Assembly (NCBI RefSeq): GCF_010119975.1
Contig: NZ_CP048222.1
Coordinates: 5,164,501 to 5,228,500 of the forward strand
Reading direction: 5' to 3'
From: Rhodocytophaga rosea
GTDB lineage: Bacteria; Bacteroidota; Bacteroidia; Cytophagales; 172606-1
DNA length: 64,000 nt
Part shown: one piece after another, positions 1 through 64,000 of the stretch
How positions within the stretch are numbered: position 1 is the first letter of the stretch
Layout of the letters: every line of letters starts with the position of its first letter
Made by a program: the position numbers and the translations under genes
The notes under the pieces: generated by a model
The model's database searches: none
What the model was told of the DNA's origin: nothing
What the model saw: the letters and a program-made list of their open reading frames with translations, nothing else

Positions 1-209
1 ACGAATGGATCACGGTAAGCAATACCATTCAGGAAAATATCAACCCAGGCTCTTCGTTTAAAATAGGGCTGGATAACATTACCAAACGGTATCAGTTTCA
101 AACGGATCGAAAAATAGAAGTAAGTAAGGATAAGCTGTTTACCGTAAAATTACCTTTACTTCCAGCCAGCCAGCCTGTAGCTGTTGAGAAAGATGTTGTA
201 TTTGCATAG
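1..209 (+). CDS. LytS-type sensor histidine kinase, C-terminal end only (partial)
   Basis: The open frame enters from the left edge of the window (first full codon at base 3) and stops with TAG at 207-209. The 68 visible residues look like the end of a LytS/YehU-type kinase ATPase domain: a short GLDNITKRY stretch, matching the family pattern GLxNIxxRY after the G-box, and a final FTVKLPLLP strand typical of the last beta strand of the ATPase fold. The phospho-acceptor region lies outside the window. The gene is followed 56 bases later by a second kinase-like gene and then by a LytTR regulator, so all three probably form one signalling unit. The family call rests on the C-terminus only. Confidence 0.6.
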   Translation, partial: EWITVSNTIQENINPGSSFKIGLDNITKRYQFQTDRKIEVSKDKLFTVKLPLLPASQPVAVEKDVVFA

Positions 210-265
210 TATATAATTCCAGTGTAGTATAATCATAAGAAGTAGCCACTGACCATTGATCGTTT

Positions 266-1348
266 ATGAAGCGTTTATTCATTCATAGTCCTTTATTCCG
301 GATTGTTTGCCCGCTGGTGTATGGGGTGGTGGTCTATTTACTGGTGTTATTGGTTTTTGACACTATTAGCCAGCTCTCAGAAAACTTCTTCAGCCAGGAA
401 GTATTGCTTTGTATTATCCTTACCTATCTTTTGTCGGAGTCGCTGCGGCTGATGATTATCTTGCTCGATAAATATTATCCGCTGGAAAAGAATGTGCGGG
501 CCAGAATTGCCTTACAGGTGGGCGTTAATCTGCTTTGTACATTACTGGTTATCTCCGGAGGTGTAGCCATTTATTTTGTTTTTATACTCAAGTATTCTAG
601 TTTTTCTGCTGAATTACTCACCCTGAACAGCATTTACGTTATTACTTCGCTTTTTTACACCATGCTGTATCTGAGCGTATATTATCTTAACCGGCACAAT
701 AAAACGACACTTCAAAAGGAGAAAGCTTTACGTCAACGAATGGAAAGCCAGCTGCAACAACTTACCAAGGAGGTTAATCCTGAATTATTATATAACAGCC
801 TGGAAACTTTAATTGTACTGACGCATCAGGATGCCTGCCAGGCAGAACAATTCATCGACCGGCTTTCGCTGGTATACCGCTACTATCTGGATCAGAAATA
901 CAAGGAATTGACTGTTTTGCAACATGAGATTGAAGCGGTTCAGCATCTGGTGTATGTATATAATAAGCGGCATGAAGAGGCGATTCACTTTCATGTAAAT
1001 CTTACCGTTGAAGAGTCTGCATTGCTGATTATTCCGGGCACTTTGCTGGAATTGATAGAAAATGCCATTCTTACAACCATGATCAGCTCTAATAATCCTT
1101 TAGAAATAGATGCCTATACAGAAAGTGACTGTTTTGTACTTGCCTACCAGCGCAGAGATAAGTTGATGCCCCGGGCATATCAATCCCGTTCTATCGAAGA
1201 AATGATTCAAGCCTATACATTTTTTACTGACAGGCCGCTGCTCTGCCAGTCATCAGAAGAAGAAAGTGTAATTAAAATTCCGCTGTTGCAAACCCAGCCA
1301 GATCAGACGGTAATTTCTGCACACAAAGCTAATCTGCTGGCTATTTAA
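266..1348 (+). CDS. LytS-family membrane histidine kinase homologue with a degenerate catalytic site
   Basis: This is a 360-residue membrane protein. Hydrophobic segments lie at about residues 10-32, 45-66, 84-108 and 120-141, followed by a short coiled coil (148-168) and a His_kinase-like region. In active LytS-type kinases the phospho-acceptor motif reads NPHFLFNSLN. Here residues 171-180 read NPELLYNSLE, so the histidine is replaced by Glu173. An N-box-like ELIENA (262-267) remains, but I see no glycine-rich G-box before the end. It is probably a pseudokinase or a partner that modulates the intact kinase encoded just upstream. It is followed after 12 bases by the LytTR regulator gene, which implies co-transcription. 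The family assignment is fairly secure; the loss of kinase activity is inferred from the missing residues. Confidence 0.75.
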   Translation: MKRLFIHSPLFRIVCPLVYGVVVYLLVLLVFDTISQLSENFFSQEVLLCIILTYLLSESLRLMIILLDKYYPLEKNVRARIALQVGVNLLCTLLVISGGVAIYFVFILKYSSFSAELLTLNSIYVITSLFYTMLYLSVYYLNRHNKTTLQKEKALRQRMESQLQQLTKEVNPELLYNSLETLIVLTHQDACQAEQFIDRLSLVYRYYLDQKYKELTVLQHEIEAVQHLVYVYNKRHEEAIHFHVNLTVEESALLIIPGTLLELIENAILTTMISSNNPLEIDAYTESDCFVLAYQRRDKLMPRAYQSRSIEEMIQAYTFFTDRPLLCQSSEEESVIKIPLLQTQPDQTVISAHKANLLAI

Positions 1349-1360
1349 ATTGGTTTATTC

Positions 1361-2140
1361 ATGAAAGTACTTATTGTTGAAGACGAAAAACCGGCTGCCG
1401 AAAAACTGGAGCGCTATATCAGGCAATATGATGAAACCATTGAAATTATAGGCCGGCTCGATAGTGTAACCAAAGTAACAGACTGGTTTAGTAACGGCCA
1501 TCCGGAAGTGGATTTGTTATTTATGGATGTGCAACTCACCGATGGCTATGTGTTTGAAGTGTTCAAGCAGGTGAGTATCGAAAAGCCAATAATTTTTACT
1601 ACAGCTTTTAGCGAATATGCCATTGAAGCATTTAAAGTGAGCGGGATAGATTATTTGCTGAAACCCATTACTTATGAAGCAGTCGCCGGGAGTTTGAAGA
1701 AGCTGGATAAACTTCGCAGTAATCTGGCTCTAAATAAACCCTCTGATCAGCTTCAACAACTGGCACAGGCACTTACGCAATTACAAAAAAAGAATTACAA
1801 AAACCGCTTTATGGTGAGGGTAGGGGAACATATACAGTCAGTTACCGCTGAACAGATCGCCTTTTTCTATGCGGTAGACCGGGATGTGTTTTTGTATACT
1901 ACAGCCAAAAAGAAGTATATTATTGATTATACCCTCGAAGAACTGGAAGAAATCCTCGACCCTGTACTTTTTTTCCGGGCTAACCGCAGTTTTATCCTGC
2001 AGATCAATGCCGTAAGCGATGTATTAATGTATTCCAACAGCCGCCTGAAAATTCACCTGCATCAAGCCTTCGATAAAGAAATTATTGTGAGCCGTGAACG
2101 GGTAGTTCAGTTTAAAGAATGGTTTAATGGACTGAGTTAG
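1361..2140 (+). CDS. LytTR-family response regulator
   Basis: The 259-residue protein has an N-terminal CheY-like receiver (about 1-120) and a C-terminal LytTR DNA-binding domain (about 150-255). The acidic pocket is visible at Glu7-Asp8, the phospho-acceptor is Asp56 in LLFMDVQL, and the conserved Thr and Lys lie in FTTAF and YLLKPI. The LytTR part shows the usual FFRANRSFILQI segment. As in other LytTR regulators it should bind promoter DNA when phosphorylated by its cognate LytS-type kinase. The two kinase-like genes directly upstream are the obvious partners, one of which appears catalytically dead. No target operator could be assigned. Confidence 0.9.
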   Translation: MKVLIVEDEKPAAEKLERYIRQYDETIEIIGRLDSVTKVTDWFSNGHPEVDLLFMDVQLTDGYVFEVFKQVSIEKPIIFTTAFSEYAIEAFKVSGIDYLLKPITYEAVAGSLKKLDKLRSNLALNKPSDQLQQLAQALTQLQKKNYKNRFMVRVGEHIQSVTAEQIAFFYAVDRDVFLYTTAKKKYIIDYTLEELEEILDPVLFFRANRSFILQINAVSDVLMYSNSRLKIHLHQAFDKEIIVSRERVVQFKEWFNGLS

Positions 2141-2201
2141 AGTTGGCTTTTCAATACATTACTTGAGTGAATGCTATACAAGGCGGCATTATAATTTTTT
2201 G

Positions 2202-2209
2202 TAATTTTG
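2202..2209 (+). promoter_or_regulatory. Candidate Bacteroidota -7 box (TAATTTTG)
   Basis: TAATTTTG matches the Bacteroidota -7 consensus TAnnTTTG and lies about 105 bases upstream of the preferred start of the di-haem peroxidase gene. No good TTG -33 element is seen at the usual distance, so this is a weak call from motif match alone. Confidence 0.3.
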
Positions 2210-2315
2210 ATACTTCTTCTGAGAATTAATACATGGCTAACCACGTTTTAGATATGTAATCTTAATGGTTCTCAACTAAATAATGCACCCATTTCTCCAG
2301 ATTGGTTTTCTTTGT

Positions 2316-3452
2316 ATGGTGGAAAAAAATAAATTCAATTTCATATATAAACGGTTTGCTTATACTTTCCTACTATGGATAGGGATAAGTTTTGGTTTTA
2401 GTGGCTGTAAAAAAGATGATGCCGAGGTACTGCCAGGAGAAGAAACTGGCCCCTATGAGCTAAAAACGCCACGAAATTTCGGTGATTATATTATTCCGGC
2501 AGATAACCCACTAACCAAAGAAGGTGTTGCACTGGGGCGGATGCTATTTTATGAAAAAAAACTTTCCAACAATAACACTATTTCATGTGCTAGTTGCCAT
2601 CAGCAGGAAAAAGCCTTTACAGATGGCAAAGCTCTGAGTCCGGGCTCAGAAAGCATTCTGGGGAAACGAAGTACTATGTCGCTGGCAAATTTGTTATGGG
2701 CCAAACGTTTTTTCTGGGATGCGAGAGCAACTTCCTTAGAACAACAAGCACTTATTCCGATTCAAGACCCAGTAGAAATGCACCAGACGTTGGAGCAAGC
2801 CGTGGCAAAACTGCAACAGACAGCAGAATATCCGACGAAGTTCAAGCTGGTATTTGGTTCAGACGTTATTACGGCCGAAAATATTGCCAAAGCTTTAGCC
2901 CAGTTTGAACGTATCCTTATTTCTGCCGATTCTAAATATGACCGGTATCTGGCAAAAAAATACCAGCCAACCCCCCAGGAATTAAATGGCGAATCTTTAT
3001 TTTTTACTCATCCAATAGCCGGAAGTCTGAGAGGCGGAAATTGTGGCGATTGTCATGGAGGCTTTTTAACCACCCTAGGTAATTTTCATAACAATGGCCT
3101 GGATACAGATTTTGCGGATATTGGCCTGGAAGTAACAACAGGAAAAGCAACTGATAAGGGAAAATTTAAGGCACCCACTTTACGAAATATTGCCCTAACG
3201 GCACCCTATATGCACGACGGGCGGTTTCAGACACTGGAGGAAGTATTGGACCATTACAATGAACATGTGCAGATGAGTACTACGCTGGACCCACTCATTA
3301 TTCAAGCCAGTAATGAAACTTCTGCTCCTGGAGCGCCTATTAAGCTTTTTTTAACGGACCAGGAGAAAAAAGATATTATTTCTTTTCTGCATTTACTTAC
3401 AGATAGCACTTTTATTACAGATAACCGCTTTTCTGACCCTTTCAAAAAATAA
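2316..3452 (+). CDS. Di-haem cytochrome c peroxidase (MauG/CcpA family), lipoprotein
   Basis: The protein contains two covalent haem-binding motifs, CASCH near residue 91 and CGDCH near residue 243, as expected for bacterial di-haem cytochrome c peroxidases that reduce hydrogen peroxide in the periplasm, or for MauG-like relatives. The start chosen gives a positively charged N-terminus followed by a hydrophobic stretch ending in a lipobox with Cys31 (GFSGCKKDD), so the product is probably anchored to a membrane as a lipoprotein. An ATG 33 bases further upstream (2283) would only add an 11-residue extension. Residues YMHDGRFQTLEEVLDHYN near the C-terminus are typical of the family. It appears to be a single-gene unit followed by a hairpin. 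Whether it is a true peroxidase or another MauG-like oxidase cannot be decided here. Confidence 0.85.
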   Translation: MVEKNKFNFIYKRFAYTFLLWIGISFGFSGCKKDDAEVLPGEETGPYELKTPRNFGDYIIPADNPLTKEGVALGRMLFYEKKLSNNNTISCASCHQQEKAFTDGKALSPGSESILGKRSTMSLANLLWAKRFFWDARATSLEQQALIPIQDPVEMHQTLEQAVAKLQQTAEYPTKFKLVFGSDVITAENIAKALAQFERILISADSKYDRYLAKKYQPTPQELNGESLFFTHPIAGSLRGGNCGDCHGGFLTTLGNFHNNGLDTDFADIGLEVTTGKATDKGKFKAPTLRNIALTAPYMHDGRFQTLEEVLDHYNEHVQMSTTLDPLIIQASNETSAPGAPIKLFLTDQEKKDIISFLHLLTDSTFITDNRFSDPFKK

Positions 3453-3515
3453 TCAAAATAATGAATGGATTTTTTGTGCGGGTAAAAAACCTGTTTTTCT
3501 TTGAAAGGCAATAAA

Positions 3516-3543
3516 AAATCCTGGCTCAAAGAGACCAGGATTT
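3516..3543 (+). terminator. Hairpin downstream of the di-haem peroxidase gene
   Basis: The arms AAATCCTGG and CCAGGATTT pair perfectly, and the inner CTC/GAG can extend the stem around an AAA loop with one bulged base. The hairpin lies about 65 bases after the stop codon. A long T-run is absent, so termination efficiency is uncertain. Confidence 0.45.
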
Positions 3544-3719
3544 AGTATGTAAATGTGCATAAGCACAAATATTATTTTAACCTTAAACCTTACTGAATAG
3601 ATAACAATAATTATTCCAAAATGATTTAATAAATAATTTTTTCTTCTTTTTATACACTCAAAATTTGCCTCTGAAAAGTAGAATGAACTTACATATTACC
3701 CTCTATTTTCTCATAAAAC

Positions 3720-4070
3720 ATGGCTAAGCATATTATTACCGGAAATACAGGAGAAAAAATGGCAAGTAAATTTTTAGAGGAGAAAGGATATGAAGTGCTT
3801 GAAAGAAATTACCGGTATAAAAAAGCTGAAATAGATATTATTGCAAAAAAGGAAAACGTACTTGTTTTTGTAGAGGTTAAAACCCGAAAGAGTAAGTTAT
3901 ACGGTGAACCGGAAGAGGCGGTGAATCAATCAAAAATAAATCTGATTTTACTGGCAGCCGAAAACTTCATTGAATCTTACAACTGGTTATTCGATATACG
4001 TTTTGATGTAATTGCGATTCATTATACCCATCCTGCCGAAATAGTGCATATTCAGGATGCGTTTCATTAA
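3720..4070 (+). CDS. YraN/UPF0102 family nuclease-fold protein
   Basis: The 116-residue protein has the full UPF0102 pattern: an N-terminal G-x-x-GEKMA helix, then AEIDIIAKK (Glu37, Asp39) and FVEVKTRK (Glu52, Lys54). This layout matches the D-ExK core of restriction-endonuclease-like folds related to Holliday-junction resolvases. Length and domain extent match the family norm. The family is widely conserved, but its cellular role is still poorly defined, with a DNA-processing role presumed from the fold. The gene stands alone and converges with the minus-strand gene that ends at 4085. The ATG start comes directly after an AT-rich leader. Confidence 0.9.
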   Translation: MAKHIITGNTGEKMASKFLEEKGYEVLERNYRYKKAEIDIIAKKENVLVFVEVKTRKSKLYGEPEEAVNQSKINLILLAAENFIESYNWLFDIRFDVIAIHYTHPAEIVHIQDAFH

Positions 4071-4084
4071 GTATCAGGAACCCT

Positions 4085-4474
4085 TTATTTTTTCCTCACC
4101 AATGAAATAAGTTCTTTCTGGATCTTCCAGTCTTTGGCTAGTTTGAACATGGCAGTAGCTTCCATTTCGGTGATATGCCCTTTTTTATTCGTTGCTTCCC
4201 ATACAATGCTCAGATAAGATAATTTTGTAGCTGTATCCCAGTTTTCCGCCAATCCATTTAAAAACTCTCTCGCCCGTTCAAAAGCTGTATATTCATCAGA
4301 TGCAATAAATTCAGTAACCCATTGCAATTCTTCGTGTGCCTGCAGTTTATCAGCCGTTTCATTCAATATAGCCTGCTCACTCTCATCTAGCCCATGGTAA
4401 TGAAAAATAACGGCTTTGAGCAGTATAAACGCTTTCTTCTGATCACTGGTCATATAGGAAGTATCTGTTTGCAT
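4085..4474 (-). CDS. Small all-helical protein, possibly TerB-like
   Basis: This 129-residue protein has no signal peptide or membrane segment and looks entirely alpha-helical. Acidic residues and an HYHGLDESEQ stretch near the N-terminus, together with its length, recall TerB-like (tellurite resistance) domains. The similarity is only by eye and the TerB acidic metal-site motifs are not clear. It is the third gene of a minus-strand run that starts with hemW and continues with the cyclase gene. The gap to the cyclase is 46 bases. Function unknown. Confidence 0.65.
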   Translation of the reverse strand: MQTDTSYMTSDQKKAFILLKAVIFHYHGLDESEQAILNETADKLQAHEELQWVTEFIASDEYTAFERAREFLNGLAENWDTATKLSYLSIVWEATNKKGHITEMEATAMFKLAKDWKIQKELISLVRKK

Positions 4475-4520
4475 ACAAATATATGTTTTTCGTTAACGTT
4501 CTGTTGAGTAGCAGAAAGCG

Positions 4521-5282
4521 TCAGATGAGCTTTTGGAGTGGATAAAGTATAGGTTTACTGGGGCTTACATCCAGCTCAAAGCTACAGATTTGTAAATTAA
4601 GTAAATAAATTCCATCTGCAATAATATCCGGAACAAAAGCTAATTCTGTAATTGTACTATCCGTACGTATTTTTTCAGGAAATTGCCAGAATGCCTTGTG
4701 CGCTGCCAGCAATCCGCCATCTATTTCTTTATCTACCGAAGGTACATCTACTATTAAGTGTTTCACATGGTGTTGGGCAAAAAAATCGCATAAAGCCGGT
4801 TCGAGATAGGGAGGATTCGCACCAGAATATTGCCGCTGGCGCTTGGAAGTATCATTGGGCAACGTTCGTATGATTACGGCTTCCGTTGCAAAGCTTGCTG
4901 CTTTTTGCTGAAAAGAAGTAAGCGTAATTACCTGATCGCCATTGATGACCGTATGTGGTGAAATACTGACCAATAGAGCAATAAAGAAAAAATGGGTTAA
5001 ACACTTATTAATTGTACCGGCCGGATCAGCAGAAATATGTCCGAAACATTCTGTATGAGTGCCATTTCCATGGGGCGTAACAAATACTTTTTTGTGATTC
5101 ACTGGCCCACCTTCAGCTACACTTCCTATAAAATTACCTGCACGAATAGTCTCAAATTCTACGGGATCTGCATAGTAACAGGATGGATTATTATTTCCAT
5201 TGCGCAGAGGTAATGAGATATCAATAGGCTTTGAAATATCAAAAGAATATTGAGTTTCCAGATGGCTGAATGTAAAAATCAT
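4521..5282 (-). CDS. Cyclase/kynurenine formamidase-like metal-dependent hydrolase
   Basis: The 253-residue protein carries the metal-binding signature of the PF04199 cyclase family, H-x-x-GTH-x-(D/E)-x-x-x-H. Here it reads HGNGTHTECFGH, with His71, His76, Glu78 and His82. Most members have Asp where this protein has Glu78, so it belongs to the Glu variant. Family members hydrolyse amide or ester bonds, for example N-formylkynurenine; the real substrate cannot be deduced here, and no other tryptophan catabolism gene is nearby. It lies 63 bases downstream of hemW on the same strand, probably in the same transcript. No signal peptide is seen, so it is probably cytoplasmic. Confidence 0.8.
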   Translation of the reverse strand: MIFTFSHLETQYSFDISKPIDISLPLRNGNNNPSCYYADPVEFETIRAGNFIGSVAEGGPVNHKKVFVTPHGNGTHTECFGHISADPAGTINKCLTHFFFIALLVSISPHTVINGDQVITLTSFQQKAASFATEAVIIRTLPNDTSKRQRQYSGANPPYLEPALCDFFAQHHVKHLIVDVPSVDKEIDGGLLAAHKAFWQFPEKIRTDSTITELAFVPDIIADGIYLLNLQICSFELDVSPSKPILYPLQKLI

Positions 5283-5345
5283 ACAAAGTAGATATAAGAT
5301 AAAATCTGGATTTACAAGTTATCAGTGTAGGTTTACTCACTTTGC

Positions 5346-6479
5346 TTATTCCACTATAAAAAGATCAGAAGCGATCTGGTCGGCAACTAATTTTCCTGAC
5401 TCAGTTAGCTTGAGTACTTCATTTTCTAAGGTAACTAAATTTCGTTTCAGGCAATCAGCCAGATAGATTTTATTAGACGCCTGAATATCAATACCAGCCC
5501 AATTTTTAATACTCTCCAGATTACATCCCCATTTTGTTCGCAAACTCGTCATAATGTACTCATTTACCTGATCTGCAATGGTGAGTGTTTCAAGTGTATA
5601 AGGCACCATCTCTTTTTCTAAAGACTTCATGTATTGTGTATTACTGGCTACATTAAACTGCCTTGTAGATTCATTATAAGAATGTGCACTGGGACCAATA
5701 CCCAGGTAGGGCTGTTTTTTCCAGTAGTTGCTGTTATGCCTTGCTTCATGTCCTGGCAAGGCAAAATTGGAGATTTCATATTGCTCAAATCCATTATTCT
5801 GGAGGGTATGCATCAGACTAATAAATTGCTGGGCACTGTACTCTTCGTCTATTGCCTGTATTTTGCCACTACGCAGCCATTTTCCAAATGCTGTGCGGTT
5901 TTCGATGGTGAGGCAATAGGCAGAAATATGCTGAATATTTAACTGCAAAGCGGTAGCCATGTCCTGTTCCCATACGGAATGATCTGGATGAGGAATGGCA
6001 TAAATCAGGTCAATACTGATATTATTAAAACCTGTATCCTGTGCTTTCTTTACACAATCCTTGGCTTCTTGTGCGTTGTGTGCCCGGTTGAGATAACGTA
6101 AATGTGGTTGGTAAAACGACTGAATTCCTATACTAAATCGGTTGATAGGAGAATTTTTTAATTGAGATAATTTTTGTGTGGTTAAATCATCCGGATTGGC
6201 CTCAAGCGTTATTTCTGGATTAGGAGCAATAGAAAAGTATTTATGGATAGCTTCGAAAATATCGATCAGCTCTGCTTCACTAAGCAGGGAAGGAGTACCT
6301 CCTCCAACATAGATGGTTTCAAGAACAGTATTCTTCTCAAGATATTCCTTCTGCAAAGCCAGTTCTTTTACCAAAGCCGATACCAACTGATTCTTTGTGC
6401 TGAGATTGGTGCTGAAGTGAAAATCGCAATAATGACAAGCTTGTTTACAGAAAGGAATATGAATATATAGGCCAGACAA
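5346..6479 (-). CDS. hemW: HemW-type radical SAM protein (haem chaperone, coproporphyrinogen oxidase-like)
   Basis: The protein begins MSGLYIHIPFCKQACHYCDF, which contains the radical-SAM cysteine triad Cys11-x3-Cys15-x2-Cys18 in the CxxxCxxC form. The YVGGGTPSLL motif follows, and the HemW C-terminal domain is present. The 377-residue length and the missing N-terminal extension and extra cysteine point to HemW, a haem-binding chaperone, rather than to the true oxygen-independent coproporphyrinogen oxidase HemN. It heads a minus-strand run with the cyclase gene and a small helical protein. A perfect TATCTTTG box lies 57 bases upstream. Confidence 0.9.
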   Translation of the reverse strand: MSGLYIHIPFCKQACHYCDFHFSTNLSTKNQLVSALVKELALQKEYLEKNTVLETIYVGGGTPSLLSEAELIDIFEAIHKYFSIAPNPEITLEANPDDLTTQKLSQLKNSPINRFSIGIQSFYQPHLRYLNRAHNAQEAKDCVKKAQDTGFNNISIDLIYAIPHPDHSVWEQDMATALQLNIQHISAYCLTIENRTAFGKWLRSGKIQAIDEEYSAQQFISLMHTLQNNGFEQYEISNFALPGHEARHNSNYWKKQPYLGIGPSAHSYNESTRQFNVASNTQYMKSLEKEMVPYTLETLTIADQVNEYIMTSLRTKWGCNLESIKNWAGIDIQASNKIYLADCLKRNLVTLENEVLKLTESGKLVADQIASDLFIVE

Positions 6480-6535
6480 AACAGATGAAAGATTTTAGGC
6501 AAAAAAGATGAAAATCAGCGGTTACATTTACGTTG

Positions 6536-6543
6536 CAAAGATA
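6536..6543 (-). promoter_or_regulatory. hemW promoter: TATCTTTG -7 box
   Basis: Read on the minus strand this is TATCTTTG, an exact match to the Bacteroidota -7 consensus TAnnTTTG. A TTG 23 bases further upstream (6569-6567) can serve as the -33 element. The box lies 57 bases ahead of the hemW start. It is separated by a single base from a plus-strand box at 6545-6552. Confidence 0.6.
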
Positions 6544-6544
6544 G

Positions 6545-6552
6545 TATATTTG
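6545..6552 (+). promoter_or_regulatory. Candidate -7 box (TATATTTG) for the Omp85-like gene
   Basis: TATATTTG fits TAnnTTTG and lies 135 bases upstream of the Omp85-like gene start. It sits back to back with the hemW box. No TTG stands at the ideal -33 spacing. Confidence 0.35.
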
Positions 6553-6686
6553 TTTTATACCTCTGGCAACGAGAAACTCAGGTAATAAATCCAGATATGT
6601 GTATTTCTGGTCAGTAGCTTAATTTAACTAGTTAAGGCTTGTTAATATTTTAAATTTTATACACTCATTCATTTCGTTTTCTGGTT

Positions 6687-8444
6687 TTGCGCTTTCCCTA
6701 CTTTTTTACGCTTGTGTTTATTCTGTTTGTGGTATTTCTGCTTGCTACCCATTACTCAGTGGCACAACGAAAATATCATTTGCAAATGATATTACCTGAT
6801 ACAACAGCGCCATTAAGTGTAAAAGTAAAGCAGCATTCTGCCCATGCGGATTCTGTAGCTGTAATCAGATATATTCAGCATACGGTTGAGCTGCTGCATA
6901 AACAATCTTATTTGCTTGCTTCTGTAGATAGCCTTTCATTTCAGAAGGATTCTGTGTATGCATATATTCACATAGGGGAAACCATCAGATGGGCAGCGTT
7001 GAAGCCTGGGAATGTGGAGGAAAATATCCTTAGCCAGGTAGGTTACCGCGAGAAGGTATATAAAAATGGCATATTTAGTTACAAACAAGTCAGCAGACTG
7101 GAGGAAAAAATTCTGCAATATTCTGACCAGCGTGGCTATCCTTTTGCAACTATCTCCTTGGATTCCATTGGATTTACTCACAACAAAATCACTGCAACCC
7201 TCAAGCATACAAGAGGACCCTATTTCATCTTTGATTCCATACAGATACAAGGAAAAGCCCGTTTAAAAAGTAAGTTCTTGTCAGCTTACCTAAGGCTCTT
7301 GCCCGGGCAGCCTTTTAGCCAGACAAAAGTAGAACAGGCAGAAAAATTATTAAAACAATTGCCCTATGTAACAGTAACGCAGCCTTTTGGAGTAGTTTTT
7401 AAAAATGAAAGAGCTTATCCGGTTTTTCATCTCACTCAGGCAGCAGCCAATTCTGTTGATGGCATTATAGGTTTTTTACCTGGAGAAAAGGAAGGAAATA
7501 AACTTTTGATAACTGGTGAACTCAACCTGCAATTACGCAACCTGTTCAGTAGTGGTAAATCTTTTTTGTTAAAATGGCAGCAAATCCGTCCCCAGTCGCC
7601 CAGGCTGGATATTAGTTATGAGCATCCGGCTTTGCTGGGAACACCTTTTCATTTAAAAGGAAATTTTAATATCCTTAAAGAGGACACTACTTTTTTAACT
7701 ATTGACAGGCAGGTTTCTATAGGCTATTTTACAGGGAATGCCGGAAAAATCAGTTTTCTGGCTGGATTGAAAAATTCACAGTTAGGGAGCAATGCTCACT
7801 ATCGTGAATCTGCTGAATTACCTGTATTTTCGGATTACCGGTATTTGTATTATGGGATCGATTATATATGGAATCATACAAATGATCTAAGAAATCCGGT
7901 GAAGGGATTTGCTATATCAGCAGGAGCCTGGGCAGGAAACAAAAGAATTTCCAAAAATCCTTTCGTCGCACAGGAATTGTACGAAAATGTACCACAACAC
8001 TCCTTACAGATTCTGGCAAAAGCTGCTATTGATACTTATTTTCCTGTTACTCCACGAAGTGTATGGGTTACAAGCATAAAAGCAGGTAAAATAGCAAATT
8101 CCAATCTATACAAAAATGATCTGTTCCGGCTGGGCGGATTAACCAGTTTACGCGGACATAATGAAAACTTCTTTTTTGCGTCAGATTATGCGGTTTTAAC
8201 GCTTGAGTACAGGTATTTTATTGAGCCAACTTCCTATTTGTTTCTATTCTACGATCAGTCCTATATCAAATATGCTATTCCTGGTAGTTATTATGAAGAT
8301 CATCCACTTGGAACTGGTGCTGGTGTAAGTTTTACTACGAACTTGGGTATATTTCAACTCATTTATGCGATGGGACAAAGCCAGGATAGGAAATTTGGAT
8401 TTAACTTCGCCAGAATACATTTTGGGCTTACAAGCAAGTTTTAA
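6687..8444 (+). CDS. Omp85/BamA-TamA-like outer-membrane protein
   Basis: The 585-residue protein starts with a hydrophobic signal segment ending near ATHYSVAQ. About 220 residues of POTRA-like sequence follow, including the strand-rich FDSIQIQGKARLKSKFL repeat. The rest is a C-terminal beta-barrel region (about 250-585) containing LRNPVKGFAIS, FRLGGLTSLRGHNEN and LEYRYFI, all typical of the surface-antigen/Omp85 barrel. It is shorter than BamA, which has five POTRA domains, so it is more like TamA or other small Omp85 members that insert or export proteins at the outer membrane. The start is TTG; no in-frame ATG precedes the signal peptide. The next gene begins 106 bases later. Confidence 0.8.
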   Translation: MRFPYFFTLVFILFVVFLLATHYSVAQRKYHLQMILPDTTAPLSVKVKQHSAHADSVAVIRYIQHTVELLHKQSYLLASVDSLSFQKDSVYAYIHIGETIRWAALKPGNVEENILSQVGYREKVYKNGIFSYKQVSRLEEKILQYSDQRGYPFATISLDSIGFTHNKITATLKHTRGPYFIFDSIQIQGKARLKSKFLSAYLRLLPGQPFSQTKVEQAEKLLKQLPYVTVTQPFGVVFKNERAYPVFHLTQAAANSVDGIIGFLPGEKEGNKLLITGELNLQLRNLFSSGKSFLLKWQQIRPQSPRLDISYEHPALLGTPFHLKGNFNILKEDTTFLTIDRQVSIGYFTGNAGKISFLAGLKNSQLGSNAHYRESAELPVFSDYRYLYYGIDYIWNHTNDLRNPVKGFAISAGAWAGNKRISKNPFVAQELYENVPQHSLQILAKAAIDTYFPVTPRSVWVTSIKAGKIANSNLYKNDLFRLGGLTSLRGHNENFFFASDYAVLTLEYRYFIEPTSYLFLFYDQSYIKYAIPGSYYEDHPLGTGAGVSFTTNLGIFQLIYAMGQSQDRKFGFNFARIHFGLTSKF

Positions 8445-8462
8445 AATTGTTAATGAAACATA

Positions 8463-8470
8463 TATATTTG
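8463..8470 (+). promoter_or_regulatory. Candidate -7 box (TATATTTG) upstream of the WecA-like gene
   Basis: TATATTTG matches TAnnTTTG and lies 80 bases before the WecA-like start. It is inside the gap after the Omp85-like gene, so that gap may contain its own promoter. The -33 TTG is not at a good distance. Confidence 0.35.
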
Positions 8471-8550
8471 TATGAGATTCTATTGAGCATTTTGCTAGCA
8501 GAATAATTTAATCCTTCAAATACAGCAGTTAATTTTTAACCAGAAATTCC

Positions 8551-9591
8551 TTGAGTGGTATCCCAGTCATATTCCTGTCTTTTCTGTGGGCTTTTTTGAT
8601 CTCCGTATTTGCTATTCCGTCTATTATCCAGATAGCACATACCAAAAAATTGCTCAACGAGCCTAATGGCCGGACAATTCATGCCTATCTTACCCCCCGT
8701 TTAGGTGGATTAGCCATATTCAGCGGGTTTATGTCGGCACTCACAATTTTTGGCCGCCTGGAACATGGCGTTCAGCATCTGCTTGCTGGTTGTATTGTGC
8801 TGTTCTTTATTGGCTTAAAAGATGATATAATCTCAGTTTCGGCATTTAAAAAATTCTTTGTTCAGATACTGGCTACCGGCATTGTCGTATTTATGGCTGA
8901 TATCCGCATTACCAGTTTTCAGGGACTGATGGGCATTTATGAACTGGAAAATGGGATTAGTTATGGATTTACTTTTCTGGCAATAATAGGTATCACCAAT
9001 GCTACAAATTTAATTGATGGATTAGATGGTTTAGCCGGTACGATCATCATTATTATCGCCGTTTCTTTTGGGGTGTATTTTTACCTGTATGGTGGGGAAC
9101 AATATAGTGCGTATGCTGATGTAGCAGTTTGTCTGGCAGGAGGCATACTGGGATTTCTCAGGTATAATTTCCATAGAGCTGTTATATTTATGGGAGATGC
9201 AGGCTCTCTGGTTTGTGGCTTTATTATTTCAGTAATGGCCATTCAATTTGTTGAAATGCGCGCCACAGATTCTTCTCCTTCCATCGCAATAGGCATTTTA
9301 TTTATTCCCTTACTGGATACGCTGCGGGTAACGATCATCAGGCTATATAGAGGTATTTCACCATTTACTCCGGATAAAAATCATATTCACCATTGCCTGA
9401 TGTCTTTGGGATTTGCACAATTATCTACCGTTGCCGCATTAGGCTTTTTCAATGTTCTTATCGTCCTGTTTGTAATATTTTCACAGCAATGGGGTGTGAA
9501 CCTCCAGTTGTTTATATTATTGTTTGTATCTGTATTGTTCAGTTTTGTACTGGGCTACCTCGTTAAGTTCAAAAGGTTGAAAACTGAATGA
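8551..9591 (+). CDS. WecA/MraY-family polyprenyl-phosphate sugar-1-phosphate transferase
   Basis: This 346-residue polytopic membrane protein belongs to glycosyltransferase family 4. Conserved motifs are GLKDD (88-92), the catalytic-loop NLIDGLDGLAGT (153-164), FMGDAGSL (213-220) and a C-terminal DKNHIHH (275-281), the last being typical of WecA/TagO rather than MraY. Such enzymes transfer GlcNAc-1-P or a related sugar phosphate from UDP-sugar to undecaprenyl phosphate, starting cell-surface polysaccharide synthesis at the cytoplasmic membrane. The start is TTG, forced by an in-frame stop at 8530-8532. The downstream gene starts at its stop codon (4-base ATGA overlap), so the two are translationally coupled. 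Substrate not resolved. Confidence 0.85.
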   Translation: MSGIPVIFLSFLWAFLISVFAIPSIIQIAHTKKLLNEPNGRTIHAYLTPRLGGLAIFSGFMSALTIFGRLEHGVQHLLAGCIVLFFIGLKDDIISVSAFKKFFVQILATGIVVFMADIRITSFQGLMGIYELENGISYGFTFLAIIGITNATNLIDGLDGLAGTIIIIIAVSFGVYFYLYGGEQYSAYADVAVCLAGGILGFLRYNFHRAVIFMGDAGSLVCGFIISVMAIQFVEMRATDSSPSIAIGILFIPLLDTLRVTIIRLYRGISPFTPDKNHIHHCLMSLGFAQLSTVAALGFFNVLIVLFVIFSQQWGVNLQLFILLFVSVLFSFVLGYLVKFKRLKTE

Positions 9592-10757
9592 AAATAATTG
9601 CTTATATACATTTTCTTGTACTTTTTCTTCTCTCAGGCTCCCAGCTCTTAGCAGCTGTTGAAGTTCCGGAAGAAAATTATCAGACGATTGAGGATCTGGA
9701 GGAGAGTTGGCAGGTATATGATGCAGAGTATAAATCCTATGTCCCTTATTTACAACGTGTTCATGGAAATACAGAGGCATTGCATCTGGAATTAAATCCT
9801 AATAATTACAAAGGATATCGTTTGCTTATTCAAACGCCCAAGCCTGTATATCTTTTCATTCAGGCTCAGTTGAATAGAAAATTAACAGATGGGCAGACCC
9901 TGATACTGAATATAGATAGCCTGAGAAAAATATATCAACAGCCTACATTATTATTGAGTTTTTATAACCATTTAGGTCATTCTATTAAACCATCTGTTTC
10001 GATTATCAATTATATTGAGCGTTCTTCAGGTGATACTATGCAGGAAGCATCTGTACTTCCATTAAAGCCAAGAGAGCAATCTGGTTTAGCAGATTTCAGC
10101 ATTGTTGCTGCCATCCTTATCACAGCCTTATTTGCCTTTTTATGGAATTATCATCCAAATGCTTTTAGAAGTTACTATAATATAAAGCCATTGTTCAGCT
10201 TAGCAATAAAGGAAGACACTATTCTTATAAGCAGGCCTTTAAGCAGACTCAGCATGCTTTTTATTCTCAATCACAGTTTGTTGCTCTCTTTTTTGTATAT
10301 ACTCATTCAAAAAAGTTCTGAAAAACAACTGCTTAATGACCGTATTTTACAAACGGCAACAGGTTTTGTCGAACTTTTTTACTATTTTTCACTGTTATCG
10401 CTCTCCATTTTTATACTCATCATTGCTAAATATTTCTTCCTGTATTTTTTGGGAAGTCTATTTAACCTTTCTAACGTCATACATATCCATTTTTACAAAT
10501 ATTTACTGTTCTCAAGACTGTTTTACAGTATAATCGTACCAGTACTGTTTGTAATTTATCTGTCGTTTCCTATGGCTATTTCTACAGCCAGTCAGCAGGT
10601 TATTTATATTATTATAGCTTTTAATTTTATTAGACTGGTGATAATAAATTTTGCTTTAAATAAGTTAACATCAGTAAAAAATCTATATTTATTTTCGTAC
10701 CTTTGCGCCACAGAACTTACCCCTCTTTTGATAGGTATAAAAGTATTAGTTGCGTAA
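9588..10757 (+). CDS. DUF4271-like membrane protein
   Basis: The 389-residue protein has a signal peptide (about 1-22), a soluble domain to about residue 165, then at least six hydrophobic segments from about 170 to the end. The C-terminal LFSYLCATELTPLLIGIK resembles the conserved end of DUF4271 proteins, which in Bacteroidota are commonly found beside hemD and T9SS genes. Its start overlaps the stop of the preceding transferase gene by 4 bases, and hemD follows 42 bases later. The molecular function is unknown. The recurring position next to the T9SS cluster suggests an envelope role, but that is inference. Confidence 0.75.
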   Translation: MKIIAYIHFLVLFLLSGSQLLAAVEVPEENYQTIEDLEESWQVYDAEYKSYVPYLQRVHGNTEALHLELNPNNYKGYRLLIQTPKPVYLFIQAQLNRKLTDGQTLILNIDSLRKIYQQPTLLLSFYNHLGHSIKPSVSIINYIERSSGDTMQEASVLPLKPREQSGLADFSIVAAILITALFAFLWNYHPNAFRSYYNIKPLFSLAIKEDTILISRPLSRLSMLFILNHSLLLSFLYILIQKSSEKQLLNDRILQTATGFVELFYYFSLLSLSIFILIIAKYFFLYFLGSLFNLSNVIHIHFYKYLLFSRLFYSIIVPVLFVIYLSFPMAISTASQQVIYIIIAFNFIRLVIINFALNKLTSVKNLYLFSYLCATELTPLLIGIKVLVA

Positions 10758-10799
10758 ATTATTCTTAGTTTATCAATTTTTGTTTCGGATAAAGACAGA

Positions 10800-11591
10800 A
10801 TGAGTGTAGTACAGACAATGGATGCCCAGGACAGGTTTCATAAAGTATCCAGCATATTAGTTTCCCAGCCCAAACCTTCTGACGAAAAATCTCCTTATTT
10901 TGAGTTAGCACAGAAATATGGATTAAAAGTAGATTTTAGGGCGTTTATTCAAATTGATCCGATTCCTTTAAAGGAATTCAGAAAGCAGAAAATCAATATC
11001 TTAGATCATACAGCCGTTATTTTTACCAGCCGCAATGCCGTAGACCACTTTTTCAGAATCTGCGCAGAGAGTAAAATTGAAGTACCTGCTGACATGAAAT
11101 ATTTCTGTATTTCGGAACAGACCGCACATTATCTACAGAAATATATTGTAATTAGGAAACGAAAAATCTTTACTGGCACCAAAACAGCTGCAGAAATGCT
11201 GGAATTGTTAAAGAAACACAAAAATGAAAAATTTCTGTTTCCTTGCTCTAGCATCCGCCGCAATGATATTCCGGAATTTATGGATGTTAACAGTCTGAAT
11301 CTGACTGAAGCTGTATTGTATGATACTGTCGCCAGTGATTTGTCTGATCTGGCGGATATATATTACGATATTATTGCTTTCTTTAGCCCTTCTGGCATTA
11401 CATCTTTGTTTGCAAATTTTCCTGATTTTAAACAAAATAAAACCAGAATTGCTGCTTTTGGTCCAACTACAGCCAAAGCAGTAAGGGATGCAGGATTGAT
11501 ATTAGATATTGAGGCTCCACTTCCCAATGCGCCTTCCATGGCTGGCGCTCTAGAGATGTATATAAGGAAAGCTAATAAAGTAGGCTCTTAA
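10800..11591 (+). CDS. hemD: Uroporphyrinogen-III synthase
   Basis: The 263-residue protein has the two-lobed HemD pattern. It starts with ILVSQPKP, has the conserved AVIFTSRNAVDHFF segment near 75-88, and a second-lobe IAFFSPSGITSLF plus IAAFGPTTAKAVRDAGL near the C-terminus. HemD proteins cyclise hydroxymethylbilane to uroporphyrinogen III in haem biosynthesis. Sequence conservation in this family is low, but the two signature segments and the length fit well. The gene follows the DUF4271-like gene and precedes the porP/sprF gene, an order seen in other Bacteroidota. No other haem gene is adjacent; hemW is about 4.3 kb upstream. Confidence 0.85.
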   Translation: MSVVQTMDAQDRFHKVSSILVSQPKPSDEKSPYFELAQKYGLKVDFRAFIQIDPIPLKEFRKQKINILDHTAVIFTSRNAVDHFFRICAESKIEVPADMKYFCISEQTAHYLQKYIVIRKRKIFTGTKTAAEMLELLKKHKNEKFLFPCSSIRRNDIPEFMDVNSLNLTEAVLYDTVASDLSDLADIYYDIIAFFSPSGITSLFANFPDFKQNKTRIAAFGPTTAKAVRDAGLILDIEAPLPNAPSMAGALEMYIRKANKVGS

Positions 11592-11743
11592 ACAGAGGTA
11601 ATAAAAGCATAGATTTATAGCGATTTCTTTTCCAGCTCTTTGAAAAACATAATTATTTTCTCAGCGTTTTACAATTATTAAGTCCGGTTTATTTATAAGT
11701 ATATATCATTTAGTATATTTATAGCTGAATCTCTACTTGTGCC

Positions 11744-12712
11744 ATGAGAAAAACGTTAATAAGTTTATCAGCTATACTACTTTTTATTATACAATTCCCT
11801 TTGTCTTCTTTCGCACAGCAGGATGCACAGTTCAGCCAGTATATGTTCAATACACTGTTTCTGAACCCGGCTTATGCAGGTGTGGAAGGTCAAACCAGAT
11901 TCCAATTGATTCACCGGTCTCAATGGACGGCTTACCAGGCTTCTTTCGATGATGGTACAGCCCCTACTACCCAGAATTTTAGTGTAAATGCACCTATTCT
12001 TCGAATGAAGAGTGGCGTAGGAATACATATTGTAAATGATAGATTAGGCCCTTTGAGGAATCTGGAAGCGCAGGTGTCGTATGCTTATCATTTTCCTGTT
12101 AAAAACGGTAAATTGTCTTTAGGTGTGAGAGGAGGAATGTACTCTCAAGGAATAGACTTTGATTTGTATCGGGCAATAGATCCTGATGATCCAACATTGT
12201 CAGACCGTACTGGTCAGGAATACCAGATCAGGCCAGATATGGCATTAGGTGTATATTACCGCAGTGAGAAATATTATGCAGGTGTGAGTATGAATCATCT
12301 TATCCGGTCGGAATTTGACTTTGGTTCTGATTCTTTGAAAAATCCACTGCAAAATCATTTGTCATTTACGGCAGGATATGATTATGATCTTACATATAAT
12401 ATAGTATTAACACCCTCCGTTTTATTAAAATCAGATTTCAATACATACTCTTTTGAATTAAGTGCCGTTGCTACGTATGATGAAAAATTCTGGGGTGGAT
12501 TGTCTTTCAGACAGGGCGATGCAGCCATCATATTAGTAGGCGTTAGTTTACTAAAAGATAAATCACTCAGATTAGGCTATGGATTTGACTATATTATTAA
12601 AGCCCGCCCCTTAAAACGTCCTACCTCTAACGAAATCATGCTTTCCTATACGCTTCCTGCACCAAACCCTAATGCTAAACCAATTGTACGTACGCCACGG
12701 TTCAGGCATTAA
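11744..12712 (+). CDS. PorP/SprF-family type IX secretion membrane protein
   Basis: The 322-residue protein has a signal peptide ending near SSFAQQ and the family opening QDAQFSQYMFN followed by LNPAYAGVEG. The remainder is strand-rich and predicted to form an outer-membrane barrel; the end is basic and tail-like. PorP/SprF proteins are T9SS accessory components, and some members couple adhesin secretion to gliding. The gene sits 194 bases upstream of the gldK start, the classical position of porP. Several paralogues usually exist per genome, so I do not assign a specific gene name. A TATATTTA box with one mismatch lies at 11714-11721. Confidence 0.9.
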   Translation: MRKTLISLSAILLFIIQFPLSSFAQQDAQFSQYMFNTLFLNPAYAGVEGQTRFQLIHRSQWTAYQASFDDGTAPTTQNFSVNAPILRMKSGVGIHIVNDRLGPLRNLEAQVSYAYHFPVKNGKLSLGVRGGMYSQGIDFDLYRAIDPDDPTLSDRTGQEYQIRPDMALGVYYRSEKYYAGVSMNHLIRSEFDFGSDSLKNPLQNHLSFTAGYDYDLTYNIVLTPSVLLKSDFNTYSFELSAVATYDEKFWGGLSFRQGDAAIILVGVSLLKDKSLRLGYGFDYIIKARPLKRPTSNEIMLSYTLPAPNPNAKPIVRTPRFRH

Positions 12713-12810
12713 TAGGTTTAAAAAATTTATTTTACGGATTACTTTGATTGAAAATATACATTAAATAATATCGTTTTCTACATAAAACATTACAATGTTT
12801 AGAATTGGCC

Positions 12811-12818
12811 TATCTTTG
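12811..12818 (+). promoter_or_regulatory. gldK promoter: TATCTTTG -7 box
   Basis: TATCTTTG is an exact match to TAnnTTTG. Transcription would begin about 7 bases downstream, next to the ATG at 12823. This favours the internal ATG at 12907 as the true gldK start, giving an 80-base leader. A good -33 TTG is not visible. Confidence 0.55.
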
Positions 12819-12906
12819 AAGAATGAAATTTAAGTTAACCTATAATTTTGTAATGTCTTTTACTGTCAAACCAAAACAAACAGAAACAACAATTTACTCA
12901 GGTGTT

Positions 12907-13944
12907 ATGAATAAAATGAATTTGAGAGTTATTTATTGCTTGCTGGCAATAGTACCTTTATTCCTGCAAGGCTGCGGCCTTCTGGGAAAAAAAGGAAAAG
13001 GCGACGATCAGGGCGAGCTTGTTGGGGTTCAGGGCAGAGAAGGATGGAAACAAGTGATTCCTTATGGAATGGTTCTGGTGCCTTCCGGCGTTTTCCACAT
13101 GGGCCAGGCCGATGAAGACGTGCCAGCTACACAGATCAACATGAACAAGCAAATCACAATTGGTGGTTTCTACATGGATGATACTGAAATTACTAATAAT
13201 GAATACCGTCAGTTTATTAATATCATGCTGACAGATTCTGTTTCAGCCTTAGGGGAAGACTATATCATGAAGGAGCTATATCCTGATACCACTGTTTGGG
13301 TAAAGGATTTTGCTCACCACTATGGCGACCCTATGATGGAATATTATTACATGCACCCTGCTTTTGACGATTATCCGGTTGTTGGTGTAGATTGGTGGGC
13401 TGCCAGGTATTTCTGTGAGTGGCGTACTAAATATTTGAATGCTTACCGCGCTAGCCAGGGTGAATTTGCAATGCCTAATTTCCGTTTGCCTTCAGAAGCT
13501 GAATGGGAATATGCTGCACGTGGTGGCAGAGATATGGCTAAATATCCATGGGGTAATCCTTACTTAACTAATACACTTGGATGTTTGCTTGCAAACTTTA
13601 AACCAGGCAGAGGTAACTACTATAATGATGGATATCAGTACACAGCTCCTGTAGCTTCGTACTTCTCCAACGATTACGGCTTATACGATATGTCGGGTAA
13701 TGTGTCTGAATGGTGTGAAGATGCCTATAACCCAGCTGCTATGCAGGTTACCTGGGATTTGAATCCAAAATATGATGATGATAACGAGCCTCGTAAAATT
13801 GTAAGAGGTGGTTCCTGGAAAGATGTAGCTTATTACCTGGAAACTGGTACACGTACCTATGAATTTCAGGATACGACTAAAGCATATATTGGTTTCAGAT
13901 GTGCCATGACTTACTTAGGCCGCTCTTCTGGCAGAGAATTTTAA
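12907..13944 (+). CDS. gldK: GldK/PorK, T9SS outer-membrane lipoprotein
   Basis: GldK is a lipoprotein with a formylglycine-generating-enzyme-like (FGE-sulfatase) fold that forms the periplasmic ring of the T9SS with GldN. Visible features are the signal peptide with lipobox (FLQGCGLLG), PYGMVLVPSGVFHMG, the FRLPSEAEWEYAARGG motif, MSGNVSEWCEDAY and the final YIGFRCAMTY, all characteristic of the fold. I chose the ATG at 12907 because it places a charged N-terminus directly before the hydrophobic signal. The longer frame from 12823 would add 28 residues and would start almost on the transcription start of the TATCTTTG promoter. It is the first gene of gldKLMN; gldL follows after 107 bases. 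Confidence 0.9.
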   Translation: MNKMNLRVIYCLLAIVPLFLQGCGLLGKKGKGDDQGELVGVQGREGWKQVIPYGMVLVPSGVFHMGQADEDVPATQINMNKQITIGGFYMDDTEITNNEYRQFINIMLTDSVSALGEDYIMKELYPDTTVWVKDFAHHYGDPMMEYYYMHPAFDDYPVVGVDWWAARYFCEWRTKYLNAYRASQGEFAMPNFRLPSEAEWEYAARGGRDMAKYPWGNPYLTNTLGCLLANFKPGRGNYYNDGYQYTAPVASYFSNDYGLYDMSGNVSEWCEDAYNPAAMQVTWDLNPKYDDDNEPRKIVRGGSWKDVAYYLETGTRTYEFQDTTKAYIGFRCAMTYLGRSSGREF

Positions 13945-14051
13945 TAAGAAATACAAAAATAAAACAGGTCCAATACATTAATAACTTAGAATTATTCATT
14001 TTTCCCTTAGTGTTAAACAATTTAAATTTAAACAATTAAACAATTACTAAA

Positions 14052-14843
14052 ATGAGTGCTAAAAAAGGTGGTTCTTCAGATTTCTTTTTTAATAAAGTGA
14101 TGCCCTTCGTTTATGGGGTGGGTGCTGCTATTGTTATCGTGGGTGCGATGTTTAAAATTATGCACTGGCCAGGTGCGGGTGCTATGCTTGTAATCGGCTT
14201 AAGTACAGAGGCATTTATCTTCTTATGTAGTGCTTTTGCACCGGCTGCACATGAGCCTGATTGGACAAGAGTATATCCTGAATTAGCTGATGGTTATACA
14301 GGTGACTCTACACGTACCAATGGCAAAAGCCAGGCTGTATTACCAGATGCTAATCTTTTCAAGCCTATCTCTAAAGAGTTAGTTGAAAATTTAGGACATA
14401 GCATGAAAGGTTTGTCAGAGTCTGTTACTAAAATGACAAATCTGGCTGATGCTTCAGTAGCTACTAACGAATATGTAAAGAATGTACAACTTGCTTCTAA
14501 TTCTATTGTACAGATGAATAAGTCGTATGCCAGCACAGTAAGTGCAATGTCTGAAATGGCTACTGCTTCACAGGATGCAAAATCATATCATGCTCAATTG
14601 CAAACAATTACTAAAAACTTAGGTGCTTTGAATGCTGTATATGAACTGGAATTACAGGATACAAACAAGCATTTAAAAGCCATGAATGCCTTCTATGGTA
14701 ACCTGACCTCTGCTATGCAGAATATGTCTGATGCCAGCAAAGATACTGAGCAATTTAAAGGTGAATTGTCTAAACTCACTACTAACCTGACTTCACTGAA
14801 CAGAGTATATGGTAGCATGTTAAGTGCAATGAAAGGCCAATAA
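14052..14843 (+). CDS. gldL: GldL/PorL, T9SS inner-membrane motor component
   Basis: The 263-residue protein has two adjacent N-terminal membrane segments (about residues 14-35 and 43-62) separated by the short loop KIMHWPGAG, then a long helical cytoplasmic region rich in SMxxMxxA-type heptads. This is the architecture of GldL, which with GldM forms the proton-driven motor that powers T9SS and gliding. The acidic residue within the second membrane helix, needed for proton flow in GldL, fits the Glu in GLSTEAFIFL. It lies between gldK and gldM in the canonical order, 45 bases before gldM. Confidence 0.92.
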   Translation: MSAKKGGSSDFFFNKVMPFVYGVGAAIVIVGAMFKIMHWPGAGAMLVIGLSTEAFIFLCSAFAPAAHEPDWTRVYPELADGYTGDSTRTNGKSQAVLPDANLFKPISKELVENLGHSMKGLSESVTKMTNLADASVATNEYVKNVQLASNSIVQMNKSYASTVSAMSEMATASQDAKSYHAQLQTITKNLGALNAVYELELQDTNKHLKAMNAFYGNLTSAMQNMSDASKDTEQFKGELSKLTTNLTSLNRVYGSMLSAMKGQ

Positions 14844-14888
14844 TTAAATAAGTGTAAAAACGTTAAACAGGTATAATTAAATAAAAAT

Positions 14889-16511
14889 ATGGCCGGAGGA
14901 AAAGAAACCCCAAGGCAGAAGATGATAGGCATGATGTACCTTGTACTGACTGCCTTACTTGCCCTGCAAGTTAGTTCTGCGATTATTGATAAATTTAAGT
15001 TCCTCAATGATAGTCTGGAACTTGCTAATGACAAAGCTACAAAGGATAATCAAGCTATATTAACTGCGATTAAAGGAGCAGATAATACCCAGAGAAATGC
15101 CGGTTTTATGAAAAAAGCAGAAGAAATAAAACAGGAAACTGCGAAAACGATGGCCTATCTGGAAGGTTTGAAGAAGGAGCTTATTGTTAAAACTGGTGAT
15201 ATAGATCCTGAGACTGGGAATTTCAAAAATCCTAATGCTGAGGCAGATGTTGAGGCTTTAATGATTGGTGGAAATAAAAATGGCAAAGGATATGAAATGA
15301 GAACTGAATTAAACAGGCTCTCTGATTATTTGAGTCAGACAAGCGCTCAACTGAATAAATTGGATGAGCGGATTAAGGTAAAAATCGAGCCTCTGGCAGT
15401 AGAGCCTAAAGATATTCCATCTGTAAAAAGAGATCCGGTTCAAAGCGCTAAAGATTTTGCTGAATTTAATTTCGGGCAGACACCTTTAGTAGCAGCTTTA
15501 GCTACTATCAGCCAGAAACAAAGTGAAATCGCCAGATACGAAACTGCTTTCCTGGAAAGCATCAGTAAAATCGTAGAAGGCCAGATTATTGTGGCTGACC
15601 AGTTTATGGCTATTGCTGCCCCTGTTTCAAGTGTAGTAGCTGAAGGATCTGAATATGAGGCTAAAATGTTCGTAGCTTCCTTTTCTTCTTCAACCAAACC
15701 TACTATGACTGCTTCCGGAAATCCTATTGCAGTAGATGCGAGTGGTATGGGGACAGTTAAATTTAAAGCTGGCCCTGGCGCATATGATAAAAATGGTCAG
15801 GCAAAAAAGGAATGGGTAGGTCAGATCAAAGTTCCTATGCCCGGTGGACGTGATACTGTATTTACAGTTAAGCAAGAGTATACAGTTGTAAAACCTGTTA
15901 TTAAAGTTGAATCGAAAGCATTAAAGGCTTTATATTTAAGATGTGCCAACGACTTAATCGTAAGTGTACCTGCATTAGGTGCTAGCTATAAGCCTTCTTT
16001 CTCAGGTTCCGGTGCAGCAATTATTCCTGGTCAAAATGGTGAAGTTAGAATTGTACCTACAGGTACTCAGGTAGAACTTGTTGTGAGTAACAGTGGAAGC
16101 CGTATTGGTGCTGAAACATTTTCTGTAAAAGGAATTCCCACTCCAACACTCAGATTCTTAGGTGGTACCGGAGCAGAACTGGATGATAGGAATGGAGTTT
16201 CTCCTAACCAGGCTGGCCGTATCACTGTAAAAGCTGAACCTGATGAAAGCTTTAAAGAAACCAACCCATTGGATGCCCGTTATAAAGTTACTGAATTTGA
16301 AGTGACACTAGCCAGAGGCAGAAATGTGGTCGGCTCTCCTAAGAAAATCACAGGTACAGATAATGCAGCCATTGCTGACTTAATGGCGCAAGCTAAACCT
16401 GGTGATCGTATCCGGATTGATGTAAGACAAGTTTCCAGAATGAACTATAAAGGTGAGATCGAGCCGGTGAAGATGAAAGGTTCAACTATACGGAATATTC
16501 CGATAAACTAA
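14889..16511 (+). CDS. gldM: GldM/PorM, T9SS motor-spanning subunit
   Basis: The 540-residue protein has a short cytoplasmic N-terminus (AGGKETPRQKMIGMMYLV), one membrane helix (about 12-32) and a long periplasmic part. GldM forms a dimer that spans the periplasm and connects the GldL motor to the GldK/GldN ring. The helical D1 region (about 40-230) is followed by beta-rich domains, with segments such as GSEYEAKMFVASFSS and the C-terminal domain near 430-540. Its length matches typical GldM. Spacing to gldN is 28 bases, implying one transcript. Confidence 0.93.
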   Translation: MAGGKETPRQKMIGMMYLVLTALLALQVSSAIIDKFKFLNDSLELANDKATKDNQAILTAIKGADNTQRNAGFMKKAEEIKQETAKTMAYLEGLKKELIVKTGDIDPETGNFKNPNAEADVEALMIGGNKNGKGYEMRTELNRLSDYLSQTSAQLNKLDERIKVKIEPLAVEPKDIPSVKRDPVQSAKDFAEFNFGQTPLVAALATISQKQSEIARYETAFLESISKIVEGQIIVADQFMAIAAPVSSVVAEGSEYEAKMFVASFSSSTKPTMTASGNPIAVDASGMGTVKFKAGPGAYDKNGQAKKEWVGQIKVPMPGGRDTVFTVKQEYTVVKPVIKVESKALKALYLRCANDLIVSVPALGASYKPSFSGSGAAIIPGQNGEVRIVPTGTQVELVVSNSGSRIGAETFSVKGIPTPTLRFLGGTGAELDDRNGVSPNQAGRITVKAEPDESFKETNPLDARYKVTEFEVTLARGRNVVGSPKKITGTDNAAIADLMAQAKPGDRIRIDVRQVSRMNYKGEIEPVKMKGSTIRNIPIN

Positions 16512-16539
16512 ACCACCCCATTTCTAAAAGAACAAACTA

Positions 16540-17490
16540 ATGATGAATATTAAGAAGTTTCTGTTTGCTTTTACAGTTACAGGTTGTATTTGTAACGCAG
16601 GTTTTGCTCAAGAGGCGGATACGAGAGGATATAATCCTTTATCGGTAAGGCCTATTCACGAATCTGACATTATGTTCAAAAAAACTGTATGGCAGGTAGT
16701 GGATTTAAGGGAAAAGCAGAACAGGCCTTTAATGGCATCAAATAACGAAATTACAAAAGTTATTATTGATGCTGTAAAAGCCGGTTTACTAACTCCTTAT
16801 ACCAGTGATTCTGTTAATACTCCTATGCCCATAGAGAATTTTGTGGGCAATATGAGCCAGACAACAACACAGGTGACACTTACCGACAGAGAGCGTAATA
16901 TTCAGCAAATTGCGAATGGGACAACTGCTTCTGCTGCAAAAGTAACCCAGATTAAAAACCTATTGAAAAAAGGTGGAACTTCTACTACTGATCTAGAACT
17001 TCAGATACAAGGTGTTCTGGACGATTCTTTCTCGAATAATGATCAGAAAATAGAAACAATCAAAGGGACATTTGCAAGCACAGCACCAGTTGAGTACAAA
17101 GCCCGTGATTTTACTTCTTTCATTTTAAAAGAGGACGTAATTTTCGATAAGCAGCGTTCCAGATTATACTGGGATACTCAGGCTCTTACCATGATTTTGG
17201 CTACTGAGGACTTAGACAAACCTGTTGCCTCTTTCAGATATAAAGATCTGGTAAGAATATTCAGAAGTAATCCGAATGCGATCTGGTTTAACAGCCAGAA
17301 TAATGCAGAGCATAAAAACTTAGCAGATGCATTTGATATGAGATTGTTCTCTGGCCGTATTACTAAAGTGTCTAATCCGGATGATAATGACCTGGTTACT
17401 ATTTATGATGGTGACCGCAGAGGATTGTTAGCTTCTGACTGGGTGAGACAACAATTGATGGAGTTTGAACACAACCTTTGGGAGTTTTAA
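16540..17490 (+). CDS. gldN: GldN/PorN, periplasmic T9SS ring component
   Basis: The 316-residue protein begins with a signal peptide ending at AGFAQ. The conserved block SVRPIHESDIMFKKTVWQ is followed by VVDLREKQNRPLM, the usual GldN opening. Near the C-terminus, RSRLYWDTQALTMILA is also family-typical. GldN binds GldK in the ring complex under the outer membrane and interacts with GldM. It closes the gldKLMN operon and is followed by a strong 13-bp hairpin terminator shared with uvrC. Confidence 0.92.
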   Translation: MMNIKKFLFAFTVTGCICNAGFAQEADTRGYNPLSVRPIHESDIMFKKTVWQVVDLREKQNRPLMASNNEITKVIIDAVKAGLLTPYTSDSVNTPMPIENFVGNMSQTTTQVTLTDRERNIQQIANGTTASAAKVTQIKNLLKKGGTSTTDLELQIQGVLDDSFSNNDQKIETIKGTFASTAPVEYKARDFTSFILKEDVIFDKQRSRLYWDTQALTMILATEDLDKPVASFRYKDLVRIFRSNPNAIWFNSQNNAEHKNLADAFDMRLFSGRITKVSNPDDNDLVTIYDGDRRGLLASDWVRQQLMEFEHNLWEF

Positions 17491-17509
17491 TCTTAATCAT
17501 AACACTTAC

Positions 17510-17540
17510 AAAAAAGGAGATAGAAATATCTCCTTTTTTT
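17510..17540. terminator. Strong bidirectional terminator between gldN and uvrC
   Basis: AAAAAAGGAGATA (17510-17522) and TATCTCCTTTTTT (17527-17539) pair perfectly over 13 bp around a GAAA loop and end in a T-run on either strand. The right end touches the uvrC stop codon (17539-17541), so the terminator serves convergent genes and slightly overlaps one coding sequence. Confidence 0.9.
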
Positions 17541-19338
17541 ATGCCAGATAGTTTTTTAAAGCATTTGCCTTTTCTTTACCAATAATCTTAGCGACGTCTT
17601 CTAAATCCGCTTCTTTAATTTTTTTTACTGACTTATACGTTTTCAGCAGTTTAGCGCTTGTTTCTTTGCCAATACCAGGAATATCTTCCAAGGTGCTTTT
17701 TAGATTTCCTTTACTGCGTTTATCCCGATGAAATGTAATGGCAAAGCGGTGTGCTTCATCACGGATGCGCTGCAATAACATCAATGACTCAGATTTTTTA
17801 TCAATATGTAAAGGAATGCTGTCGGTTGGGAAATATATCTCTTCCAGGCGTTTGGCAATACCTACAATGGGTATTTCGCCATATAAATTTAATTCTTTCA
17901 ATGCATCACAGGCCGCACTCAATTGACCTTTTCCCCCATCAATTACAATCAGGTCAGGAAGAGGAGATTGTTCATTAAGCAGGCGTTTATAGCGGCGAAA
18001 AACTACTTCATGCATAGAAGCAAAATCATCAGGACCGGTAACTGTTTTAATATTATAATGCCGGTAATCTTTCTTTGAAGCAACCCCATTCTTAAAACAT
18101 ACCATGGAAGAAACAGGATTAGTGCCTTGTAAATTTGAATTATCAAAGCATTCTATATGTAAAGGTAGATTTTTTAACTGCAAATCCTGTTGTAATTTCA
18201 ATACTACCCTTTGTGCTCTCTCCTTTTGCAGCGCTGCATTCTCAGTTTGCTTTTCATTGGACTCTTTTTTGAAATACAATACATTTTTTAATGATAAATC
18301 AAGCAACTTTCTCTTATCACCAATTTGTGGAATATGCTGGGTGATACCTTCCATCGGCATGCTCAGTGGAATATTGGTAATAATTTCTTTGGAATGGCTT
18401 TGGTATTCATTCCTGATATCAACTACCAATAAGGTAAGTATATCATTATCAGTTTCATCTAGTTTCTTTTTTATGCTCGTGGTTTTAGTTTGTACAATGG
18501 CTCCGTTTATTACCCTCAGGAAATTAATATAGGCACATTTTTCATCTGAAAGGATAGCAAATACATCTACATCTGAAATATTAGGATTTACTACCAATGA
18601 CTTACTCTGAAAGTTGCTTAATAAATCCATCTTTAATTTAAAATCCTGCGCTTTCTCAAAAGCAAGGTCAGAGGCAGCTTCTGCCATTTTGTTTTTGAAA
18701 TAGTGAATGGCTGGGTTAATATTCCCTTTTAGAATATGCTGAATCTGTTCAATATTCCGGTTATGTTCTTCTTCACTCAATAATCCCTCACAAGGCCCTT
18801 TGCAATTACCCAGATGATATTCCAGGCAGACTTTAAACTTATGTGCGTCAATATTCTTCTGCGTGAGATGTAAATTGCAAGTACGGATAGTATAGATTTT
18901 CCTGAGTAATTCAATTAAAGTATGCATGGCTTTTACACTGGCATACGGACCATAGAAGGTACCTAGCTCTTTCTCAATTTTCCTGGTAGCTACCAGTTTA
19001 GGAAAAGGCTCTTTCGTAATACAGATAAAGGGATAGGTTTTATCGTCTTTAAGGAGAATATTATACTTGGGCTGGTGCTTTTTAATTAAGCTGTTTTCCA
19101 ATAATAGGGCATCAAATTCAGTATTAACAATAGTAAATTCAATACTGTTTATTTGTGATACAAGGCGGGCAGTTTTACGGTCATCTATTGATTTATTGAA
19201 ATAACTACTGACCCGGTTTTTTAAATTTTTTGCCTTACCTACATAAATCAATTCACCTTCTTTATCAAAAAATTTATAAATACCTGGCGTATCTGGTAGC
19301 TTTGATAAGTGTTCTCTGGGGTTAAATATAGATTCCAT
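17539..19338 (-). CDS. uvrC: UvrC, excinuclease ABC subunit C
   Basis: The product has the standard UvrC order: an N-terminal GIY-YIG nuclease (LPDTPGIYKFFD then LIYVGKAKNLKNRV), a UvrB-interacting region, the RNase H-like nuclease with ECFDNSNLQGTNPVSSMV and LIVIDGGKGQL, and a C-terminal helix-hairpin-helix (LEDIPGIGKETSAKLL). It makes both incisions in nucleotide excision repair. The frame is open to 19419, but that extension would cover the PBP1A terminator and a promoter-like TATTTTTG, and it has no family equivalent. I therefore take the ATG at 19338, giving 599 residues that begin MESIFNPREHL. The neighbours are not repair genes. Confidence 0.95.
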   Translation of the reverse strand: MESIFNPREHLSKLPDTPGIYKFFDKEGELIYVGKAKNLKNRVSSYFNKSIDDRKTARLVSQINSIEFTIVNTEFDALLLENSLIKKHQPKYNILLKDDKTYPFICITKEPFPKLVATRKIEKELGTFYGPYASVKAMHTLIELLRKIYTIRTCNLHLTQKNIDAHKFKVCLEYHLGNCKGPCEGLLSEEEHNRNIEQIQHILKGNINPAIHYFKNKMAEAASDLAFEKAQDFKLKMDLLSNFQSKSLVVNPNISDVDVFAILSDEKCAYINFLRVINGAIVQTKTTSIKKKLDETDNDILTLLVVDIRNEYQSHSKEIITNIPLSMPMEGITQHIPQIGDKRKLLDLSLKNVLYFKKESNEKQTENAALQKERAQRVVLKLQQDLQLKNLPLHIECFDNSNLQGTNPVSSMVCFKNGVASKKDYRHYNIKTVTGPDDFASMHEVVFRRYKRLLNEQSPLPDLIVIDGGKGQLSAACDALKELNLYGEIPIVGIAKRLEEIYFPTDSIPLHIDKKSESLMLLQRIRDEAHRFAITFHRDKRSKGNLKSTLEDIPGIGKETSAKLLKTYKSVKKIKEADLEDVAKIIGKEKANALKNYLA

Positions 19339-19389
19339 AGGTATATAAACAGAATATAAATAAGGTGGGTTGTGCGTAAATTTAATAAT

Positions 19390-19397
19390 CAAAAATA
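19390..19397 (-). promoter_or_regulatory. Candidate uvrC promoter: TATTTTTG -7 box
   Basis: On the minus strand this reads TATTTTTG, matching TAnnTTTG, 51 bases upstream of the chosen uvrC ATG and just after the PBP1A terminator. The -33 element is poor. Confidence 0.4.
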
Positions 19398-19409
19398 GCC
19401 TATAAATAA

Positions 19410-19435
19410 CAAAGCCCACATAGATGCGGGCTTTG
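19410..19435 (-). terminator. Terminator of the PBP1A gene
   Basis: CAAAGCCC (19410-19417) pairs with GGGCTTTG (19428-19435), with a further CAT/ATG pairing inside. On the minus strand it is followed by TTATTTATAG. It lies 20 bases after the PBP1A stop. Confidence 0.75.
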
Positions 19436-19455
19436 TTTTAGAAAATAAAGTAAGC

Positions 19456-21747
19456 TTACAGAATTTCTTTTAATAATGAGTCAGACGGATTTGTATATTG
19501 CTGCTGCGTAGAATCGTTGGCAAAGGCAGCATCTCTGTACGACTGGCAATCCAGAGAAATGGATAGATTTTTAGGGCGCTTGAAGGCGCTTTTCTTTACC
19601 CCGGTATTAGAGTCGCTATACACTTTATCCATATAAATACCCCAGGCAGGCAAAGCCATTCTGCCCCCTTGACCCAACGACATACTCCGGAAGTGAATAC
19701 TCATGTCATCGCCGCCTACCCAAATTCCAGTCACCAGATTCTGCGTGATTCCCATAAACCATCCATCAGAATAATTTTGTGTAGTTCCCGTTTTGCCTCC
19801 AATATCGTTTCCTTGAGCCGCTTTATAACGGAACAGCCCTTGGGCGGTACCCCCTTCTTCCTGTAATGCTCCTTGCAGCATATGTACCATCTTATAGGCT
19901 GTTTCTTCACTCAAAGCCTCTACTGTAGTTGGAGGAAAACTTTCTATAACCTCACCATGACGGTTGGTAATATGGGTAATGAACATAGGTTTAGTCCATA
20001 CGCCGGCATTTACAAAAGTGCTATATACACCCAGTAACTCATAGATAGATACCGGGCTTGTACCCAAGCTTAAGGAAGGCACTGGTTCCAGCTGACTGGT
20101 AATCCCCAGGCGTTTGGCATAATCTACCACTCGTTGCGGTCCAAATTCTTTGATTAATGATGCACTGATGGTATTAATTGACCTACCCATAGCGCGGCGA
20201 AGTGTCATCTTTTCAAAAGAAGGTTCCCCATCAGAATTTTTAGGCGTGTAAGTTTCCCCTTTTTCATTGACAAACGTTACCGGTGCATCCAGCACTTCCT
20301 GGCAGGGATGATAGCCGTTATCAATAGCCGTAGCATACACAATAGGTTTAAATGCAGAACCTGGTTGCCGTTTTCCCTGCATCACATGGTCATATTTGAA
20401 GTGCTTATAATCTATACCTCCTACCCAGGCTTTAATATGGCCAGTATTGGGATCCATAGAAAGTAAGCCAGTATGCAGAAAATGCTTATAATACCGGATA
20501 GAATCCATCGGACTCAGCGTAGTATCTTTCTCTCCATTCCAGGAGAAAACCTTCATCTTAATGGGCGTATTCATCTCTTTCCAGATGGCCGCTTCATCAT
20601 CTTTATACTGGGTCTTCAGCATTTTAAAGCGGTTAGAGCTTTTTGCAGCTCTTTCTATATAACCTGGAATTTCTTTGTAGTTTTCAGTTACCCAGGGATT
20701 TCTACCTTTCCAGTGTTCAAAAAACTTTTTCTGCTGGTCTTTCATATTTGCTGCTACTGCTTCCTCTGCATACCGCTGCATTCTCGAATCCAGAGTAGTA
20801 TAAATTTTTAAACCTTCTCTGTCTAAATCACGATTGTTTCTTTTGGCCCATTTATATAAGAAGCTCCGGATAACTTCTCTAAAATAAGTAGCTTGTCCTT
20901 TATTATGATTTTCAACTGCATACTTGCTCATATCAATTGGCTTTACTTTCAAAGAATCGAAGGCAGCATCAGTAATATACCCATATTTTACCATCTGGCT
21001 CAAAACTACATTTCGCCTGTTTAATGCATTATTAGGTTTATAAATCGGGCTATAGATATAAGTTCCTTTTACAATTCCAACAAGCATAGCAGCTTCATTA
21101 ATATTCAACTCTGAAGGTTTTTTACCAAAGAAGGTTTTTGCAGCGGCATCAATTCCATGGGCATTGCTTCCAAAAGGAACGGTATTCAAATACATTTTAA
21201 TAATTTCCTTCTTGGTATAATTTTTCTCCAGCTGAACAGCCATCATCCATTCTTTGGTCTTTACGATAAGCATACGTAAACCAGGCACCTTTCCTAAAGC
21301 ACCCCGGTAATCTTCTCCCCGGGTATTAAATAGATTTTTTGCTAATTGTTGAGTAATAGTACTAGAGCCCCTGGGGTCTAAGGAGAGCATCGACCATGCA
21401 ATGGCAAGAGTACCTTTAAAATCCACACCAGAATGCTTTTCGAAACGGGCATCTTCTGTCGCCAGCAGGGCATTGATCAAGTTTGGGGAAATTTCATCAT
21501 ATTCGACCGGTGAACGGTTTTCCGCAAAATATTTACCCATCAATACGCCATCCGCAGAGTAAATTTCTGATGCCAGGTCATTTCTCGGATTTTCCAGGTA
21601 TTTTAAATCTGGCATTGGTCCAAACAGCCCAATTAAATTTGTACTTACTGCGAATACGTAGAAAGTAAACATCACCAGCGATGCAGTAAATGTAATCCAC
21701 AGGACTTTAATTAACCATTTGTATTCCCCTTTTTCAATTTTTACCAT
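19456..21747 (-). CDS. Penicillin-binding protein 1A, bifunctional transglycosylase/transpeptidase
   Basis: The 763-residue class A PBP has one N-terminal membrane anchor (about 15-38). The glycosyltransferase-51 domain contains ATEDARFEKHSG with catalytic Glu98, followed by RGSSTITQQLAKNL. The transpeptidase domain shows the active-site serine motif SAFK (464-467), SIN (523-525) and KTGTT (652-656). It polymerises and cross-links peptidoglycan on the outer face of the cytoplasmic membrane. The C-terminal tail after about residue 715 is short and lacks an obvious extra domain. It is preceded by the SprE-like gene 90 bases upstream on the same strand, and has its own terminator. Confidence 0.93.
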   Translation of the reverse strand: MVKIEKGEYKWLIKVLWITFTASLVMFTFYVFAVSTNLIGLFGPMPDLKYLENPRNDLASEIYSADGVLMGKYFAENRSPVEYDEISPNLINALLATEDARFEKHSGVDFKGTLAIAWSMLSLDPRGSSTITQQLAKNLFNTRGEDYRGALGKVPGLRMLIVKTKEWMMAVQLEKNYTKKEIIKMYLNTVPFGSNAHGIDAAAKTFFGKKPSELNINEAAMLVGIVKGTYIYSPIYKPNNALNRRNVVLSQMVKYGYITDAAFDSLKVKPIDMSKYAVENHNKGQATYFREVIRSFLYKWAKRNNRDLDREGLKIYTTLDSRMQRYAEEAVAANMKDQQKKFFEHWKGRNPWVTENYKEIPGYIERAAKSSNRFKMLKTQYKDDEAAIWKEMNTPIKMKVFSWNGEKDTTLSPMDSIRYYKHFLHTGLLSMDPNTGHIKAWVGGIDYKHFKYDHVMQGKRQPGSAFKPIVYATAIDNGYHPCQEVLDAPVTFVNEKGETYTPKNSDGEPSFEKMTLRRAMGRSINTISASLIKEFGPQRVVDYAKRLGITSQLEPVPSLSLGTSPVSIYELLGVYSTFVNAGVWTKPMFITHITNRHGEVIESFPPTTVEALSEETAYKMVHMLQGALQEEGGTAQGLFRYKAAQGNDIGGKTGTTQNYSDGWFMGITQNLVTGIWVGGDDMSIHFRSMSLGQGGRMALPAWGIYMDKVYSDSNTGVKKSAFKRPKNLSISLDCQSYRDAAFANDSTQQQYTNPSDSLLKEIL

Positions 21748-21837
21748 ATAATAACACTTTTTAGTATTTTCGTTTTATTCGCTGGTTTTAATGATTTGAA
21801 GCTTTAGCTATGTGTAATTAGTCAATATACTTTATAC

Positions 21838-24087
21838 CTAATTCTCATTTACTTGACCGGTAATGGTTTCTGTATTTCTTAGAATACCTTGTACATAATC
21901 CAGCATCAGGCTTCTGGGATTCTGTTCCACAAATTCTGTCAATGCTTTTTTAAATGTCTCTTTATCCTGCGTACGGCCAATAATGAGAATTTTAAGAACA
22001 GTAAATTTATCTTTTAATAAGTTATCCGGATATTGTTCCAGTGCCTGGTTGATTTTATTACTGGCTTCTTCATAATTTTTGGCTTTATATAACTCAAAGG
22101 CATTGTTGTATAAATCTTTTACCTGGACATCTGCCAGATTATCGTCCCGTACATAATTTGGATTAGAAATCAGCTTGGCAAAAGGTGATTTTGGATATTT
22201 AGCCAGGAGTTTGTTTTTGTATTCTTCTTGCAATTCTGGTTGAGCCTGGTCTTGGTAAATCAGGTACATAAAATAAAAGGCCTCCGCTTCATGTTCATTT
22301 CCCGGAAAGCGGACCAATAAGGTATCAAAAGTAGTAATAGCTTTCTCCTGTTCGAGCAATTCCTGCGTATAGATTCGTCCCAGGTTAAAATACGCATCTC
22401 CCATCTTTTTATTGGAGGCATCCAACGCTTCTTTTGTATAAGGCACAGCCGCCATCAGTTGGGTTTTGCGGGCTCTGTTCTGTTCATTGGGGTCTACTGC
22501 AGGTTGTTCAACAGGAGTATCGGTAGGCCGGCTGTTATCTTCAAACGTAATAACTGCTTCCTTGCTGGAACGTCTCCAGTTGTCTTCCAGTTTTCGGTTG
22601 CCCCATTTTCTGGCAAAAGTAGTTCTGCCCCGGCTTACTACCGCTGTATTATAAAAATACCACTGTGCATTTTCGTTATCGGAATTATTATTTCTATTCC
22701 CGGCAGTTCGCCTGTCCGTACCTCCGGTATCAAGCTGGTCAAATACATTATCTCCTTGTTGTCCGGTATCAGTATTTCGCTCTCTTTCTCTTTTCCGTTC
22801 TAAGGCTTGCCTTTCTTGTTCTTCTCTGGCAAAGTTTTCATCCAGCAACTTACTTAAACTGGCAGTATCTATTTTTGCCATCCGTTGCAAGCTATCTTCT
22901 GTCTGAATGATGGTGAGATTTTGAACAAACTCATCCAATACTTTTTGCCTGCGGGTTATCTTCTCAAAGTCTAGCGCACTGGCCGGAAGTGACAATACTG
23001 TGCTATCGTAATAAGCTTTTGCTAATTCATATTGCTGTAAGTTTTCGAAGTAAATTTCACCTAATTTCAAAAACGTATAAGGTTTCTGAATAGGGTCTAA
23101 ACTAGTTGCCTCTGTAGCTTTCTTCAAATAAGCGATAGCAGGCTCATATCTTTTCTGTCTGGCTTCGAACAAGCCCATCTGGTAGTAGATTTTATCTTTA
23201 TAATCTACGTTTTTTTCGTCCCGGAGCATTTTCCGGAAATAGCTGATCGCTTTCTTATCATCTTCCTTCTTCTTTACCTGGTAGGCTTGAAGCATGTTCA
23301 GGCGGGCATTAAAAGCCAGTTCGTAGGTAGGATTATTTTTAAGTGTTGCCCTGAAATTTTTATAAGCCTGCTGCTGGTTATTCAGTACCTGATATAACTG
23401 CCCCATAATATAATGCACCCGGGCTTTGCGTTCGCCCTTTTTCATCAGCGGAGCCGCTAGCGCAAGGGTTCCCACCGCCTGTAAATGTTCCTGTTCTTCT
23501 TTATGCAACTGGGCCCGGATGAGATAAAATTCGGCCAGATTCTGTTTCGACAGATTCTCCTTCCGGATAAAGCTAACTACCGATTTTGCATTGCTATATT
23601 CTTTTTCCTGTACATAGGTGCGGAATATGCCAATCAATGCTTCATGCCTGGCATCGTCGTTCTTACTTACACTATTTACATATTTAAATGCTTTTAAAGC
23701 ATTCGGGAAATCGAGCTGGTAAAACTGTGCAGTTCCTACCAGTAAATAACTGTCATCTACCCATTTGCTGTTTTTATGGCGCTGCACAGGCAAAGAAGCC
23801 TTTTGCATAATATATTCAGTAGATGTCTCCTGGGCATTAGCAATGTTAGAATCGATTGGGATAATGATATCTAATAGCTGATTGTAATCATCTTTTCGGC
23901 TCTTAAATAATTCAGTTTCCATTTCTTCCAGTTTTTCCCTGGCCAGAAAATATGCATTATAATGTGCCGTTGTATTATGGTATGCCTTACTCACCACCCC
24001 ATTGTTTTCCTGGGAACATGCCGATAAGGTAACCAGAAAAATGATCTGACTAAACAAAAGTAAGTAAGAAAAAAGGCAACGCTTCAT
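21838..24087 (-). CDS. SprE/PorW-like TPR lipoprotein of the type IX secretion system
   Basis: The product is a large lipoprotein with signal MKRCLFSYLLL and a lipobox ending LSACSQ. It then shows the very characteristic SKAYHNTTAHYNAYFLA block of SprE/PorW and many TPR-type helices (about 90-430 and 540-740). A low-complexity charged linker with repeated ERERE and Asn/Asp runs lies around 425-480. PorW/SprE associates with the T9SS and is needed for secretion or gliding. I use the ATG at 24087 because it begins the signal peptide directly, and a TAAGTTTA promoter-like box (24129-24136, minus) would sit almost on the alternative ATG at 24120. It is unlinked to gldKLMN but only about 4 kb away. 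Confidence 0.85.
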   Translation of the reverse strand: MKRCLFSYLLLFSQIIFLVTLSACSQENNGVVSKAYHNTTAHYNAYFLAREKLEEMETELFKSRKDDYNQLLDIIIPIDSNIANAQETSTEYIMQKASLPVQRHKNSKWVDDSYLLVGTAQFYQLDFPNALKAFKYVNSVSKNDDARHEALIGIFRTYVQEKEYSNAKSVVSFIRKENLSKQNLAEFYLIRAQLHKEEQEHLQAVGTLALAAPLMKKGERKARVHYIMGQLYQVLNNQQQAYKNFRATLKNNPTYELAFNARLNMLQAYQVKKKEDDKKAISYFRKMLRDEKNVDYKDKIYYQMGLFEARQKRYEPAIAYLKKATEATSLDPIQKPYTFLKLGEIYFENLQQYELAKAYYDSTVLSLPASALDFEKITRRQKVLDEFVQNLTIIQTEDSLQRMAKIDTASLSKLLDENFAREEQERQALERKRERERNTDTGQQGDNVFDQLDTGGTDRRTAGNRNNNSDNENAQWYFYNTAVVSRGRTTFARKWGNRKLEDNWRRSSKEAVITFEDNSRPTDTPVEQPAVDPNEQNRARKTQLMAAVPYTKEALDASNKKMGDAYFNLGRIYTQELLEQEKAITTFDTLLVRFPGNEHEAEAFYFMYLIYQDQAQPELQEEYKNKLLAKYPKSPFAKLISNPNYVRDDNLADVQVKDLYNNAFELYKAKNYEEASNKINQALEQYPDNLLKDKFTVLKILIIGRTQDKETFKKALTEFVEQNPRSLMLDYVQGILRNTETITGQVNEN

Positions 24088-24171
24088 CAGTTTTATTACA
24101 GAATTGAGCAATTGTGGCAATACATTACTAAACTTAGGAATTGTACCGGTATAAAGTAACTCTTATATTGT

Positions 24172-24179
24172 TATTTTTG
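24172..24179 (+). promoter_or_regulatory. Candidate -7 box (TATTTTTG) for the M23-bactofilin-atp run
   Basis: TATTTTTG fits TAnnTTTG and lies 28 bases upstream of the TTG start of the M23 peptidase gene, in the divergent gap with the SprE-like gene. There is no clear -33 TTG. Confidence 0.4.
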
Positions 24180-24207
24180 ATTCCCGTCACAATTTAACTT
24201 TTTAACG

Positions 24208-25089
24208 TTGAAAGCTAAAAAAACATTCTCCGACTGGTTGTCTAACCGCTACATACTGGTGGTAAGAAATGAGGAAAACTTTGCTGAAAAAACAAGTTTT
24301 AGCTTCACCTATGCAAAAATAATCGTTTTTATAACGACTACTTCCATCTTTTTATTCTCTTTATGCTTCTATCTTTCCAGCACTATTCTGGCCAAATGGT
24401 TTCACCCGGCCGGACGGGAGATGGTAATCAATAAACAGATCATTGAACTCACGGCGCAGGTAGATTCTTTGGAAGAACAAATTGCTTACCGCGACAAAGC
24501 GTTACTGGGTATTAGCCAGGTAATTCAGGGTAATGATAAATTCCTAGGTGCCCAGAACAGCCGTACAGATACGACAGCGATCAAACAAACAGAAGTCAAT
24601 ACAGATACCATTGCTCCGGTTGATATTGAGATCAGGAAAGAAATGGAAAGTCAGGAAAGTATGCCATCCAACCCGGTTGTCCGGAACGTTTCCCATACAC
24701 CTTCCGATGAGTTGCAGAATATCTTTTTATTTAACCCCTTAACCGGCGGAATTATTACCGATAGGTTTGATGCAAAAAAAGCACATTACGGCGTGGATAT
24801 CGTAGCCAAAAAAGATGAGCCCGTAAAAGCGGTAGCGGATGGCACAGTAATCATGGCCTCCTGGACCAGTGATACCGGACATATTATGGCTGTGCAACAC
24901 CACGGGAATCTCATATCTGTATACAAGCACAACTCAGTTTTGCTTAAAAAAACAGGCAACTTCGTACGGGCCGGTGAAATTATATCGGTAATTGGCAATA
25001 GTGGAGAACTTACCAGCGGACCACATTTGCACTTTGAGCTATGGCACAACAGCAATCCGATAAACCCAGAAATATTTGTTTCATTTTAA
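24208..25089 (+). CDS. M23 family metallopeptidase (LytM type), membrane-anchored
   Basis: The 293-residue protein has one membrane segment (about 37-60), a coiled-coil stretch (about 75-100), a variable linker and a C-terminal M23 domain (about 180-290). The zinc ligands of the LytM fold are present: HYGVD (His193, Asp197) and HLHFE (His273, His275). It is therefore likely an active endopeptidase or amidase acting on peptidoglycan cross-links. The start is TTG, giving MKAKKTFSDWL; no upstream ATG exists. The bactofilin gene begins 13 bases after its stop, a pairing also seen in other bacteria where bactofilins position M23 enzymes. Confidence 0.9.
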   Translation: MKAKKTFSDWLSNRYILVVRNEENFAEKTSFSFTYAKIIVFITTTSIFLFSLCFYLSSTILAKWFHPAGREMVINKQIIELTAQVDSLEEQIAYRDKALLGISQVIQGNDKFLGAQNSRTDTTAIKQTEVNTDTIAPVDIEIRKEMESQESMPSNPVVRNVSHTPSDELQNIFLFNPLTGGIITDRFDAKKAHYGVDIVAKKDEPVKAVADGTVIMASWTSDTGHIMAVQHHGNLISVYKHNSVLLKKTGNFVRAGEIISVIGNSGELTSGPHLHFELWHNSNPINPEIFVSF

Positions 25090-25102
25090 ATTATAATTTT
25101 TT

Positions 25103-25534
25103 ATGTTTAACAACGGTAAAGAAACTAAAAGAGACCAGGTGGAACTCAGCAACGCCAGCACGCAAATCATGAAAGGCACAACCGTAGAAGGCAATATTGA
25201 AACCTTCGGCAATGTGCGGATAGAAGGCAAAATTATAGGAAACATTAAATCCAAGTCTAAAATTGCCCTGGGTGATTCCTCCTTTGTCCAGGGAAATATT
25301 ATTTCTCAAAATGCGGAAATTGCCGGCGAAGTAAAAGGCATCGTCGAAGTTTCGGATGTACTCACCCTGAAAGCTACAGCTAACGTAAAAGGAGATATTA
25401 TTACCGGTAAATTGATCGTAGAATCAGGAGCCGTATGGAATGGAACCATTAAGATGGGAACTGCTCCGAAAGATATTAAACTGAGTGAGAATGGACACGG
25501 ACAACTTGAAGAACAAAAAGAGTCAGTTAAATAA
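25103..25534 (+). CDS. Bactofilin (polymer-forming cytoskeletal protein)
   Basis: The 143-residue protein has a short flexible N-terminus and a central right-handed beta-helix (about 25-120) with repeating short strands such as TTVEGNIETFGNVRIEGKIIG and IISQNAEIAGEVKG, as in the DUF583/bactofilin family. Bactofilins polymerise without nucleotides and often localise peptidoglycan enzymes. Here the upstream M23 gene, 13 bases away, is the likely partner. The C-terminal tail overlaps the start of the AtpZ gene by up to 50 bases, so envelope and ATP synthase genes share a transcript. Confidence 0.9.
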   Translation: MFNNGKETKRDQVELSNASTQIMKGTTVEGNIETFGNVRIEGKIIGNIKSKSKIALGDSSFVQGNIISQNAEIAGEVKGIVEVSDVLTLKATANVKGDIITGKLIVESGAVWNGTIKMGTAPKDIKLSENGHGQLEEQKESVK

Positions 25535-25715
25535 TTATATCAAATATACTGGCCTGGGCTTTCAGATGCTGGCAGCCATTGGATTAGGCGTGTGGGGCGG
25601 CATGAAATTAGATAAGTGGCTGGAATTGAAATTTCCGGCCTTTATGGTAGCTTTGCCCTGCCTGGCTTTAATCGGTTCGCTGATTGCCTTAATCAAAAGC
25701 CTGCCTAAAGAATAA
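25485..25715 (+). CDS. atpZ: AtpZ-like small membrane protein of the ATP synthase operon
   Basis: The 76-residue protein has two membrane helices (about 22-43 and 50-70) around a GMKLDKW loop, the typical layout of AtpZ/DUF-type F0 assembly proteins. AtpZ and AtpI are implicated in Mg2+ supply or c-ring assembly. It overlaps the bactofilin end in a different frame. The start could be this ATG or the one at 25491, both inside the overlap. The next gene begins 2 bases after its stop. Confidence 0.8.
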   Translation: MRMDTDNLKNKKSQLNNYIKYTGLGFQMLAAIGLGVWGGMKLDKWLELKFPAFMVALPCLALIGSLIALIKSLPKE

Positions 25716-25717
25716 AT

Positions 25718-26080
25718 ATGCTCAAACTGCTGGGGTTTACGGCTGTAATAGCCGCCGGATTGTACATAGCCGAAAAAACAATACCTGCATATGTTCATCC
25801 GGAAAAATGGACCTTGCTGATTTTTTTTGTTGCCCTTTCTCTGATCAGTCATCGTATTACTCAACGCGGTGTTCAGAAGAACAAAGATAACCTTGTACTA
25901 TATTATTTCAGCACCATGCTGCTACGGTTAGTGGTGAGCATAGGGGTGCTGGTATATTATATGTATACTAAAACGCCAGACATTTTTCTGCTGGTGATCA
26001 ACTTTTTTATACTGTATTTGTTGTTTGTTGGATTTGAAATTAATTGGTTATTAACTAACTTGCGGCGCAATTCAGAATAA
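25718..26080 (+). CDS. Putative AtpI-like membrane protein
   Basis: The 120-residue protein has about four hydrophobic segments (4-22, 30-46, 63-83 and 90-110) and no catalytic motif. Its position between atpZ and atpB and its size match AtpI/F0-associated proteins of Bacteroidota. The sequence itself is too divergent for a confident family call. It starts 2 bases after the atpZ stop and ends 11 bases before atpB. Confidence 0.7.
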   Translation: MLKLLGFTAVIAAGLYIAEKTIPAYVHPEKWTLLIFFVALSLISHRITQRGVQKNKDNLVLYYFSTMLLRLVVSIGVLVYYMYTKTPDIFLLVINFFILYLLFVGFEINWLLTNLRRNSE

Positions 26081-26091
26081 GAAGGAGCGCT

Positions 26092-27189
26092 ATGAACCCA
26101 AAGAGCCGAAGTATTTTTTATAAATTTATTCCCCTCAGCCTTTTATTTGCCTTATTTTTAAGCTTTTCTACTGTTTCATTTGCTGAAACATCAGCAGAAC
26201 CCGAAGAGGAATTTAATTTCAGTGAAATGATTATGCACCACGTAACAGATGCCCACGAATGGCATTTTGCTACGATCGGCCATACACATGTTACTATTCC
26301 ATTGCCTGTTATTTTATATAATACAGTTGATAAAAAATGGGATGTTTTTCTCTCTAACAAGTTCCATAGCGAAGGCTTTGAAGGAGAAGGTGAGCATGAG
26401 CAACATAACTACAAGGGCTATTTTGTAGACGATCATAATCATATTGCACATATAGATGGTAAGAAATTTTATGATTTCTCTATCACAAAAAATGTTGCTT
26501 CGCTGCTGTTAAGCGCCGTATTACTGATCGTTGTTTTCTTTACTATTGCTGGTGCGTATAAAAAGAATCATGGCAAAGCGCCTAAAGGTATACAGTCGTT
26601 CTTTGAGCCTATTGTTATGTTTATCCGGGATGATATTGCCAAAACAGCCATTGTGGGACATGATAAACATGGAAAGGCCAAATACGAAAAATACCTGCCT
26701 TACTTGCTCACTGTATTCTTTTTCATCTGGTTTAACAACCTGCTGGGATTAATGCCCGGTGGTGCCAACCTGACTGGTAACATTGCTGTAACCTTGATTC
26801 TGGCACTAATTACCTTATGTATTACTTTATTCAGCAGTAATAAATATTACTGGCAGCACATTTTCGCTACGCCTGGTGTACCAGCATGGTTATTACCCAT
26901 TATGATTCCGGTGGAGCTAGTAGGTATTCTTACCAAGCCCTTTTCTTTGATGATTCGTTTGTTTGCCAATATTACGGCCGGCCACATTATTATTTTAAGC
27001 TTATTAGGGCTTATTTTTGTTGCTAAGCACATTGCTGCAAGTATTGTAATTATTCCTTTTGCTTTGTTCATGAATGCGATTGAACTGATGGTGGCGATTT
27101 TACAGGCATACATCTTTACCTTATTGTCTGCGATGTATATCGGTAGTGCGGTAGAAGGGCATGAAGCTCATGACGATTATGGTCATTGA
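26092..27189 (+). CDS. atpB: ATP synthase F0 subunit a
   Basis: The 365-residue protein carries the key proton-channel segment FSLMIRLFANITAGH with essential Arg289, plus FFIWFNNLLGLMPG. Unlike the E. coli subunit, it has an N-terminal signal peptide (cleavage near SFAE) and an extra His-rich periplasmic domain (about 30-130, with HHVTDAHEWH and DDHNHIAH). Such N-terminal extensions are common in Bacteroidota subunit a. It is followed by a 123-base spacer containing an 8-bp inverted repeat before atpE. Confidence 0.95.
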   Translation: MNPKSRSIFYKFIPLSLLFALFLSFSTVSFAETSAEPEEEFNFSEMIMHHVTDAHEWHFATIGHTHVTIPLPVILYNTVDKKWDVFLSNKFHSEGFEGEGEHEQHNYKGYFVDDHNHIAHIDGKKFYDFSITKNVASLLLSAVLLIVVFFTIAGAYKKNHGKAPKGIQSFFEPIVMFIRDDIAKTAIVGHDKHGKAKYEKYLPYLLTVFFFIWFNNLLGLMPGGANLTGNIAVTLILALITLCITLFSSNKYYWQHIFATPGVPAWLLPIMIPVELVGILTKPFSLMIRLFANITAGHIIILSLLGLIFVAKHIAASIVIIPFALFMNAIELMVAILQAYIFTLLSAMYIGSAVEGHEAHDDYGH

Positions 27190-27201
27190 TTTGAATGGCT
27201 A

Positions 27202-27245
27202 AATGGCTGGATGTTATATTGTTTGTTAAAAAGAAAACAGCCATT
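27202..27245 (+). repeat. Inverted repeat in the atpB-atpE spacer
   Basis: AATGGCTG (27202-27209) pairs with CAGCCATT (27238-27245) across a 28-base loop. It is not followed by a T-run. It is one of three hairpins placed in the long spacers of the atp operon. Confidence 0.45.
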
Positions 27246-27309
27246 CAGCCTTTAATAATTCAACCACTTAATTTCGGAATTTCTTTGTTTCACTTTTATA
27301 AATCTCTAA

Positions 27310-27570
<261 letters not shown>

Positions 27571-27581
27571 TTATTAAAATT

Positions 27582-27623
27582 TTAAATCCTGTACTTAGGC
27601 ATTAGGCCTGGTACAGGATTTAA
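27582..27623 (+). repeat. 13-bp perfect stem-loop in the atpE-atpF spacer
   Basis: TTAAATCCTGTAC (27582-27594) and GTACAGGATTTAA (27611-27623) pair perfectly around a 16-base loop. There is no T-run directly after it, and atpF begins 58 bases later. It may protect the 3' end of processed atpE mRNA or cause partial termination. Confidence 0.7.
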
Positions 27624-27681
27624 TTCTGAAACAAAGAAAAAGAGTAAAATTAATAATTGTTAAAAATTGATATAACCCTGT

Positions 27682-28176
27682 ATGGATTTAGTTACCCCCG
27701 GTTTAGGTTTGATTTTCTGGCAGGCCATTACGTTTCTGCTGGTATTATTTCTGTTATCAAAGTTTGCCTGGAAACCCATCATGAGTTCTTTGAAAGAAAG
27801 AGAAGAAACCATAGAAGGTGCCCTCCGTTCTGCTGAGCAGGCAAAGCAGGAAATGATGAAGCTGAAAGCAGACAATGAAAAACTGCTGGATGAAGCCAGA
27901 GCAGAAAGAGACCTGATGATGAGAAAAGCCCAGCAGACAGCAGATGCTATTGTAGAAGAAGCCAAAGAAAAAGCTTCCGCTGAAAGCAGTAAAATTGTAG
28001 AAAGTGCCAGATTAGCTATTCAATCTGAACGGCAGGCTGCTTTGGAAGATATCCGCAAACAAGTGGCAACGCTTTCTATTGAGATTGCTGAAAAGCTGCT
28101 GCGCAACCAGTTAAAGGAAGAAAGAGCCCAGAGAGAGTTAGTAAATCAGTTGGTAAAAGAGTCAAACTTAGTCTGA
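27682..28176 (+). CDS. atpF: ATP synthase F0 subunit b
   Basis: The 164-residue protein has one N-terminal membrane helix (about 8-28) followed by a long charged amphipathic helix, as in the peripheral stalk subunit b. The segment LLSKFAWKPIMSSLKEREETI is characteristic of the family. It dimerises and links F0 to the delta subunit at the top of F1. Only 4 bases separate its stop from the atpH start. Confidence 0.93.
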   Translation: MDLVTPGLGLIFWQAITFLLVLFLLSKFAWKPIMSSLKEREETIEGALRSAEQAKQEMMKLKADNEKLLDEARAERDLMMRKAQQTADAIVEEAKEKASAESSKIVESARLAIQSERQAALEDIRKQVATLSIEIAEKLLRNQLKEERAQRELVNQLVKESNLV

Positions 28177-28180
28177 GAAA

Positions 28181-28720
28181 ATGGTAGAATCTAGAGCGGC
28201 GAGCCGGTATGCCAAAGCCCTGTTAGAACTGGCACAGGAACAGAATGTACTGGAGCAAGTACACGAAGACATGCTTTTCTTTGCCAGAACAGTAGAGGAA
28301 AACAGAGGTTTATTGCTTATGCTGCAAAGTCCGGTGGTACCCCATTTTAAGAAATATTCTATTCTGAAAGAAATCTTTCAGAGCCGCGTTCACCCTACTA
28401 CTTTCAGCATTTTTGAAATTATTACTAATAAGAACCGGGAAAAAATTTTATACGACATTGCCAAGTCATTTCATGAGTTGTATAATTCGTTTAATAATAT
28501 TCAGGTAGCTCAGGTAATTACTACTTTCCCCCTGGATGAACAACAACGTATCCAGTTCCGGAAAATAACAGAAGAAGTGACAGGTAAAAAAATAGAATTG
28601 CAAGAGAAAATAGACCCAGCCTTGATTGGTGGGTTTGTACTCCGCATAGGCGACCGGCAGGTAGACGAGTCTATCAAAGGAAAATTACAAAGATTACAGT
28701 ACGATTTTATTCATTCATAA
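28181..28720 (+). CDS. atpH: ATP synthase F1 subunit delta
   Basis: The 179-residue protein shows the OSCP/delta pattern: SRAASRYAKALLELA at the N-terminus and the C-terminal DPALIGGFVLRIGDRQVDESIKGKL. It binds the top of the alpha/beta hexamer and the b subunits. It is closely coupled to atpF upstream, and atpA follows after 25 bases. Confidence 0.93.
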   Translation: MVESRAASRYAKALLELAQEQNVLEQVHEDMLFFARTVEENRGLLLMLQSPVVPHFKKYSILKEIFQSRVHPTTFSIFEIITNKNREKILYDIAKSFHELYNSFNNIQVAQVITTFPLDEQQRIQFRKITEEVTGKKIELQEKIDPALIGGFVLRIGDRQVDESIKGKLQRLQYDFIHS

Positions 28721-28745
28721 TCCATATCTAATCAATATATAATAT

Positions 28746-30329
28746 ATGGTACAAGTAAGGCCAGATGAAGTTTCTGCAATACTTCGGGCGCAACTCTCAA
28801 ACGCCAAGACAGAAGCTGAATTAGAAGAAGTAGGGACGGTGCTACAGGTAGGAGATGGGGTAGCTAGAATATATGGGCTTTCCAAAGCTCAGTTAGGTGA
28901 GCTGATTGAATTTCCGAATGGGCTGCAAGGATTGGTATTGAACCTGGAAGAAGATAATGTGGGGGCTGTATTATTAGGGGATTTTAACCAGATCAAAGAA
29001 GGAGATACGGTTAGAAGGACAAATACGATTGCATCTATTAAAGTAGGCGATGGCATGTGTGGCCGGGTTGTAAATACATTAGGTATTCCCATCGATGGCG
29101 GTCCTGCTATTTCCGGGGCCTTGTATGAAATGCCTCTCGAAAGAAAAGCCCCAGGTGTAATTTACCGCCAGCCAGTGAATGAACCTTTGCAAACTGGTAT
29201 CAAAGCGATTGATGCGATGATTCCGATAGGCAGAGGACAGCGGGAGTTAATTATTGGCGATCGGCAGACTGGTAAAACAGCTGTTGCCATTGATGCCATT
29301 ATTAACCAAAAGGAATTTTACGAAAGGGGAGAACCTGTATTCTGTATATATGTAGCCATTGGCCAGAAAGCCAGTACCATTGCAGGTATTGTGAATGCCT
29401 TGACTAAAGGTGGTGCCATGCCTTATACGGTGGTGGTTGCTGCTGCTGCTTCTGAACCGGCTCCTATGCAGTTCTTCGCTCCATTTACAGGTGCAGCTAT
29501 TGGTGAGTATTTCCGTGATACAGGCCGTCCGGCATTGGTAATATATGATGATTTGTCTAAGCAAGCTGTGGCCTATCGCGAAGTGTCTCTTTTATTGAGA
29601 AGACCTCCAGGCCGTGAAGCCTACCCAGGGGATGTATTCTACCTGCATAGCCGTTTGCTGGAAAGAGCAGCAAAAATTATTGCTTCCGATGAAATTGCAA
29701 AAAACATGAACGATTTGCCGGAAAGTATCCGACCGCTGGTAAAAGGAGGTGGTTCTTTAACGGCTCTTCCGATCATCGAAACACAGGCTGGTGACGTTTC
29801 TGCCTATATTCCAACCAACGTAATTTCTATTACAGATGGTCAGATATTTCTGGAAACCAACCTGTTTAACTCTGGTATCCGTCCGGCTATCAACGTAGGT
29901 ATTTCGGTATCACGGGTAGGTGGTAATGCGCAGATTAAATCCATGAAAAAGGTGGCTGGTACTTTGAAATTAGACCAGGCACAGTTCCGGGAACTGGAAG
30001 CATTCGCCAAATTTGGTTCTGACCTGGATGCGGCTACCAAACGTACCATTGACAGAGGTAGAGTGAACCAGGAAATTTTGAAGCAGCCTCAGTTTTCGCC
30101 TTCACCAGTTGAGCACCAGATTGCCATGATCTATGCCTCTACCAACGGGTTGATGGATAATGTGCCTGTTTCAAGGGTAAAAGAGTTTGAAAAAGAATAT
30201 GTTTCTATCCTTTCTGCTAACCATAAAGATACATTGGGCGCACTAAAAGCCGGTAAGCTGGATGATAGTGTGACAAGTGTCTTAAAAAAGACGGCTCAGG
30301 AAACAGCTAAAAAATACACAACCAAATAA
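28746..30329 (+). CDS. atpA: ATP synthase F1 subunit alpha
   Basis: The 527-residue protein has the three-domain alpha layout with the P-loop GDRQTGKT at 171-178. [14 protein letters not shown], the alpha signature, lies near 379-392. It is the non-catalytic nucleotide-binding subunit of F1. It is followed by an 80-base spacer that contains an 11-bp perfect stem-loop and then atpG. No gap or frameshift is visible. Confidence 0.97.
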
Positions 30330-30336
30330 GCGGATG

Positions 30337-30388
30337 AGTTCATGAGTGAAGGAGTTGAATTTATAATTTTCTCTTTTACTCATGAACT
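30337..30388 (+). repeat. 11-bp perfect stem-loop in the atpA-atpG spacer
   Basis: AGTTCATGAGT (30337-30347) and ACTCATGAACT (30378-30388) pair perfectly, and the stem can extend by a few weaker pairs. It fills most of the 80-base spacer and lacks a downstream T-run. Confidence 0.65.
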
Positions 30389-30409
30389 TTAAACTCATAT
30401 ACTTTACAT

Positions 30410-31300
30410 ATGCCAAGTTTAAAAGAAGTCAGGAACAGGATTCAGTCGGTAAACTCTACCCAGCAGATTACTAAAGCCATGAAAATGGTGGCGGCTGCCA
30501 AACTGCGCCGGGCACAGGATGCCATCACTCAGATGCGTCCGTATGCCCAGCACCTGCAAACTATGCTGAATAATATTTCTGCTCAGATTGATGATGACGA
30601 TATTAATCCATTTGCAAGAGAGAGAGAAGCCAATCGTGTGCTGATTGTAGTTATTACTTCGGATCGTGGTCTGGCCGGTGCTTTTAATGCGAATGTCACA
30701 AAAGCGGTTGTCAATCTTTTAAATACGCAATACTCTACCCAGCTGGCCGCCGGCAATGTACAGTTTATGACGATCGGTAAGAGGGGGAATGATTATCTTA
30801 CTCGTAGGAAATATGATGTAAACAGTGATCATACTACATTGTTTACATCCTTAAATTTCAATAATGCTAAAAAAGCAGCCGAGTTTGCCATGGATGGTTT
30901 CCTGAAAGGGCGTTATGATAAAGTGATTTTGGTATATAATGAGTTTAAAAATGTAGCTACTCAGTTTATTCGTACCGAACAGTTTTTGCCTCTGGTTGAA
31001 ACCAAGGATAATACAGGGAAGAAAAAAGCTATGCAGACAAATTATATATTTGAACCTTCAGAAAAAGAGATTTTTGCTGAACTAATTCCAAAATCGCTGA
31101 AGATTCAGTTCTATAAAGCTATTCTTGAATCGAATGCCTCTGAACATGGTGCCCGGATGACAGCCATGGATAAAGCGACTGATAATGCGAAAGAACTGCT
31201 GAAAGAACTGAAATTAGTATATAACAGAACCCGGCAAGCAGCCATTACCAAAGAAATTCTTGAAATTGTAGGAGGTGCTGAAGCTCTGGCAAGTTCTTAA
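30410..31300 (+). CDS. atpG: ATP synthase F1 subunit gamma
   Basis: The 296-residue protein opens with SLKEVRNRIQSVNSTQQITKAMKMVAAAKLRRAQ and closes with KELLKELKLVYNRTRQAAITKEILEIVGGAEAL in shorter family blocks, both diagnostic for the rotary gamma subunit. It is the last gene of this operon. The beta and epsilon subunit genes (atpD, atpC) do not follow; a terminator comes 30 bases after the stop. In many Bacteroidota atpDC form a separate locus. Confidence 0.95.
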   Translation: MPSLKEVRNRIQSVNSTQQITKAMKMVAAAKLRRAQDAITQMRPYAQHLQTMLNNISAQIDDDDINPFAREREANRVLIVVITSDRGLAGAFNANVTKAVVNLLNTQYSTQLAAGNVQFMTIGKRGNDYLTRRKYDVNSDHTTLFTSLNFNNAKKAAEFAMDGFLKGRYDKVILVYNEFKNVATQFIRTEQFLPLVETKDNTGKKKAMQTNYIFEPSEKEIFAELIPKSLKIQFYKAILESNASEHGARMTAMDKATDNAKELLKELKLVYNRTRQAAITKEILEIVGGAEALASS

Positions 31301-31330
31301 TCATATGCTTTACACTTTCATATTACAAAG

Positions 31331-31357
31331 TAAAAACGGCCTTTAAGGCCGTTTTTA
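31331..31357. terminator. Bidirectional terminator between atpG and the M1 peptidase gene
   Basis: The near-palindrome runs from TAAAAACGGCC to GGCCGTTTTTA with a tiny TTTAA centre, ending in a T-run on both strands. It lies between convergent genes. Confidence 0.85.
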
Positions 31358-31363
31358 CTTTAG

Positions 31364-33973
31364 TCAGGGAATCATATTATAAATATTCTTTAGCTTCTCG
31401 TCTTTCTCATTCTCCCGGATACGCTTCCGCATTTCTTTTACATCTTCGCGGTCGGCAAATAAGCCTAATGCCTGGTAAGCACCCAGTTTCACCTGGAAAT
31501 CCTGGCTTTCTGTAGCCATTTTTTCGATCTCTTTTAACCCTTCCGTTTGTTTGCTTTCATCCAGTCGAAGCAGGTAAGGAGCGAAAAATTGTAATAACTG
31601 GGCTTGTACCTGGCTGGAAGTAGTAGTCAACTTATTTACAAACCAGGAATAGGCAGCACTGTCTCCGGCTTCAGCGTAGAAATACGCTACTGTAAACATC
31701 ACGTCTGTATTTTTATAATCTTTAAACTTCTCCACCTGCTGGGCAGCATCCGGAGCGCCAGAATTGAAATAAGCGAATAGCGAAGTAGCAAGTACCGTGT
31801 ACGATGAATCCTGCAGGCCTTGTTTGAATACATCTATGTAATTCTTCTCGCGGTTGAGCAAGGCATTCATGGCTTCTGCCCGTACATACGACCTGGGATC
31901 TTTTAAGGCCATCTCTTGTATTTTATTATCGATAGCTTCACCCTGGGCTCCGGAAGATTTTTCAAAACTTTTAATGGCCAGTTGACGAATGCCCCAGAAA
32001 GAATCTTTTAATGCATCAGCCGCTACTTTTTCGGCCAGATTATCCATGCTTTGCGCCTTATTTACAAGGCTATCTTCTTCCGCTTCTTCCAGCACATGCG
32101 TAAGTCCGGCTATGGCCTGGTAACGGGAAAGATAGGTAGGGCCGTTGTAGTATTGAAAGGCAAGTTCCTGAGAACTTTTCGGATGATAGATTTTTCCCAG
32201 TAACTGGCTTTCGGCATCGAACAAAACTAGATCGGGTTTGGTGGCTGCAGGTAGTTCAATAGCTTGGCTGGCTTGCGTAATGGTTATATCATGCAGGGTT
32301 TTTTGCCCATTTGCCCATACAACTACTTTAATCGGCAATTTGTAAATAGGGGTATAAGTAGAATCCTGCAATTGTTTTACATCCAGCTGTATTTTCCCAT
32401 TAGTATACGTATGGTTAATAGCTAAATCCGGATGGCCAGCTGACATAAACCATTGATTGAAAAACCAGTTCAGGTCTTCACCAGTCACCTCTTCAAAAGC
32501 CAGACGCAGGTTGTGGATTTCCACATCTGTAAACTCATTCTTTTTCAGGTACTGGTGCAAGGCTTCAAAAAAAGCTTCATCTCCTACATATTTCCGCAGC
32601 ATATGCAGAATCCGTCCGCCTTTCGCATACGAATGGCTATCGAACATATCCTCTTTATCCAGATACCGATAACGGATGAGTGGCTCCTGCTTATTTTCTG
32701 ATTCCGCAAAATATTGTTCTACTTCTATTTGCCCCAGATAATCGGCTTGTTCTTTTCCATATTTATATTCTGCCCACAAATATTCTGCATAATTGGCAAA
32801 AGACTCATTTAGCGGCAGGTTTGCCCAGGATTCGGTAGTAACCAGGTCGCCAAACCAGTGATGAAACAATTCATGTGCAATAATTCCATCCCAGTGATCG
32901 TCCAATAACTGACGTTTATCCGATTGTACAGCTTCCATAAAGGTAACAGCTGTTGTATTCTCCATCGCTCCAGACACAAAATCCCGAACTACAACTTGTG
33001 CATACTTCTCCCAGGGAAACTTATAGTTGAGTTTGGTTGAGAAAAACTCTATCATTTCCGGTGTCCGCCCAAATATGTCTTTTGCGTAAGGGGCGTAAGC
33101 GGGTTCCACATAGTAATCTACCGGCATGCCTTTCCACTCATCGTTGACTACAGCAAACTTGCCAATAGCCATCATAAACAGGTAAGGGGCATGGGGTTTA
33201 TCCTGCTTCCAGTAATCGGTTTTGGTGCCATCCCGGTTGGTGCGTGAATATACAAAAGTGCCATTTGATAAAGTGGTAAAGGCGGTATCTACCGTGATAT
33301 ACATTTCCTGAGTAGTACGCTCATTAGGCGAATCAATGGTAGGAAACCAGGCAGAGTTGGCTTCTGTTTCACCTTGTGTCCATATCTGCTGCGGTTTGTT
33401 GGGTTCAGTGCCCAGAGGATTTATAAAATACAAGCCTTTATCTGAAGTAATAGCTTCACTTCCACCAGCAGGCAGTTCGTTTGGCTTGGCTGTATAGGTA
33501 ATTTGTATCTGATAATTTTCAGTCCGCTTATAGGTTTTGTTTAACTGAATAGTAATGATCCTTTTATCATAGGTAAATTGTAAAGGATTTAACGACTTAC
33601 TGGCCGGGTCGAACAAATTGATGCTTTTAATGTCGAACCCTTTGGCATCAAGTTCTAAGGTATTCTGCGGATAAAAATAAGGCTTGAAAGTAAGGGTAGC
33701 TATGCCGTTCAAGTATTGTTTCTGCCAGTCGAAACTCACTTCCAATTTGGTATGCAGTAGGTCATTCTTTTTGGTACGTTCCGGATTATAGTTTCCTTTT
33801 CTGGGAGCCCATACTGGTACACTATCTGGTGCGGATATAGCAGCAACAGGAGTGGATGGTTTTACAGTACTGCTGTCCGTTTGTGGTATAGTTGCCGTTT
33901 TTTTTGTAGTCTGGCAACCATTCATCACATAGGCACTTACACACAATACATATATAACTTTTTTAAATATCAT
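31364..33973 (-). CDS. M1 family aminopeptidase, lipoprotein
   Basis: The 869-residue protein begins with a lipoprotein signal (lipobox ending MNGC, Cys20). The M1 catalytic domain shows the exopeptidase motif GAMEN (335-339), the zinc motif HELFH (367-371) and the third ligand Glu390 in NESFANYAEY. A C-terminal HEAT/armadillo-like helical part (about 640-869) follows. It removes N-terminal amino acids from peptides, here probably in the periplasm or at the cell surface. The gene stands alone, convergent with atpG and divergent from the biotinyl-domain gene. Confidence 0.93.
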   Translation of the reverse strand: MIFKKVIYVLCVSAYVMNGCQTTKKTATIPQTDSSTVKPSTPVAAISAPDSVPVWAPRKGNYNPERTKKNDLLHTKLEVSFDWQKQYLNGIATLTFKPYFYPQNTLELDAKGFDIKSINLFDPASKSLNPLQFTYDKRIITIQLNKTYKRTENYQIQITYTAKPNELPAGGSEAITSDKGLYFINPLGTEPNKPQQIWTQGETEANSAWFPTIDSPNERTTQEMYITVDTAFTTLSNGTFVYSRTNRDGTKTDYWKQDKPHAPYLFMMAIGKFAVVNDEWKGMPVDYYVEPAYAPYAKDIFGRTPEMIEFFSTKLNYKFPWEKYAQVVVRDFVSGAMENTTAVTFMEAVQSDKRQLLDDHWDGIIAHELFHHWFGDLVTTESWANLPLNESFANYAEYLWAEYKYGKEQADYLGQIEVEQYFAESENKQEPLIRYRYLDKEDMFDSHSYAKGGRILHMLRKYVGDEAFFEALHQYLKKNEFTDVEIHNLRLAFEEVTGEDLNWFFNQWFMSAGHPDLAINHTYTNGKIQLDVKQLQDSTYTPIYKLPIKVVVWANGQKTLHDITITQASQAIELPAATKPDLVLFDAESQLLGKIYHPKSSQELAFQYYNGPTYLSRYQAIAGLTHVLEEAEEDSLVNKAQSMDNLAEKVAADALKDSFWGIRQLAIKSFEKSSGAQGEAIDNKIQEMALKDPRSYVRAEAMNALLNREKNYIDVFKQGLQDSSYTVLATSLFAYFNSGAPDAAQQVEKFKDYKNTDVMFTVAYFYAEAGDSAAYSWFVNKLTTTSSQVQAQLLQFFAPYLLRLDESKQTEGLKEIEKMATESQDFQVKLGAYQALGLFADREDVKEMRKRIRENEKDEKLKNIYNMIP

Positions 33974-34166
33974 TAGTTTTCAGGTAAGGTTTGATGTACA
34001 TTCGGAATTGAGATAGCGCATTCGCATTGGACATTTTATCAATAGCGTATACTGCTATACTTGCAGAGAAAAGAACTGTTTAGTCAAAGTATGCAATTTA
34101 TCTATATACGGCTAAATCTTTATATTTATTATCTAAAAAAGATAAGATTCACTAGTTTTAGAGACT

Positions 34167-34667
34167 ATGTTTAAAATCACTGTACAACCCAATCAAATCT
34201 TTGAAGCCGCTTTAGAAAATGGCCAGTTGCAACTCAATAAGCAACCACTCAACTGGGATATACAATTCTTATCTGCTCATGCCTGCCATATTCTGAAAGA
34301 TAATCAGTCGTATAATGCAGAGATTTTGCAGGCTGATTATGTAAAAAAAGAATTTGTGATCAAAATTAACGGAACCATCTATCAGCTGAAGGCACAGGAT
34401 GACCTGGATCTGCTGCTGGAGAAACTGGGTATGTCGAATGGGGCAACAGCGAAAATAAAGGAAATTAAAGCCCCCATGCCTGGTCTGGTATTAGATATCC
34501 GGGTAGTGCCAGGACAAACCGTACAGAAAGGGGATGTGTTATTGATTCTGGAAGCGATGAAGATGGAAAATGCCATTAAATCCGCAGCAGATGGGGTAGT
34601 CAAACAAGTGAAAGCAGTGAAAGGCCAAAGTGTAGAGAAGAACCAGTTGATGATTGTGTTTGAATAA
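34167..34667 (+). CDS. Biotinyl/lipoyl-domain protein (acyl-CoA carboxylase carrier-like)
   Basis: The 166-residue protein ends with a biotinyl domain (about 97-166) containing EAMKMEN with the biotin-attachment Lys132. The domain includes APMPGLV and the hairpin G-x-x-V-x-K-x-Q at the end. The N-terminal 90 residues have no clear known domain but look like a small beta-rich region. In many Bacteroidota this protein is the biotin carrier of a propionyl- or acetyl-CoA carboxylase; the matching carboxylase genes are not in this window. It is a single-gene unit flanked by a strong terminator. Confidence 0.85.
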   Translation: MFKITVQPNQIFEAALENGQLQLNKQPLNWDIQFLSAHACHILKDNQSYNAEILQADYVKKEFVIKINGTIYQLKAQDDLDLLLEKLGMSNGATAKIKEIKAPMPGLVLDIRVVPGQTVQKGDVLLILEAMKMENAIKSAADGVVKQVKAVKGQSVEKNQLMIVFE

Positions 34668-34668
34668 A

Positions 34669-34703
34669 ATAATAGCGAGGAGATTTATTCTCCTCGCTAT
34701 TAT
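34669..34703. terminator. Bidirectional terminator after the biotinyl-domain gene
   Basis: ATAATAGCGAGGAGA (34669-34683) and TCTCCTCGCTATTAT (34689-34703) pair perfectly over 15 bp around a TTTAT loop. It sits between convergent genes (biotinyl protein and aldose epimerase). Confidence 0.85.
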
Positions 34704-34724
34704 AAGTATTACTTATGATTGCTA

Positions 34725-35918
34725 TTACTGCTGCTGTTTCACCGAAAACTTATAAGTAGTAGCTTCATTATATGTTTCTCCTGGTTTCAATATTGAACTA
34801 GGAAATTTAGATTGATTTGGTGAGTCCGGGAAATGCTGGGTTTCCAGGCAAAAGCCATAATGTTTTTTATACACCGCTCCGTTTTTACCAGTAAGCTTGC
34901 CATCCAGAAAATTACCTGAATAGAATTGCACCCCAGGCTGAGTCGTGAATACTTCCATATAGCGGCCTGACCCTGGTTCATACACGGTAGCAGCCAGAGA
35001 CATTTCTTTTTCAGATGGTTTGTTCAATACATAATTATGATCATAGCCACCCTCTACCTGGGCAATCCGCTCTCCAATAGGATGAGGCTGGGTAAAATCC
35101 ATAGGCGTTCCTTTTACAGGTCTTAACTCTCCGGTAGGTATAAATCCTTTATCGATTACGGTGTATCTGTCCGCGTTGAGCGTAACAACGTGATTTAAGG
35201 CATCTTGTGCTTGCCCGGCAGCCAGATTAAAATAACTATGATTAGTTAAGTTGAGAGGCGTAGCTTTGTCTGTCTGGGCAGTGTAGGCGATTTTAAGCTC
35301 ATTGTCGTTGGTTAAGGTATAGGTAACGGTACTGGTGAGTGTTCCCGGATATCCTTCTTCACCATCTTTGCTTACATAAGTCAGCTTTACACCGGGTTCA
35401 TCTGCCGTGCCGGCTTCCTGCGCATCCCACAGTACTTTGCCAAAGCCCATAATACCGCCATGCAGATGGTTTTCACCATTGTTGGTAGCCAGGGTATAGG
35501 TTTTTCCATCCAAAGTAAACTTACCTTTGGCAATTCTATTCCCATACCGGCCTACTACAGCTCCAAAGTAAGGATGTTCCCCAGTATATGGTTTTAAACT
35601 ATCAAAGCCTAATACTACATCGCCCATTTTGCCGGTTTTGTCAGGGGTAACAATGGAAGTAACGATAGCCCCATAATTGGTAATCTTCACGGTCATTCCG
35701 TTTTTATTGGTGAGGGTATAAAGCTGAACTTCACGTCCATCACTGAGTTTTCCGAACGATACTTTTTGTAAATTCATTTGTGTTTCCGGTTGGGTGGCTG
35801 TTGTAGTCTGCGTAGTATCTTCTTGGCTGGCAGTAGTATTTTCTGATTTCTGAGAACAACCGGCTGCCAGGGATAAGAAAAATATGCCTGCTAAAAAATA
35901 AGGGATTTTGTTTTTCAT
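34725..35918 (-). CDS. Aldose 1-epimerase, predicted lipoprotein
   Basis: The 397-residue protein has the galactose mutarotase fold: NGENHLHGG near the N-terminal half, the catalytic TNHSYFNLAAG and the catalytic Glu in YGFCLETQHFPDSPNQ. Unlike the cytoplasmic GalM of E. coli, it starts with a lipoprotein signal (lipobox AAGC, Cys21) and a Thr/Gln-rich linker, so it likely acts outside the cytoplasm. It interconverts anomers of sugars such as galactose, xylose or arabinose. It is the last gene of the glycosidase operon, 15 bases after the first GH43 gene. Confidence 0.9.
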   Translation of the reverse strand: MKNKIPYFLAGIFFLSLAAGCSQKSENTTASQEDTTQTTTATQPETQMNLQKVSFGKLSDGREVQLYTLTNKNGMTVKITNYGAIVTSIVTPDKTGKMGDVVLGFDSLKPYTGEHPYFGAVVGRYGNRIAKGKFTLDGKTYTLATNNGENHLHGGIMGFGKVLWDAQEAGTADEPGVKLTYVSKDGEEGYPGTLTSTVTYTLTNDNELKIAYTAQTDKATPLNLTNHSYFNLAAGQAQDALNHVVTLNADRYTVIDKGFIPTGELRPVKGTPMDFTQPHPIGERIAQVEGGYDHNYVLNKPSEKEMSLAATVYEPGSGRYMEVFTTQPGVQFYSGNFLDGKLTGKNGAVYKKHYGFCLETQHFPDSPNQSKFPSSILKPGETYNEATTYKFSVKQQQ

Positions 35919-35933
35919 AAGTATGACTATATT

Positions 35934-37574
35934 TTAATTGGTTTTAAGGTTTTGTGGCGTATTTGTCAGTTGAAATGAATCGAAATTTACACTATTTACT
36001 GGATTTCCTTTGGCAACCATTCCCACTCGTAAAGCACGGTCCCAGGGAGGAAGGAAACTTCCGTCCAGAGGTTGATCTTTATTCAAGGCATTCCAGGTTG
36101 ATCCATCAGCACTCCAGGAAAATACAAATTTATCTCCGGCATTGGCTGACACCTGAAAATATAATTTAGGCGAAGAAGGCACTTTGGAATCGGCTACTGT
36201 ACGGGTTTTACCTCCTTTTACTTCCCAGACCATTATTTTGCCATTGTCTGCAGAAATTCCCAGGGCATTTTCCGGGTCGCCTATTACCGATAAGCCTGCA
36301 CTGGTACCGGCTTTTACGCTGCTTAAGTCAAGCGTGGTAGTAGCGGTATAATCGGCTGTTTTGGTGCGTTGTGCCAATACAGAACCAATATCCTTTGTAT
36401 TTGCCTTTAAACTGATTATTCCGTTCTGGGCGGTATTGATTGTAAATTCAGGCTGTTTTCCAACCGGCCATTGCCATGATTGTGCCAAGGTGGTTGAAGT
36501 AAACTCTTCTTTTACATTCAGGCTATCTACTGGCTGGGCTGAAGTCAGGTTCACCTGAGTATCCGGGCTATTATCTGAGAAAACCGGCCATCCTTCTGCA
36601 TTCCAGGTAAATTCTTCCAGCAAACCTTGTCTTCCGGCATATACAAAACTTTCGGTGTTATACGCATGATACAGGAAGAAATAGCGTCCGGAAGCATCTG
36701 TAAATACAGTGCCATGTCCTGGGCATTGCCAGGTATCGTTTTTCACCAGAATAGGGTTTTTGGTATATTTTTCCCAGGGACCAGTAATACTTTTGGAACG
36801 GGCTACACCTGTAGCATAAGTACAACCCCGGCCACAGCAACCGGCACCAGCGTAAAACATATAAAAATAATCGCCTCTTTTAATCACCGAAGGCCCTTCT
36901 ACCAGATTGCCTTCCCAGGTGGCATCATTGCGGAACAACTCAAATTTTTCGCCAGTCAGCTTGGTGCGTTCTTCATTCATACGTTGTCCCCAGAGCGGTG
37001 TAGGCTTCTTTACGCTGTTACCATCCTCTTTCCATATTAAGTATAATTGCCCGTTCTCGTCACGAATAGGAAATCCATCAATAGAGCCTGCTTCCTGGCA
37101 TACAAGTGGCCCATGATCCGTATAAGGGCCTTCCGGATTGGTAGCACTGGCCACACCTACACATAGATTTCCTCCTTTTTTATTAGCCGTATAATAAATG
37201 TATACTTTGCCATTTTCGTATGAAATTTCAGGTGCCCAGAAGTGAGCATCTGTCCAGTTAGGCATTCCTTCCGGGAAAACATGCCCAACTGTTTCCCAGT
37301 GTACCAGATCTTTTGACTTCAATAAGGGAAATAATGGCGCCCATTCCGAAGAAGTAGCAGTAGCCCAATACGTATCTCCCACCTTTGTTATAGATGGATC
37401 AGCATAATCTCCGGGCAGAACAGGATTAGTATAAGAAATAGTATTAGTTTCTGCTGGAGTAGCAGTGCTATTGGTTGTACTTTGTGAAGTACTGGTTTGT
37501 TCGGTTTGTGAAGATTGTTTGCAGGATTGGCAAGTAAAACCGATGACAAAAAGTATTACCAATAATTTATGCAT
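35934..37574 (-). CDS. Glycoside hydrolase family 43 lipoprotein with C-terminal lectin-like domain
   Basis: The 546-residue protein has a lipoprotein signal (Cys18, preceded by a short hydrophobic segment), a Ser/Thr-rich linker and a GH43 five-bladed propeller. Visible landmarks are the catalytic base in DYADPSI (Asp59), the pKa modulator in SIDGFPIRDENG, and the general acid in VEGPSVIKRGDYFYMFY. The C-terminal part (about 350-546) looks like a concanavalin-type carbohydrate-binding domain (NALGISADNGKIMVWEV). GH43 enzymes are arabinofuranosidases, arabinanases or xylosidases. The substrate is not determined, but the adjacent genes support plant or algal polysaccharide use. Confidence 0.88.
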   Translation of the reverse strand: MHKLLVILFVIGFTCQSCKQSSQTEQTSTSQSTTNSTATPAETNTISYTNPVLPGDYADPSITKVGDTYWATATSSEWAPLFPLLKSKDLVHWETVGHVFPEGMPNWTDAHFWAPEISYENGKVYIYYTANKKGGNLCVGVASATNPEGPYTDHGPLVCQEAGSIDGFPIRDENGQLYLIWKEDGNSVKKPTPLWGQRMNEERTKLTGEKFELFRNDATWEGNLVEGPSVIKRGDYFYMFYAGAGCCGRGCTYATGVARSKSITGPWEKYTKNPILVKNDTWQCPGHGTVFTDASGRYFFLYHAYNTESFVYAGRQGLLEEFTWNAEGWPVFSDNSPDTQVNLTSAQPVDSLNVKEEFTSTTLAQSWQWPVGKQPEFTINTAQNGIISLKANTKDIGSVLAQRTKTADYTATTTLDLSSVKAGTSAGLSVIGDPENALGISADNGKIMVWEVKGGKTRTVADSKVPSSPKLYFQVSANAGDKFVFSWSADGSTWNALNKDQPLDGSFLPPWDRALRVGMVAKGNPVNSVNFDSFQLTNTPQNLKTN

Positions 37575-37745
37575 GGATGGTTGTTGTATGAAATGATTGT
37601 TAGTATAGACCCTTTACGCTTTTCTACTTGTAATTTACACCCAAATAACTGCCTCCATCCAAATTAGCTTTTTAGCAGACAGAACTGAGCTCAGAATTGC
37701 CTACAAATGTATAAGCCTTTCTTTATAAAAAATCCCGCTAAGATA

Positions 37746-38819
37746 CTATTTTTCTCCGGAGGGCAAATGAATAGGTGTATTTACTGGAATAGGGGTAACA
37801 AAATCTGGTGAGCCATCTGTATTGAAGGTGAATTTCTGTAAGCGTATATCCCGTTCCCAGCCAGGCGTTGTCGACTTTTTAGAATGGTAATACATCCAGT
37901 TTTCTGTATTGTCGGGAGAGGTAGTAAAGCTCACATGCCCGACGCCATACACCTGGCTAGTACCGGTAAAAACAGGCCCTTTCTTCATCCAGTTGGTTTT
38001 TTCCATTGGATTGAGCAGGGTATCTGAAAGCGTTAACTGGGCAAGCTGATAGGCAGGCAGCCAGGATTCCCGGCAGGAATAAATAATAAATGCTTTGTTC
38101 TGATTTTTTAACAATTCCGGACCTTCATTCAAATCGAGTTCCGTGCCTTTTTCCCAGGGTTGTTCAGGTGATGAAATCTTTATACGGTTTGAGTTAATCG
38201 TCCAGGGATTGCTCATAGTTGCAATGTATAAATGCTGTGGTGTGCGGTCGGTGGAGGCGTTCTGTTCCCAGCCGGACCATACAGCATACAACTGTCCATT
38301 CAGATAAAAAGGCGTGAGGTCAATTGCCCACCGGGCCGAACCAGAAACAGTAATATCGTCGCCGGTATACAGCATTCCTTTATCGGTATAAGCTCCCATC
38401 GCATCACTTGTAACAGATTCCAGGACACCTGATTTCTGATGAATAAAAGGTGGGCCAGCTTCGCCAGCTGCATAATAAATGTACCATTTGCCATTCAGGT
38501 AATGCAGTTCGGGTGCCCATATATTTGTCCGGTTCCATCCGGAAGCAGGTGCTTTCCATACCTGCGAGAAAGTACCAGGCTTGGTCATAGATTGCGATTT
38601 GGCCACATAAATACCTCCGGCCCGTGACTGACAGAAATAATATAGGCCATCTTTCTTAAAGACCCAGGGATCAGCCCCATCCATAATCGGATTCGCAAAC
38701 ATGCCAGCTGGAACAGGAATGCCGGTACCAGATTGGGAAGGGCTTACTGATTTTCTATTACAACCTGTCCAGATGAGCAGATTAATCAGCAGGATAATAG
38801 GTATTTTCTTATTCAGCAT
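37746..38819 (-). CDS. Second GH43-family glycosidase, lipoprotein
   Basis: The protein starts with MLNKKIPIILLINLLIWTGC, a good lipoprotein signal; the frame is open to 38864 but upstream residues do not improve it. It contains the GH43 landmarks GADPWVFKKDGLYYF, NIWAPELHYLNGKWYIYY and LNEGPELLKNQNKAFIIY. It lies 3 bases (in its long form) downstream of the GH5-like gene and 171 bases upstream of the first GH43 gene. It is a paralogue rather than a copy of the other GH43 protein, because the sequences differ clearly. Exact specificity unknown. Confidence 0.82.
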   Translation of the reverse strand: MLNKKIPIILLINLLIWTGCNRKSVSPSQSGTGIPVPAGMFANPIMDGADPWVFKKDGLYYFCQSRAGGIYVAKSQSMTKPGTFSQVWKAPASGWNRTNIWAPELHYLNGKWYIYYAAGEAGPPFIHQKSGVLESVTSDAMGAYTDKGMLYTGDDITVSGSARWAIDLTPFYLNGQLYAVWSGWEQNASTDRTPQHLYIATMSNPWTINSNRIKISSPEQPWEKGTELDLNEGPELLKNQNKAFIIYSCRESWLPAYQLAQLTLSDTLLNPMEKTNWMKKGPVFTGTSQVYGVGHVSFTTSPDNTENWMYYHSKKSTTPGWERDIRLQKFTFNTDGSPDFVTPIPVNTPIHLPSGEK

Positions 38820-38867
38820 AGACATAACATAAAAAGCTAAAATATACCAGATATTATCAACCAAAAA

Positions 38868-40007
38868 TTAGTTAACGGCTGCAGGTTCTTTCTGTTTTTT
38901 TCTGGCTGTTAGCTGACGGATAAGCCGCACTTCATTTTCACTATAGGGTTTTCCATTAGGACGGAAAATATCATGAAACCACACTTGCGGTTCTGAATTA
39001 TACACTTTTTTCCAGGAATCCCAGGGATAGATGGTATTGGTTTTTCCGGCTACAAATCCCCAGTTATAAGCAGCTACATTGTATTTCTTGGCTAAAGGCA
39101 AAGTGCCCTGGAAAGTACTGTTATTTCCTCTGGCCATATATTCGGTGCAGAGCAGGGGTTTTCCGTAGGCTTGCAGCCATTTTACCCTTTTCTCAAAATC
39201 CTGCGGACTATCATAGTTATGAAATGAGATCACGTCAGAATTTTCAATCTGAATTTTTTCAAAAGGCTGGAGTTTTTCATGGTTTGACCAATCTCCCTTC
39301 CAAATGCCGCTGGTGAGGGGCTGGGAAGGGTTTACAGACCTGGCCCATTCAAATACCCGGGGAAGTAAGGCTGTTACCAGATCTATCTTATTAGCAGGCT
39401 CTTCTTTAAATCTGGCATCATTCATATTATCCGGTTCGTTCCATACATCCCAGGCAAGTACCCGTTTATCCGTAGCAAAATGCTCCACCACATCTTTTAC
39501 ATATTCTTCCAGCATGGGATATTTGCTTTTATCCTGAAGAATTTCAGCGCCAGGATTTTGCATCCACCCGGAATTATGTACGCCTGGCCGGGGTTCACGT
39601 TGTTTACCCAGTTTGGGCATAGGATCCCAGCAAGAATCAAACAGCACAAACATAGGCCGGATATTATGTTTGGTACATATAGTCAAAAACTGGTCAATAC
39701 GTCCTTTAAAGCCATCCGGGTCTTGCTGCCATACTTTGTCATGGAGGTATACCCGCAGGGTGTTAAAACCTAGTTGTTCGGCCCATCCTAACTCTTTGTC
39801 TATCGTTTGCGGATCGAAAGTTTCGGCCTGCCACATCTCCAGTTGGTTAATGGCATTATAGGGGATGTAGTTGCTACCTACAAGCCAGGGTTGATTTTTA
39901 TACCAGGTGTTGGCTTGCTCCTTAGTCCAGATGGTTCGCTGGGCGTACAGGTTATTTGCCAGCAACAAGTATAAGCCGATAAACAGATAAATTGAGATGC
40001 GCTTCAT
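38868..40007 (-). CDS. GH5-like (cellulase-family) glycoside hydrolase, secreted
   Basis: The 379-residue protein has a cleavable signal peptide (about 1-22, LLLANNLYAQ) and a TIM-barrel glycosidase with the catalytic acid in DVWNEPDN (Glu191) and the likely nucleophile in LLCTEYMARG (Glu289). The NEP motif is shared by GH5 and other clan GH-A families, so family 5 is favoured but not certain. It is the first gene of the minus-strand glycosidase operon. A very strong 20-bp hairpin lies 30 bases upstream of its start codon. Confidence 0.8.
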   Translation of the reverse strand: MKRISIYLFIGLYLLLANNLYAQRTIWTKEQANTWYKNQPWLVGSNYIPYNAINQLEMWQAETFDPQTIDKELGWAEQLGFNTLRVYLHDKVWQQDPDGFKGRIDQFLTICTKHNIRPMFVLFDSCWDPMPKLGKQREPRPGVHNSGWMQNPGAEILQDKSKYPMLEEYVKDVVEHFATDKRVLAWDVWNEPDNMNDARFKEEPANKIDLVTALLPRVFEWARSVNPSQPLTSGIWKGDWSNHEKLQPFEKIQIENSDVISFHNYDSPQDFEKRVKWLQAYGKPLLCTEYMARGNNSTFQGTLPLAKKYNVAAYNWGFVAGKTNTIYPWDSWKKVYNSEPQVWFHDIFRPNGKPYSENEVRLIRQLTARKKQKEPAAVN

Positions 40008-40036
40008 AAGAAAGAGAATAATAGATGGCTATATTA

Positions 40037-40081
40037 AAATTGCAAGCCCTTCTTTATGATGTAAAGAAGGGCTTGCAATTT
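40037..40081 (-). terminator. 20-bp perfect hairpin in the leader of the glycosidase operon (terminator- or attenuator-like)
   Basis: The arm AAATTGCAAGCCCTTCTTTA (40037-40056) pairs perfectly with its complement at 40062-40081 around a 5-base loop. Read on the minus strand it is followed by TTTAATATAG and then, 30 bases on, the GH5-like start codon. It could act as a transcription attenuator or as the terminator of a short upstream RNA. Confidence 0.6.
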
Positions 40082-40313
40082 CTAAAATTCAACTTACTAT
40101 TGAAATAATTATACGTCTAAAAAATTAAAATAACTTTTGCTAAATAGTTTGTATTCTGACTGAAATTGAGCCTAATACCTTTTTGAAGAAATTTATATTC
40201 CAATAAACAACTGTAAATCAGAGATAAGCGTATACCGGGAAAATCAGCTTTAGAGAGGAATTGAAAAAACGAAAGGAATTGCAGATGTTTGCACGATAAA
40301 GGCTATATAAAAA

Positions 40314-40352
40314 ATAAGCCCGCCCCTGGGAAGTTAACCGGAGCGGGTTTAT
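40314..40352 (+). repeat. GC-rich hairpin upstream of the ECF sigma gene
   Basis: ATAAGCCCGC-x-CC (40314-40326) and GG-x-GCGGGTTTAT (40340-40352) pair over about 12 bp with one mismatch and one G-T pair. It is followed by CGTCTTTTAACC on the plus strand. It could be a terminator for an unseen transcript or an untranslated-region element. Confidence 0.4.
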
Positions 40353-40535
40353 CGTCTTTTAACCTAAACCTTTTAACCAAATATGATTCGGATTTTGAAC
40401 TTTATGGAAAGAACCTGGGTATGTAACCCTATTTTTTAAAAAATCTTAAATTTTTTTTTCCAAGCCTGTAACTAAAAATTTGTACCTTGGAGGGTTACCC
40501 TAAACCTTATCTAACATCAACATACGAATTCTTAT

Positions 40536-41069
40536 ATGTTCGACCATACCATTATTCAAGAAATTAAGAATGGCAATGAGAGTAAATTAACAAGTATCTA
40601 TAGGGCTTACAGAGATGAATTCATCAGCTGGGCAGTACGGAACTATCAGTGTCCGGAGGAAACAGCGAAAGACATATATCAGGTAATCATAGTAATATTC
40701 TACGAAAACATTATGTCGGGAAAGCTGGTTAGCTTACAAAGTTCAGTAAAAACATATTTGTTTGCCATCGGAAAGAATAAGCTGTTTGAATACCAGGCTT
40801 CTTTACGTAAGCAGCAGAGTTTTCAGGATGCATTTGTAAAAGAACCAGTAGAGGAAACATTTGCAGAAGAAAAAGAGCAGGTATATGCGATGCTGGAAAA
40901 AGCCATGAATGAGCTGGGCGAGCCTTGCAAGACCTTGTTGATCTATTCGTATTACAAAAATTACAGCACAGAAGAAATTGCCTCAGCGTTGAATTATAAA
41001 AGCACCGATTCTGCTAAAACTCAAAAGTACAAATGCCTGGTGCGGTTGAAGAAAATAGTGCAAAAATAA
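40536..41069 (+). CDS. RNA polymerase sigma factor, ECF subfamily
   Basis: The 177-residue protein has sigma region 2 (about 20-95, including YQCPEETAKDIYQVIIVIFYEN) and region 4 (about 115-175, with the helix-turn-helix YYKNYSTEEIASALNYKSTDSAKTQKYK). This two-region design is that of extracytoplasmic-function sigma factors. The typical anti-sigma partner is expected downstream. Here the next gene, 129 bases away, encodes a membrane protein whose N-terminal half faces the cytoplasm, which fits such a role. No target regulon can be read from the window. Confidence 0.9.
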   Translation: MFDHTIIQEIKNGNESKLTSIYRAYRDEFISWAVRNYQCPEETAKDIYQVIIVIFYENIMSGKLVSLQSSVKTYLFAIGKNKLFEYQASLRKQQSFQDAFVKEPVEETFAEEKEQVYAMLEKAMNELGEPCKTLLIYSYYKNYSTEEIASALNYKSTDSAKTQKYKCLVRLKKIVQK

Positions 41070-41198
41070 TCTTTCATTAATTTAAATATTTAAAGAATAA
41101 TAGGTTACCACTACAGACTTTTACCATTAAGATATAAAAAACAGAGAAACAAACTACTTTACTCATGTAAACGTTAAATTACTCGATTAGAAAATATT

Positions 41199-41975
41199 AT
41201 GTTAGAAAATATATCACTTGCTGAACTCATAGATAATTATTTGAGTGGCAGGCTTAACCAGGAAGAAAAATCAGCCTTTGAACAAAGGCTCTCTGCTGAA
41301 ACTGCACTTGCCGAACAGGTAGCTCTTCAACGGAAAATTACAACAGGCTTACAAACGGCTGGCAGATTGAACATGCTGGCATTATTGAAAGAGGAGGATG
41401 CTAAAATGCCTGCCTACCAGCCTGAAGAGGAAGCTACAACTGCTACTGAAGCTAAAACTATATCCTTTAATCCAACCAGCAAGCAAATGTATTACTGGGC
41501 AGCAGCAGCGGTTTTACTTCTAATGGTACCTGTGTTTATGCTGTTAAGAGCTAATGAGTCCGGCGAAAAATTAGCAGACTCCTACTTCCATGCGCATGAA
41601 AATCAATGGGTATCTACCGACGGTGACAGTTCTTTATCAGCACAGGCAATGGAACATTATGAGGAAGGTAAATATGCAATGGCGCTAAATATCTTTGAAA
41701 AAATGTTGGGTAATAATACGGCAGAAGCAGAGGTTCAGTTCTATAAAGGCAATTCATACCTTGCGCTTAAGAAGACTCAGGAAGCCATTCAATCTTTTGA
41801 AGCGGTATTAACTATGCCTGCTAATAAATACACGGAAGAAGCAGAATGGTATCTGGCATTGAGTTATGTACAGGCGGATGATGAGAAACAAGCTAAAAAG
41901 ATTTTGAAAGGCATCATGGACAATGAAAACCATCCGTACCACAAAGAAGCGCAAGATTTGATGAAGAAATTATAA
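41199..41975 (+). CDS. Membrane TPR protein, probable anti-sigma-type partner of the ECF factor
   Basis: The 258-residue protein has a cytoplasmic N-terminal region (1-97) that opens with a helical LAELIDNYLSGRLNQEEKSAFEQRL pattern often found in zinc-less anti-sigma proteins. One membrane helix follows (98-116), then a C-terminal region (about 140-258) with TPR-like helices, including VQFYKGNSYLALKKTQEAIQSFE. It has no FecR domain and no HxxxCxxC zinc motif. Co-direction and adjacency to the ECF gene make it the best candidate for a membrane-bound regulator that senses an envelope signal through its TPR region. That role is inferred, not shown. A strong terminator follows its stop by 20 bases. 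Confidence 0.75.
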   Translation: MLENISLAELIDNYLSGRLNQEEKSAFEQRLSAETALAEQVALQRKITTGLQTAGRLNMLALLKEEDAKMPAYQPEEEATTATEAKTISFNPTSKQMYYWAAAAVLLLMVPVFMLLRANESGEKLADSYFHAHENQWVSTDGDSSLSAQAMEHYEEGKYAMALNIFEKMLGNNTAEAEVQFYKGNSYLALKKTQEAIQSFEAVLTMPANKYTEEAEWYLALSYVQADDEKQAKKILKGIMDNENHPYHKEAQDLMKKL

Positions 41976-41995
41976 TCAGTTATAAGATAAGTATC

Positions 41996-42025
41996 AGCCT
42001 GGCTACTCAAGTAGCCAGGCTTTTT
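41996..42025 (+). terminator. Terminator after the sigma/TPR pair
   Basis: AGCCTGGCTAC (41996-42006) and GTAGCCAGGCT (42011-42021) form an 11-bp perfect stem with TCAA loop, followed by a T-run. Confidence 0.92.
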
Positions 42026-42193
42026 GTTTTGTATAACTTACCAGCATAATTTATGATCTTTCATCTCAGCAAAAGTCCTGATATATTCAACCTATTTCTA
42101 TACTTAAAATAATAGGCATTTGAATGTAAAATTTGTCACGCTGACTGCTTATATTGACTAATTAGTAAACTTACCTAAACTAGAATAGACGTT

Positions 42194-43213
42194 ATGAATT
42201 ACAGATTGCTTGGAAAAAGCGGACTTCGGGTATCAGAATTATGCCTGGGTACTATGACATTTGGAGAAGAATGGGGATGGGGGGCCAACAAAGAAGAAAG
42301 CCGTAAAATTTTTGATGCCTTTGCAGAAGCAGGTGGTAATTTCCTGGATACGGCTAATTTTTACACCAAAGGAACCAGTGAAAAAATGGTAGGTGAATTT
42401 ATACAGGCCGACCGTGAACGCTTTGTGGTAGCTACCAAATATACCTTATACAATAAACACGGCGATGTAAATGCCAGTGGAAACCATCGGAAAAACCTGG
42501 TGCAATCTATTGAAGCAAGTTTGAAGCGGTTGAATGTAGACTTTATTGACCTGATGTATCTGCATATGTGGGATTCTACCACACCGGTTGAAGAAGTGAT
42601 GCGTGGCCTCGATGACCTGGTACGTGCTGGAAAAATTCTCTACATTGCTATTTCTGATGCACCAGCCTGGATTGTTTCGCAAGCCAATACTCTGGCTGAT
42701 TTAAGAGGGTGGACACAGTTTATCGGCTTGCAGATTGAATATAGCCTCATTCAACGTACCCCGGAAAGAGATCTGCTTCCGATGGCAAAAGCATTTAATA
42801 TTGGTGTAACCGCATGGGCACCTTTGGCAGGTGGTGCACTTTCAGGAAAATACCTGGATGCAAACGATGATCCCAAGCGCCTGAAAGAAAACAGTTCCCG
42901 GCTCAATGAGCGAAATACGGCTATTGCCAGGGTAGTGAAAGAAATGGCCGATGATATGGGCTGGAGTCCAAGCCAGGTGGCAATTAACTGGGTGAGGCAG
43001 CAAGCCGGAGGCATTATTCCTATAGTAGGTGCCCGGAATGAAAAACAAATCAAAGATAGCCTGGGTGCGCTCAAATTCACTTTATCCGAAGAGAGATTGA
43101 ATAAGCTCAATGAAGTAAGCAAAATCGAACTGGGTTTTCCACATGATTTTCTGCTAAGCGATGGTGTAAAAGAAAACGCCTATGGCGGTATGTACGACCG
43201 GATTATCAGATAG
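42194..43213 (+). CDS. Aldo/keto reductase
   Basis: The 339-residue protein shows the aldo/keto reductase tetrad: Asp52 and Tyr57 in LDTANFYTKG, Lys82 in ATKYTL and His124 in LHMWDS, within the opening MNYRLLGKSGLRVSELCLGTMTFG in shorter parts. The NADPH-binding C-terminal segment with VGARNEKQIKDSL is present. These enzymes reduce aldehydes and ketones in the cytoplasm. The substrate cannot be assigned. The gene lies between two terminator-bounded units and has no visible operon partner. Confidence 0.92.
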   Translation: MNYRLLGKSGLRVSELCLGTMTFGEEWGWGANKEESRKIFDAFAEAGGNFLDTANFYTKGTSEKMVGEFIQADRERFVVATKYTLYNKHGDVNASGNHRKNLVQSIEASLKRLNVDFIDLMYLHMWDSTTPVEEVMRGLDDLVRAGKILYIAISDAPAWIVSQANTLADLRGWTQFIGLQIEYSLIQRTPERDLLPMAKAFNIGVTAWAPLAGGALSGKYLDANDDPKRLKENSSRLNERNTAIARVVKEMADDMGWSPSQVAINWVRQQAGGIIPIVGARNEKQIKDSLGALKFTLSEERLNKLNEVSKIELGFPHDFLLSDGVKENAYGGMYDRIIR

Positions 43214-43306
43214 TCCTATAAAGAAAAAGTAAATTCTTCCATTGTAAGGAAAATACATTTAAATTGTTGGTACTTCATTTTTAACGCTGCCTTTCCTTTT
43301 CTCATT

Positions 43307-44524
43307 ATGATTCAGTACTTTAAAAAGATTTGTTTTACAGGTATTTTATTTGGCATACTCATTTTGTATAACAGTTCTTCTCCTTATAAAAAATTGTATA
43401 TTCTTTCTGTAACCGCTGGAGACCATAACCGGAAGTCTGCACTGGTTTCTTTTCCGGTTCCGCCTGAATTACTGAATAAGCAGTTGTATCTCCGCGACGA
43501 AAAAGGCAATAAAATCGCCATGCAGGTAAATCAATATGAGGAAGGATTTTTTTTTATGAATGCCATAAGGGCCGGAGATGTAGATGAGTATTATATAGAA
43601 ACAGGAAAATATAAGGGCGAAGAAGTAGAAGTGAAGGAAGAGAAAAAGCAAATCCAGTTTACAGTTCATGGGAAACCGGTGATTTCTTACCATATAGAAG
43701 GTGAACTGCCCAGAAAAGATATAGACTCGGTATATTTGAGGGGAGGCTATATCCATCCGGTATTTACACCTTCCGGTAAAATGGTAAGCGACGATTACCC
43801 ACCCAATCATATTCACCATCACGGCATATGGGCTTCCTGGACAAAAACCGAATTTATGGGCCGCAAACCTGATTTCTGGAATGTAAAAGATGGTACCGGA
43901 AAGGTAGAAGCGGTAGGATTACAAGAAAGTTTTCAAGGTCCGGTATATAGTGGATTTAGTGCCAAACATACGTATATTGATCTAACATCCGGAAAACCAG
44001 TGAAAGCGCTGGATGAAGTATGGGAAGTGAAAGTGTATAATTATCCGAATGCTACCTTTCATGTATTCGACCTGGAAGTTACCCAGAATTGTGCCACTGA
44101 CCAGCCTCTTATTTTACCTACGTATCATTATGGTGGGGTAGGTTTCCGGGGCAATCGCCAATGGGATGGCGAGCAGAATACTACTTTCCTGACTTCTGAA
44201 GGTAAAGGCCGTAAAGAAGGGCATGCCACTAAAGCCAGGTGGTGCCATATTGGGGGCAAAGTAGATGGCAGTATGGCCGGTATTACCATTATGGATCATC
44301 CGCAGAATTTCCGTTCGCCTCAAGCCATGCGTATTCATCCGACTGAGCCGTTTTTCTGCTATGCGCCTTCCCAGGATGGGAACTGGCAGATCAATCCCGG
44401 TGAATTCTATACGGCTAATTACCGCTTTGTGGTATATGATGGCGAACCTGATGCAAATACGCTGGAGCAACTATGGCAGGATTTTGCGTATCCTCCGGGA
44501 GTAAGGCTTATTTCAAAACGGTAG
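43307..44524 (+). CDS. DUF6807/PmoA-family protein
   Basis: The 405-residue protein begins with a hydrophobic N-terminal segment (about 8-25) that may be a signal or anchor. The bulk is a beta-rich domain with conserved blocks HIHHHGIWASWTKTEF, TYHYGGVGFRGNRQW and PFFCYAPSQDGNW, which match the DUF6807 (formerly PmoA-like) family common in Bacteroidota and Planctomycetes. The name is historical; there is no evidence that this is a methane oxygenase subunit. Members frequently occur near sugar-utilisation genes. The function is unresolved. Confidence 0.8.
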   Translation: MIQYFKKICFTGILFGILILYNSSSPYKKLYILSVTAGDHNRKSALVSFPVPPELLNKQLYLRDEKGNKIAMQVNQYEEGFFFMNAIRAGDVDEYYIETGKYKGEEVEVKEEKKQIQFTVHGKPVISYHIEGELPRKDIDSVYLRGGYIHPVFTPSGKMVSDDYPPNHIHHHGIWASWTKTEFMGRKPDFWNVKDGTGKVEAVGLQESFQGPVYSGFSAKHTYIDLTSGKPVKALDEVWEVKVYNYPNATFHVFDLEVTQNCATDQPLILPTYHYGGVGFRGNRQWDGEQNTTFLTSEGKGRKEGHATKARWCHIGGKVDGSMAGITIMDHPQNFRSPQAMRIHPTEPFFCYAPSQDGNWQINPGEFYTANYRFVVYDGEPDANTLEQLWQDFAYPPGVRLISKR

Positions 44525-44586
44525 GATAGAAGATTACAAGATTAGAACATGTAGAAGATTTGTCCCTTAGTTATCCCGGTAATTAC

Positions 44587-44622
44587 AAGAGCACAAACGA
44601 TTGACCGTTTGTGCTCTTTTTT
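44587..44622. terminator. Terminator between the DUF6807 and LytTR genes
   Basis: AAGAGCACAAACG (44587-44599) and CGTTTGTGCTCTT (44606-44618) pair perfectly over 13 bp around a 6-base loop. The T-run following on the plus strand indicates termination of the DUF6807 transcript. Confidence 0.88.
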
Positions 44623-44639
44623 GAATAACGAATAATTTC

Positions 44640-45362
44640 CTACAAACTAAGCAATTCTTTAAACCGGATAGCTTGCCTGCGGGATATTTCAATTTTGTCA
44701 CCCCCTTTTAAGGTTACCTGCAATCCGCCGCTGAACCAGGGTTCTATTTTTTCAATCCATTGCAAATTGATAATATGCTTGCGGTTGGCACGGAAAAAAG
44801 TATGAGGATCGAGGCGTTCATCTAAAGCATTGAGCGACTTAAGGATGAGGGGTTTCTGGTCGTCGAAGTGCAGGCGAACATAGTTGCCCATAGATTCGAA
44901 CAGGCGGATGCGGCTTAATTTAACGAACCAGCATTTTTCTCCGTCTTTTACAAAAACCTGATCTTGTTCGGTGAGCATTTTTACATTTTCCTTGCGCTCA
45001 GTTTCCGTTTTCTGGTAATCTTCTACCTTATGAATGGCCTCTGCCAGCCGGTGTGTATCAATGGGTTTAAGCAGATAATCGAGGGCATTAAATTCAAACG
45101 CTTTTAATGCATATTCATCGTAAGCTGTTGTAAAAATAACATCCGGTACATTGCCTTCAATGGATGATAGAAGTTCAAACCCGTTTTTACCAGGCATTTG
45201 TATATCCAGGAACAGAAGATCCGGACTAAGTTGCTCAATTTTGTCTAGGGCATCTTCTGCATTTACGGCCTCTCCCACGACATTTATTTTAGGATACGCT
45301 TCCAGCAAACGTTTTAATTCGTTTCTGGCCAGTCTTTCATCATCTATAATCAGTGCTTTCAT
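44640..45362 (-). CDS. LytTR-family response regulator
   Basis: The 240-residue protein has a receiver (about 1-115) with acidic residues Asp7-Asp8, phospho-acceptor Asp53 in LLFLDIQMPG and YLLKPID. The LytTR DNA-binding domain (about 135-240) contains TFFRANRKHIINLQWIEKIEP. It lies 237 bases downstream of the intact LytS-type kinase on the same strand, and the two probably form a two-component system. The pair is separate from the kinase/LytTR group at the window start. Confidence 0.93.
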   Translation of the reverse strand: MKALIIDDERLARNELKRLLEAYPKINVVGEAVNAEDALDKIEQLSPDLLFLDIQMPGKNGFELLSSIEGNVPDVIFTTAYDEYALKAFEFNALDYLLKPIDTHRLAEAIHKVEDYQKTETERKENVKMLTEQDQVFVKDGEKCWFVKLSRIRLFESMGNYVRLHFDDQKPLILKSLNALDERLDPHTFFRANRKHIINLQWIEKIEPWFSGGLQVTLKGGDKIEISRRQAIRFKELLSL

Positions 45363-45599
45363 ACGTTTATTTTCAATATGGCTTGCAAAAAGTGAAGCTA
45401 TACATTTAAATATTGAATATCAGAAAATTTGGAAATTAATTGTACAAATACAAACCTTCGGATTGAATAATACCCACTCTTCAAAAACTCAGACTAGCTT
45501 ACCGGTTGGGAATCACCGAACGGTTTGGTATTCGATAATCTAAAATTATATACCATCTGGAAAGTCTAACTCAAATGAGCCAGTACTGCTGATTTACTG

Positions 45600-46706
45600 C
45601 TATTGTTGTAGCCCGGCTGGTTTGGGTTTGCTTTTTTTTATTTCCTTACGGGTTGGTTCCAGGGAAGGATGGGCTGGCAGAATCACTTGTGCACATACTA
45701 CTTCTTCCGCTTCCTGCTTGATTTCAAAATTTGCCTGGCTTCCAAAAATGAGGGCCAGCCGCTGGGTAGTATTTACAAGGCCAAAACCATCGGAGTTTAT
45801 CTGATGCAATACACCAGTATTGCGGATAGAAATATAGGCTTTGTCGTCTTTTATTTCGGCATCTACCGTAATAAATCCGCCTTTCAACGGTTTGGATATG
45901 CCATGTTTTACTGCGTTTTCTACCAGGGTTTGTACCATCATAGGCGGTACTTGCACCGGAAGCGCTTCGGGTTGAATGTTCATACGTGCGCTCAGGCGGT
46001 CTTCGTAGCGGATTTTTTCGAGGGCTAAATAATCCTGTACTGTTTTTAATTCTTCTTCGAGGGTAACTGTTTTGCGGCGGTCAGCAAGCAGGGAATTTCG
46101 GAGCAGGTTAGAAAGCCTGGTGACAGAAATCTGCGCTTTTTCCGGATTTTCCAGAATTAATGCCCGGATACTATTGAGGGAATTGAACATAAAATGCGGA
46201 TTAAGCTGCGAACGTAGTATTTTCGCTTCAAAATCCCGTACCGAAGAAGTAAGCCTTACTTTTTCTACTTCATTCTTTTTAGAACGTTCAAAATACTGGA
46301 ACAGGTGGTAAATTACCGACCACAATAACAAATGTTTGCCCCAGTTGATGATGAAAAATACGATGCCTTCCAGCGAAAAATATTTGCGTATATCCGGCAC
46401 CGTATAATAATCGAGCAGGATACTGAGCATAACCATTACAATCGCCATTAGCAACACAGAAGCCGCAATCCTAGGTACGAGTTGACTTAACGGTAGATCC
46501 AGCCAGGAAAGCCGTTTAATAACCAAGCGGTACGCATGGGTAACAGAAATTCCCAGCACAATGGTAATAGCGGCATTAATTAATAAGCCATCGCTGTAAC
46601 CGAAGCGGTAGCTGTAAATACCCAGATCGTTCAGACAATAAGCTGTCCAGCCGGCAATCTGACAGATCCAATAGATGGTGATTCGATTCATTCGCACAAT
46701 TTCCAA
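45600..46706 (-). CDS. LytS-type membrane sensor histidine kinase
   Basis: The 368-residue protein has four membrane segments in residues 10-135, a short coiled coil, and a kinase region with the intact phospho-acceptor motif NPHFMFNSLN (His171). The ATPase domain has an N-box (VQTLVENAVKHG) and a G-box-like GFGLVNTTQRL. It should autophosphorylate and pass phosphate to the LytTR regulator encoded downstream. Its membrane domain is almost duplicated by the short gene just upstream (46751-47206). Confidence 0.92.
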   Translation of the reverse strand: MEIVRMNRITIYWICQIAGWTAYCLNDLGIYSYRFGYSDGLLINAAITIVLGISVTHAYRLVIKRLSWLDLPLSQLVPRIAASVLLMAIVMVMLSILLDYYTVPDIRKYFSLEGIVFFIINWGKHLLLWSVIYHLFQYFERSKKNEVEKVRLTSSVRDFEAKILRSQLNPHFMFNSLNSIRALILENPEKAQISVTRLSNLLRNSLLADRRKTVTLEEELKTVQDYLALEKIRYEDRLSARMNIQPEALPVQVPPMMVQTLVENAVKHGISKPLKGGFITVDAEIKDDKAYISIRNTGVLHQINSDGFGLVNTTQRLALIFGSQANFEIKQEAEEVVCAQVILPAHPSLEPTRKEIKKSKPKPAGLQQ

Positions 46707-46750
46707 AAATTAAGAGCGCACAAGTCGCTATACTGTATTAAATGTAAATA

Positions 46751-47206
46751 TTAAAATTGATTATTTGCAAACTTCCTGGAACGTTCAAAATACTGGAACA
46801 GGAGATAGATCCCCGACCATAACAATAATAGTTTACCCCAGTTAATGATGAAAAATATTATGGATGACGGCGTAATATGTTGTTGTATATCTGGTACTGT
46901 ATAAAAATCCAGGAGAATAAAGAACTTTACCATTATAATAGCCATCAGCAGCACACAACTTACAATTTTCGGAACCAATTGACTCCAGGATAAGTCCAGC
47001 CAGCCATACTTTTTTATTATATGCCTGTAAATATGGGTAACAGAAATTCCCAGCACAATGGTGATAGCGGCATTAATTAATAAGCCATTGCTGTAGCCAA
47101 AGCGGCCGCTATGTATAACTAGATCGTTCAGACAGTAGGCTGTCCAGCCGGCAAACTGGCAAATCCAATAAGTGGTATTTTTGGTCATTTGCATCATAAC
47201 CTTCAA
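46751..47206 (-). CDS. Truncated paralogue of the LytS sensor: membrane domain only, kinase domain absent
   Basis: The 151-residue protein aligns without gaps to residues 1-143 of the neighbouring kinase. Both have YWICQ-x-AGWTAYCLNDL, then RFGYS-x-GLLINAAITIV, LGISVTH and a shared end QYFERS. After that match it stops within about eight residues (RKFANNQF). The kinase half is missing and cannot be recovered in any frame of the 44-base gap. It therefore looks like a partial tandem duplication of the sensor part. It could be a remnant, or it could form heterodimers with the full kinase and tune signalling. The upstream 437 bases hold no other clear gene. Confidence 0.8.
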   Translation of the reverse strand: MKVMMQMTKNTTYWICQFAGWTAYCLNDLVIHSGRFGYSNGLLINAAITIVLGISVTHIYRHIIKKYGWLDLSWSQLVPKIVSCVLLMAIIMVKFFILLDFYTVPDIQQHITPSSIIFFIINWGKLLLLWSGIYLLFQYFERSRKFANNQF

Positions 47207-47643
47207 ATTATATTTGAGGAATAAGATACCTAAATATATTCATTGTATACAGTCTGCAAAAAGCAGGCTAACTTAAAAAATGTAACAAGTTATTTAAAGA
47301 TACTAAACAAGCAGAAACAATAATAGTTTTATTACACCAATGGAAAGGAAAAGATATAAGAGGAAAATAGGAATGAGCGAAGAATAAATTTTTGCGACTA
47401 TTATGGTAATACGTAACAGACAATATAATCTCAGATTTTTTCTCTGAAAGTTGAATTTTACTGGAACATAATATATGCCAATTCTACCTATAGAAAGGGC
47501 AATTTTTAAATTAAGGACTAAGCTATTCCTTTGGATGCTTCTTAAGTGTAAGGCGCTGGATATAAGAAATATAGTCAAAAGCCGCCATTGATAAATAGCA
47601 GCTTTTACATGAAATCTATCGGTAATTTCAGGAAGGTGCTTGA
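47207..47643. other. Intergenic region without a supported gene
   Basis: These 437 bases contain no convincing gene. A 91-codon frame on the minus strand (47303-47578) has hydrophobic but composition-driven sequence and no recognisable motif. The region is AT-rich and may be what remains after the partial kinase duplication. No strong hairpin seen. Confidence 0.5.
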
Positions 47644-48021
47644 TTACATGCCTTTCTGTGTGGTTCCATATTTAATCACATCCCGGCCAGACTCGAATAT
47701 ATGACCATTTTCCCCATCAAAAATAATAGGAGTTCTGAGCAGACCTGGTTTCTGAGAAAGGATGTTGAGCCAGTTGCTGGCATCGAAACTCATACCGGTA
47801 TACTCTTCTTTATAAATATCAGATTCTTTGTCTACCAGTGCTTCTACATCTACCCCAAGTTTATCAGCTATTTCTTTAATCTGTGTGCTGGTAAGAGGTT
47901 CTTTGGTTACATCAATATCATGCACATGAGGTTTCAGTGCACTGGCATACCCATATCCTTCTTTATCAGAACGGCTGTTGCCTTTGTAAATAATCAGTAC
48001 GGTATCTTTGTTAAAGTCCAT
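47644..48021 (-). CDS. ArsC/Spx-fold (thioredoxin-like) protein lacking cysteines
   Basis: The 125-residue protein has the overall ArsC/Spx-family pattern: VLIIYKGNSRSDKE at the N-terminus, a central helical insert, LLRTPIIFDGENG near residue 92-104 and a final KYGTTQKGM. Arsenate reductase and Spx need a cysteine in the N-terminal loop (usually NPRCSKS). This protein has no cysteine at all, so it cannot work as a classical thiol-based reductase. It lies 66 bases downstream of the histidine phosphatase gene on the same strand and may be co-transcribed. The cysteine-less form may have a structural or regulatory role. Confidence 0.75.
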   Translation of the reverse strand: MDFNKDTVLIIYKGNSRSDKEGYGYASALKPHVHDIDVTKEPLTSTQIKEIADKLGVDVEALVDKESDIYKEEYTGMSFDASNWLNILSQKPGLLRTPIIFDGENGHIFESGRDVIKYGTTQKGM

Positions 48022-48087
48022 GTTTCAATTGTTTAAGGTTAGGCCACACCTGTATATACAGCAATTGAAAGTGTAGGAAATACCCGA

Positions 48088-48716
48088 TCAGGCATCAATT
48101 AACTGCTTCAGATGTGCTATGTCATTGAACGATTCTACCGTAAACAGGTTGCCAGTATAAGATAGTTTGTACAGGCACAGATTCTGGTGTTCAAACATAT
48201 CCATACATTGGAGGGATAATTCAATACCAGGCTAAGCAGAATCCGCATCGCTCTGCCGTGCATACAAATCAATATGGTTTCCTCTTCTGGACGGGATAAA
48301 ATCAGATCAAGCACCGGTTTCTGGCGGTTCTGCACATCCGTAGGACTCTCTCCCCCCTCAATCTGCAAGGTAACATCGCCTTTACTCCAGGCATCCAGTA
48401 CCTGATAATAATAAGCATCTTCCTCAGGTGTAATATGAATGCCTTCCCGGTATCCCCAGTTAATCTCATTGAGTCCGGCATGTGCCTCATAAGGAATACC
48501 TTCATCGATGAAGCCTTGCACCGATTGCATCGTGCGTTTCAGGGTAGAAATGTATATTTTATCGAAAGGAATATCTTTATAGAAGTCGTAAAATGCCTGC
48601 GCCTGCCGCCTGCCGGTTTCGTTCAGGTCAGAGTCTATACCTCCGCCCTGCACAATGCCCATGCGGTTAAAATTGGTTTGCCCATGGCGGATCAGGTATA
48701 TTTTTTTTGGTTTCAA
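48088..48716 (-). pseudogene. Histidine phosphatase (phosphoglycerate-mutase fold) interrupted by a one-base frameshift
   Basis: The frame starts with KIYLIRHGQTNFN (catalytic His11), has LNEINWGYREG and the second catalytic-site HGRAMRILLSL, so it is a histidine-phosphatase enzyme such as a phosphoglycerate mutase/SixA relative. After LVLNYP the current frame runs into a non-homologous tail that stops at 48135. If one C is added to the CCC run (48213-48215 on the minus strand), the reading continues as LQCMDMFEHQNLCLYKLSYTG and reaches a natural stop at 48088. The restored protein would be 209 residues. The site is a short G/C homopolymer, so this may be a sequencing error or a real mutation. 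Confidence 0.75.
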
Positions 48717-48962
48717 AGTGTAAAAGTATAAGTATATAAAACAGAATTAGAGAATGGCTAATACAAATATCCTGCAAAGGTAAGAGGATATTTTATTTTT
48801 CTGTATATACATATACTTCACTAAAGGCTACAGATAATGTATTGAAGTTGAACAAATGAACAAGGAATGTGAGTTCAGCAAAGCTAATAATGAATATTAG
48901 AGGAATGTTATATCTGGCTTTAACTGAATTCACTATTCCTTGTTCTCCATTCGATATTTCTA

Positions 48963-49619
48963 CTATTCGCCTCTTACGTAACTAAATTCTTTCCCTTGCA
49001 TAATCGGATGAGGTCCAGTTAGTGAATTTTTATCCACTTTCAATACCAGATTTTTGAATTCCACCTCTACAATCCAGCGTTCAATCCGGAATTCAAAATA
49101 ATTATGATCTTTTTCGGTAATAGTAAAATCAGAGAAACGGTCGGGCCAGAATTCATGAATCAAGGAAATTTGATCTATCTGTGTCTTGTCAAAAGTAATT
49201 TCACCATACTGGTTGGTAATGCCTTCCAGTTCACCTTGTGGCGTTTGAATACGGCAGGCAATATTCCGGAGCACCATCTGGTTAGGATCAGTGATCTTAA
49301 TTACGGTTTCATTATACTTGGTTTTCATGGACTTTACCAGGGCAAAGTCTTTTTCGGGTTTGGGTGCATTGTTGAGAATAATGCTGTCGCCCTTTTGTTC
49401 CCAGGTTCCATTGGCTTCCCGGTCTATGGCACCGTAGCTGAAAAAGAAATTGAATGTATTGTCTTTGTTAAAACGGAAGCCAGAGCCGACTTCCATTACG
49501 CCTTCCAGATAATACTCTCCGGTTTTCATGGGTTGTTTGGTTTGTGCATGTAGCATGTTTGTAAATAATAAGAAGGTTGATAAAGTGTAAATGATTGATA
49601 AACTGAATTTTTTGAACAT
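48963..49619 (-). CDS. Secreted protein of unknown function
   Basis: The 218-residue protein has a signal peptide ending near LLHAQ. The mature part is rich in beta strands and aromatic residues; motifs YYLEGVMEVGSGFRF and NGTWEQKGDSIIL resemble small periplasmic beta-barrel-like lipocalin folds, but I recognise no family. It has no membrane segment in the mature part. It lies alone between the phosphatase gene and the GMC oxidoreductase gene, divergent from the latter across a 301-base gap. Confidence 0.7.
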   Translation of the reverse strand: MFKKFSLSIIYTLSTFLLFTNMLHAQTKQPMKTGEYYLEGVMEVGSGFRFNKDNTFNFFFSYGAIDREANGTWEQKGDSIILNNAPKPEKDFALVKSMKTKYNETVIKITDPNQMVLRNIACRIQTPQGELEGITNQYGEITFDKTQIDQISLIHEFWPDRFSDFTITEKDHNYFEFRIERWIVEVEFKNLVLKVDKNSLTGPHPIMQGKEFSYVRGE

Positions 49620-49920
49620 GGTGGTAGGGTATATAAGCTATAAAATGGTTGATGGCTTTGCCTGAATGACAATGCAAAGGAAATAGCAGAAAGCCGGTTT
49701 TAGGTAATTTATCCGGTATACAGCAGGTGAACAGCTCGAAGAAAGGCGGTATACAAGACGTGAACAGGGAATAATCAGGCAGAATATTGTATTATTTACG
49801 CATTCAATGTAATTTTAAAGATGCCAGCCATTACGTAAAGTGTAGTTAATTTTTTCTTACTTGTAAACAGCTCAATTTCTAATCAATGCTTAATAAACTT
49901 TATTTACAAACGCTCTACCT
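49620..49920. other. Divergent intergenic region with a 33-base-period direct repeat
   Basis: This region has no gene. It contains two 21-base copies with 18 matching positions at 49714-49734 and 49747-49767, both beginning CGGTATACA and ending TGAACAG. They could be operator sites for a regulator controlling the divergent secreted-protein and GMC genes. No clear TAnnTTTG promoter is visible. Confidence 0.45.
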
Positions 49921-51632
49921 ATGAATATCAACGGGAATGCTAAACAACAAATGACGTATGATGCGATTGTGATTGGCTCGGGAATTAGCGGCGGCTGGGC
50001 AGCTAAAGAACTCACCGAAAAAGGCCTGAAAACGTTAGTGCTGGAACGGGGACGGGATGTAAGGCATATCAAAGATTACCCAACAGCCACTAAAAATCCC
50101 TGGGATTTTCCACATCGGGGACGTTTTCCATTAGAAGTTGAAAAAGACAACCCCATTACGAGCCGTTGTTATGCGTTTGAGGAAGCAACTGAGCATTTTT
50201 TCGTAAAAGATAAAGAACATCCATATATTCAGGAAAAGCCTTTTGACTGGATACGCGGCTACCAAGTGGGAGGAAAATCGCTCATCTGGGCCCGGCAAAC
50301 ACAGCGCTGGAGTAATTATGAATTCGAAGCCCCAGCCCGAGATGGTTTTGCTGTAGACTGGCCCATCCGTTACAAAGACCTGGCTCCCTGGTACAGCCAT
50401 GTAGAGAAGTTCACTGGCATTAGTGGAAATGCAGATGGGATCGAACATTTGCCGGATGGTGAATTTCTACCTCCCTTTGAACTCAATTGTGTAGAAAAAC
50501 ATATTCAGCAAAGCGTAAAGCAGCATTACCAGGATCGGCAGGTAATTATTGGCCGTTGTGCCCACCTTACTAAACCCAATCAGGTCCATATTGACCAGGG
50601 ACGTGGACAATGTCAGGCCAGGCATTTATGTTACCGGGGTTGTCCGTTTGGGGGCTATTTCAGTTCCAATTCAGCCACTATTCCCTGGGCTGAAAAAACC
50701 GGTAATCTTACCCTACGGCCGCATTCAGTGGTGCATTCTATTATTTACGACGAACAAAAAGGCAAAGCTACAGGCGTACGGGTGATAGATGCAGAAAGTA
50801 AAGAAATGCAGGAGTACTTTGCGAAAATTATTTTTGTAAATGCCGCCTGCCTGAATACAAACCTGCTTCTGCTCAATTCTACGTCTAACCGTTTCCCGAA
50901 TGGCCTTGGAAATGATAGTGGCTTACTCGGCCGGTATGTGGCTTTTCATAACTACCGCGGCAGCATGACGGCTTCTTATGATGGCTACAAAGACCAGTAT
51001 TACTACGGCCGCCGGCCAACTACCGCCTTTATGCCTTCTTTCCGGAATGTATTCAAACAAGATACAGATTTCTTGAGAGGCTATATGGTAGCTTTCAGTG
51101 CCGGACGTGGTGGCTGGGGAGGTGGCGCAGGGGCGCAGGGATTTGGTGCCGACTGGAAAGATAGTCTTTCCGAACCTGGCGACTGGAGTGTGTATATGAT
51201 GATGCAGGGAGAAACCATACCAATTTATGAAAATCATGTACGCCTGAGCAAAGACCAGAAAGATGCCTGGGATATTCCGCAACTGATTACTTCGGTTGGA
51301 TACGATGCAAATGATGAGAAAGTATTACAAGACTTTCTGGTACAGGGTGCTGAAATGCTCGAAAAATCTGGCTGTAAAAATATTTCAACCCATGATAGTA
51401 AACAGGCTCCTGGCCTGGATATTCATGAGATGGGGGTGTACGCATGGGCAAAGATCCAAAAACTTCCCTATTGAATGAATGGAATCAGTTACACCTTTGC
51501 CAGAATGTATATGTGACGGATGGTGCCTGCATGACTTCTATTGGAAACCAGAATCCTTCGCTCACATTTATGGCCCTTACTGCCAGAGCCGCCAGTCATG
51601 CTGTAGATGAGTTGAAGAAGATGAATATGTAA
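49921..51632 (+). pseudogene. GMC-family oxidoreductase interrupted by a one-base frameshift
   Basis: The N-terminal part has the FAD-binding motif IGSGISGGWAAKEL and ERG, and shows similarity to gluconate dehydrogenase-type GMC flavoproteins. The current frame ends at 51474 with a tail unrelated to the family. Adding one G to the GGGGG run at 51432-51436 restores HEMGGVRMG, the highly conserved motif of this family, and joins it to the remaining frame that ends MTSIGNQNPSLTFMALTARA and stops at 51632. The restored protein would be 570 residues and include the C-terminal catalytic part. No gluconate dehydrogenase subunit-3 gene, its usual neighbour, is adjacent. Confidence 0.8.
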
Positions 51633-51706
51633 GATTATTTTTTACTTAGAAATATCAGCAGTAATTGGATAATTCATTACTGCTGATACTTTGTCTGACA
51701 ATAGAA

Positions 51707-52907
51707 TTAGTGAATGCTTTCAATTTGTTCTTTTGTCTTACTGGTAGCTTTTGTTTTTTGAAGGCTGATTGAAGGAACACGTACGTTGGTTGATTTTTTA
51801 TTTCTTCTTCCCCACCATATACAAAATCCGCTGATAGGTAAGGAAGTTGCCATGAGGCTGGCAAAAAAAGCGAGGAATTTACCTGCCAGACCCATAATAG
51901 CCCCTACATGTATATCATAGTTTAGGCGCATAAGCTTATCTGCAGCGCTTGCTTCAGCAAATCTGCCCCATTGATGGTCTACGGAGAGTTCTTGTAAGGT
52001 GTACTGATCGAAAAAACGGTAATCCATTTTCCAGTATGTACTTGCATCTACATTCATTGCTGCCAGAATAGACGAACTGGAATGTTCCAGAAAATGAATT
52101 TCAATCGTTTCTGCATCTGCATGTTCGGCTTGCATTTTATTCCATATCCGGTCAGCAACGGGAATCGTAGTGTTTACAGCTGTAAAATTTGTATCAGATA
52201 AGGGTTCACTGTATTCCTGCCATTGTTTTCCTCCGGAAGCAACCCAGTAGGTACCTTTGGCAAACCATTGAAAACCCCAAACCAGGCCAGTGAGCGCAAT
52301 AAAAATCACAACCCATGTCATATAGAAGCCTAATACATTGTGTAAGTCGTAATTAGTTCTGCGCCAGCGTGCATTCCATTTAATGGTAAAACGTTGTTTG
52401 GCTGCCCCCCTTATTTTTTGGCCACCACAGAATGAGCCCCGAAAACATCAGGACCACGAAAATGAGTGTGGCAGATGCTACCACAGGCTGACCTATAGCT
52501 GGAGGAAGCCATAAATAGAAATGCCCCATCAACACAATCCGGAAGAAATCTTTATCTACATCTTTTACCTTCAACACCTCTCCGATATAAGGATTTATGT
52601 ACACCAGATAATAATATTCCGGATCAAAACTATAAAAAGATACCACGGCTGCTTTATCTCCGCTTTTAGCATATTCAACACTGTGTATGTGTTTATCTGG
52701 CAATTGTTTTTTGGCAATTACCTCTAATTGAGAAGGGGAAAGGAAAGCAGTATTTTGTTTTTCTACAAAACGGTAAGGCTGCGTAAAATCTGAGATTTCT
52801 GCCTGAAAAGCATACAGGCAGCCTGTGATACTGATTACAAAAACTATTAATCCTGATAGGAGGCCAAGCCAGAGATGTACCTGCCCTGTAATCTTTTTTA
52901 TATTCAT
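51707..52907 (-). pseudogene. PepSY-associated TM protein interrupted by a one-base frameshift
   Basis: Two overlapping frames together encode a PepSY-TM protein, the family often linked to iron siderophore uptake in Bacteroidota. The first part (start 52907) ends with LILWWPKNK, the second (start region 52321) with MTWVVIFIALTGLVWGFQWF and later membrane segments. At the CCCCCC run (52405-52410; G6 on the coding strand) one base too many moves the frame; removing it restores LWWPKNKGAAKQRFTIKWN and a 399-residue protein. A perfect 16-1-16 palindrome of Fur-box type lies about 100 bases upstream. Gene decay, sequencing error or phase variation are all possible. Confidence 0.8.
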
Positions 52908-52956
52908 CTTTAATTTATAGCCTATACTTTATAGTGGAGTCTATATAATATTATTA

Positions 52957-52973
52957 TCTAGAATAATTATAAA
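52957..52973. promoter_or_regulatory. Degenerate second Fur-box-like site
   Basis: TCTAGAATAATTATAAA differs from the palindrome core TTTAGAATAATTCTAAA at only two positions. It lies between the strong palindrome and the PepSY start, as is common for paired Fur sites. Confidence 0.4.
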
Positions 52974-53008
52974 TAATGGCAAATATTAGCATAAAGATTT
53001 AGTAAGTC

Positions 53009-53041
53009 AATATTTATTTAGAATAATTCTAAATAAATATT
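53009..53041. promoter_or_regulatory. Perfect 16-1-16 palindrome, Fur-box-like
   Basis: The two 16-base arms are exact reverse complements around A53025; the core TTTAGAATAATTCTAAA resembles Fur-type 7-1-7 boxes. It lies 102 bases upstream of the PepSY-TM gene, whose family is usually iron-regulated. Confidence 0.6.
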
Positions 53042-53211
53042 TGATCAAATTAATTCTTATGAGTTGGTCAGGATAAGAAAAGAGTGTGAAATTCTATCTA
53101 CAGTTTACATAAATGAGCTATGTGGCTCATTTGAAATTAGGATTATATAATAAAGGAGAAGTAAAATGTCAGCATGAATATATTAACAATCTCTATAAGC
53201 TTAGTAAAAGC

Positions 53212-54540
53212 TTAAATCACCAGATAATGTACCAGACCTGCCAATGCACTAATACCAATCCAGATGATCATGTTGATTTTAAAGCGGTACATGGCCACAA
53301 ATGAGATAATAATCCATATAAGACTGAAGTAATCAACTTTACTAACCTCTAAGCCTTGCGGAAAAACGACCGCCTTACCAAAATAAACCGTTAAATTAAG
53401 TACTACACCTACAACAGCAGCAGTTACCACACCAAGTATAGCCTTTACTTTTGGATTGTGTTGGGTTCGTTCAATAACTGGTGCACCAATAAAAATAAAC
53501 AGAAAGCAGGGAAGAAAGGTATAAAAAGTGGTTGTAAGCAAACCAATGGTTCCGGCTATTGCAGAATGCCCGAAATGATTGAAACCAGCCATAAATCCAA
53601 CAAAAGCCAGGACCATAATCAACGGTCCGGGAGTAGTTTCACCTAAAGCCAGTCCATCTATCATTTCATATTGGGAAAGCCAGTGTAATTGCTCTACACT
53701 TACCTGTGCTACATAAGGCAATACAGCATAGGCACCTCCAAAAGTAATAAATGCAGCTTGGGTAAAAAATAGGGATAAAGTCCGCCAGAAAGCAAAATCA
53801 GAAGTAAAATAATAAAATAAGCCAAAAGGTATCAGCCACAATACAAGGCCGGTTATTAGTTGTTTTGCTAACCGGATGCTGTTAAATCCGGTTCCCCCTA
53901 CGATGGTATGGCTGTTGAGGAAATATTCTGCTTCATTTACTGTGTTTTTTTCTTTTTCTCCTTTTTGTATAAACAAAGATGGCAGGAAGCGTTGTGCCGC
54001 AAATCCTATGATGAGCGTTGCCAGAATGATCCAGGGGAAAGGAATATTGAGAAAGAATATGCCGATAAAACTCAGGGCAGCAATGCTGTAATGTAAAGGG
54101 GTAAGCAGTGACTTTTTGCCTATTTTAATAAGTGCCAGAATTACAATGACTACAACAGCCGGTTTAAGCCCGTAAAACAATGCATATACCCAGGGAATGT
54201 TTCCATAGGTAACGTATACCGTACTTAACCCAAGCAAAATAAACACAGAAGGCAGCACAAACAATGCACCAGCCACCAGACCCCCTCTTGTGCCATGCAA
54301 AAGCCAGCCAATATAGGTAGCCAGTTGCTGGGCTTCTGGTCCGGGCAGGAGCATACAGTAGTTAAGCGCATGCAAAAATTTAGCATCGGAAATCCATTTT
54401 TTCTGATCGACCAGAAATTCGTGCATAATAGCAATCTGCCCGGCAGGACCACCAAAACTGATAAATCCTAATTTTAGCCAGAATAGGGTAGCTTCCCTGA
54501 AGCTAGGCTTTTTTCTGGTCGAAGGAAGTGTATGAGTCAT
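53212..54540 (-). CDS. chrA: Chromate transporter ChrA
   Basis: The 442-residue membrane protein has two halves, each with the CHR domain pattern (N-terminal half LGFISFGGPAGQIAIMHE and LPGPEAQQLATYIG; C-terminal half QAAFITFGGAYAVLPYV and ETTPGPLIMVLAFVG). This duplicated form is the long-chain CHR transporter that exports chromate with the proton gradient. Its start overlaps the 3' end of the DoxX gene by 38 bases in a different frame, so it is translationally coupled to the operon. Its context with two ChrB-type genes supports the chromate role. Confidence 0.9.
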   Translation of the reverse strand: MTHTLPSTRKKPSFREATLFWLKLGFISFGGPAGQIAIMHEFLVDQKKWISDAKFLHALNYCMLLPGPEAQQLATYIGWLLHGTRGGLVAGALFVLPSVFILLGLSTVYVTYGNIPWVYALFYGLKPAVVVIVILALIKIGKKSLLTPLHYSIAALSFIGIFFLNIPFPWIILATLIIGFAAQRFLPSLFIQKGEKEKNTVNEAEYFLNSHTIVGGTGFNSIRLAKQLITGLVLWLIPFGLFYYFTSDFAFWRTLSLFFTQAAFITFGGAYAVLPYVAQVSVEQLHWLSQYEMIDGLALGETTPGPLIMVLAFVGFMAGFNHFGHSAIAGTIGLLTTTFYTFLPCFLFIFIGAPVIERTQHNPKVKAILGVVTAAVVGVVLNLTVYFGKAVVFPQGLEVSKVDYFSLIWIIISFVAMYRFKINMIIWIGISALAGLVHYLVI

Positions 54541-54970
54541 TGGTTTGTCTGGATTTAAGTATAGAGTTGTCTACTGACCATTTTCCGCTGCCACTGATGA
54601 GCAGAAATAGGCTGCTTAATAGCATCGAAAAATCTGTACGGGCACCATGCGCAGTTTCCCAGAACCCATCTACCGGAATATTTACCAGTTTGGTAATAGT
54701 GATGGCCACCAGCATGATTATAATAAGCGGAATGCTGAAAAGCCTGGTAAAACATCCGATAAGCACCATGCTTCCACATAGGATTTCAAAAGTGCCTACA
54801 AATGGGCCAAAAAAGTCAGGATAAGGAATGCCAATTTTGGCAAATCTTCCTGCACCTAATTCAGCCGGGAACAGAAATTTTTGGATGCCTTCTGTGAGGA
54901 AAATACATCCGACAGCTATCCTGATAAGCAAAATAGGTGGATTCGCAGCAGTTTGCAGGAGTTTGTTCAT
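54503..54970 (-). CDS. DoxX-family membrane protein
   Basis: The product begins MNKLLQTAANPPILLIRI and has four membrane segments with the conserved GIPYPDFFGPFVGTFEILCGSMVLIG region of DoxX/DUF417-type proteins. An earlier in-frame ATG at 55012 would overlap the DUF2490 gene by 26 bases, so I prefer 54970. Members are linked to oxidative-stress or thiosulfate metabolism, but the mechanism is unclear. It overlaps chrA by 38 bases at its 3' end, placing it in the chromate operon. Confidence 0.85.
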   Translation of the reverse strand: MNKLLQTAANPPILLIRIAVGCIFLTEGIQKFLFPAELGAGRFAKIGIPYPDFFGPFVGTFEILCGSMVLIGCFTRLFSIPLIIIMLVAITITKLVNIPVDGFWETAHGARTDFSMLLSSLFLLISGSGKWSVDNSILKSRQTNDSYTSFDQKKA

Positions 54971-54986
54971 AAGGCTTACATAGAGT

Positions 54987-55754
54987 TTAACTGTTTTTCT
55001 TTCTAAGATCAATGTTATTGAAGATGAACAGTCTAATGGTATGATTGTTATTATAGCGGTTTCCAGCAGGCAATTGCTGAAACAAATTCATATAACCTAA
55101 TTGTGCATTCAACGATTTAGTAAATTGATATCCAAAACCCAAAAAAAAGCGGTTCTGGTCGAAGTAATTATAGGTAATCTGTTTGCCAGCGTTGATGTGA
55201 ATCTCATCATTGAAGACAAAAAATACACTGTTAGGTTCGATAAATTCTTTTTTGATAGGCAGCAAAACAGACAGCAGATACCGGAAACGGTAATTAAAAT
55301 TATATCCTTCCTGCAGTTCATCATTGGCAATTTTCCGGTTAAAGCGCTGTTCAAAACGTACCCATTGCTGCATTTGAATGTGTTTAGCCCTTCTGGTCCA
55401 GCTTACTTGCTGCCAAGGCCTGTGTTCTGGCCTGACTGTATTCAATCCAGCAGCAGGATAATGAGACACATAGGCGTACCCGGCAGTAAAATTAATATTA
55501 TGCGGAAAATGATAAGTGATACCAGGCCGGATAATAGTTGTGGCCCATCTGTCGAATAGGTCTGTACGGCGGGCGTGCAAATCAAGCCAAAGGGAGAATT
55601 TATCAGAAATGCGGGTTTGATTGATATATCCCAGCCAGGCCTGACCTTGCTCATGCACTTGTTTGGCAGGCGTTTGTGCCAAGCTGGCAATGCTTATAAT
55701 AATGAAAGTACAAAAACTAAGAAGTAGTACAAGTATGGTATTTTTTTGAAACAT
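54987..55754 (-). CDS. DUF2490 outer-membrane beta-barrel protein
   Basis: The 255-residue protein has a signal peptide ending SLAQ. The mature protein is rich in alternating strands with aromatic residues, for example WLGYINQTRISDKFSLWLDLHARR, ITYHFPHNINFTAGYAYVSHY and QWVRFEQRFNRK, matching the DUF2490 family of predicted small outer-membrane barrels. It sits between chrB and doxX, with 21 and 16 bases to its neighbours, clearly in the same operon. Its presence suggests an outer-membrane component for the chromate response, though no function is known. Confidence 0.85.
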   Translation of the reverse strand: MFQKNTILVLLLSFCTFIIISIASLAQTPAKQVHEQGQAWLGYINQTRISDKFSLWLDLHARRTDLFDRWATTIIRPGITYHFPHNINFTAGYAYVSHYPAAGLNTVRPEHRPWQQVSWTRRAKHIQMQQWVRFEQRFNRKIANDELQEGYNFNYRFRYLLSVLLPIKKEFIEPNSVFFVFNDEIHINAGKQITYNYFDQNRFFLGFGYQFTKSLNAQLGYMNLFQQLPAGNRYNNNHTIRLFIFNNIDLRKKNS

Positions 55755-55775
55755 AATGAAAAATGACTAACGGAT

Positions 55776-56231
55776 TTAGGTTAAACTTGGATTCCAGACA
55801 TGCTTTTCGGCTTGCAGGTGCTTAGCCCAGCTGTACAAAGCATCATAAATTTCAAAGCCATATTGCAGCACAGTGAAATCGTCTTTATAATTATAAGACA
55901 AACCGGCTGAGATAGCCCATAATCCGGCAGATTGAGCAGCTGTATCAAAGCGGTCGGTATCAGCCGCCCTCACAATAATTGCCAGTTTATCCAAAGCTTC
56001 ATCTTTTACTTGATATTTCTTTAATAAAGCATCGAAACTGCAATAGTCGCCTTCATGTGAAAGCTCTACGCCAGGAATATCAAAGGGAATGGCATTTAAC
56101 TCATGCGCCTTACTTTTTACTTGTTCATTAGGAACAAAAATAAATTCGGCTCTGGGATCAATAAAGCGTTGTATTAGCCAGGGACAGGCAATACGGTCAA
56201 TTTTAGGGCGTTCTCTGGTTATCCATTTCAT
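55776..56231 (-). CDS. ChrB-domain protein (chromate resistance, stand-alone)
   Basis: The 151-residue protein is a single ChrB/Chrome_Resist domain, with WITRERPKIDRIACPWLI at the start, IRFDIP-type PFDIPGVELSHEGD, RAADTDRFD and AISAGLSYNY. It aligns without gaps, and with most residues identical, to the N-terminal half of the fusion protein encoded just upstream. ChrB proteins are required for chromate-dependent induction of chr operons and may sense or modify chromate. The gap to the fusion gene is 92 bases and to the DUF2490 gene 21 bases. Confidence 0.88.
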   Translation of the reverse strand: MKWITRERPKIDRIACPWLIQRFIDPRAEFIFVPNEQVKSKAHELNAIPFDIPGVELSHEGDYCSFDALLKKYQVKDEALDKLAIIVRAADTDRFDTAAQSAGLWAISAGLSYNYKDDFTVLQYGFEIYDALYSWAKHLQAEKHVWNPSLT

Positions 56232-56323
56232 AGTAAAGGAGTTAAGTTTATCTTCATCTCTTTACCTAGTTTTAGAGATAGATACAATACTATAAAGCCT
56301 GAATACAGAAAAATAGAACGTAA

Positions 56324-57187
56324 TTAACTTTTTGTATCCGTTTTACCTTTTGGCAAACTTTTTTTGTAATCAGAAGGATTTTTACCGGTATATTTTTTGA
56401 AAATACGGGTGAAATGGCTCTGATCGGAAAAACCAGTGAGATACGCAATTTCGGATAAAGAACGAGTTGTGGTATGCAACAGATCAATGGCTTTTTCAAT
56501 ACGCAGTTTCCGGATATACTCACCAAATGACAGGTTGTTAAAGTATTTCGAAAACTCCCTGGAAACATAGGCCGGATGAATATTTAATCCTTCGGAAATC
56601 TCTTTGAGGCTCAGACTTAAATTGGTATCAATCTGGTCCTGGATGACATCTTTCAGTTCTTTGGCCCATGCAGGAATCTTGGTTCTGGCTCCAGTTTTCT
56701 GGTCCATATAAGTGTTAAATACCTGCAATAAAAGTTTTTCTGTGGGGTTTTGCGTATGTTTTTCCTGTTGCAAATGTTTCGCCCAGCTATATAATCCATC
56801 ATAGATCAGCATTCCTTTTTCCAGCAACTCATAATCATCGGTAATATTAAAAGAGAGTCCGGCAGAAATAGCCCACAACCCGGAGCTTTGGCTGGCAATC
56901 GAATGGTCATCTGTATCGGCGCCTCTTACAATAGGGGCCAGAATATGCAAAGCCGGATCTTTGAGTTCATATTTTTTTATAAAGTAGTCAAAAGTACACT
57001 GGTCTTCATAGTGCGTAAATTCAGCTTCCGGTATATCGAATGGAATGGCATTCAGTTCTTGTGCTTTTTGTGCTATTTGCAGATAGGGTACAAAATAGAA
57101 CTGGGCTTCCGGGTCTATAAATCTTCTGATCAGCCAGGGACAGGCGATACGATCTATTTTGGGGCGTTCCCTGGTTATCCATTTCAT
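56324..57187 (-). CDS. ChrB-AraC fusion regulator
   Basis: The 287-residue protein has an N-terminal ChrB domain (about 1-150) that closely matches the stand-alone ChrB and a C-terminal AraC DNA-binding domain (about 185-285). The latter has two helix-turn-helix parts, LSLKEISEGLNIHPAYVSREF and SLSEIAYLTGFSDQSHFTRIFKKY, ending in the usual GKNPSDYKK. It is the first gene of the chr operon, followed by free chrB, DUF2490, doxX and chrA. The design suggests that chromate or a linked signal sensed by the ChrB domain directly controls transcription through the AraC domain. This is inference from the domain order. Confidence 0.9.
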   Translation of the reverse strand: MKWITRERPKIDRIACPWLIRRFIDPEAQFYFVPYLQIAQKAQELNAIPFDIPEAEFTHYEDQCTFDYFIKKYELKDPALHILAPIVRGADTDDHSIASQSSGLWAISAGLSFNITDDYELLEKGMLIYDGLYSWAKHLQQEKHTQNPTEKLLLQVFNTYMDQKTGARTKIPAWAKELKDVIQDQIDTNLSLSLKEISEGLNIHPAYVSREFSKYFNNLSFGEYIRKLRIEKAIDLLHTTTRSLSEIAYLTGFSDQSHFTRIFKKYTGKNPSDYKKSLPKGKTDTKS

Positions 57188-57258
57188 TGTTTTATATAAA
57201 ATTAAAAGCTGTTAATTCAACTTAGATTTTGGAGCGAATATTTAGATTCTCAGTAAAG

Positions 57259-57300
57259 TTACAAAAGCTTTCCCCGGATGATTGAAGAAAGCTTTTGTAA
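57259..57300 (-). terminator. Terminator of the TonB receptor gene
   Basis: TTACAAAAGCTTTC (57259-57272) and GAAAGCTTTTGTAA (57287-57300) pair perfectly over 14 bp around a 14-base loop, 27 bases after the receptor stop codon. It separates the receptor from the chr operon promoter, so the two are probably different transcripts. Confidence 0.82.
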
Positions 57301-57326
57301 ATTGCATGGATGGTTTTTGAGTAGTA

Positions 57327-60209
57327 TTATTTATTAAACAAACCATCTACTGTAATGGCCACATAGTATAAACCTCCAATGGTTGGTCCGGCCGCATATT
57401 GAATATAGCGCTGGTTGAAAATATTGGAACCTCCGGCTTTTATGGTTGATTTTAGCTGAGGCAAACGGTAGGTAACTTGTGCATCAAACGTCTGATAAGC
57501 TGGTACGATACCATTCGCCAAAGGGCTTTCCCAAAGGAAGGAATCCTGCCACCGCCACACAATATTGAAACCCAGATTTTTGGCTACTTCCCGGTTGCCA
57601 ATAGAAAGATTAGTGGTCCAGTTGGGTGTATTGAAGCCAGTCACAAATACGTCTCTTTCCTTATTGGTTACAATATCGTTGTAGTTCACGTTTCCGGAGA
57701 TAGTAAACCGCTTGTAAAAGTTATATGTAATTCCGAGGGAGGAGCCAAAATTATTGTATTTGTTTTTAGCATTGGTATATACCCTGTAACGGGTTTGCTG
57801 CGCATTCCGGTTTGCTGCCAGCATGGCAATTACAGCTTCGTCTGTGCCTACACTCACTGTATTGTTTTGCGGAACAGATACTTCTACCTGACCCAGAAAA
57901 CCATCATATTCATTGGTATAGGCATCAATATCAATTACCAGTTTGTTATCCAGCAGAATACTTTTATAACCCACTTCAAAAGAATTGATCCGTTCCGGAC
58001 GGGTAGGAGAGAGGCTGGTGATTTCAAGCAGCCCTCTGTTTTTTAAGGCAGCATCAGTAGCCGTTAGTCCGGCTGTTACATCCTGGTTTACGGCAGCGTT
58101 GAAAGTATTTACAGAAGCAAGCGTATAAGAATTGTCTAAGTAGCCTAGCCCTTCATTGATATAGGATAAACCACCCACCCGGCGTACATTTCCATTGTTT
58201 ACATAAGAAATAGCTTCAAATAAGGCTGGAAAGCGGAATCCATTCTGGAAAGATGCCCTGAAATTATGTTTCTCAGCCAGTGTATATACAGCCGCAATAC
58301 GTGGATTTACTTTCGGATCAAACTCAGGATTGTAATCTACCCGTAGAGAACCATATACTTTCAGTTTGTCTTTGAAGAAGGTTCTGGTCGCCTGAGCAAA
58401 TGCACCGAATTTTTTGTAATACACGTTATTGCCTCCCGGCTGGGTTCTTTCATCGATAGGTCTAGAAAAGTCTACAAAGTTATTACCATCCGGAATAACC
58501 TCATATACCCTGGCATCGGCACCTACCAGCAGGTTAAAAATCTTTAATTTATTTTCGAAGTCATACTGGGCATCGGCATGATATAAATGGCTTTTCTGGC
58601 TCAAAAAAGCACCACCGGTTTCAGGCGCTCCTGGAATTACTGCACCATGGTCCCAGTTATTGATCTTCCGGATAGTATTTTGCAGGGCATTAAATTCAGC
58701 GGTACCTGGTTCGGCTCTGCCTGCATCCGCTGCCTGACGGGCAAGTTGCATGGCTGTTGCCAGTTCTGTTCCATTATTTAGTTCATTCTGCAAGGCTGTT
58801 TTGAATTTTCCTCCCCACACTGAATTAGAACCACCGCCGGTAATATCCAGGTTATCTACCATGGGTTTTACGTTGTAGGAATCGCCTGTATTTTCAAGAG
58901 AAGCATACGTACGGATGGTATAATTGCTGCCTTTGAGTTCCAGTTTATGATTTTGCACCACTACATTATCCAGCTGGATCTTATTTCCCCGTTGAAAAAC
59001 GCCATCCATCTGTCCGATCCGGTAGCCATAGGATAGTTCAGCATTCTCATTCAATTTATAGTGTAAGGCCGCATCAAATTTGAGGTTATCTACTTTGGGA
59101 CTCACAATATCCCTTTCCCAATAGCCGGTTCTTCTCACCAGGAAAGTCTGGTTTTTGCCGCCATATTGTACACCACTTATTGTAACGGCATTGTTGTTTT
59201 CATCGCCATATTTATTCCAGGCATCATAGGCCGGATTATTGTTGCCGGAGAGTTCCGGAAAATTAGGGTTAGCTGTGTTGAGGGAATTGGGGTTTTGATC
59301 GGTTCGGGTATTAGAACGCCAGTCGGTACCCTGCATGTAACTGGCATTTATCTTAAAAGCAAATTTGTTATTATACGCCCTGGCATACCGTATCGCTGTT
59401 TCAGTGAGTACACTGGTACTATGGTCAATTCCATCTACATGATTGATGCCGGTTTTCTGATATAAACTCAATCCCTGGTGCAAAAAAGGGCTTTTGGTAA
59501 GTAAATTAGCCATTCCATTAATAGCATTCATACCATAGAGTGCAGAAGCGGCTCCAGGAGTAATCTCCACACTGGCAATATCCAGTTCTGTTGGCCCAAT
59601 GGCATTACCTAAAGGTACGCCCAGTGTAGCAGCCTGCATATCCACCCCATCTACCAGTTGCATAAAGCGGAAGTTATTGGGAATATTAAAACCACGGGTA
59701 TTGGGTACTTTAAAAGTAAGGCTGGAGGTTGTCATTTGTACGCCTTTTACATTTTCCAGGGCATCATAAAAACCGGGCGCCGGCGAATCTTTAATCGCAC
59801 GAATGTCGAGCTTTTCAATCGCTACCGGAGATTTCAGAATACTTTCTTCCACCCTCGAAGCTGTTACTACTACTTCTCTACCCAACAAGGTCTGGGTCTC
59901 TAAAGCGATCTGCACATTGGAAGCTGTGCCTTTGATTTCAAATTCCTGTGGCTCGAAACCAACCATCGAAAAAGCAATGGTGAAGGGAAACTTTAATTTT
60001 GTTTTGAGCGAGAAATTACCCTGCACATCGGTAACTGTACCTGTAACGGTTCCCTTGATCAACACATTCACACCTGCAAGTGCCTGTTTGGTTTCATTAT
60101 CAGTTACCCTGCCAGATATAACAATCACATTGTCCTGGGCAGAAACTGTTGAAAGCAAGGTTAAAAAAAGGAAAACAAAAAGATGGAGACGGAAAATAGT
60201 ATTCTTCAT
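57327..60209 (-). CDS. TonB-dependent outer-membrane receptor with carboxypeptidase-like N-terminal domain
   Basis: The 960-residue protein has a signal peptide (about 1-24), a CarboxypepD_reg-like domain (about 28-110, with ISGRVTDNETKQALAGVNVLIKG), a plug (about 120-235, with SPVAIEKLDIRAIKDSP) and a large beta barrel ending with an aromatic C-terminus. No SusD-like gene follows, so it is not a classical SusCD pair. It imports a ligand that cannot be identified here; the proximity to chr genes is probably circumstantial because a terminator lies between. A TATCTTTA box with one mismatch lies 26 bases upstream (60235-60242, minus). Confidence 0.93.
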   Translation of the reverse strand: MKNTIFRLHLFVFLFLTLLSTVSAQDNVIVISGRVTDNETKQALAGVNVLIKGTVTGTVTDVQGNFSLKTKLKFPFTIAFSMVGFEPQEFEIKGTASNVQIALETQTLLGREVVVTASRVEESILKSPVAIEKLDIRAIKDSPAPGFYDALENVKGVQMTTSSLTFKVPNTRGFNIPNNFRFMQLVDGVDMQAATLGVPLGNAIGPTELDIASVEITPGAASALYGMNAINGMANLLTKSPFLHQGLSLYQKTGINHVDGIDHSTSVLTETAIRYARAYNNKFAFKINASYMQGTDWRSNTRTDQNPNSLNTANPNFPELSGNNNPAYDAWNKYGDENNNAVTISGVQYGGKNQTFLVRRTGYWERDIVSPKVDNLKFDAALHYKLNENAELSYGYRIGQMDGVFQRGNKIQLDNVVVQNHKLELKGSNYTIRTYASLENTGDSYNVKPMVDNLDITGGGSNSVWGGKFKTALQNELNNGTELATAMQLARQAADAGRAEPGTAEFNALQNTIRKINNWDHGAVIPGAPETGGAFLSQKSHLYHADAQYDFENKLKIFNLLVGADARVYEVIPDGNNFVDFSRPIDERTQPGGNNVYYKKFGAFAQATRTFFKDKLKVYGSLRVDYNPEFDPKVNPRIAAVYTLAEKHNFRASFQNGFRFPALFEAISYVNNGNVRRVGGLSYINEGLGYLDNSYTLASVNTFNAAVNQDVTAGLTATDAALKNRGLLEITSLSPTRPERINSFEVGYKSILLDNKLVIDIDAYTNEYDGFLGQVEVSVPQNNTVSVGTDEAVIAMLAANRNAQQTRYRVYTNAKNKYNNFGSSLGITYNFYKRFTISGNVNYNDIVTNKERDVFVTGFNTPNWTTNLSIGNREVAKNLGFNIVWRWQDSFLWESPLANGIVPAYQTFDAQVTYRLPQLKSTIKAGGSNIFNQRYIQYAAGPTIGGLYYVAITVDGLFNK

Positions 60210-60671
60210 AAATGGCTTGTTATAAAGAGTTTAGTAAAGATAAGGTTATAATATTTGTGAGATAAGTGCGCAAGGTAAAGATTATTATATAAAATCTATA
60301 AATTTAGTAGAGATTTATTTTTTAATTTAAAAATTACCTGGGGTTTACTTATGAAAGTGTCTTTCATCAAGAAATAAATTAATGCTAATGACTAGGGTAC
60401 TAAACAATTTCACCCATCAAAATATGGCTGGCAGGTATCTATATCTAATGTACTTGGAGACGAATCTATAAGGATACAAACACATGCAGCCTAAACGAAT
60501 TGACCTACTTGTTATATGTTGGGTTGTTATTATATTGAGCTGATGAATAGGGTTTTTATAAAAATTGATTATTTTAGCTATAATTTATATTATACAAAGA
60601 GTGCCTCTCTTGCATCTTGTGATTAAACTGTTGGGCTTGCTTCTTTGAAGTATTGTATTAAAAGATCACCT
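60210..60671. other. Divergent intergenic region upstream of the TonB receptor and T9SS cargo genes
   Basis: No gene is seen in these 462 bases. It has a TATCTTTA promoter-like box for the receptor (60235-60242, minus) and a 7-3-7 inverted repeat (ATGAAAG-TGT-CTTTCAT, 60351-60367) that could be an operator. The rest is AT-rich. Confidence 0.45.
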
Positions 60672-62894
60672 ATGAAGAAAATTTACTTTTTACTCCTTTT
60701 TATTTGCTTTTCCCTTTCCACTGCTTTTGCTACACATATAGTGGGAGGAGAATTTGCGCTCGTTTCTAAAGGCCGTACTAATGTGTACGAACTGAGTTTA
60801 AATCTCTATTTTGATGATATTAACGGCAACCGTGGCGCAGAGGATGCAAGGGTTTTGGTGGCTATTTACAGCAAACGGGGCAATGCATTTATAACATCTT
60901 ATACGCTTAATAAAGTATCTACCCAGTTAGTAGATTACTCTGATCCATTATGTACAAGTGCAAATTTGAAAACCCGTCAAATCCGTTATGCTGCGGAAAT
61001 TACGCTTACCTCTGATAAATATACAGATGAAGCCGGGTATTATGTAGTATGGGAAAGATGCTGCCGCAATAATTATATTTCTAATATCAGAAATCCACAG
61101 TCAGCAGGAATGGCGTTTTACATGGAATTTCCGGCAGTAGTACAGGATGGAAACCGTTTTGTAAATAATTCTCCTGTGTTTAGTATTCCTAAAGGTGACT
61201 ATGCCTGTGTGAATGAGCCCTTCGTCTTTGACTTCAGTGCAACCGATAGCGATGGGGATCAGCTGGTATACAAACTGGTAACTCCTTTTAAAGGCCACAG
61301 TTCAGAAGCTTTTCCCAATCCGGCCATTTCTCCAGGCCAGTTTTATTCTGCCCCTTATTCTACTGTTACCTGGGCTTCCGGTATTTCTATAAATAATGTA
61401 ATTCCAGGCAGAAATCCACTTTGGGTGAATGCAAATTCAGGGCAGATCATGTTTACAGCTAGCAGCCAGGGATTGTATGTATTTTCTGTGGCTTGTGAAG
61501 AGTTCCGTGATGGACGCAAGATAGGAGAAGTCCGGCGTGATTTTCAATTACTGGTAATCGATTGTCCGAAAAATACAATCCCCAATGTAAAAATGAAAGA
61601 GCCTGATAAACCGGGCTATTATAGAGAAGGTCAGGTGATGAAAATTCCTTATTCTGATTCCCGTTGCTTTAATTTTGCCATAGTAGATTCAAATTTCCGT
61701 CAGCAGATCAACCTGATGCTCCGGCCGCTTAATTTTGATGCAAGCCTGGCTACACTTACACCTACAAAAGGTTCTTTGAATGGACCTACCGATACACTCC
61801 GGGCACAGCTTTGCTGGGATAAATGCGCACAAAGCAAACCCGGAGAGCCGTTTATGTTTGAAATCATTGCTTCTGACAATGGCTGTCCACTACCTAAACG
61901 GGATACCTTGCTGGTGATGATGGATCTGGAACCCAGCCCGAATGAACCGCCAGCTATCACTACTTCCCTAAACAACAATGAAGCTACCTTAGTGGCTGGC
62001 AATGAAATCACTTTTACAGTCACCGGCGAAGATAGAATCGATAATGAAGAGATCACGGTGGAGGCATTCGGAAGAGGGTTTAATTTAGCTGACGCCGGCA
62101 TGCAATTTACCCCTGGTTCCGGGGTTGGCAAAGTCACTCTTCCGTTTACCTGGCAGCCGGATTGTAAACAGGTGATAGAAAATGCTACCTATACCGTAGA
62201 TTTTGTTGTTAAAGACAAACGATGCCCTTTACAGCAAAAATCAGATACGGTTACTGTGAATCTGACTTTTGAAGCCAGAACTACCCGGCAACCGGAGGTA
62301 GAAACAACATTGCCCGGGAATCATGCTAAACTGTTTACCCATCAGGAAATCCGTTTCGATGTGATGGCAACGGACCCTGATACCGATCCGATTGTTCTCA
62401 GAGCGGTAGGAAGAGGCTTCGATTTAGAACAAGTAGGCATGCAGTTTAAAAATCCCAGTACCGGAAATGGAAAGATTACTGAGCCTTTTTACTGGAAACC
62501 AACCTGCGAAAATACTCTTAGTGAGATAGGAACCTATATTATTGACTTTATTGTGGAAGACAACAGTTGTGCTGCCAATGGAGCTGATACGATTACTGTA
62601 ACCCTCGAGTTATCGGACTTTGAAGTGGTATTCGACGGATTTGAGCCGCCTAATGTGTTCACTCCTAATGGCGATGGCAAAAATGATTCATTCTATATTC
62701 CTAATTTACCGGCGGATAATTGTAAAGAATGGTTTGAACGGGTAGAAGTATATAACCGCTGGGGCAAATTAGTGTATGAGGGTGATAAGCGGGAGTTCAG
62801 CTGGTCAGGCGTAGGATTCCCTACAGGTGTATATTATTATCTGATCTTTTATCACAACAGCCGTTATAAAGGAACTGTTTCGTTGCTGAGATAA
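60672..62894 (+). CDS. Large secreted protein with T9SS gliding-type C-terminal sorting domain
   Basis: The start chosen begins MKKIYFLLLF, a clear signal peptide ending at AFATHIVGGEF. The long middle part has immunoglobulin-like beta domains; two tandem copies of about 115 residues are visible (EVTVEAFGRGFNLADAGMQF and LRAVGRGFDLEQVGMQF). The end FTPNGDGKNDSFYIPNL followed by VYNRWGKLVYEGD and GVYYYLIFYH is the gliding-motility-associated T9SS sorting domain. It should be exported across the outer membrane by the T9SS encoded elsewhere in the window. The 749-codon frame from 60645 only adds nine residues. Its terminator overlaps the stop. Confidence 0.9.
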   Translation: MKKIYFLLLFICFSLSTAFATHIVGGEFALVSKGRTNVYELSLNLYFDDINGNRGAEDARVLVAIYSKRGNAFITSYTLNKVSTQLVDYSDPLCTSANLKTRQIRYAAEITLTSDKYTDEAGYYVVWERCCRNNYISNIRNPQSAGMAFYMEFPAVVQDGNRFVNNSPVFSIPKGDYACVNEPFVFDFSATDSDGDQLVYKLVTPFKGHSSEAFPNPAISPGQFYSAPYSTVTWASGISINNVIPGRNPLWVNANSGQIMFTASSQGLYVFSVACEEFRDGRKIGEVRRDFQLLVIDCPKNTIPNVKMKEPDKPGYYREGQVMKIPYSDSRCFNFAIVDSNFRQQINLMLRPLNFDASLATLTPTKGSLNGPTDTLRAQLCWDKCAQSKPGEPFMFEIIASDNGCPLPKRDTLLVMMDLEPSPNEPPAITTSLNNNEATLVAGNEITFTVTGEDRIDNEEITVEAFGRGFNLADAGMQFTPGSGVGKVTLPFTWQPDCKQVIENATYTVDFVVKDKRCPLQQKSDTVTVNLTFEARTTRQPEVETTLPGNHAKLFTHQEIRFDVMATDPDTDPIVLRAVGRGFDLEQVGMQFKNPSTGNGKITEPFYWKPTCENTLSEIGTYIIDFIVEDNSCAANGADTITVTLELSDFEVVFDGFEPPNVFTPNGDGKNDSFYIPNLPADNCKEWFERVEVYNRWGKLVYEGDKREFSWSGVGFPTGVYYYLIFYHNSRYKGTVSLLR

Positions 62895-62934
62895 AGAATA
62901 AGCCCCAACTTATAGATTGGGGCTTATTCTTTAT
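62891..62934. terminator. Bidirectional terminator after the T9SS cargo gene
   Basis: ATAAAGAATAAGCCCCAA (62891-62908) and its complement at 62917-62934 pair perfectly over 18 bp around an 8-base loop. The left arm includes the stop codon (62892-62894). It lies between convergent genes. Confidence 0.88.
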
Positions 62935-62974
62935 AAACGCCTTAAAGTTTATTGTTATATCTAACCAATAATTC

Positions 62975-64000
62975 CTACTTCAACTCCGAAGCATTCACAC
63001 GGGTAGGAGTGTCTTTGCCACTGATGATACTTCTTGCACTTTGGGCAATGGCCTTAATGATCTGCGTCATATTGGCAATGTCGAGCGATTCATATTCATC
63101 ATCCACACTGTGATACAATTTATCAATGTCGATCTGGTCGGAAGAAATACTATGGGCTGGTACCCCTAACCTGGCAAGTGTTGCATTATCTGAACGGTAG
63201 AACAGATTTTGTTCCGGATAAGGGTCCGGGTGAAAGGTAAACTGGGTTCCCTGCAGGTTTTGCTGAAGTATTTTGCCAAAGTCGGTTTTTTCATAACCCG
63301 TAACCCAGGCTGTATTTGGCCCAAATTTAGAAGGTTTACCAATCATTTCCATATTAAACATAGCCACCACTTTATCTGGATTCAGTTGTTTGGAAAAATA
63401 CTGCGAACCATACCCTCCTACTTCTTCAGCAGTAAAAGCAACAAATATGAGCGTACGTCCTTTATTTTTTTGCTTTTTAAAGTAACTCGCCAGTGCTAGT
63501 ACAGCCGTTGTTCCGGAAGCATCATCGTCAGCCCCATTGGCAATGGAGTCTCCATTTACCGGTTTAAGAATCCCTATATGATCGTAATGGGCAGAAAAGA
63601 TCACCATTTCTTCTTTTTTGTCTTTGCCAGGAATCATGCCTACAACATTGCTTAATTTCAGTGTTTCTACCACATTACTGGCTTTTACCTGGAAAGAGGG
63701 ATTTTCTACCGGCGGAAACATGGCGAATACCAGCGAACCGTCACCTGCTTGTTCCAGGCTGATATTGCCTTTAGAGAAATAGTTTCTATACTGATTAAAT
63801 ATCTTTTGGTGGGTTTCGTCAATCAGAAGGAGTGTATTTTTCCTGGCTTTCATCAAATCGCTGGCTATCTGAGAAAAGCTATCTTCGGCCCGGACCAAAA
63901 TCACGTTTGCATCACTCGATTGCTGCCATTGTATCTGAGGTTGCCCGGTGATAACAAAAACTTTATCGGAGGTCACTGTTTGCCCGTTTACCTGTACAGT
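62975..64000 (-). CDS. M28 family metallopeptidase, partial (5' end outside the window)
   Basis: The frame reads from the right edge to its stop at 62975 (342 residues visible). The catalytic M28 domain shows VIFSAHYDHIG, NGADDDASGTTAVL, FTAEEVGGYGSQYF and the final YHSVDDEYESLD, which supply the dinuclear-zinc ligands His, Asp, Glu, Asp and His. Upstream residues resemble a PA-like domain. M28 enzymes are secreted or periplasmic aminopeptidases or carboxypeptidases. A GTG at 63976 in the same frame could be mistaken for the start; the sequence clearly continues upstream beyond the window. Confidence 0.88.
   Translation of the reverse strand, partial: TVQVNGQTVTSDKVFVITGQPQIQWQQSSDANVILVRAEDSFSQIASDLMKARKNTLLLIDETHQKIFNQYRNYFSKGNISLEQAGDGSLVFAMFPPVENPSFQVKASNVVETLKLSNVVGMIPGKDKKEEMVIFSAHYDHIGILKPVNGDSIANGADDDASGTTAVLALASYFKKQKNKGRTLIFVAFTAEEVGGYGSQYFSKQLNPDKVVAMFNMEMIGKPSKFGPNTAWVTGYEKTDFGKILQQNLQGTQFTFHPDPYPEQNLFYRSDNATLARLGVPAHSISSDQIDIDKLYHSVDDEYESLDIANMTQIIKAIAQSARSIISGKDTPTRVNASELK

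Follow-up and report, generated by a model that had tools for sequence, protein, structure and literature searches.

An open, kinase-less tandem copy of the membrane domain of an adjacent sensor kinase in Rhodocytophaga rosea, and its possible role as a decoy subunit

In the genome of Rhodocytophaga rosea, a short gene lies directly in front of a sensor histidine kinase gene and matches the membrane half of that kinase almost end to end. Does such a copy encode a protein that is kept for its own activity, or is it what is left of a failed duplication? We addressed this question in a window of 64,000 nucleotides (assembly GCF_010119975.1, contig NZ_CP048222.1, positions 5,164,501 to 5,228,500), to which the coordinates below refer. 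The short gene is named S here, and the kinase gene K. The features of the cluster are the following:

44640..45362, minus strand: response regulator with a receiver domain (PF00072) and a LytTR DNA-binding domain (PF04397), found by domain search
45600..46706, minus strand: K, a LytS/YehU-class sensor histidine kinase with an S-type membrane domain and PF06580, found by domain search
46707..46750, minus strand: spacer between S and K, whose similarity to the DNA in front of S exceeds that of shuffles only when both start regions are included
46751..47206, minus strand: S, a kinase-less sensor-domain protein with four predicted helices, from frame and domain searches

On the minus strand, S is the first gene of the cluster and is followed by K, whose likely start is the ATG at 46691, and then, after 237 bases, by the LytTR regulator gene. 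Upstream of S, positions 47644-48021 (minus strand) encode an ArsC/Spx-like small protein that scores below the NCBIfam cut-offs for ArsC and Spx; judged by eye, a similar protein adjoins the kinase in Rhodocytophaga aerolata. An Rfam search of positions 44000-49000 of the window gave zero matches.

The longest frame of S has 151 amino acids and begins with a TTG at 47206. The ATG at 47188 is more likely to be the start: Met stands at this position in 11 of 12 aligned rows, and the remaining one, L004, begins with a codon other than ATG, which the aligner rendered as M and which otherwise reads as L. S aligns with K without gaps for about 141-145 codons from the N-terminus of K, with 71% protein identity (E 5.9e-63 in a search of one genome) and 76% DNA identity over 131 codons, a likeness far beyond chance. 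The match breaks off two residues past QYFERS, where K runs on into PF06580; S closes with six residues that K does not share, FANNQF, and the stop codon. PF06580 (His_kinase) is absent from S at E values up to 1, while K matches it at 7.3e-27. Both parts of the original prediction that concern this structure, namely that S is a kinase-less tandem duplicate and that it ends just after QYFERS, were thus confirmed, and homology taken with position shows that S originated when part of K, its sensor half, was duplicated in tandem. Copies of the domain other than S and K were not found in the R. rosea genome (8.98 Mb) at E 0.001, nor again at E 0.1.

S is predicted to be a complete four-helix membrane domain. 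The AlphaFold2 model, built from a 76-row alignment, has four long helices (residues 9-36, 40-66, 74-103 and 113-149) with a mean pLDDT of 86.4 (range of the means across five models, 73.3-86.4) and a pTM of 0.77. In a hydropathy scan with windows of 19 residues and a threshold of 1.4, three peaks were found in S, three in K and four in a short copy from R. aerolata described below, so the number of four membrane helices in S rests on the AlphaFold2 model. The identity of S to the other 75 rows is 23-70%, apart from K at 71%. Conservation reaches at least 70% in 28 columns of the other 74 rows, and S keeps 25 of these, including all seven that are invariant there; the departures from the majority residue number three in S, two each in the R. 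aerolata short copy and K, and one in the R. aerolata ortholog of K.

The domain has no Pfam model: every Pfam family with a match hits 6 of the 76 members or fewer. Moreover, the classical 5TM domain of LytS, which we take to be the Pfam family 5TM-5TMR_LYT, is missing from the Pfam matches of all 76 members at E values up to 0.1. S had originally been described as a LytS sensor domain; judged by these matches, the name fits the kinase class only, and the membrane domain of S and K is different from the classical one. As regards membership of the LytS/YehU class, S has no PF06580 but does have a membrane domain found in such kinases. Among solved structures, the sequence gave a single match, a designed protein at E 0.46, and a Foldseek search with the predicted fold gave 34 matches up to E 10, the best at E 0.57 and none at E 0.001 or better.

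We then consider where similar copies occur. When named genomes were scanned with S by itself, 45 pattern matches came up, none of them a relative; in a search of 59 relatives' genomes, S matched 25. Across 390 genomes of the order, profile A1 had matches in 227 (E 1e-6 or better); it found 300 relatives, from which 79 named loci were kept. Of these loci, 75 have a frame that contains the PHF motif and is 300 residues or longer. The other four comprise two with an intact kinase in another frame (by eye), the R. aerolata short copy and a broken metagenome kinase. Among the matches listed (to about E 4.8e-16), the frames shorter than 300 amino acids are S, two R. aerolata frames and one metagenome copy (G002) with three stops, which is that same broken kinase. 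No further intact kinase-less copy was present among the order-wide matches listed or in the 79 loci; within this set, open kinase-less copies thus appear confined to the genus Rhodocytophaga. A related kinase in the Cytophagales metagenome genome YX1bin7 (L011/L118) is spread over several frames with stops, either by assembly error or by decay.

The congener that was compared is R. aerolata KACC 12507 (one genome). Its orthologous locus has the same order of a phosphoglycerate-mutase-like gene, an ArsC/Spx-like gene, the kinase and the regulator. The short copy is absent there, and no remnant of S was found upstream of the kinase (best tblastn E 1.5). R. aerolata contains a paralogous kinase at another locus, which is 60% identical to K over 338 residues and has one TAG inside and no other stop:

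L027:737-739 (G001:C169): in-frame TAG in the R. aerolata paralogous kinase, at a glutamine position just before LNPHFMFN (phospho-acceptor box)

As a result of this TAG, the sensor piece and the PF06580 piece are separate frames. About 200 bases downstream of the split paralog lies the R. aerolata short copy, which has 155 residues, lacks a kinase and ends in QYYQRS plus a short tail, so that its cut point is the same as that of S. It groups with the split paralog in the nucleotide tree (98%) and, at only 52%, in the protein tree, and it is therefore probably the product of a duplication separate from the one that gave S. The frames of this paralog locus, together with the three frames before them, were not found between the conserved flanking genes in R. 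rosea (tblastn E 1e-5). By eye, no response regulator was seen beside the split kinase among frames of at least 110 amino acids in 18 kb, and a search for a kinase remnant behind the short copy gave a score that 12% of shuffles reach. The original prediction had pointed to conservation in related genomes and to accumulated stop codons as the observations that would bear on it. The ortholog is not common to the one congener examined, but a similar kinase-less copy is found at another kinase of that congener, and S has accumulated zero stops.

When did the duplication take place? The trees disagree: the nucleotide tree groups S with K (80%), and the protein tree groups K with its R. aerolata ortholog (74%). 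AU tests rejected none of the three arrangements, with or without the tract described below (p 0.14-0.50 for the non-best arrangements in four data sets). A duplication after the split between R. rosea and R. aerolata is the simpler account, because R. aerolata has no short copy at the orthologous locus; an older duplication followed by loss is possible. In the nucleotide tree, the branch of S (0.267) is longer than that of K (0.053). Divergence between the two genes is unevenly distributed, and one part of S stands out:

47033..47088, minus strand: conversion-like tract within S that agrees with K at 55 of 56 bases, in identical runs of 25 and 30 bases that are one base apart

The run of 30 bases is the longest that S and K share (shuffle p 0.03). 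Codons for the same residue are identical between S and K in 18 of 20 cases within codons 28-51 and in 44 of 77 elsewhere (Fisher p 0.008, with boundaries set post hoc). Between K and its R. aerolata ortholog these codons show no such excess (6 of 18, versus 42 of 88 elsewhere). Local gene conversion between the adjacent genes is a plausible cause of the tract.

Whether S behaves as a constrained protein was analysed with our own branch codon model, because NG86 left dS undefined for many pairs. The model was fitted to 131 codons in sets of nine and four taxa, with seven foreground fits (five branches with nine taxa and two with four). For the S branch, omega was 0.33 against a background of 0.078 (nine taxa) and 0.30 against 0.057 (four taxa), with synonymous sites near saturation and a conversion-like tract that may bias the estimate. 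This is a four- to fivefold elevation, and a separate omega for S was clearly favoured (2dlnL 12.1 and 13.8, respectively). Compared with 1, the omega of S gave 2dlnL values of 4.0 (nine taxa) and 5.1 (four taxa) with one degree of freedom, a marginal difference that is uncorrected for the seven fits. The R. aerolata ortholog of K was clearly below 1 (omega 0.044, 2dlnL 31.6), while three other branches were inseparable from it: the R. aerolata short copy (0.22, 2dlnL 1.15), the split paralog (0.43, 2dlnL 0.25) and K itself (0.22, 2dlnL 0.09). In the 4-taxon set, K reached the upper bound (10) on a near-zero branch length, and that value is uninformative.

S has no internal stop and no indel relative to K over 141 codons, at a DNA divergence of 24%. 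In neutral simulations starting from K (300 runs), the frame stayed open in 17.7, 6.3, 3.3 and 2.3% of runs at 0.10, 0.15, 0.20 and 0.267 substitutions per site; starting from the R. aerolata paralog, it stayed open in 2 of 400 runs at 0.29 and 4 of 400 at 0.39 substitutions per site. These simulations leave out indels; S and K differ by none. Of the marks of a pseudogene, stops and indels are absent relative to K, and omega, at about 0.3, is marginally below 1. Taken together, the results speak for a protein that was constrained through at least much of its history, though more loosely than the family of K; the constraint on S is apparently relaxed and non-neutral.

The flanks of S were also screened. 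The noncoding DNA in front of S is slightly more similar to that in front of the R. aerolata kinase than any of 300 shuffles (score 39 against a maximum of 36), and this likeness would imply that S inherited the upstream region of the ancestral gene. The DNA in front of S includes the following site:

47231..47260, minus strand: promoter-like match TTTG-N18-TATATTTA upstream of S, from a pattern scan

We take the pattern to be the Bacteroidota-type promoter consensus. A second match to it, in front of K, coincides in part with the end of S. As promoters, both are weak candidates: the whole window contains 4 matches against a shuffle mean of 7, for a pattern that was shaped after the first site had been seen. 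Scans for sigma-70 promoters (10 versus 11.6) and terminators (4 versus 3.0) were near their shuffle means. No kinase-domain remnant was detected upstream of S, where the observed score was reached by 94% of 300 shuffles. When the 3' end of S was compared with K, the score exceeded 99% of shuffles, but this stretch takes in the end already known to be shared, and the alignment breaks off within the tail of S.

What, then, might S do? Kinases of the class of K act as dimers, and the DHp helix pair is the main dimer interface of kinases. The reading that we prefer, at a probability slightly better than even (about 0.52), is that S is kept as a free-standing membrane protein with four predicted helices that pairs with K or competes for its signal, and in this way damps or resets the circuit of K and the LytTR regulator. 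S would pair with K through the common membrane domain; as S has no DHp, such pairing must rest on the membrane part. Alternatively, S might compete for the signal of K by holding the ligand away from it. Mixed dimers of kinase-dead S with K would damp or reset the circuit formed with the regulator encoded alongside. A decoy or dominant-negative role, which was already suggested in the original prediction, agrees with a predicted four-helix domain that is intact, with a frame free of stops, with the retention of conserved residues and with the similar copy found in R. aerolata; the probably separate case in that species lifts S above an isolated accident.

The most serious competitor is that S is a decaying remnant, a failed partial duplication that drifts without giving a useful protein and that still reads open because it is fairly young and is restored in parts by conversion from its neighbour. 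We give this a substantial though smaller chance. An omega four to five times the background, divergence concentrated on the branch of S rather than that of K, a locus that R. aerolata does not have in common, the conversion-like codons 28-51, and the TAG-split kinase as an example of breakage of family members within the genus would all agree with it. However, it does not sit well with 141 codons free of stops and indels at such divergence, with an omega that is below 1, if marginally, in both data sets, or with the seven invariant residues kept in S. The kinase-less copy of the congener is open as well, which neutral runs preserved only in the few cases given above. On balance, a simple remnant is less likely than a decoy or dominant-negative protein. 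It is improbable, though conceivable, that S is an independent small membrane receptor or adaptor with a partner other than K. The protein of S changes faster than K, and the R. aerolata copy adjoins a kinase with no regulator visible by eye, so detached domains need not serve one circuit; nevertheless, S adjoins K on the same strand and keeps the conserved residues of K.

A broader and decidedly speculative idea is that Rhodocytophaga repeatedly frees the four-helix sensor from its kinase, and that the resulting stand-alone subunits join full kinases as tunable mixed receptors, in a natural decoy-receptor scheme; the repetition is suggested by S together with the separate copy and the stop-split kinase of R. 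aerolata. Should S be produced and pair with K, a bacterial kinase would have a natural decoy receptor that came from duplication and not from laboratory mutation, and the two species would offer two cases for testing what becomes of a sensor domain that has no kinase. As a remnant, S would instead illustrate the break-up of kinase paralogs.

Among the matches listed in the open-licence literature (titles and abstract openings), we found no paper on kinase-less sensor copies of the family of K, and of those naming both Rhodocytophaga and histidine kinase none was apparently on topic. Compared with known systems, S is closest to the LytS/YehU class (PF06580) with LytTR regulators, being a clear paralog of the membrane half with a PF06580 kinase and a LytTR regulator as neighbours; it differs from this class in lacking the PF06580/HATPase part and in its predicted four-helix domain, for which Pfam has no model and which is not the LytS 5TM domain. 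CbrX of Pseudomonas putida is likewise encoded by an ORF directly upstream of a kinase gene, that of CbrA, but it plays a role in CbrA expression via translational coupling, and the accessible text of that study does not describe it as a copy of the CbrA sensor domain (PMC6591292). In a study of VgrS, the authors propose that dimers may be disturbed by a truncated “decoy” kinase (PMC6237974). With respect to pseudokinases and dominant-negative variants, S is missing the catalytic domain. A catalytically dead ChrS of Corynebacterium glutamicum modulates signalling by its paralog HrrS, in a study in which truncated ChrS showed no significant heterodimerisation in a two-hybrid assay and removal of the DHp abolished its benefit (PMC9491836). 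These last two results count against the proposed pairing of S with K. ChrS, as described there, resembles S in that catalysis is lost, and it modulates a paralogous kinase; the ChrS variant, however, keeps its sensor and DHp and arose by a frameshift in laboratory evolution, whereas S has no DHp and is a separate duplicate gene (PMC9491836).
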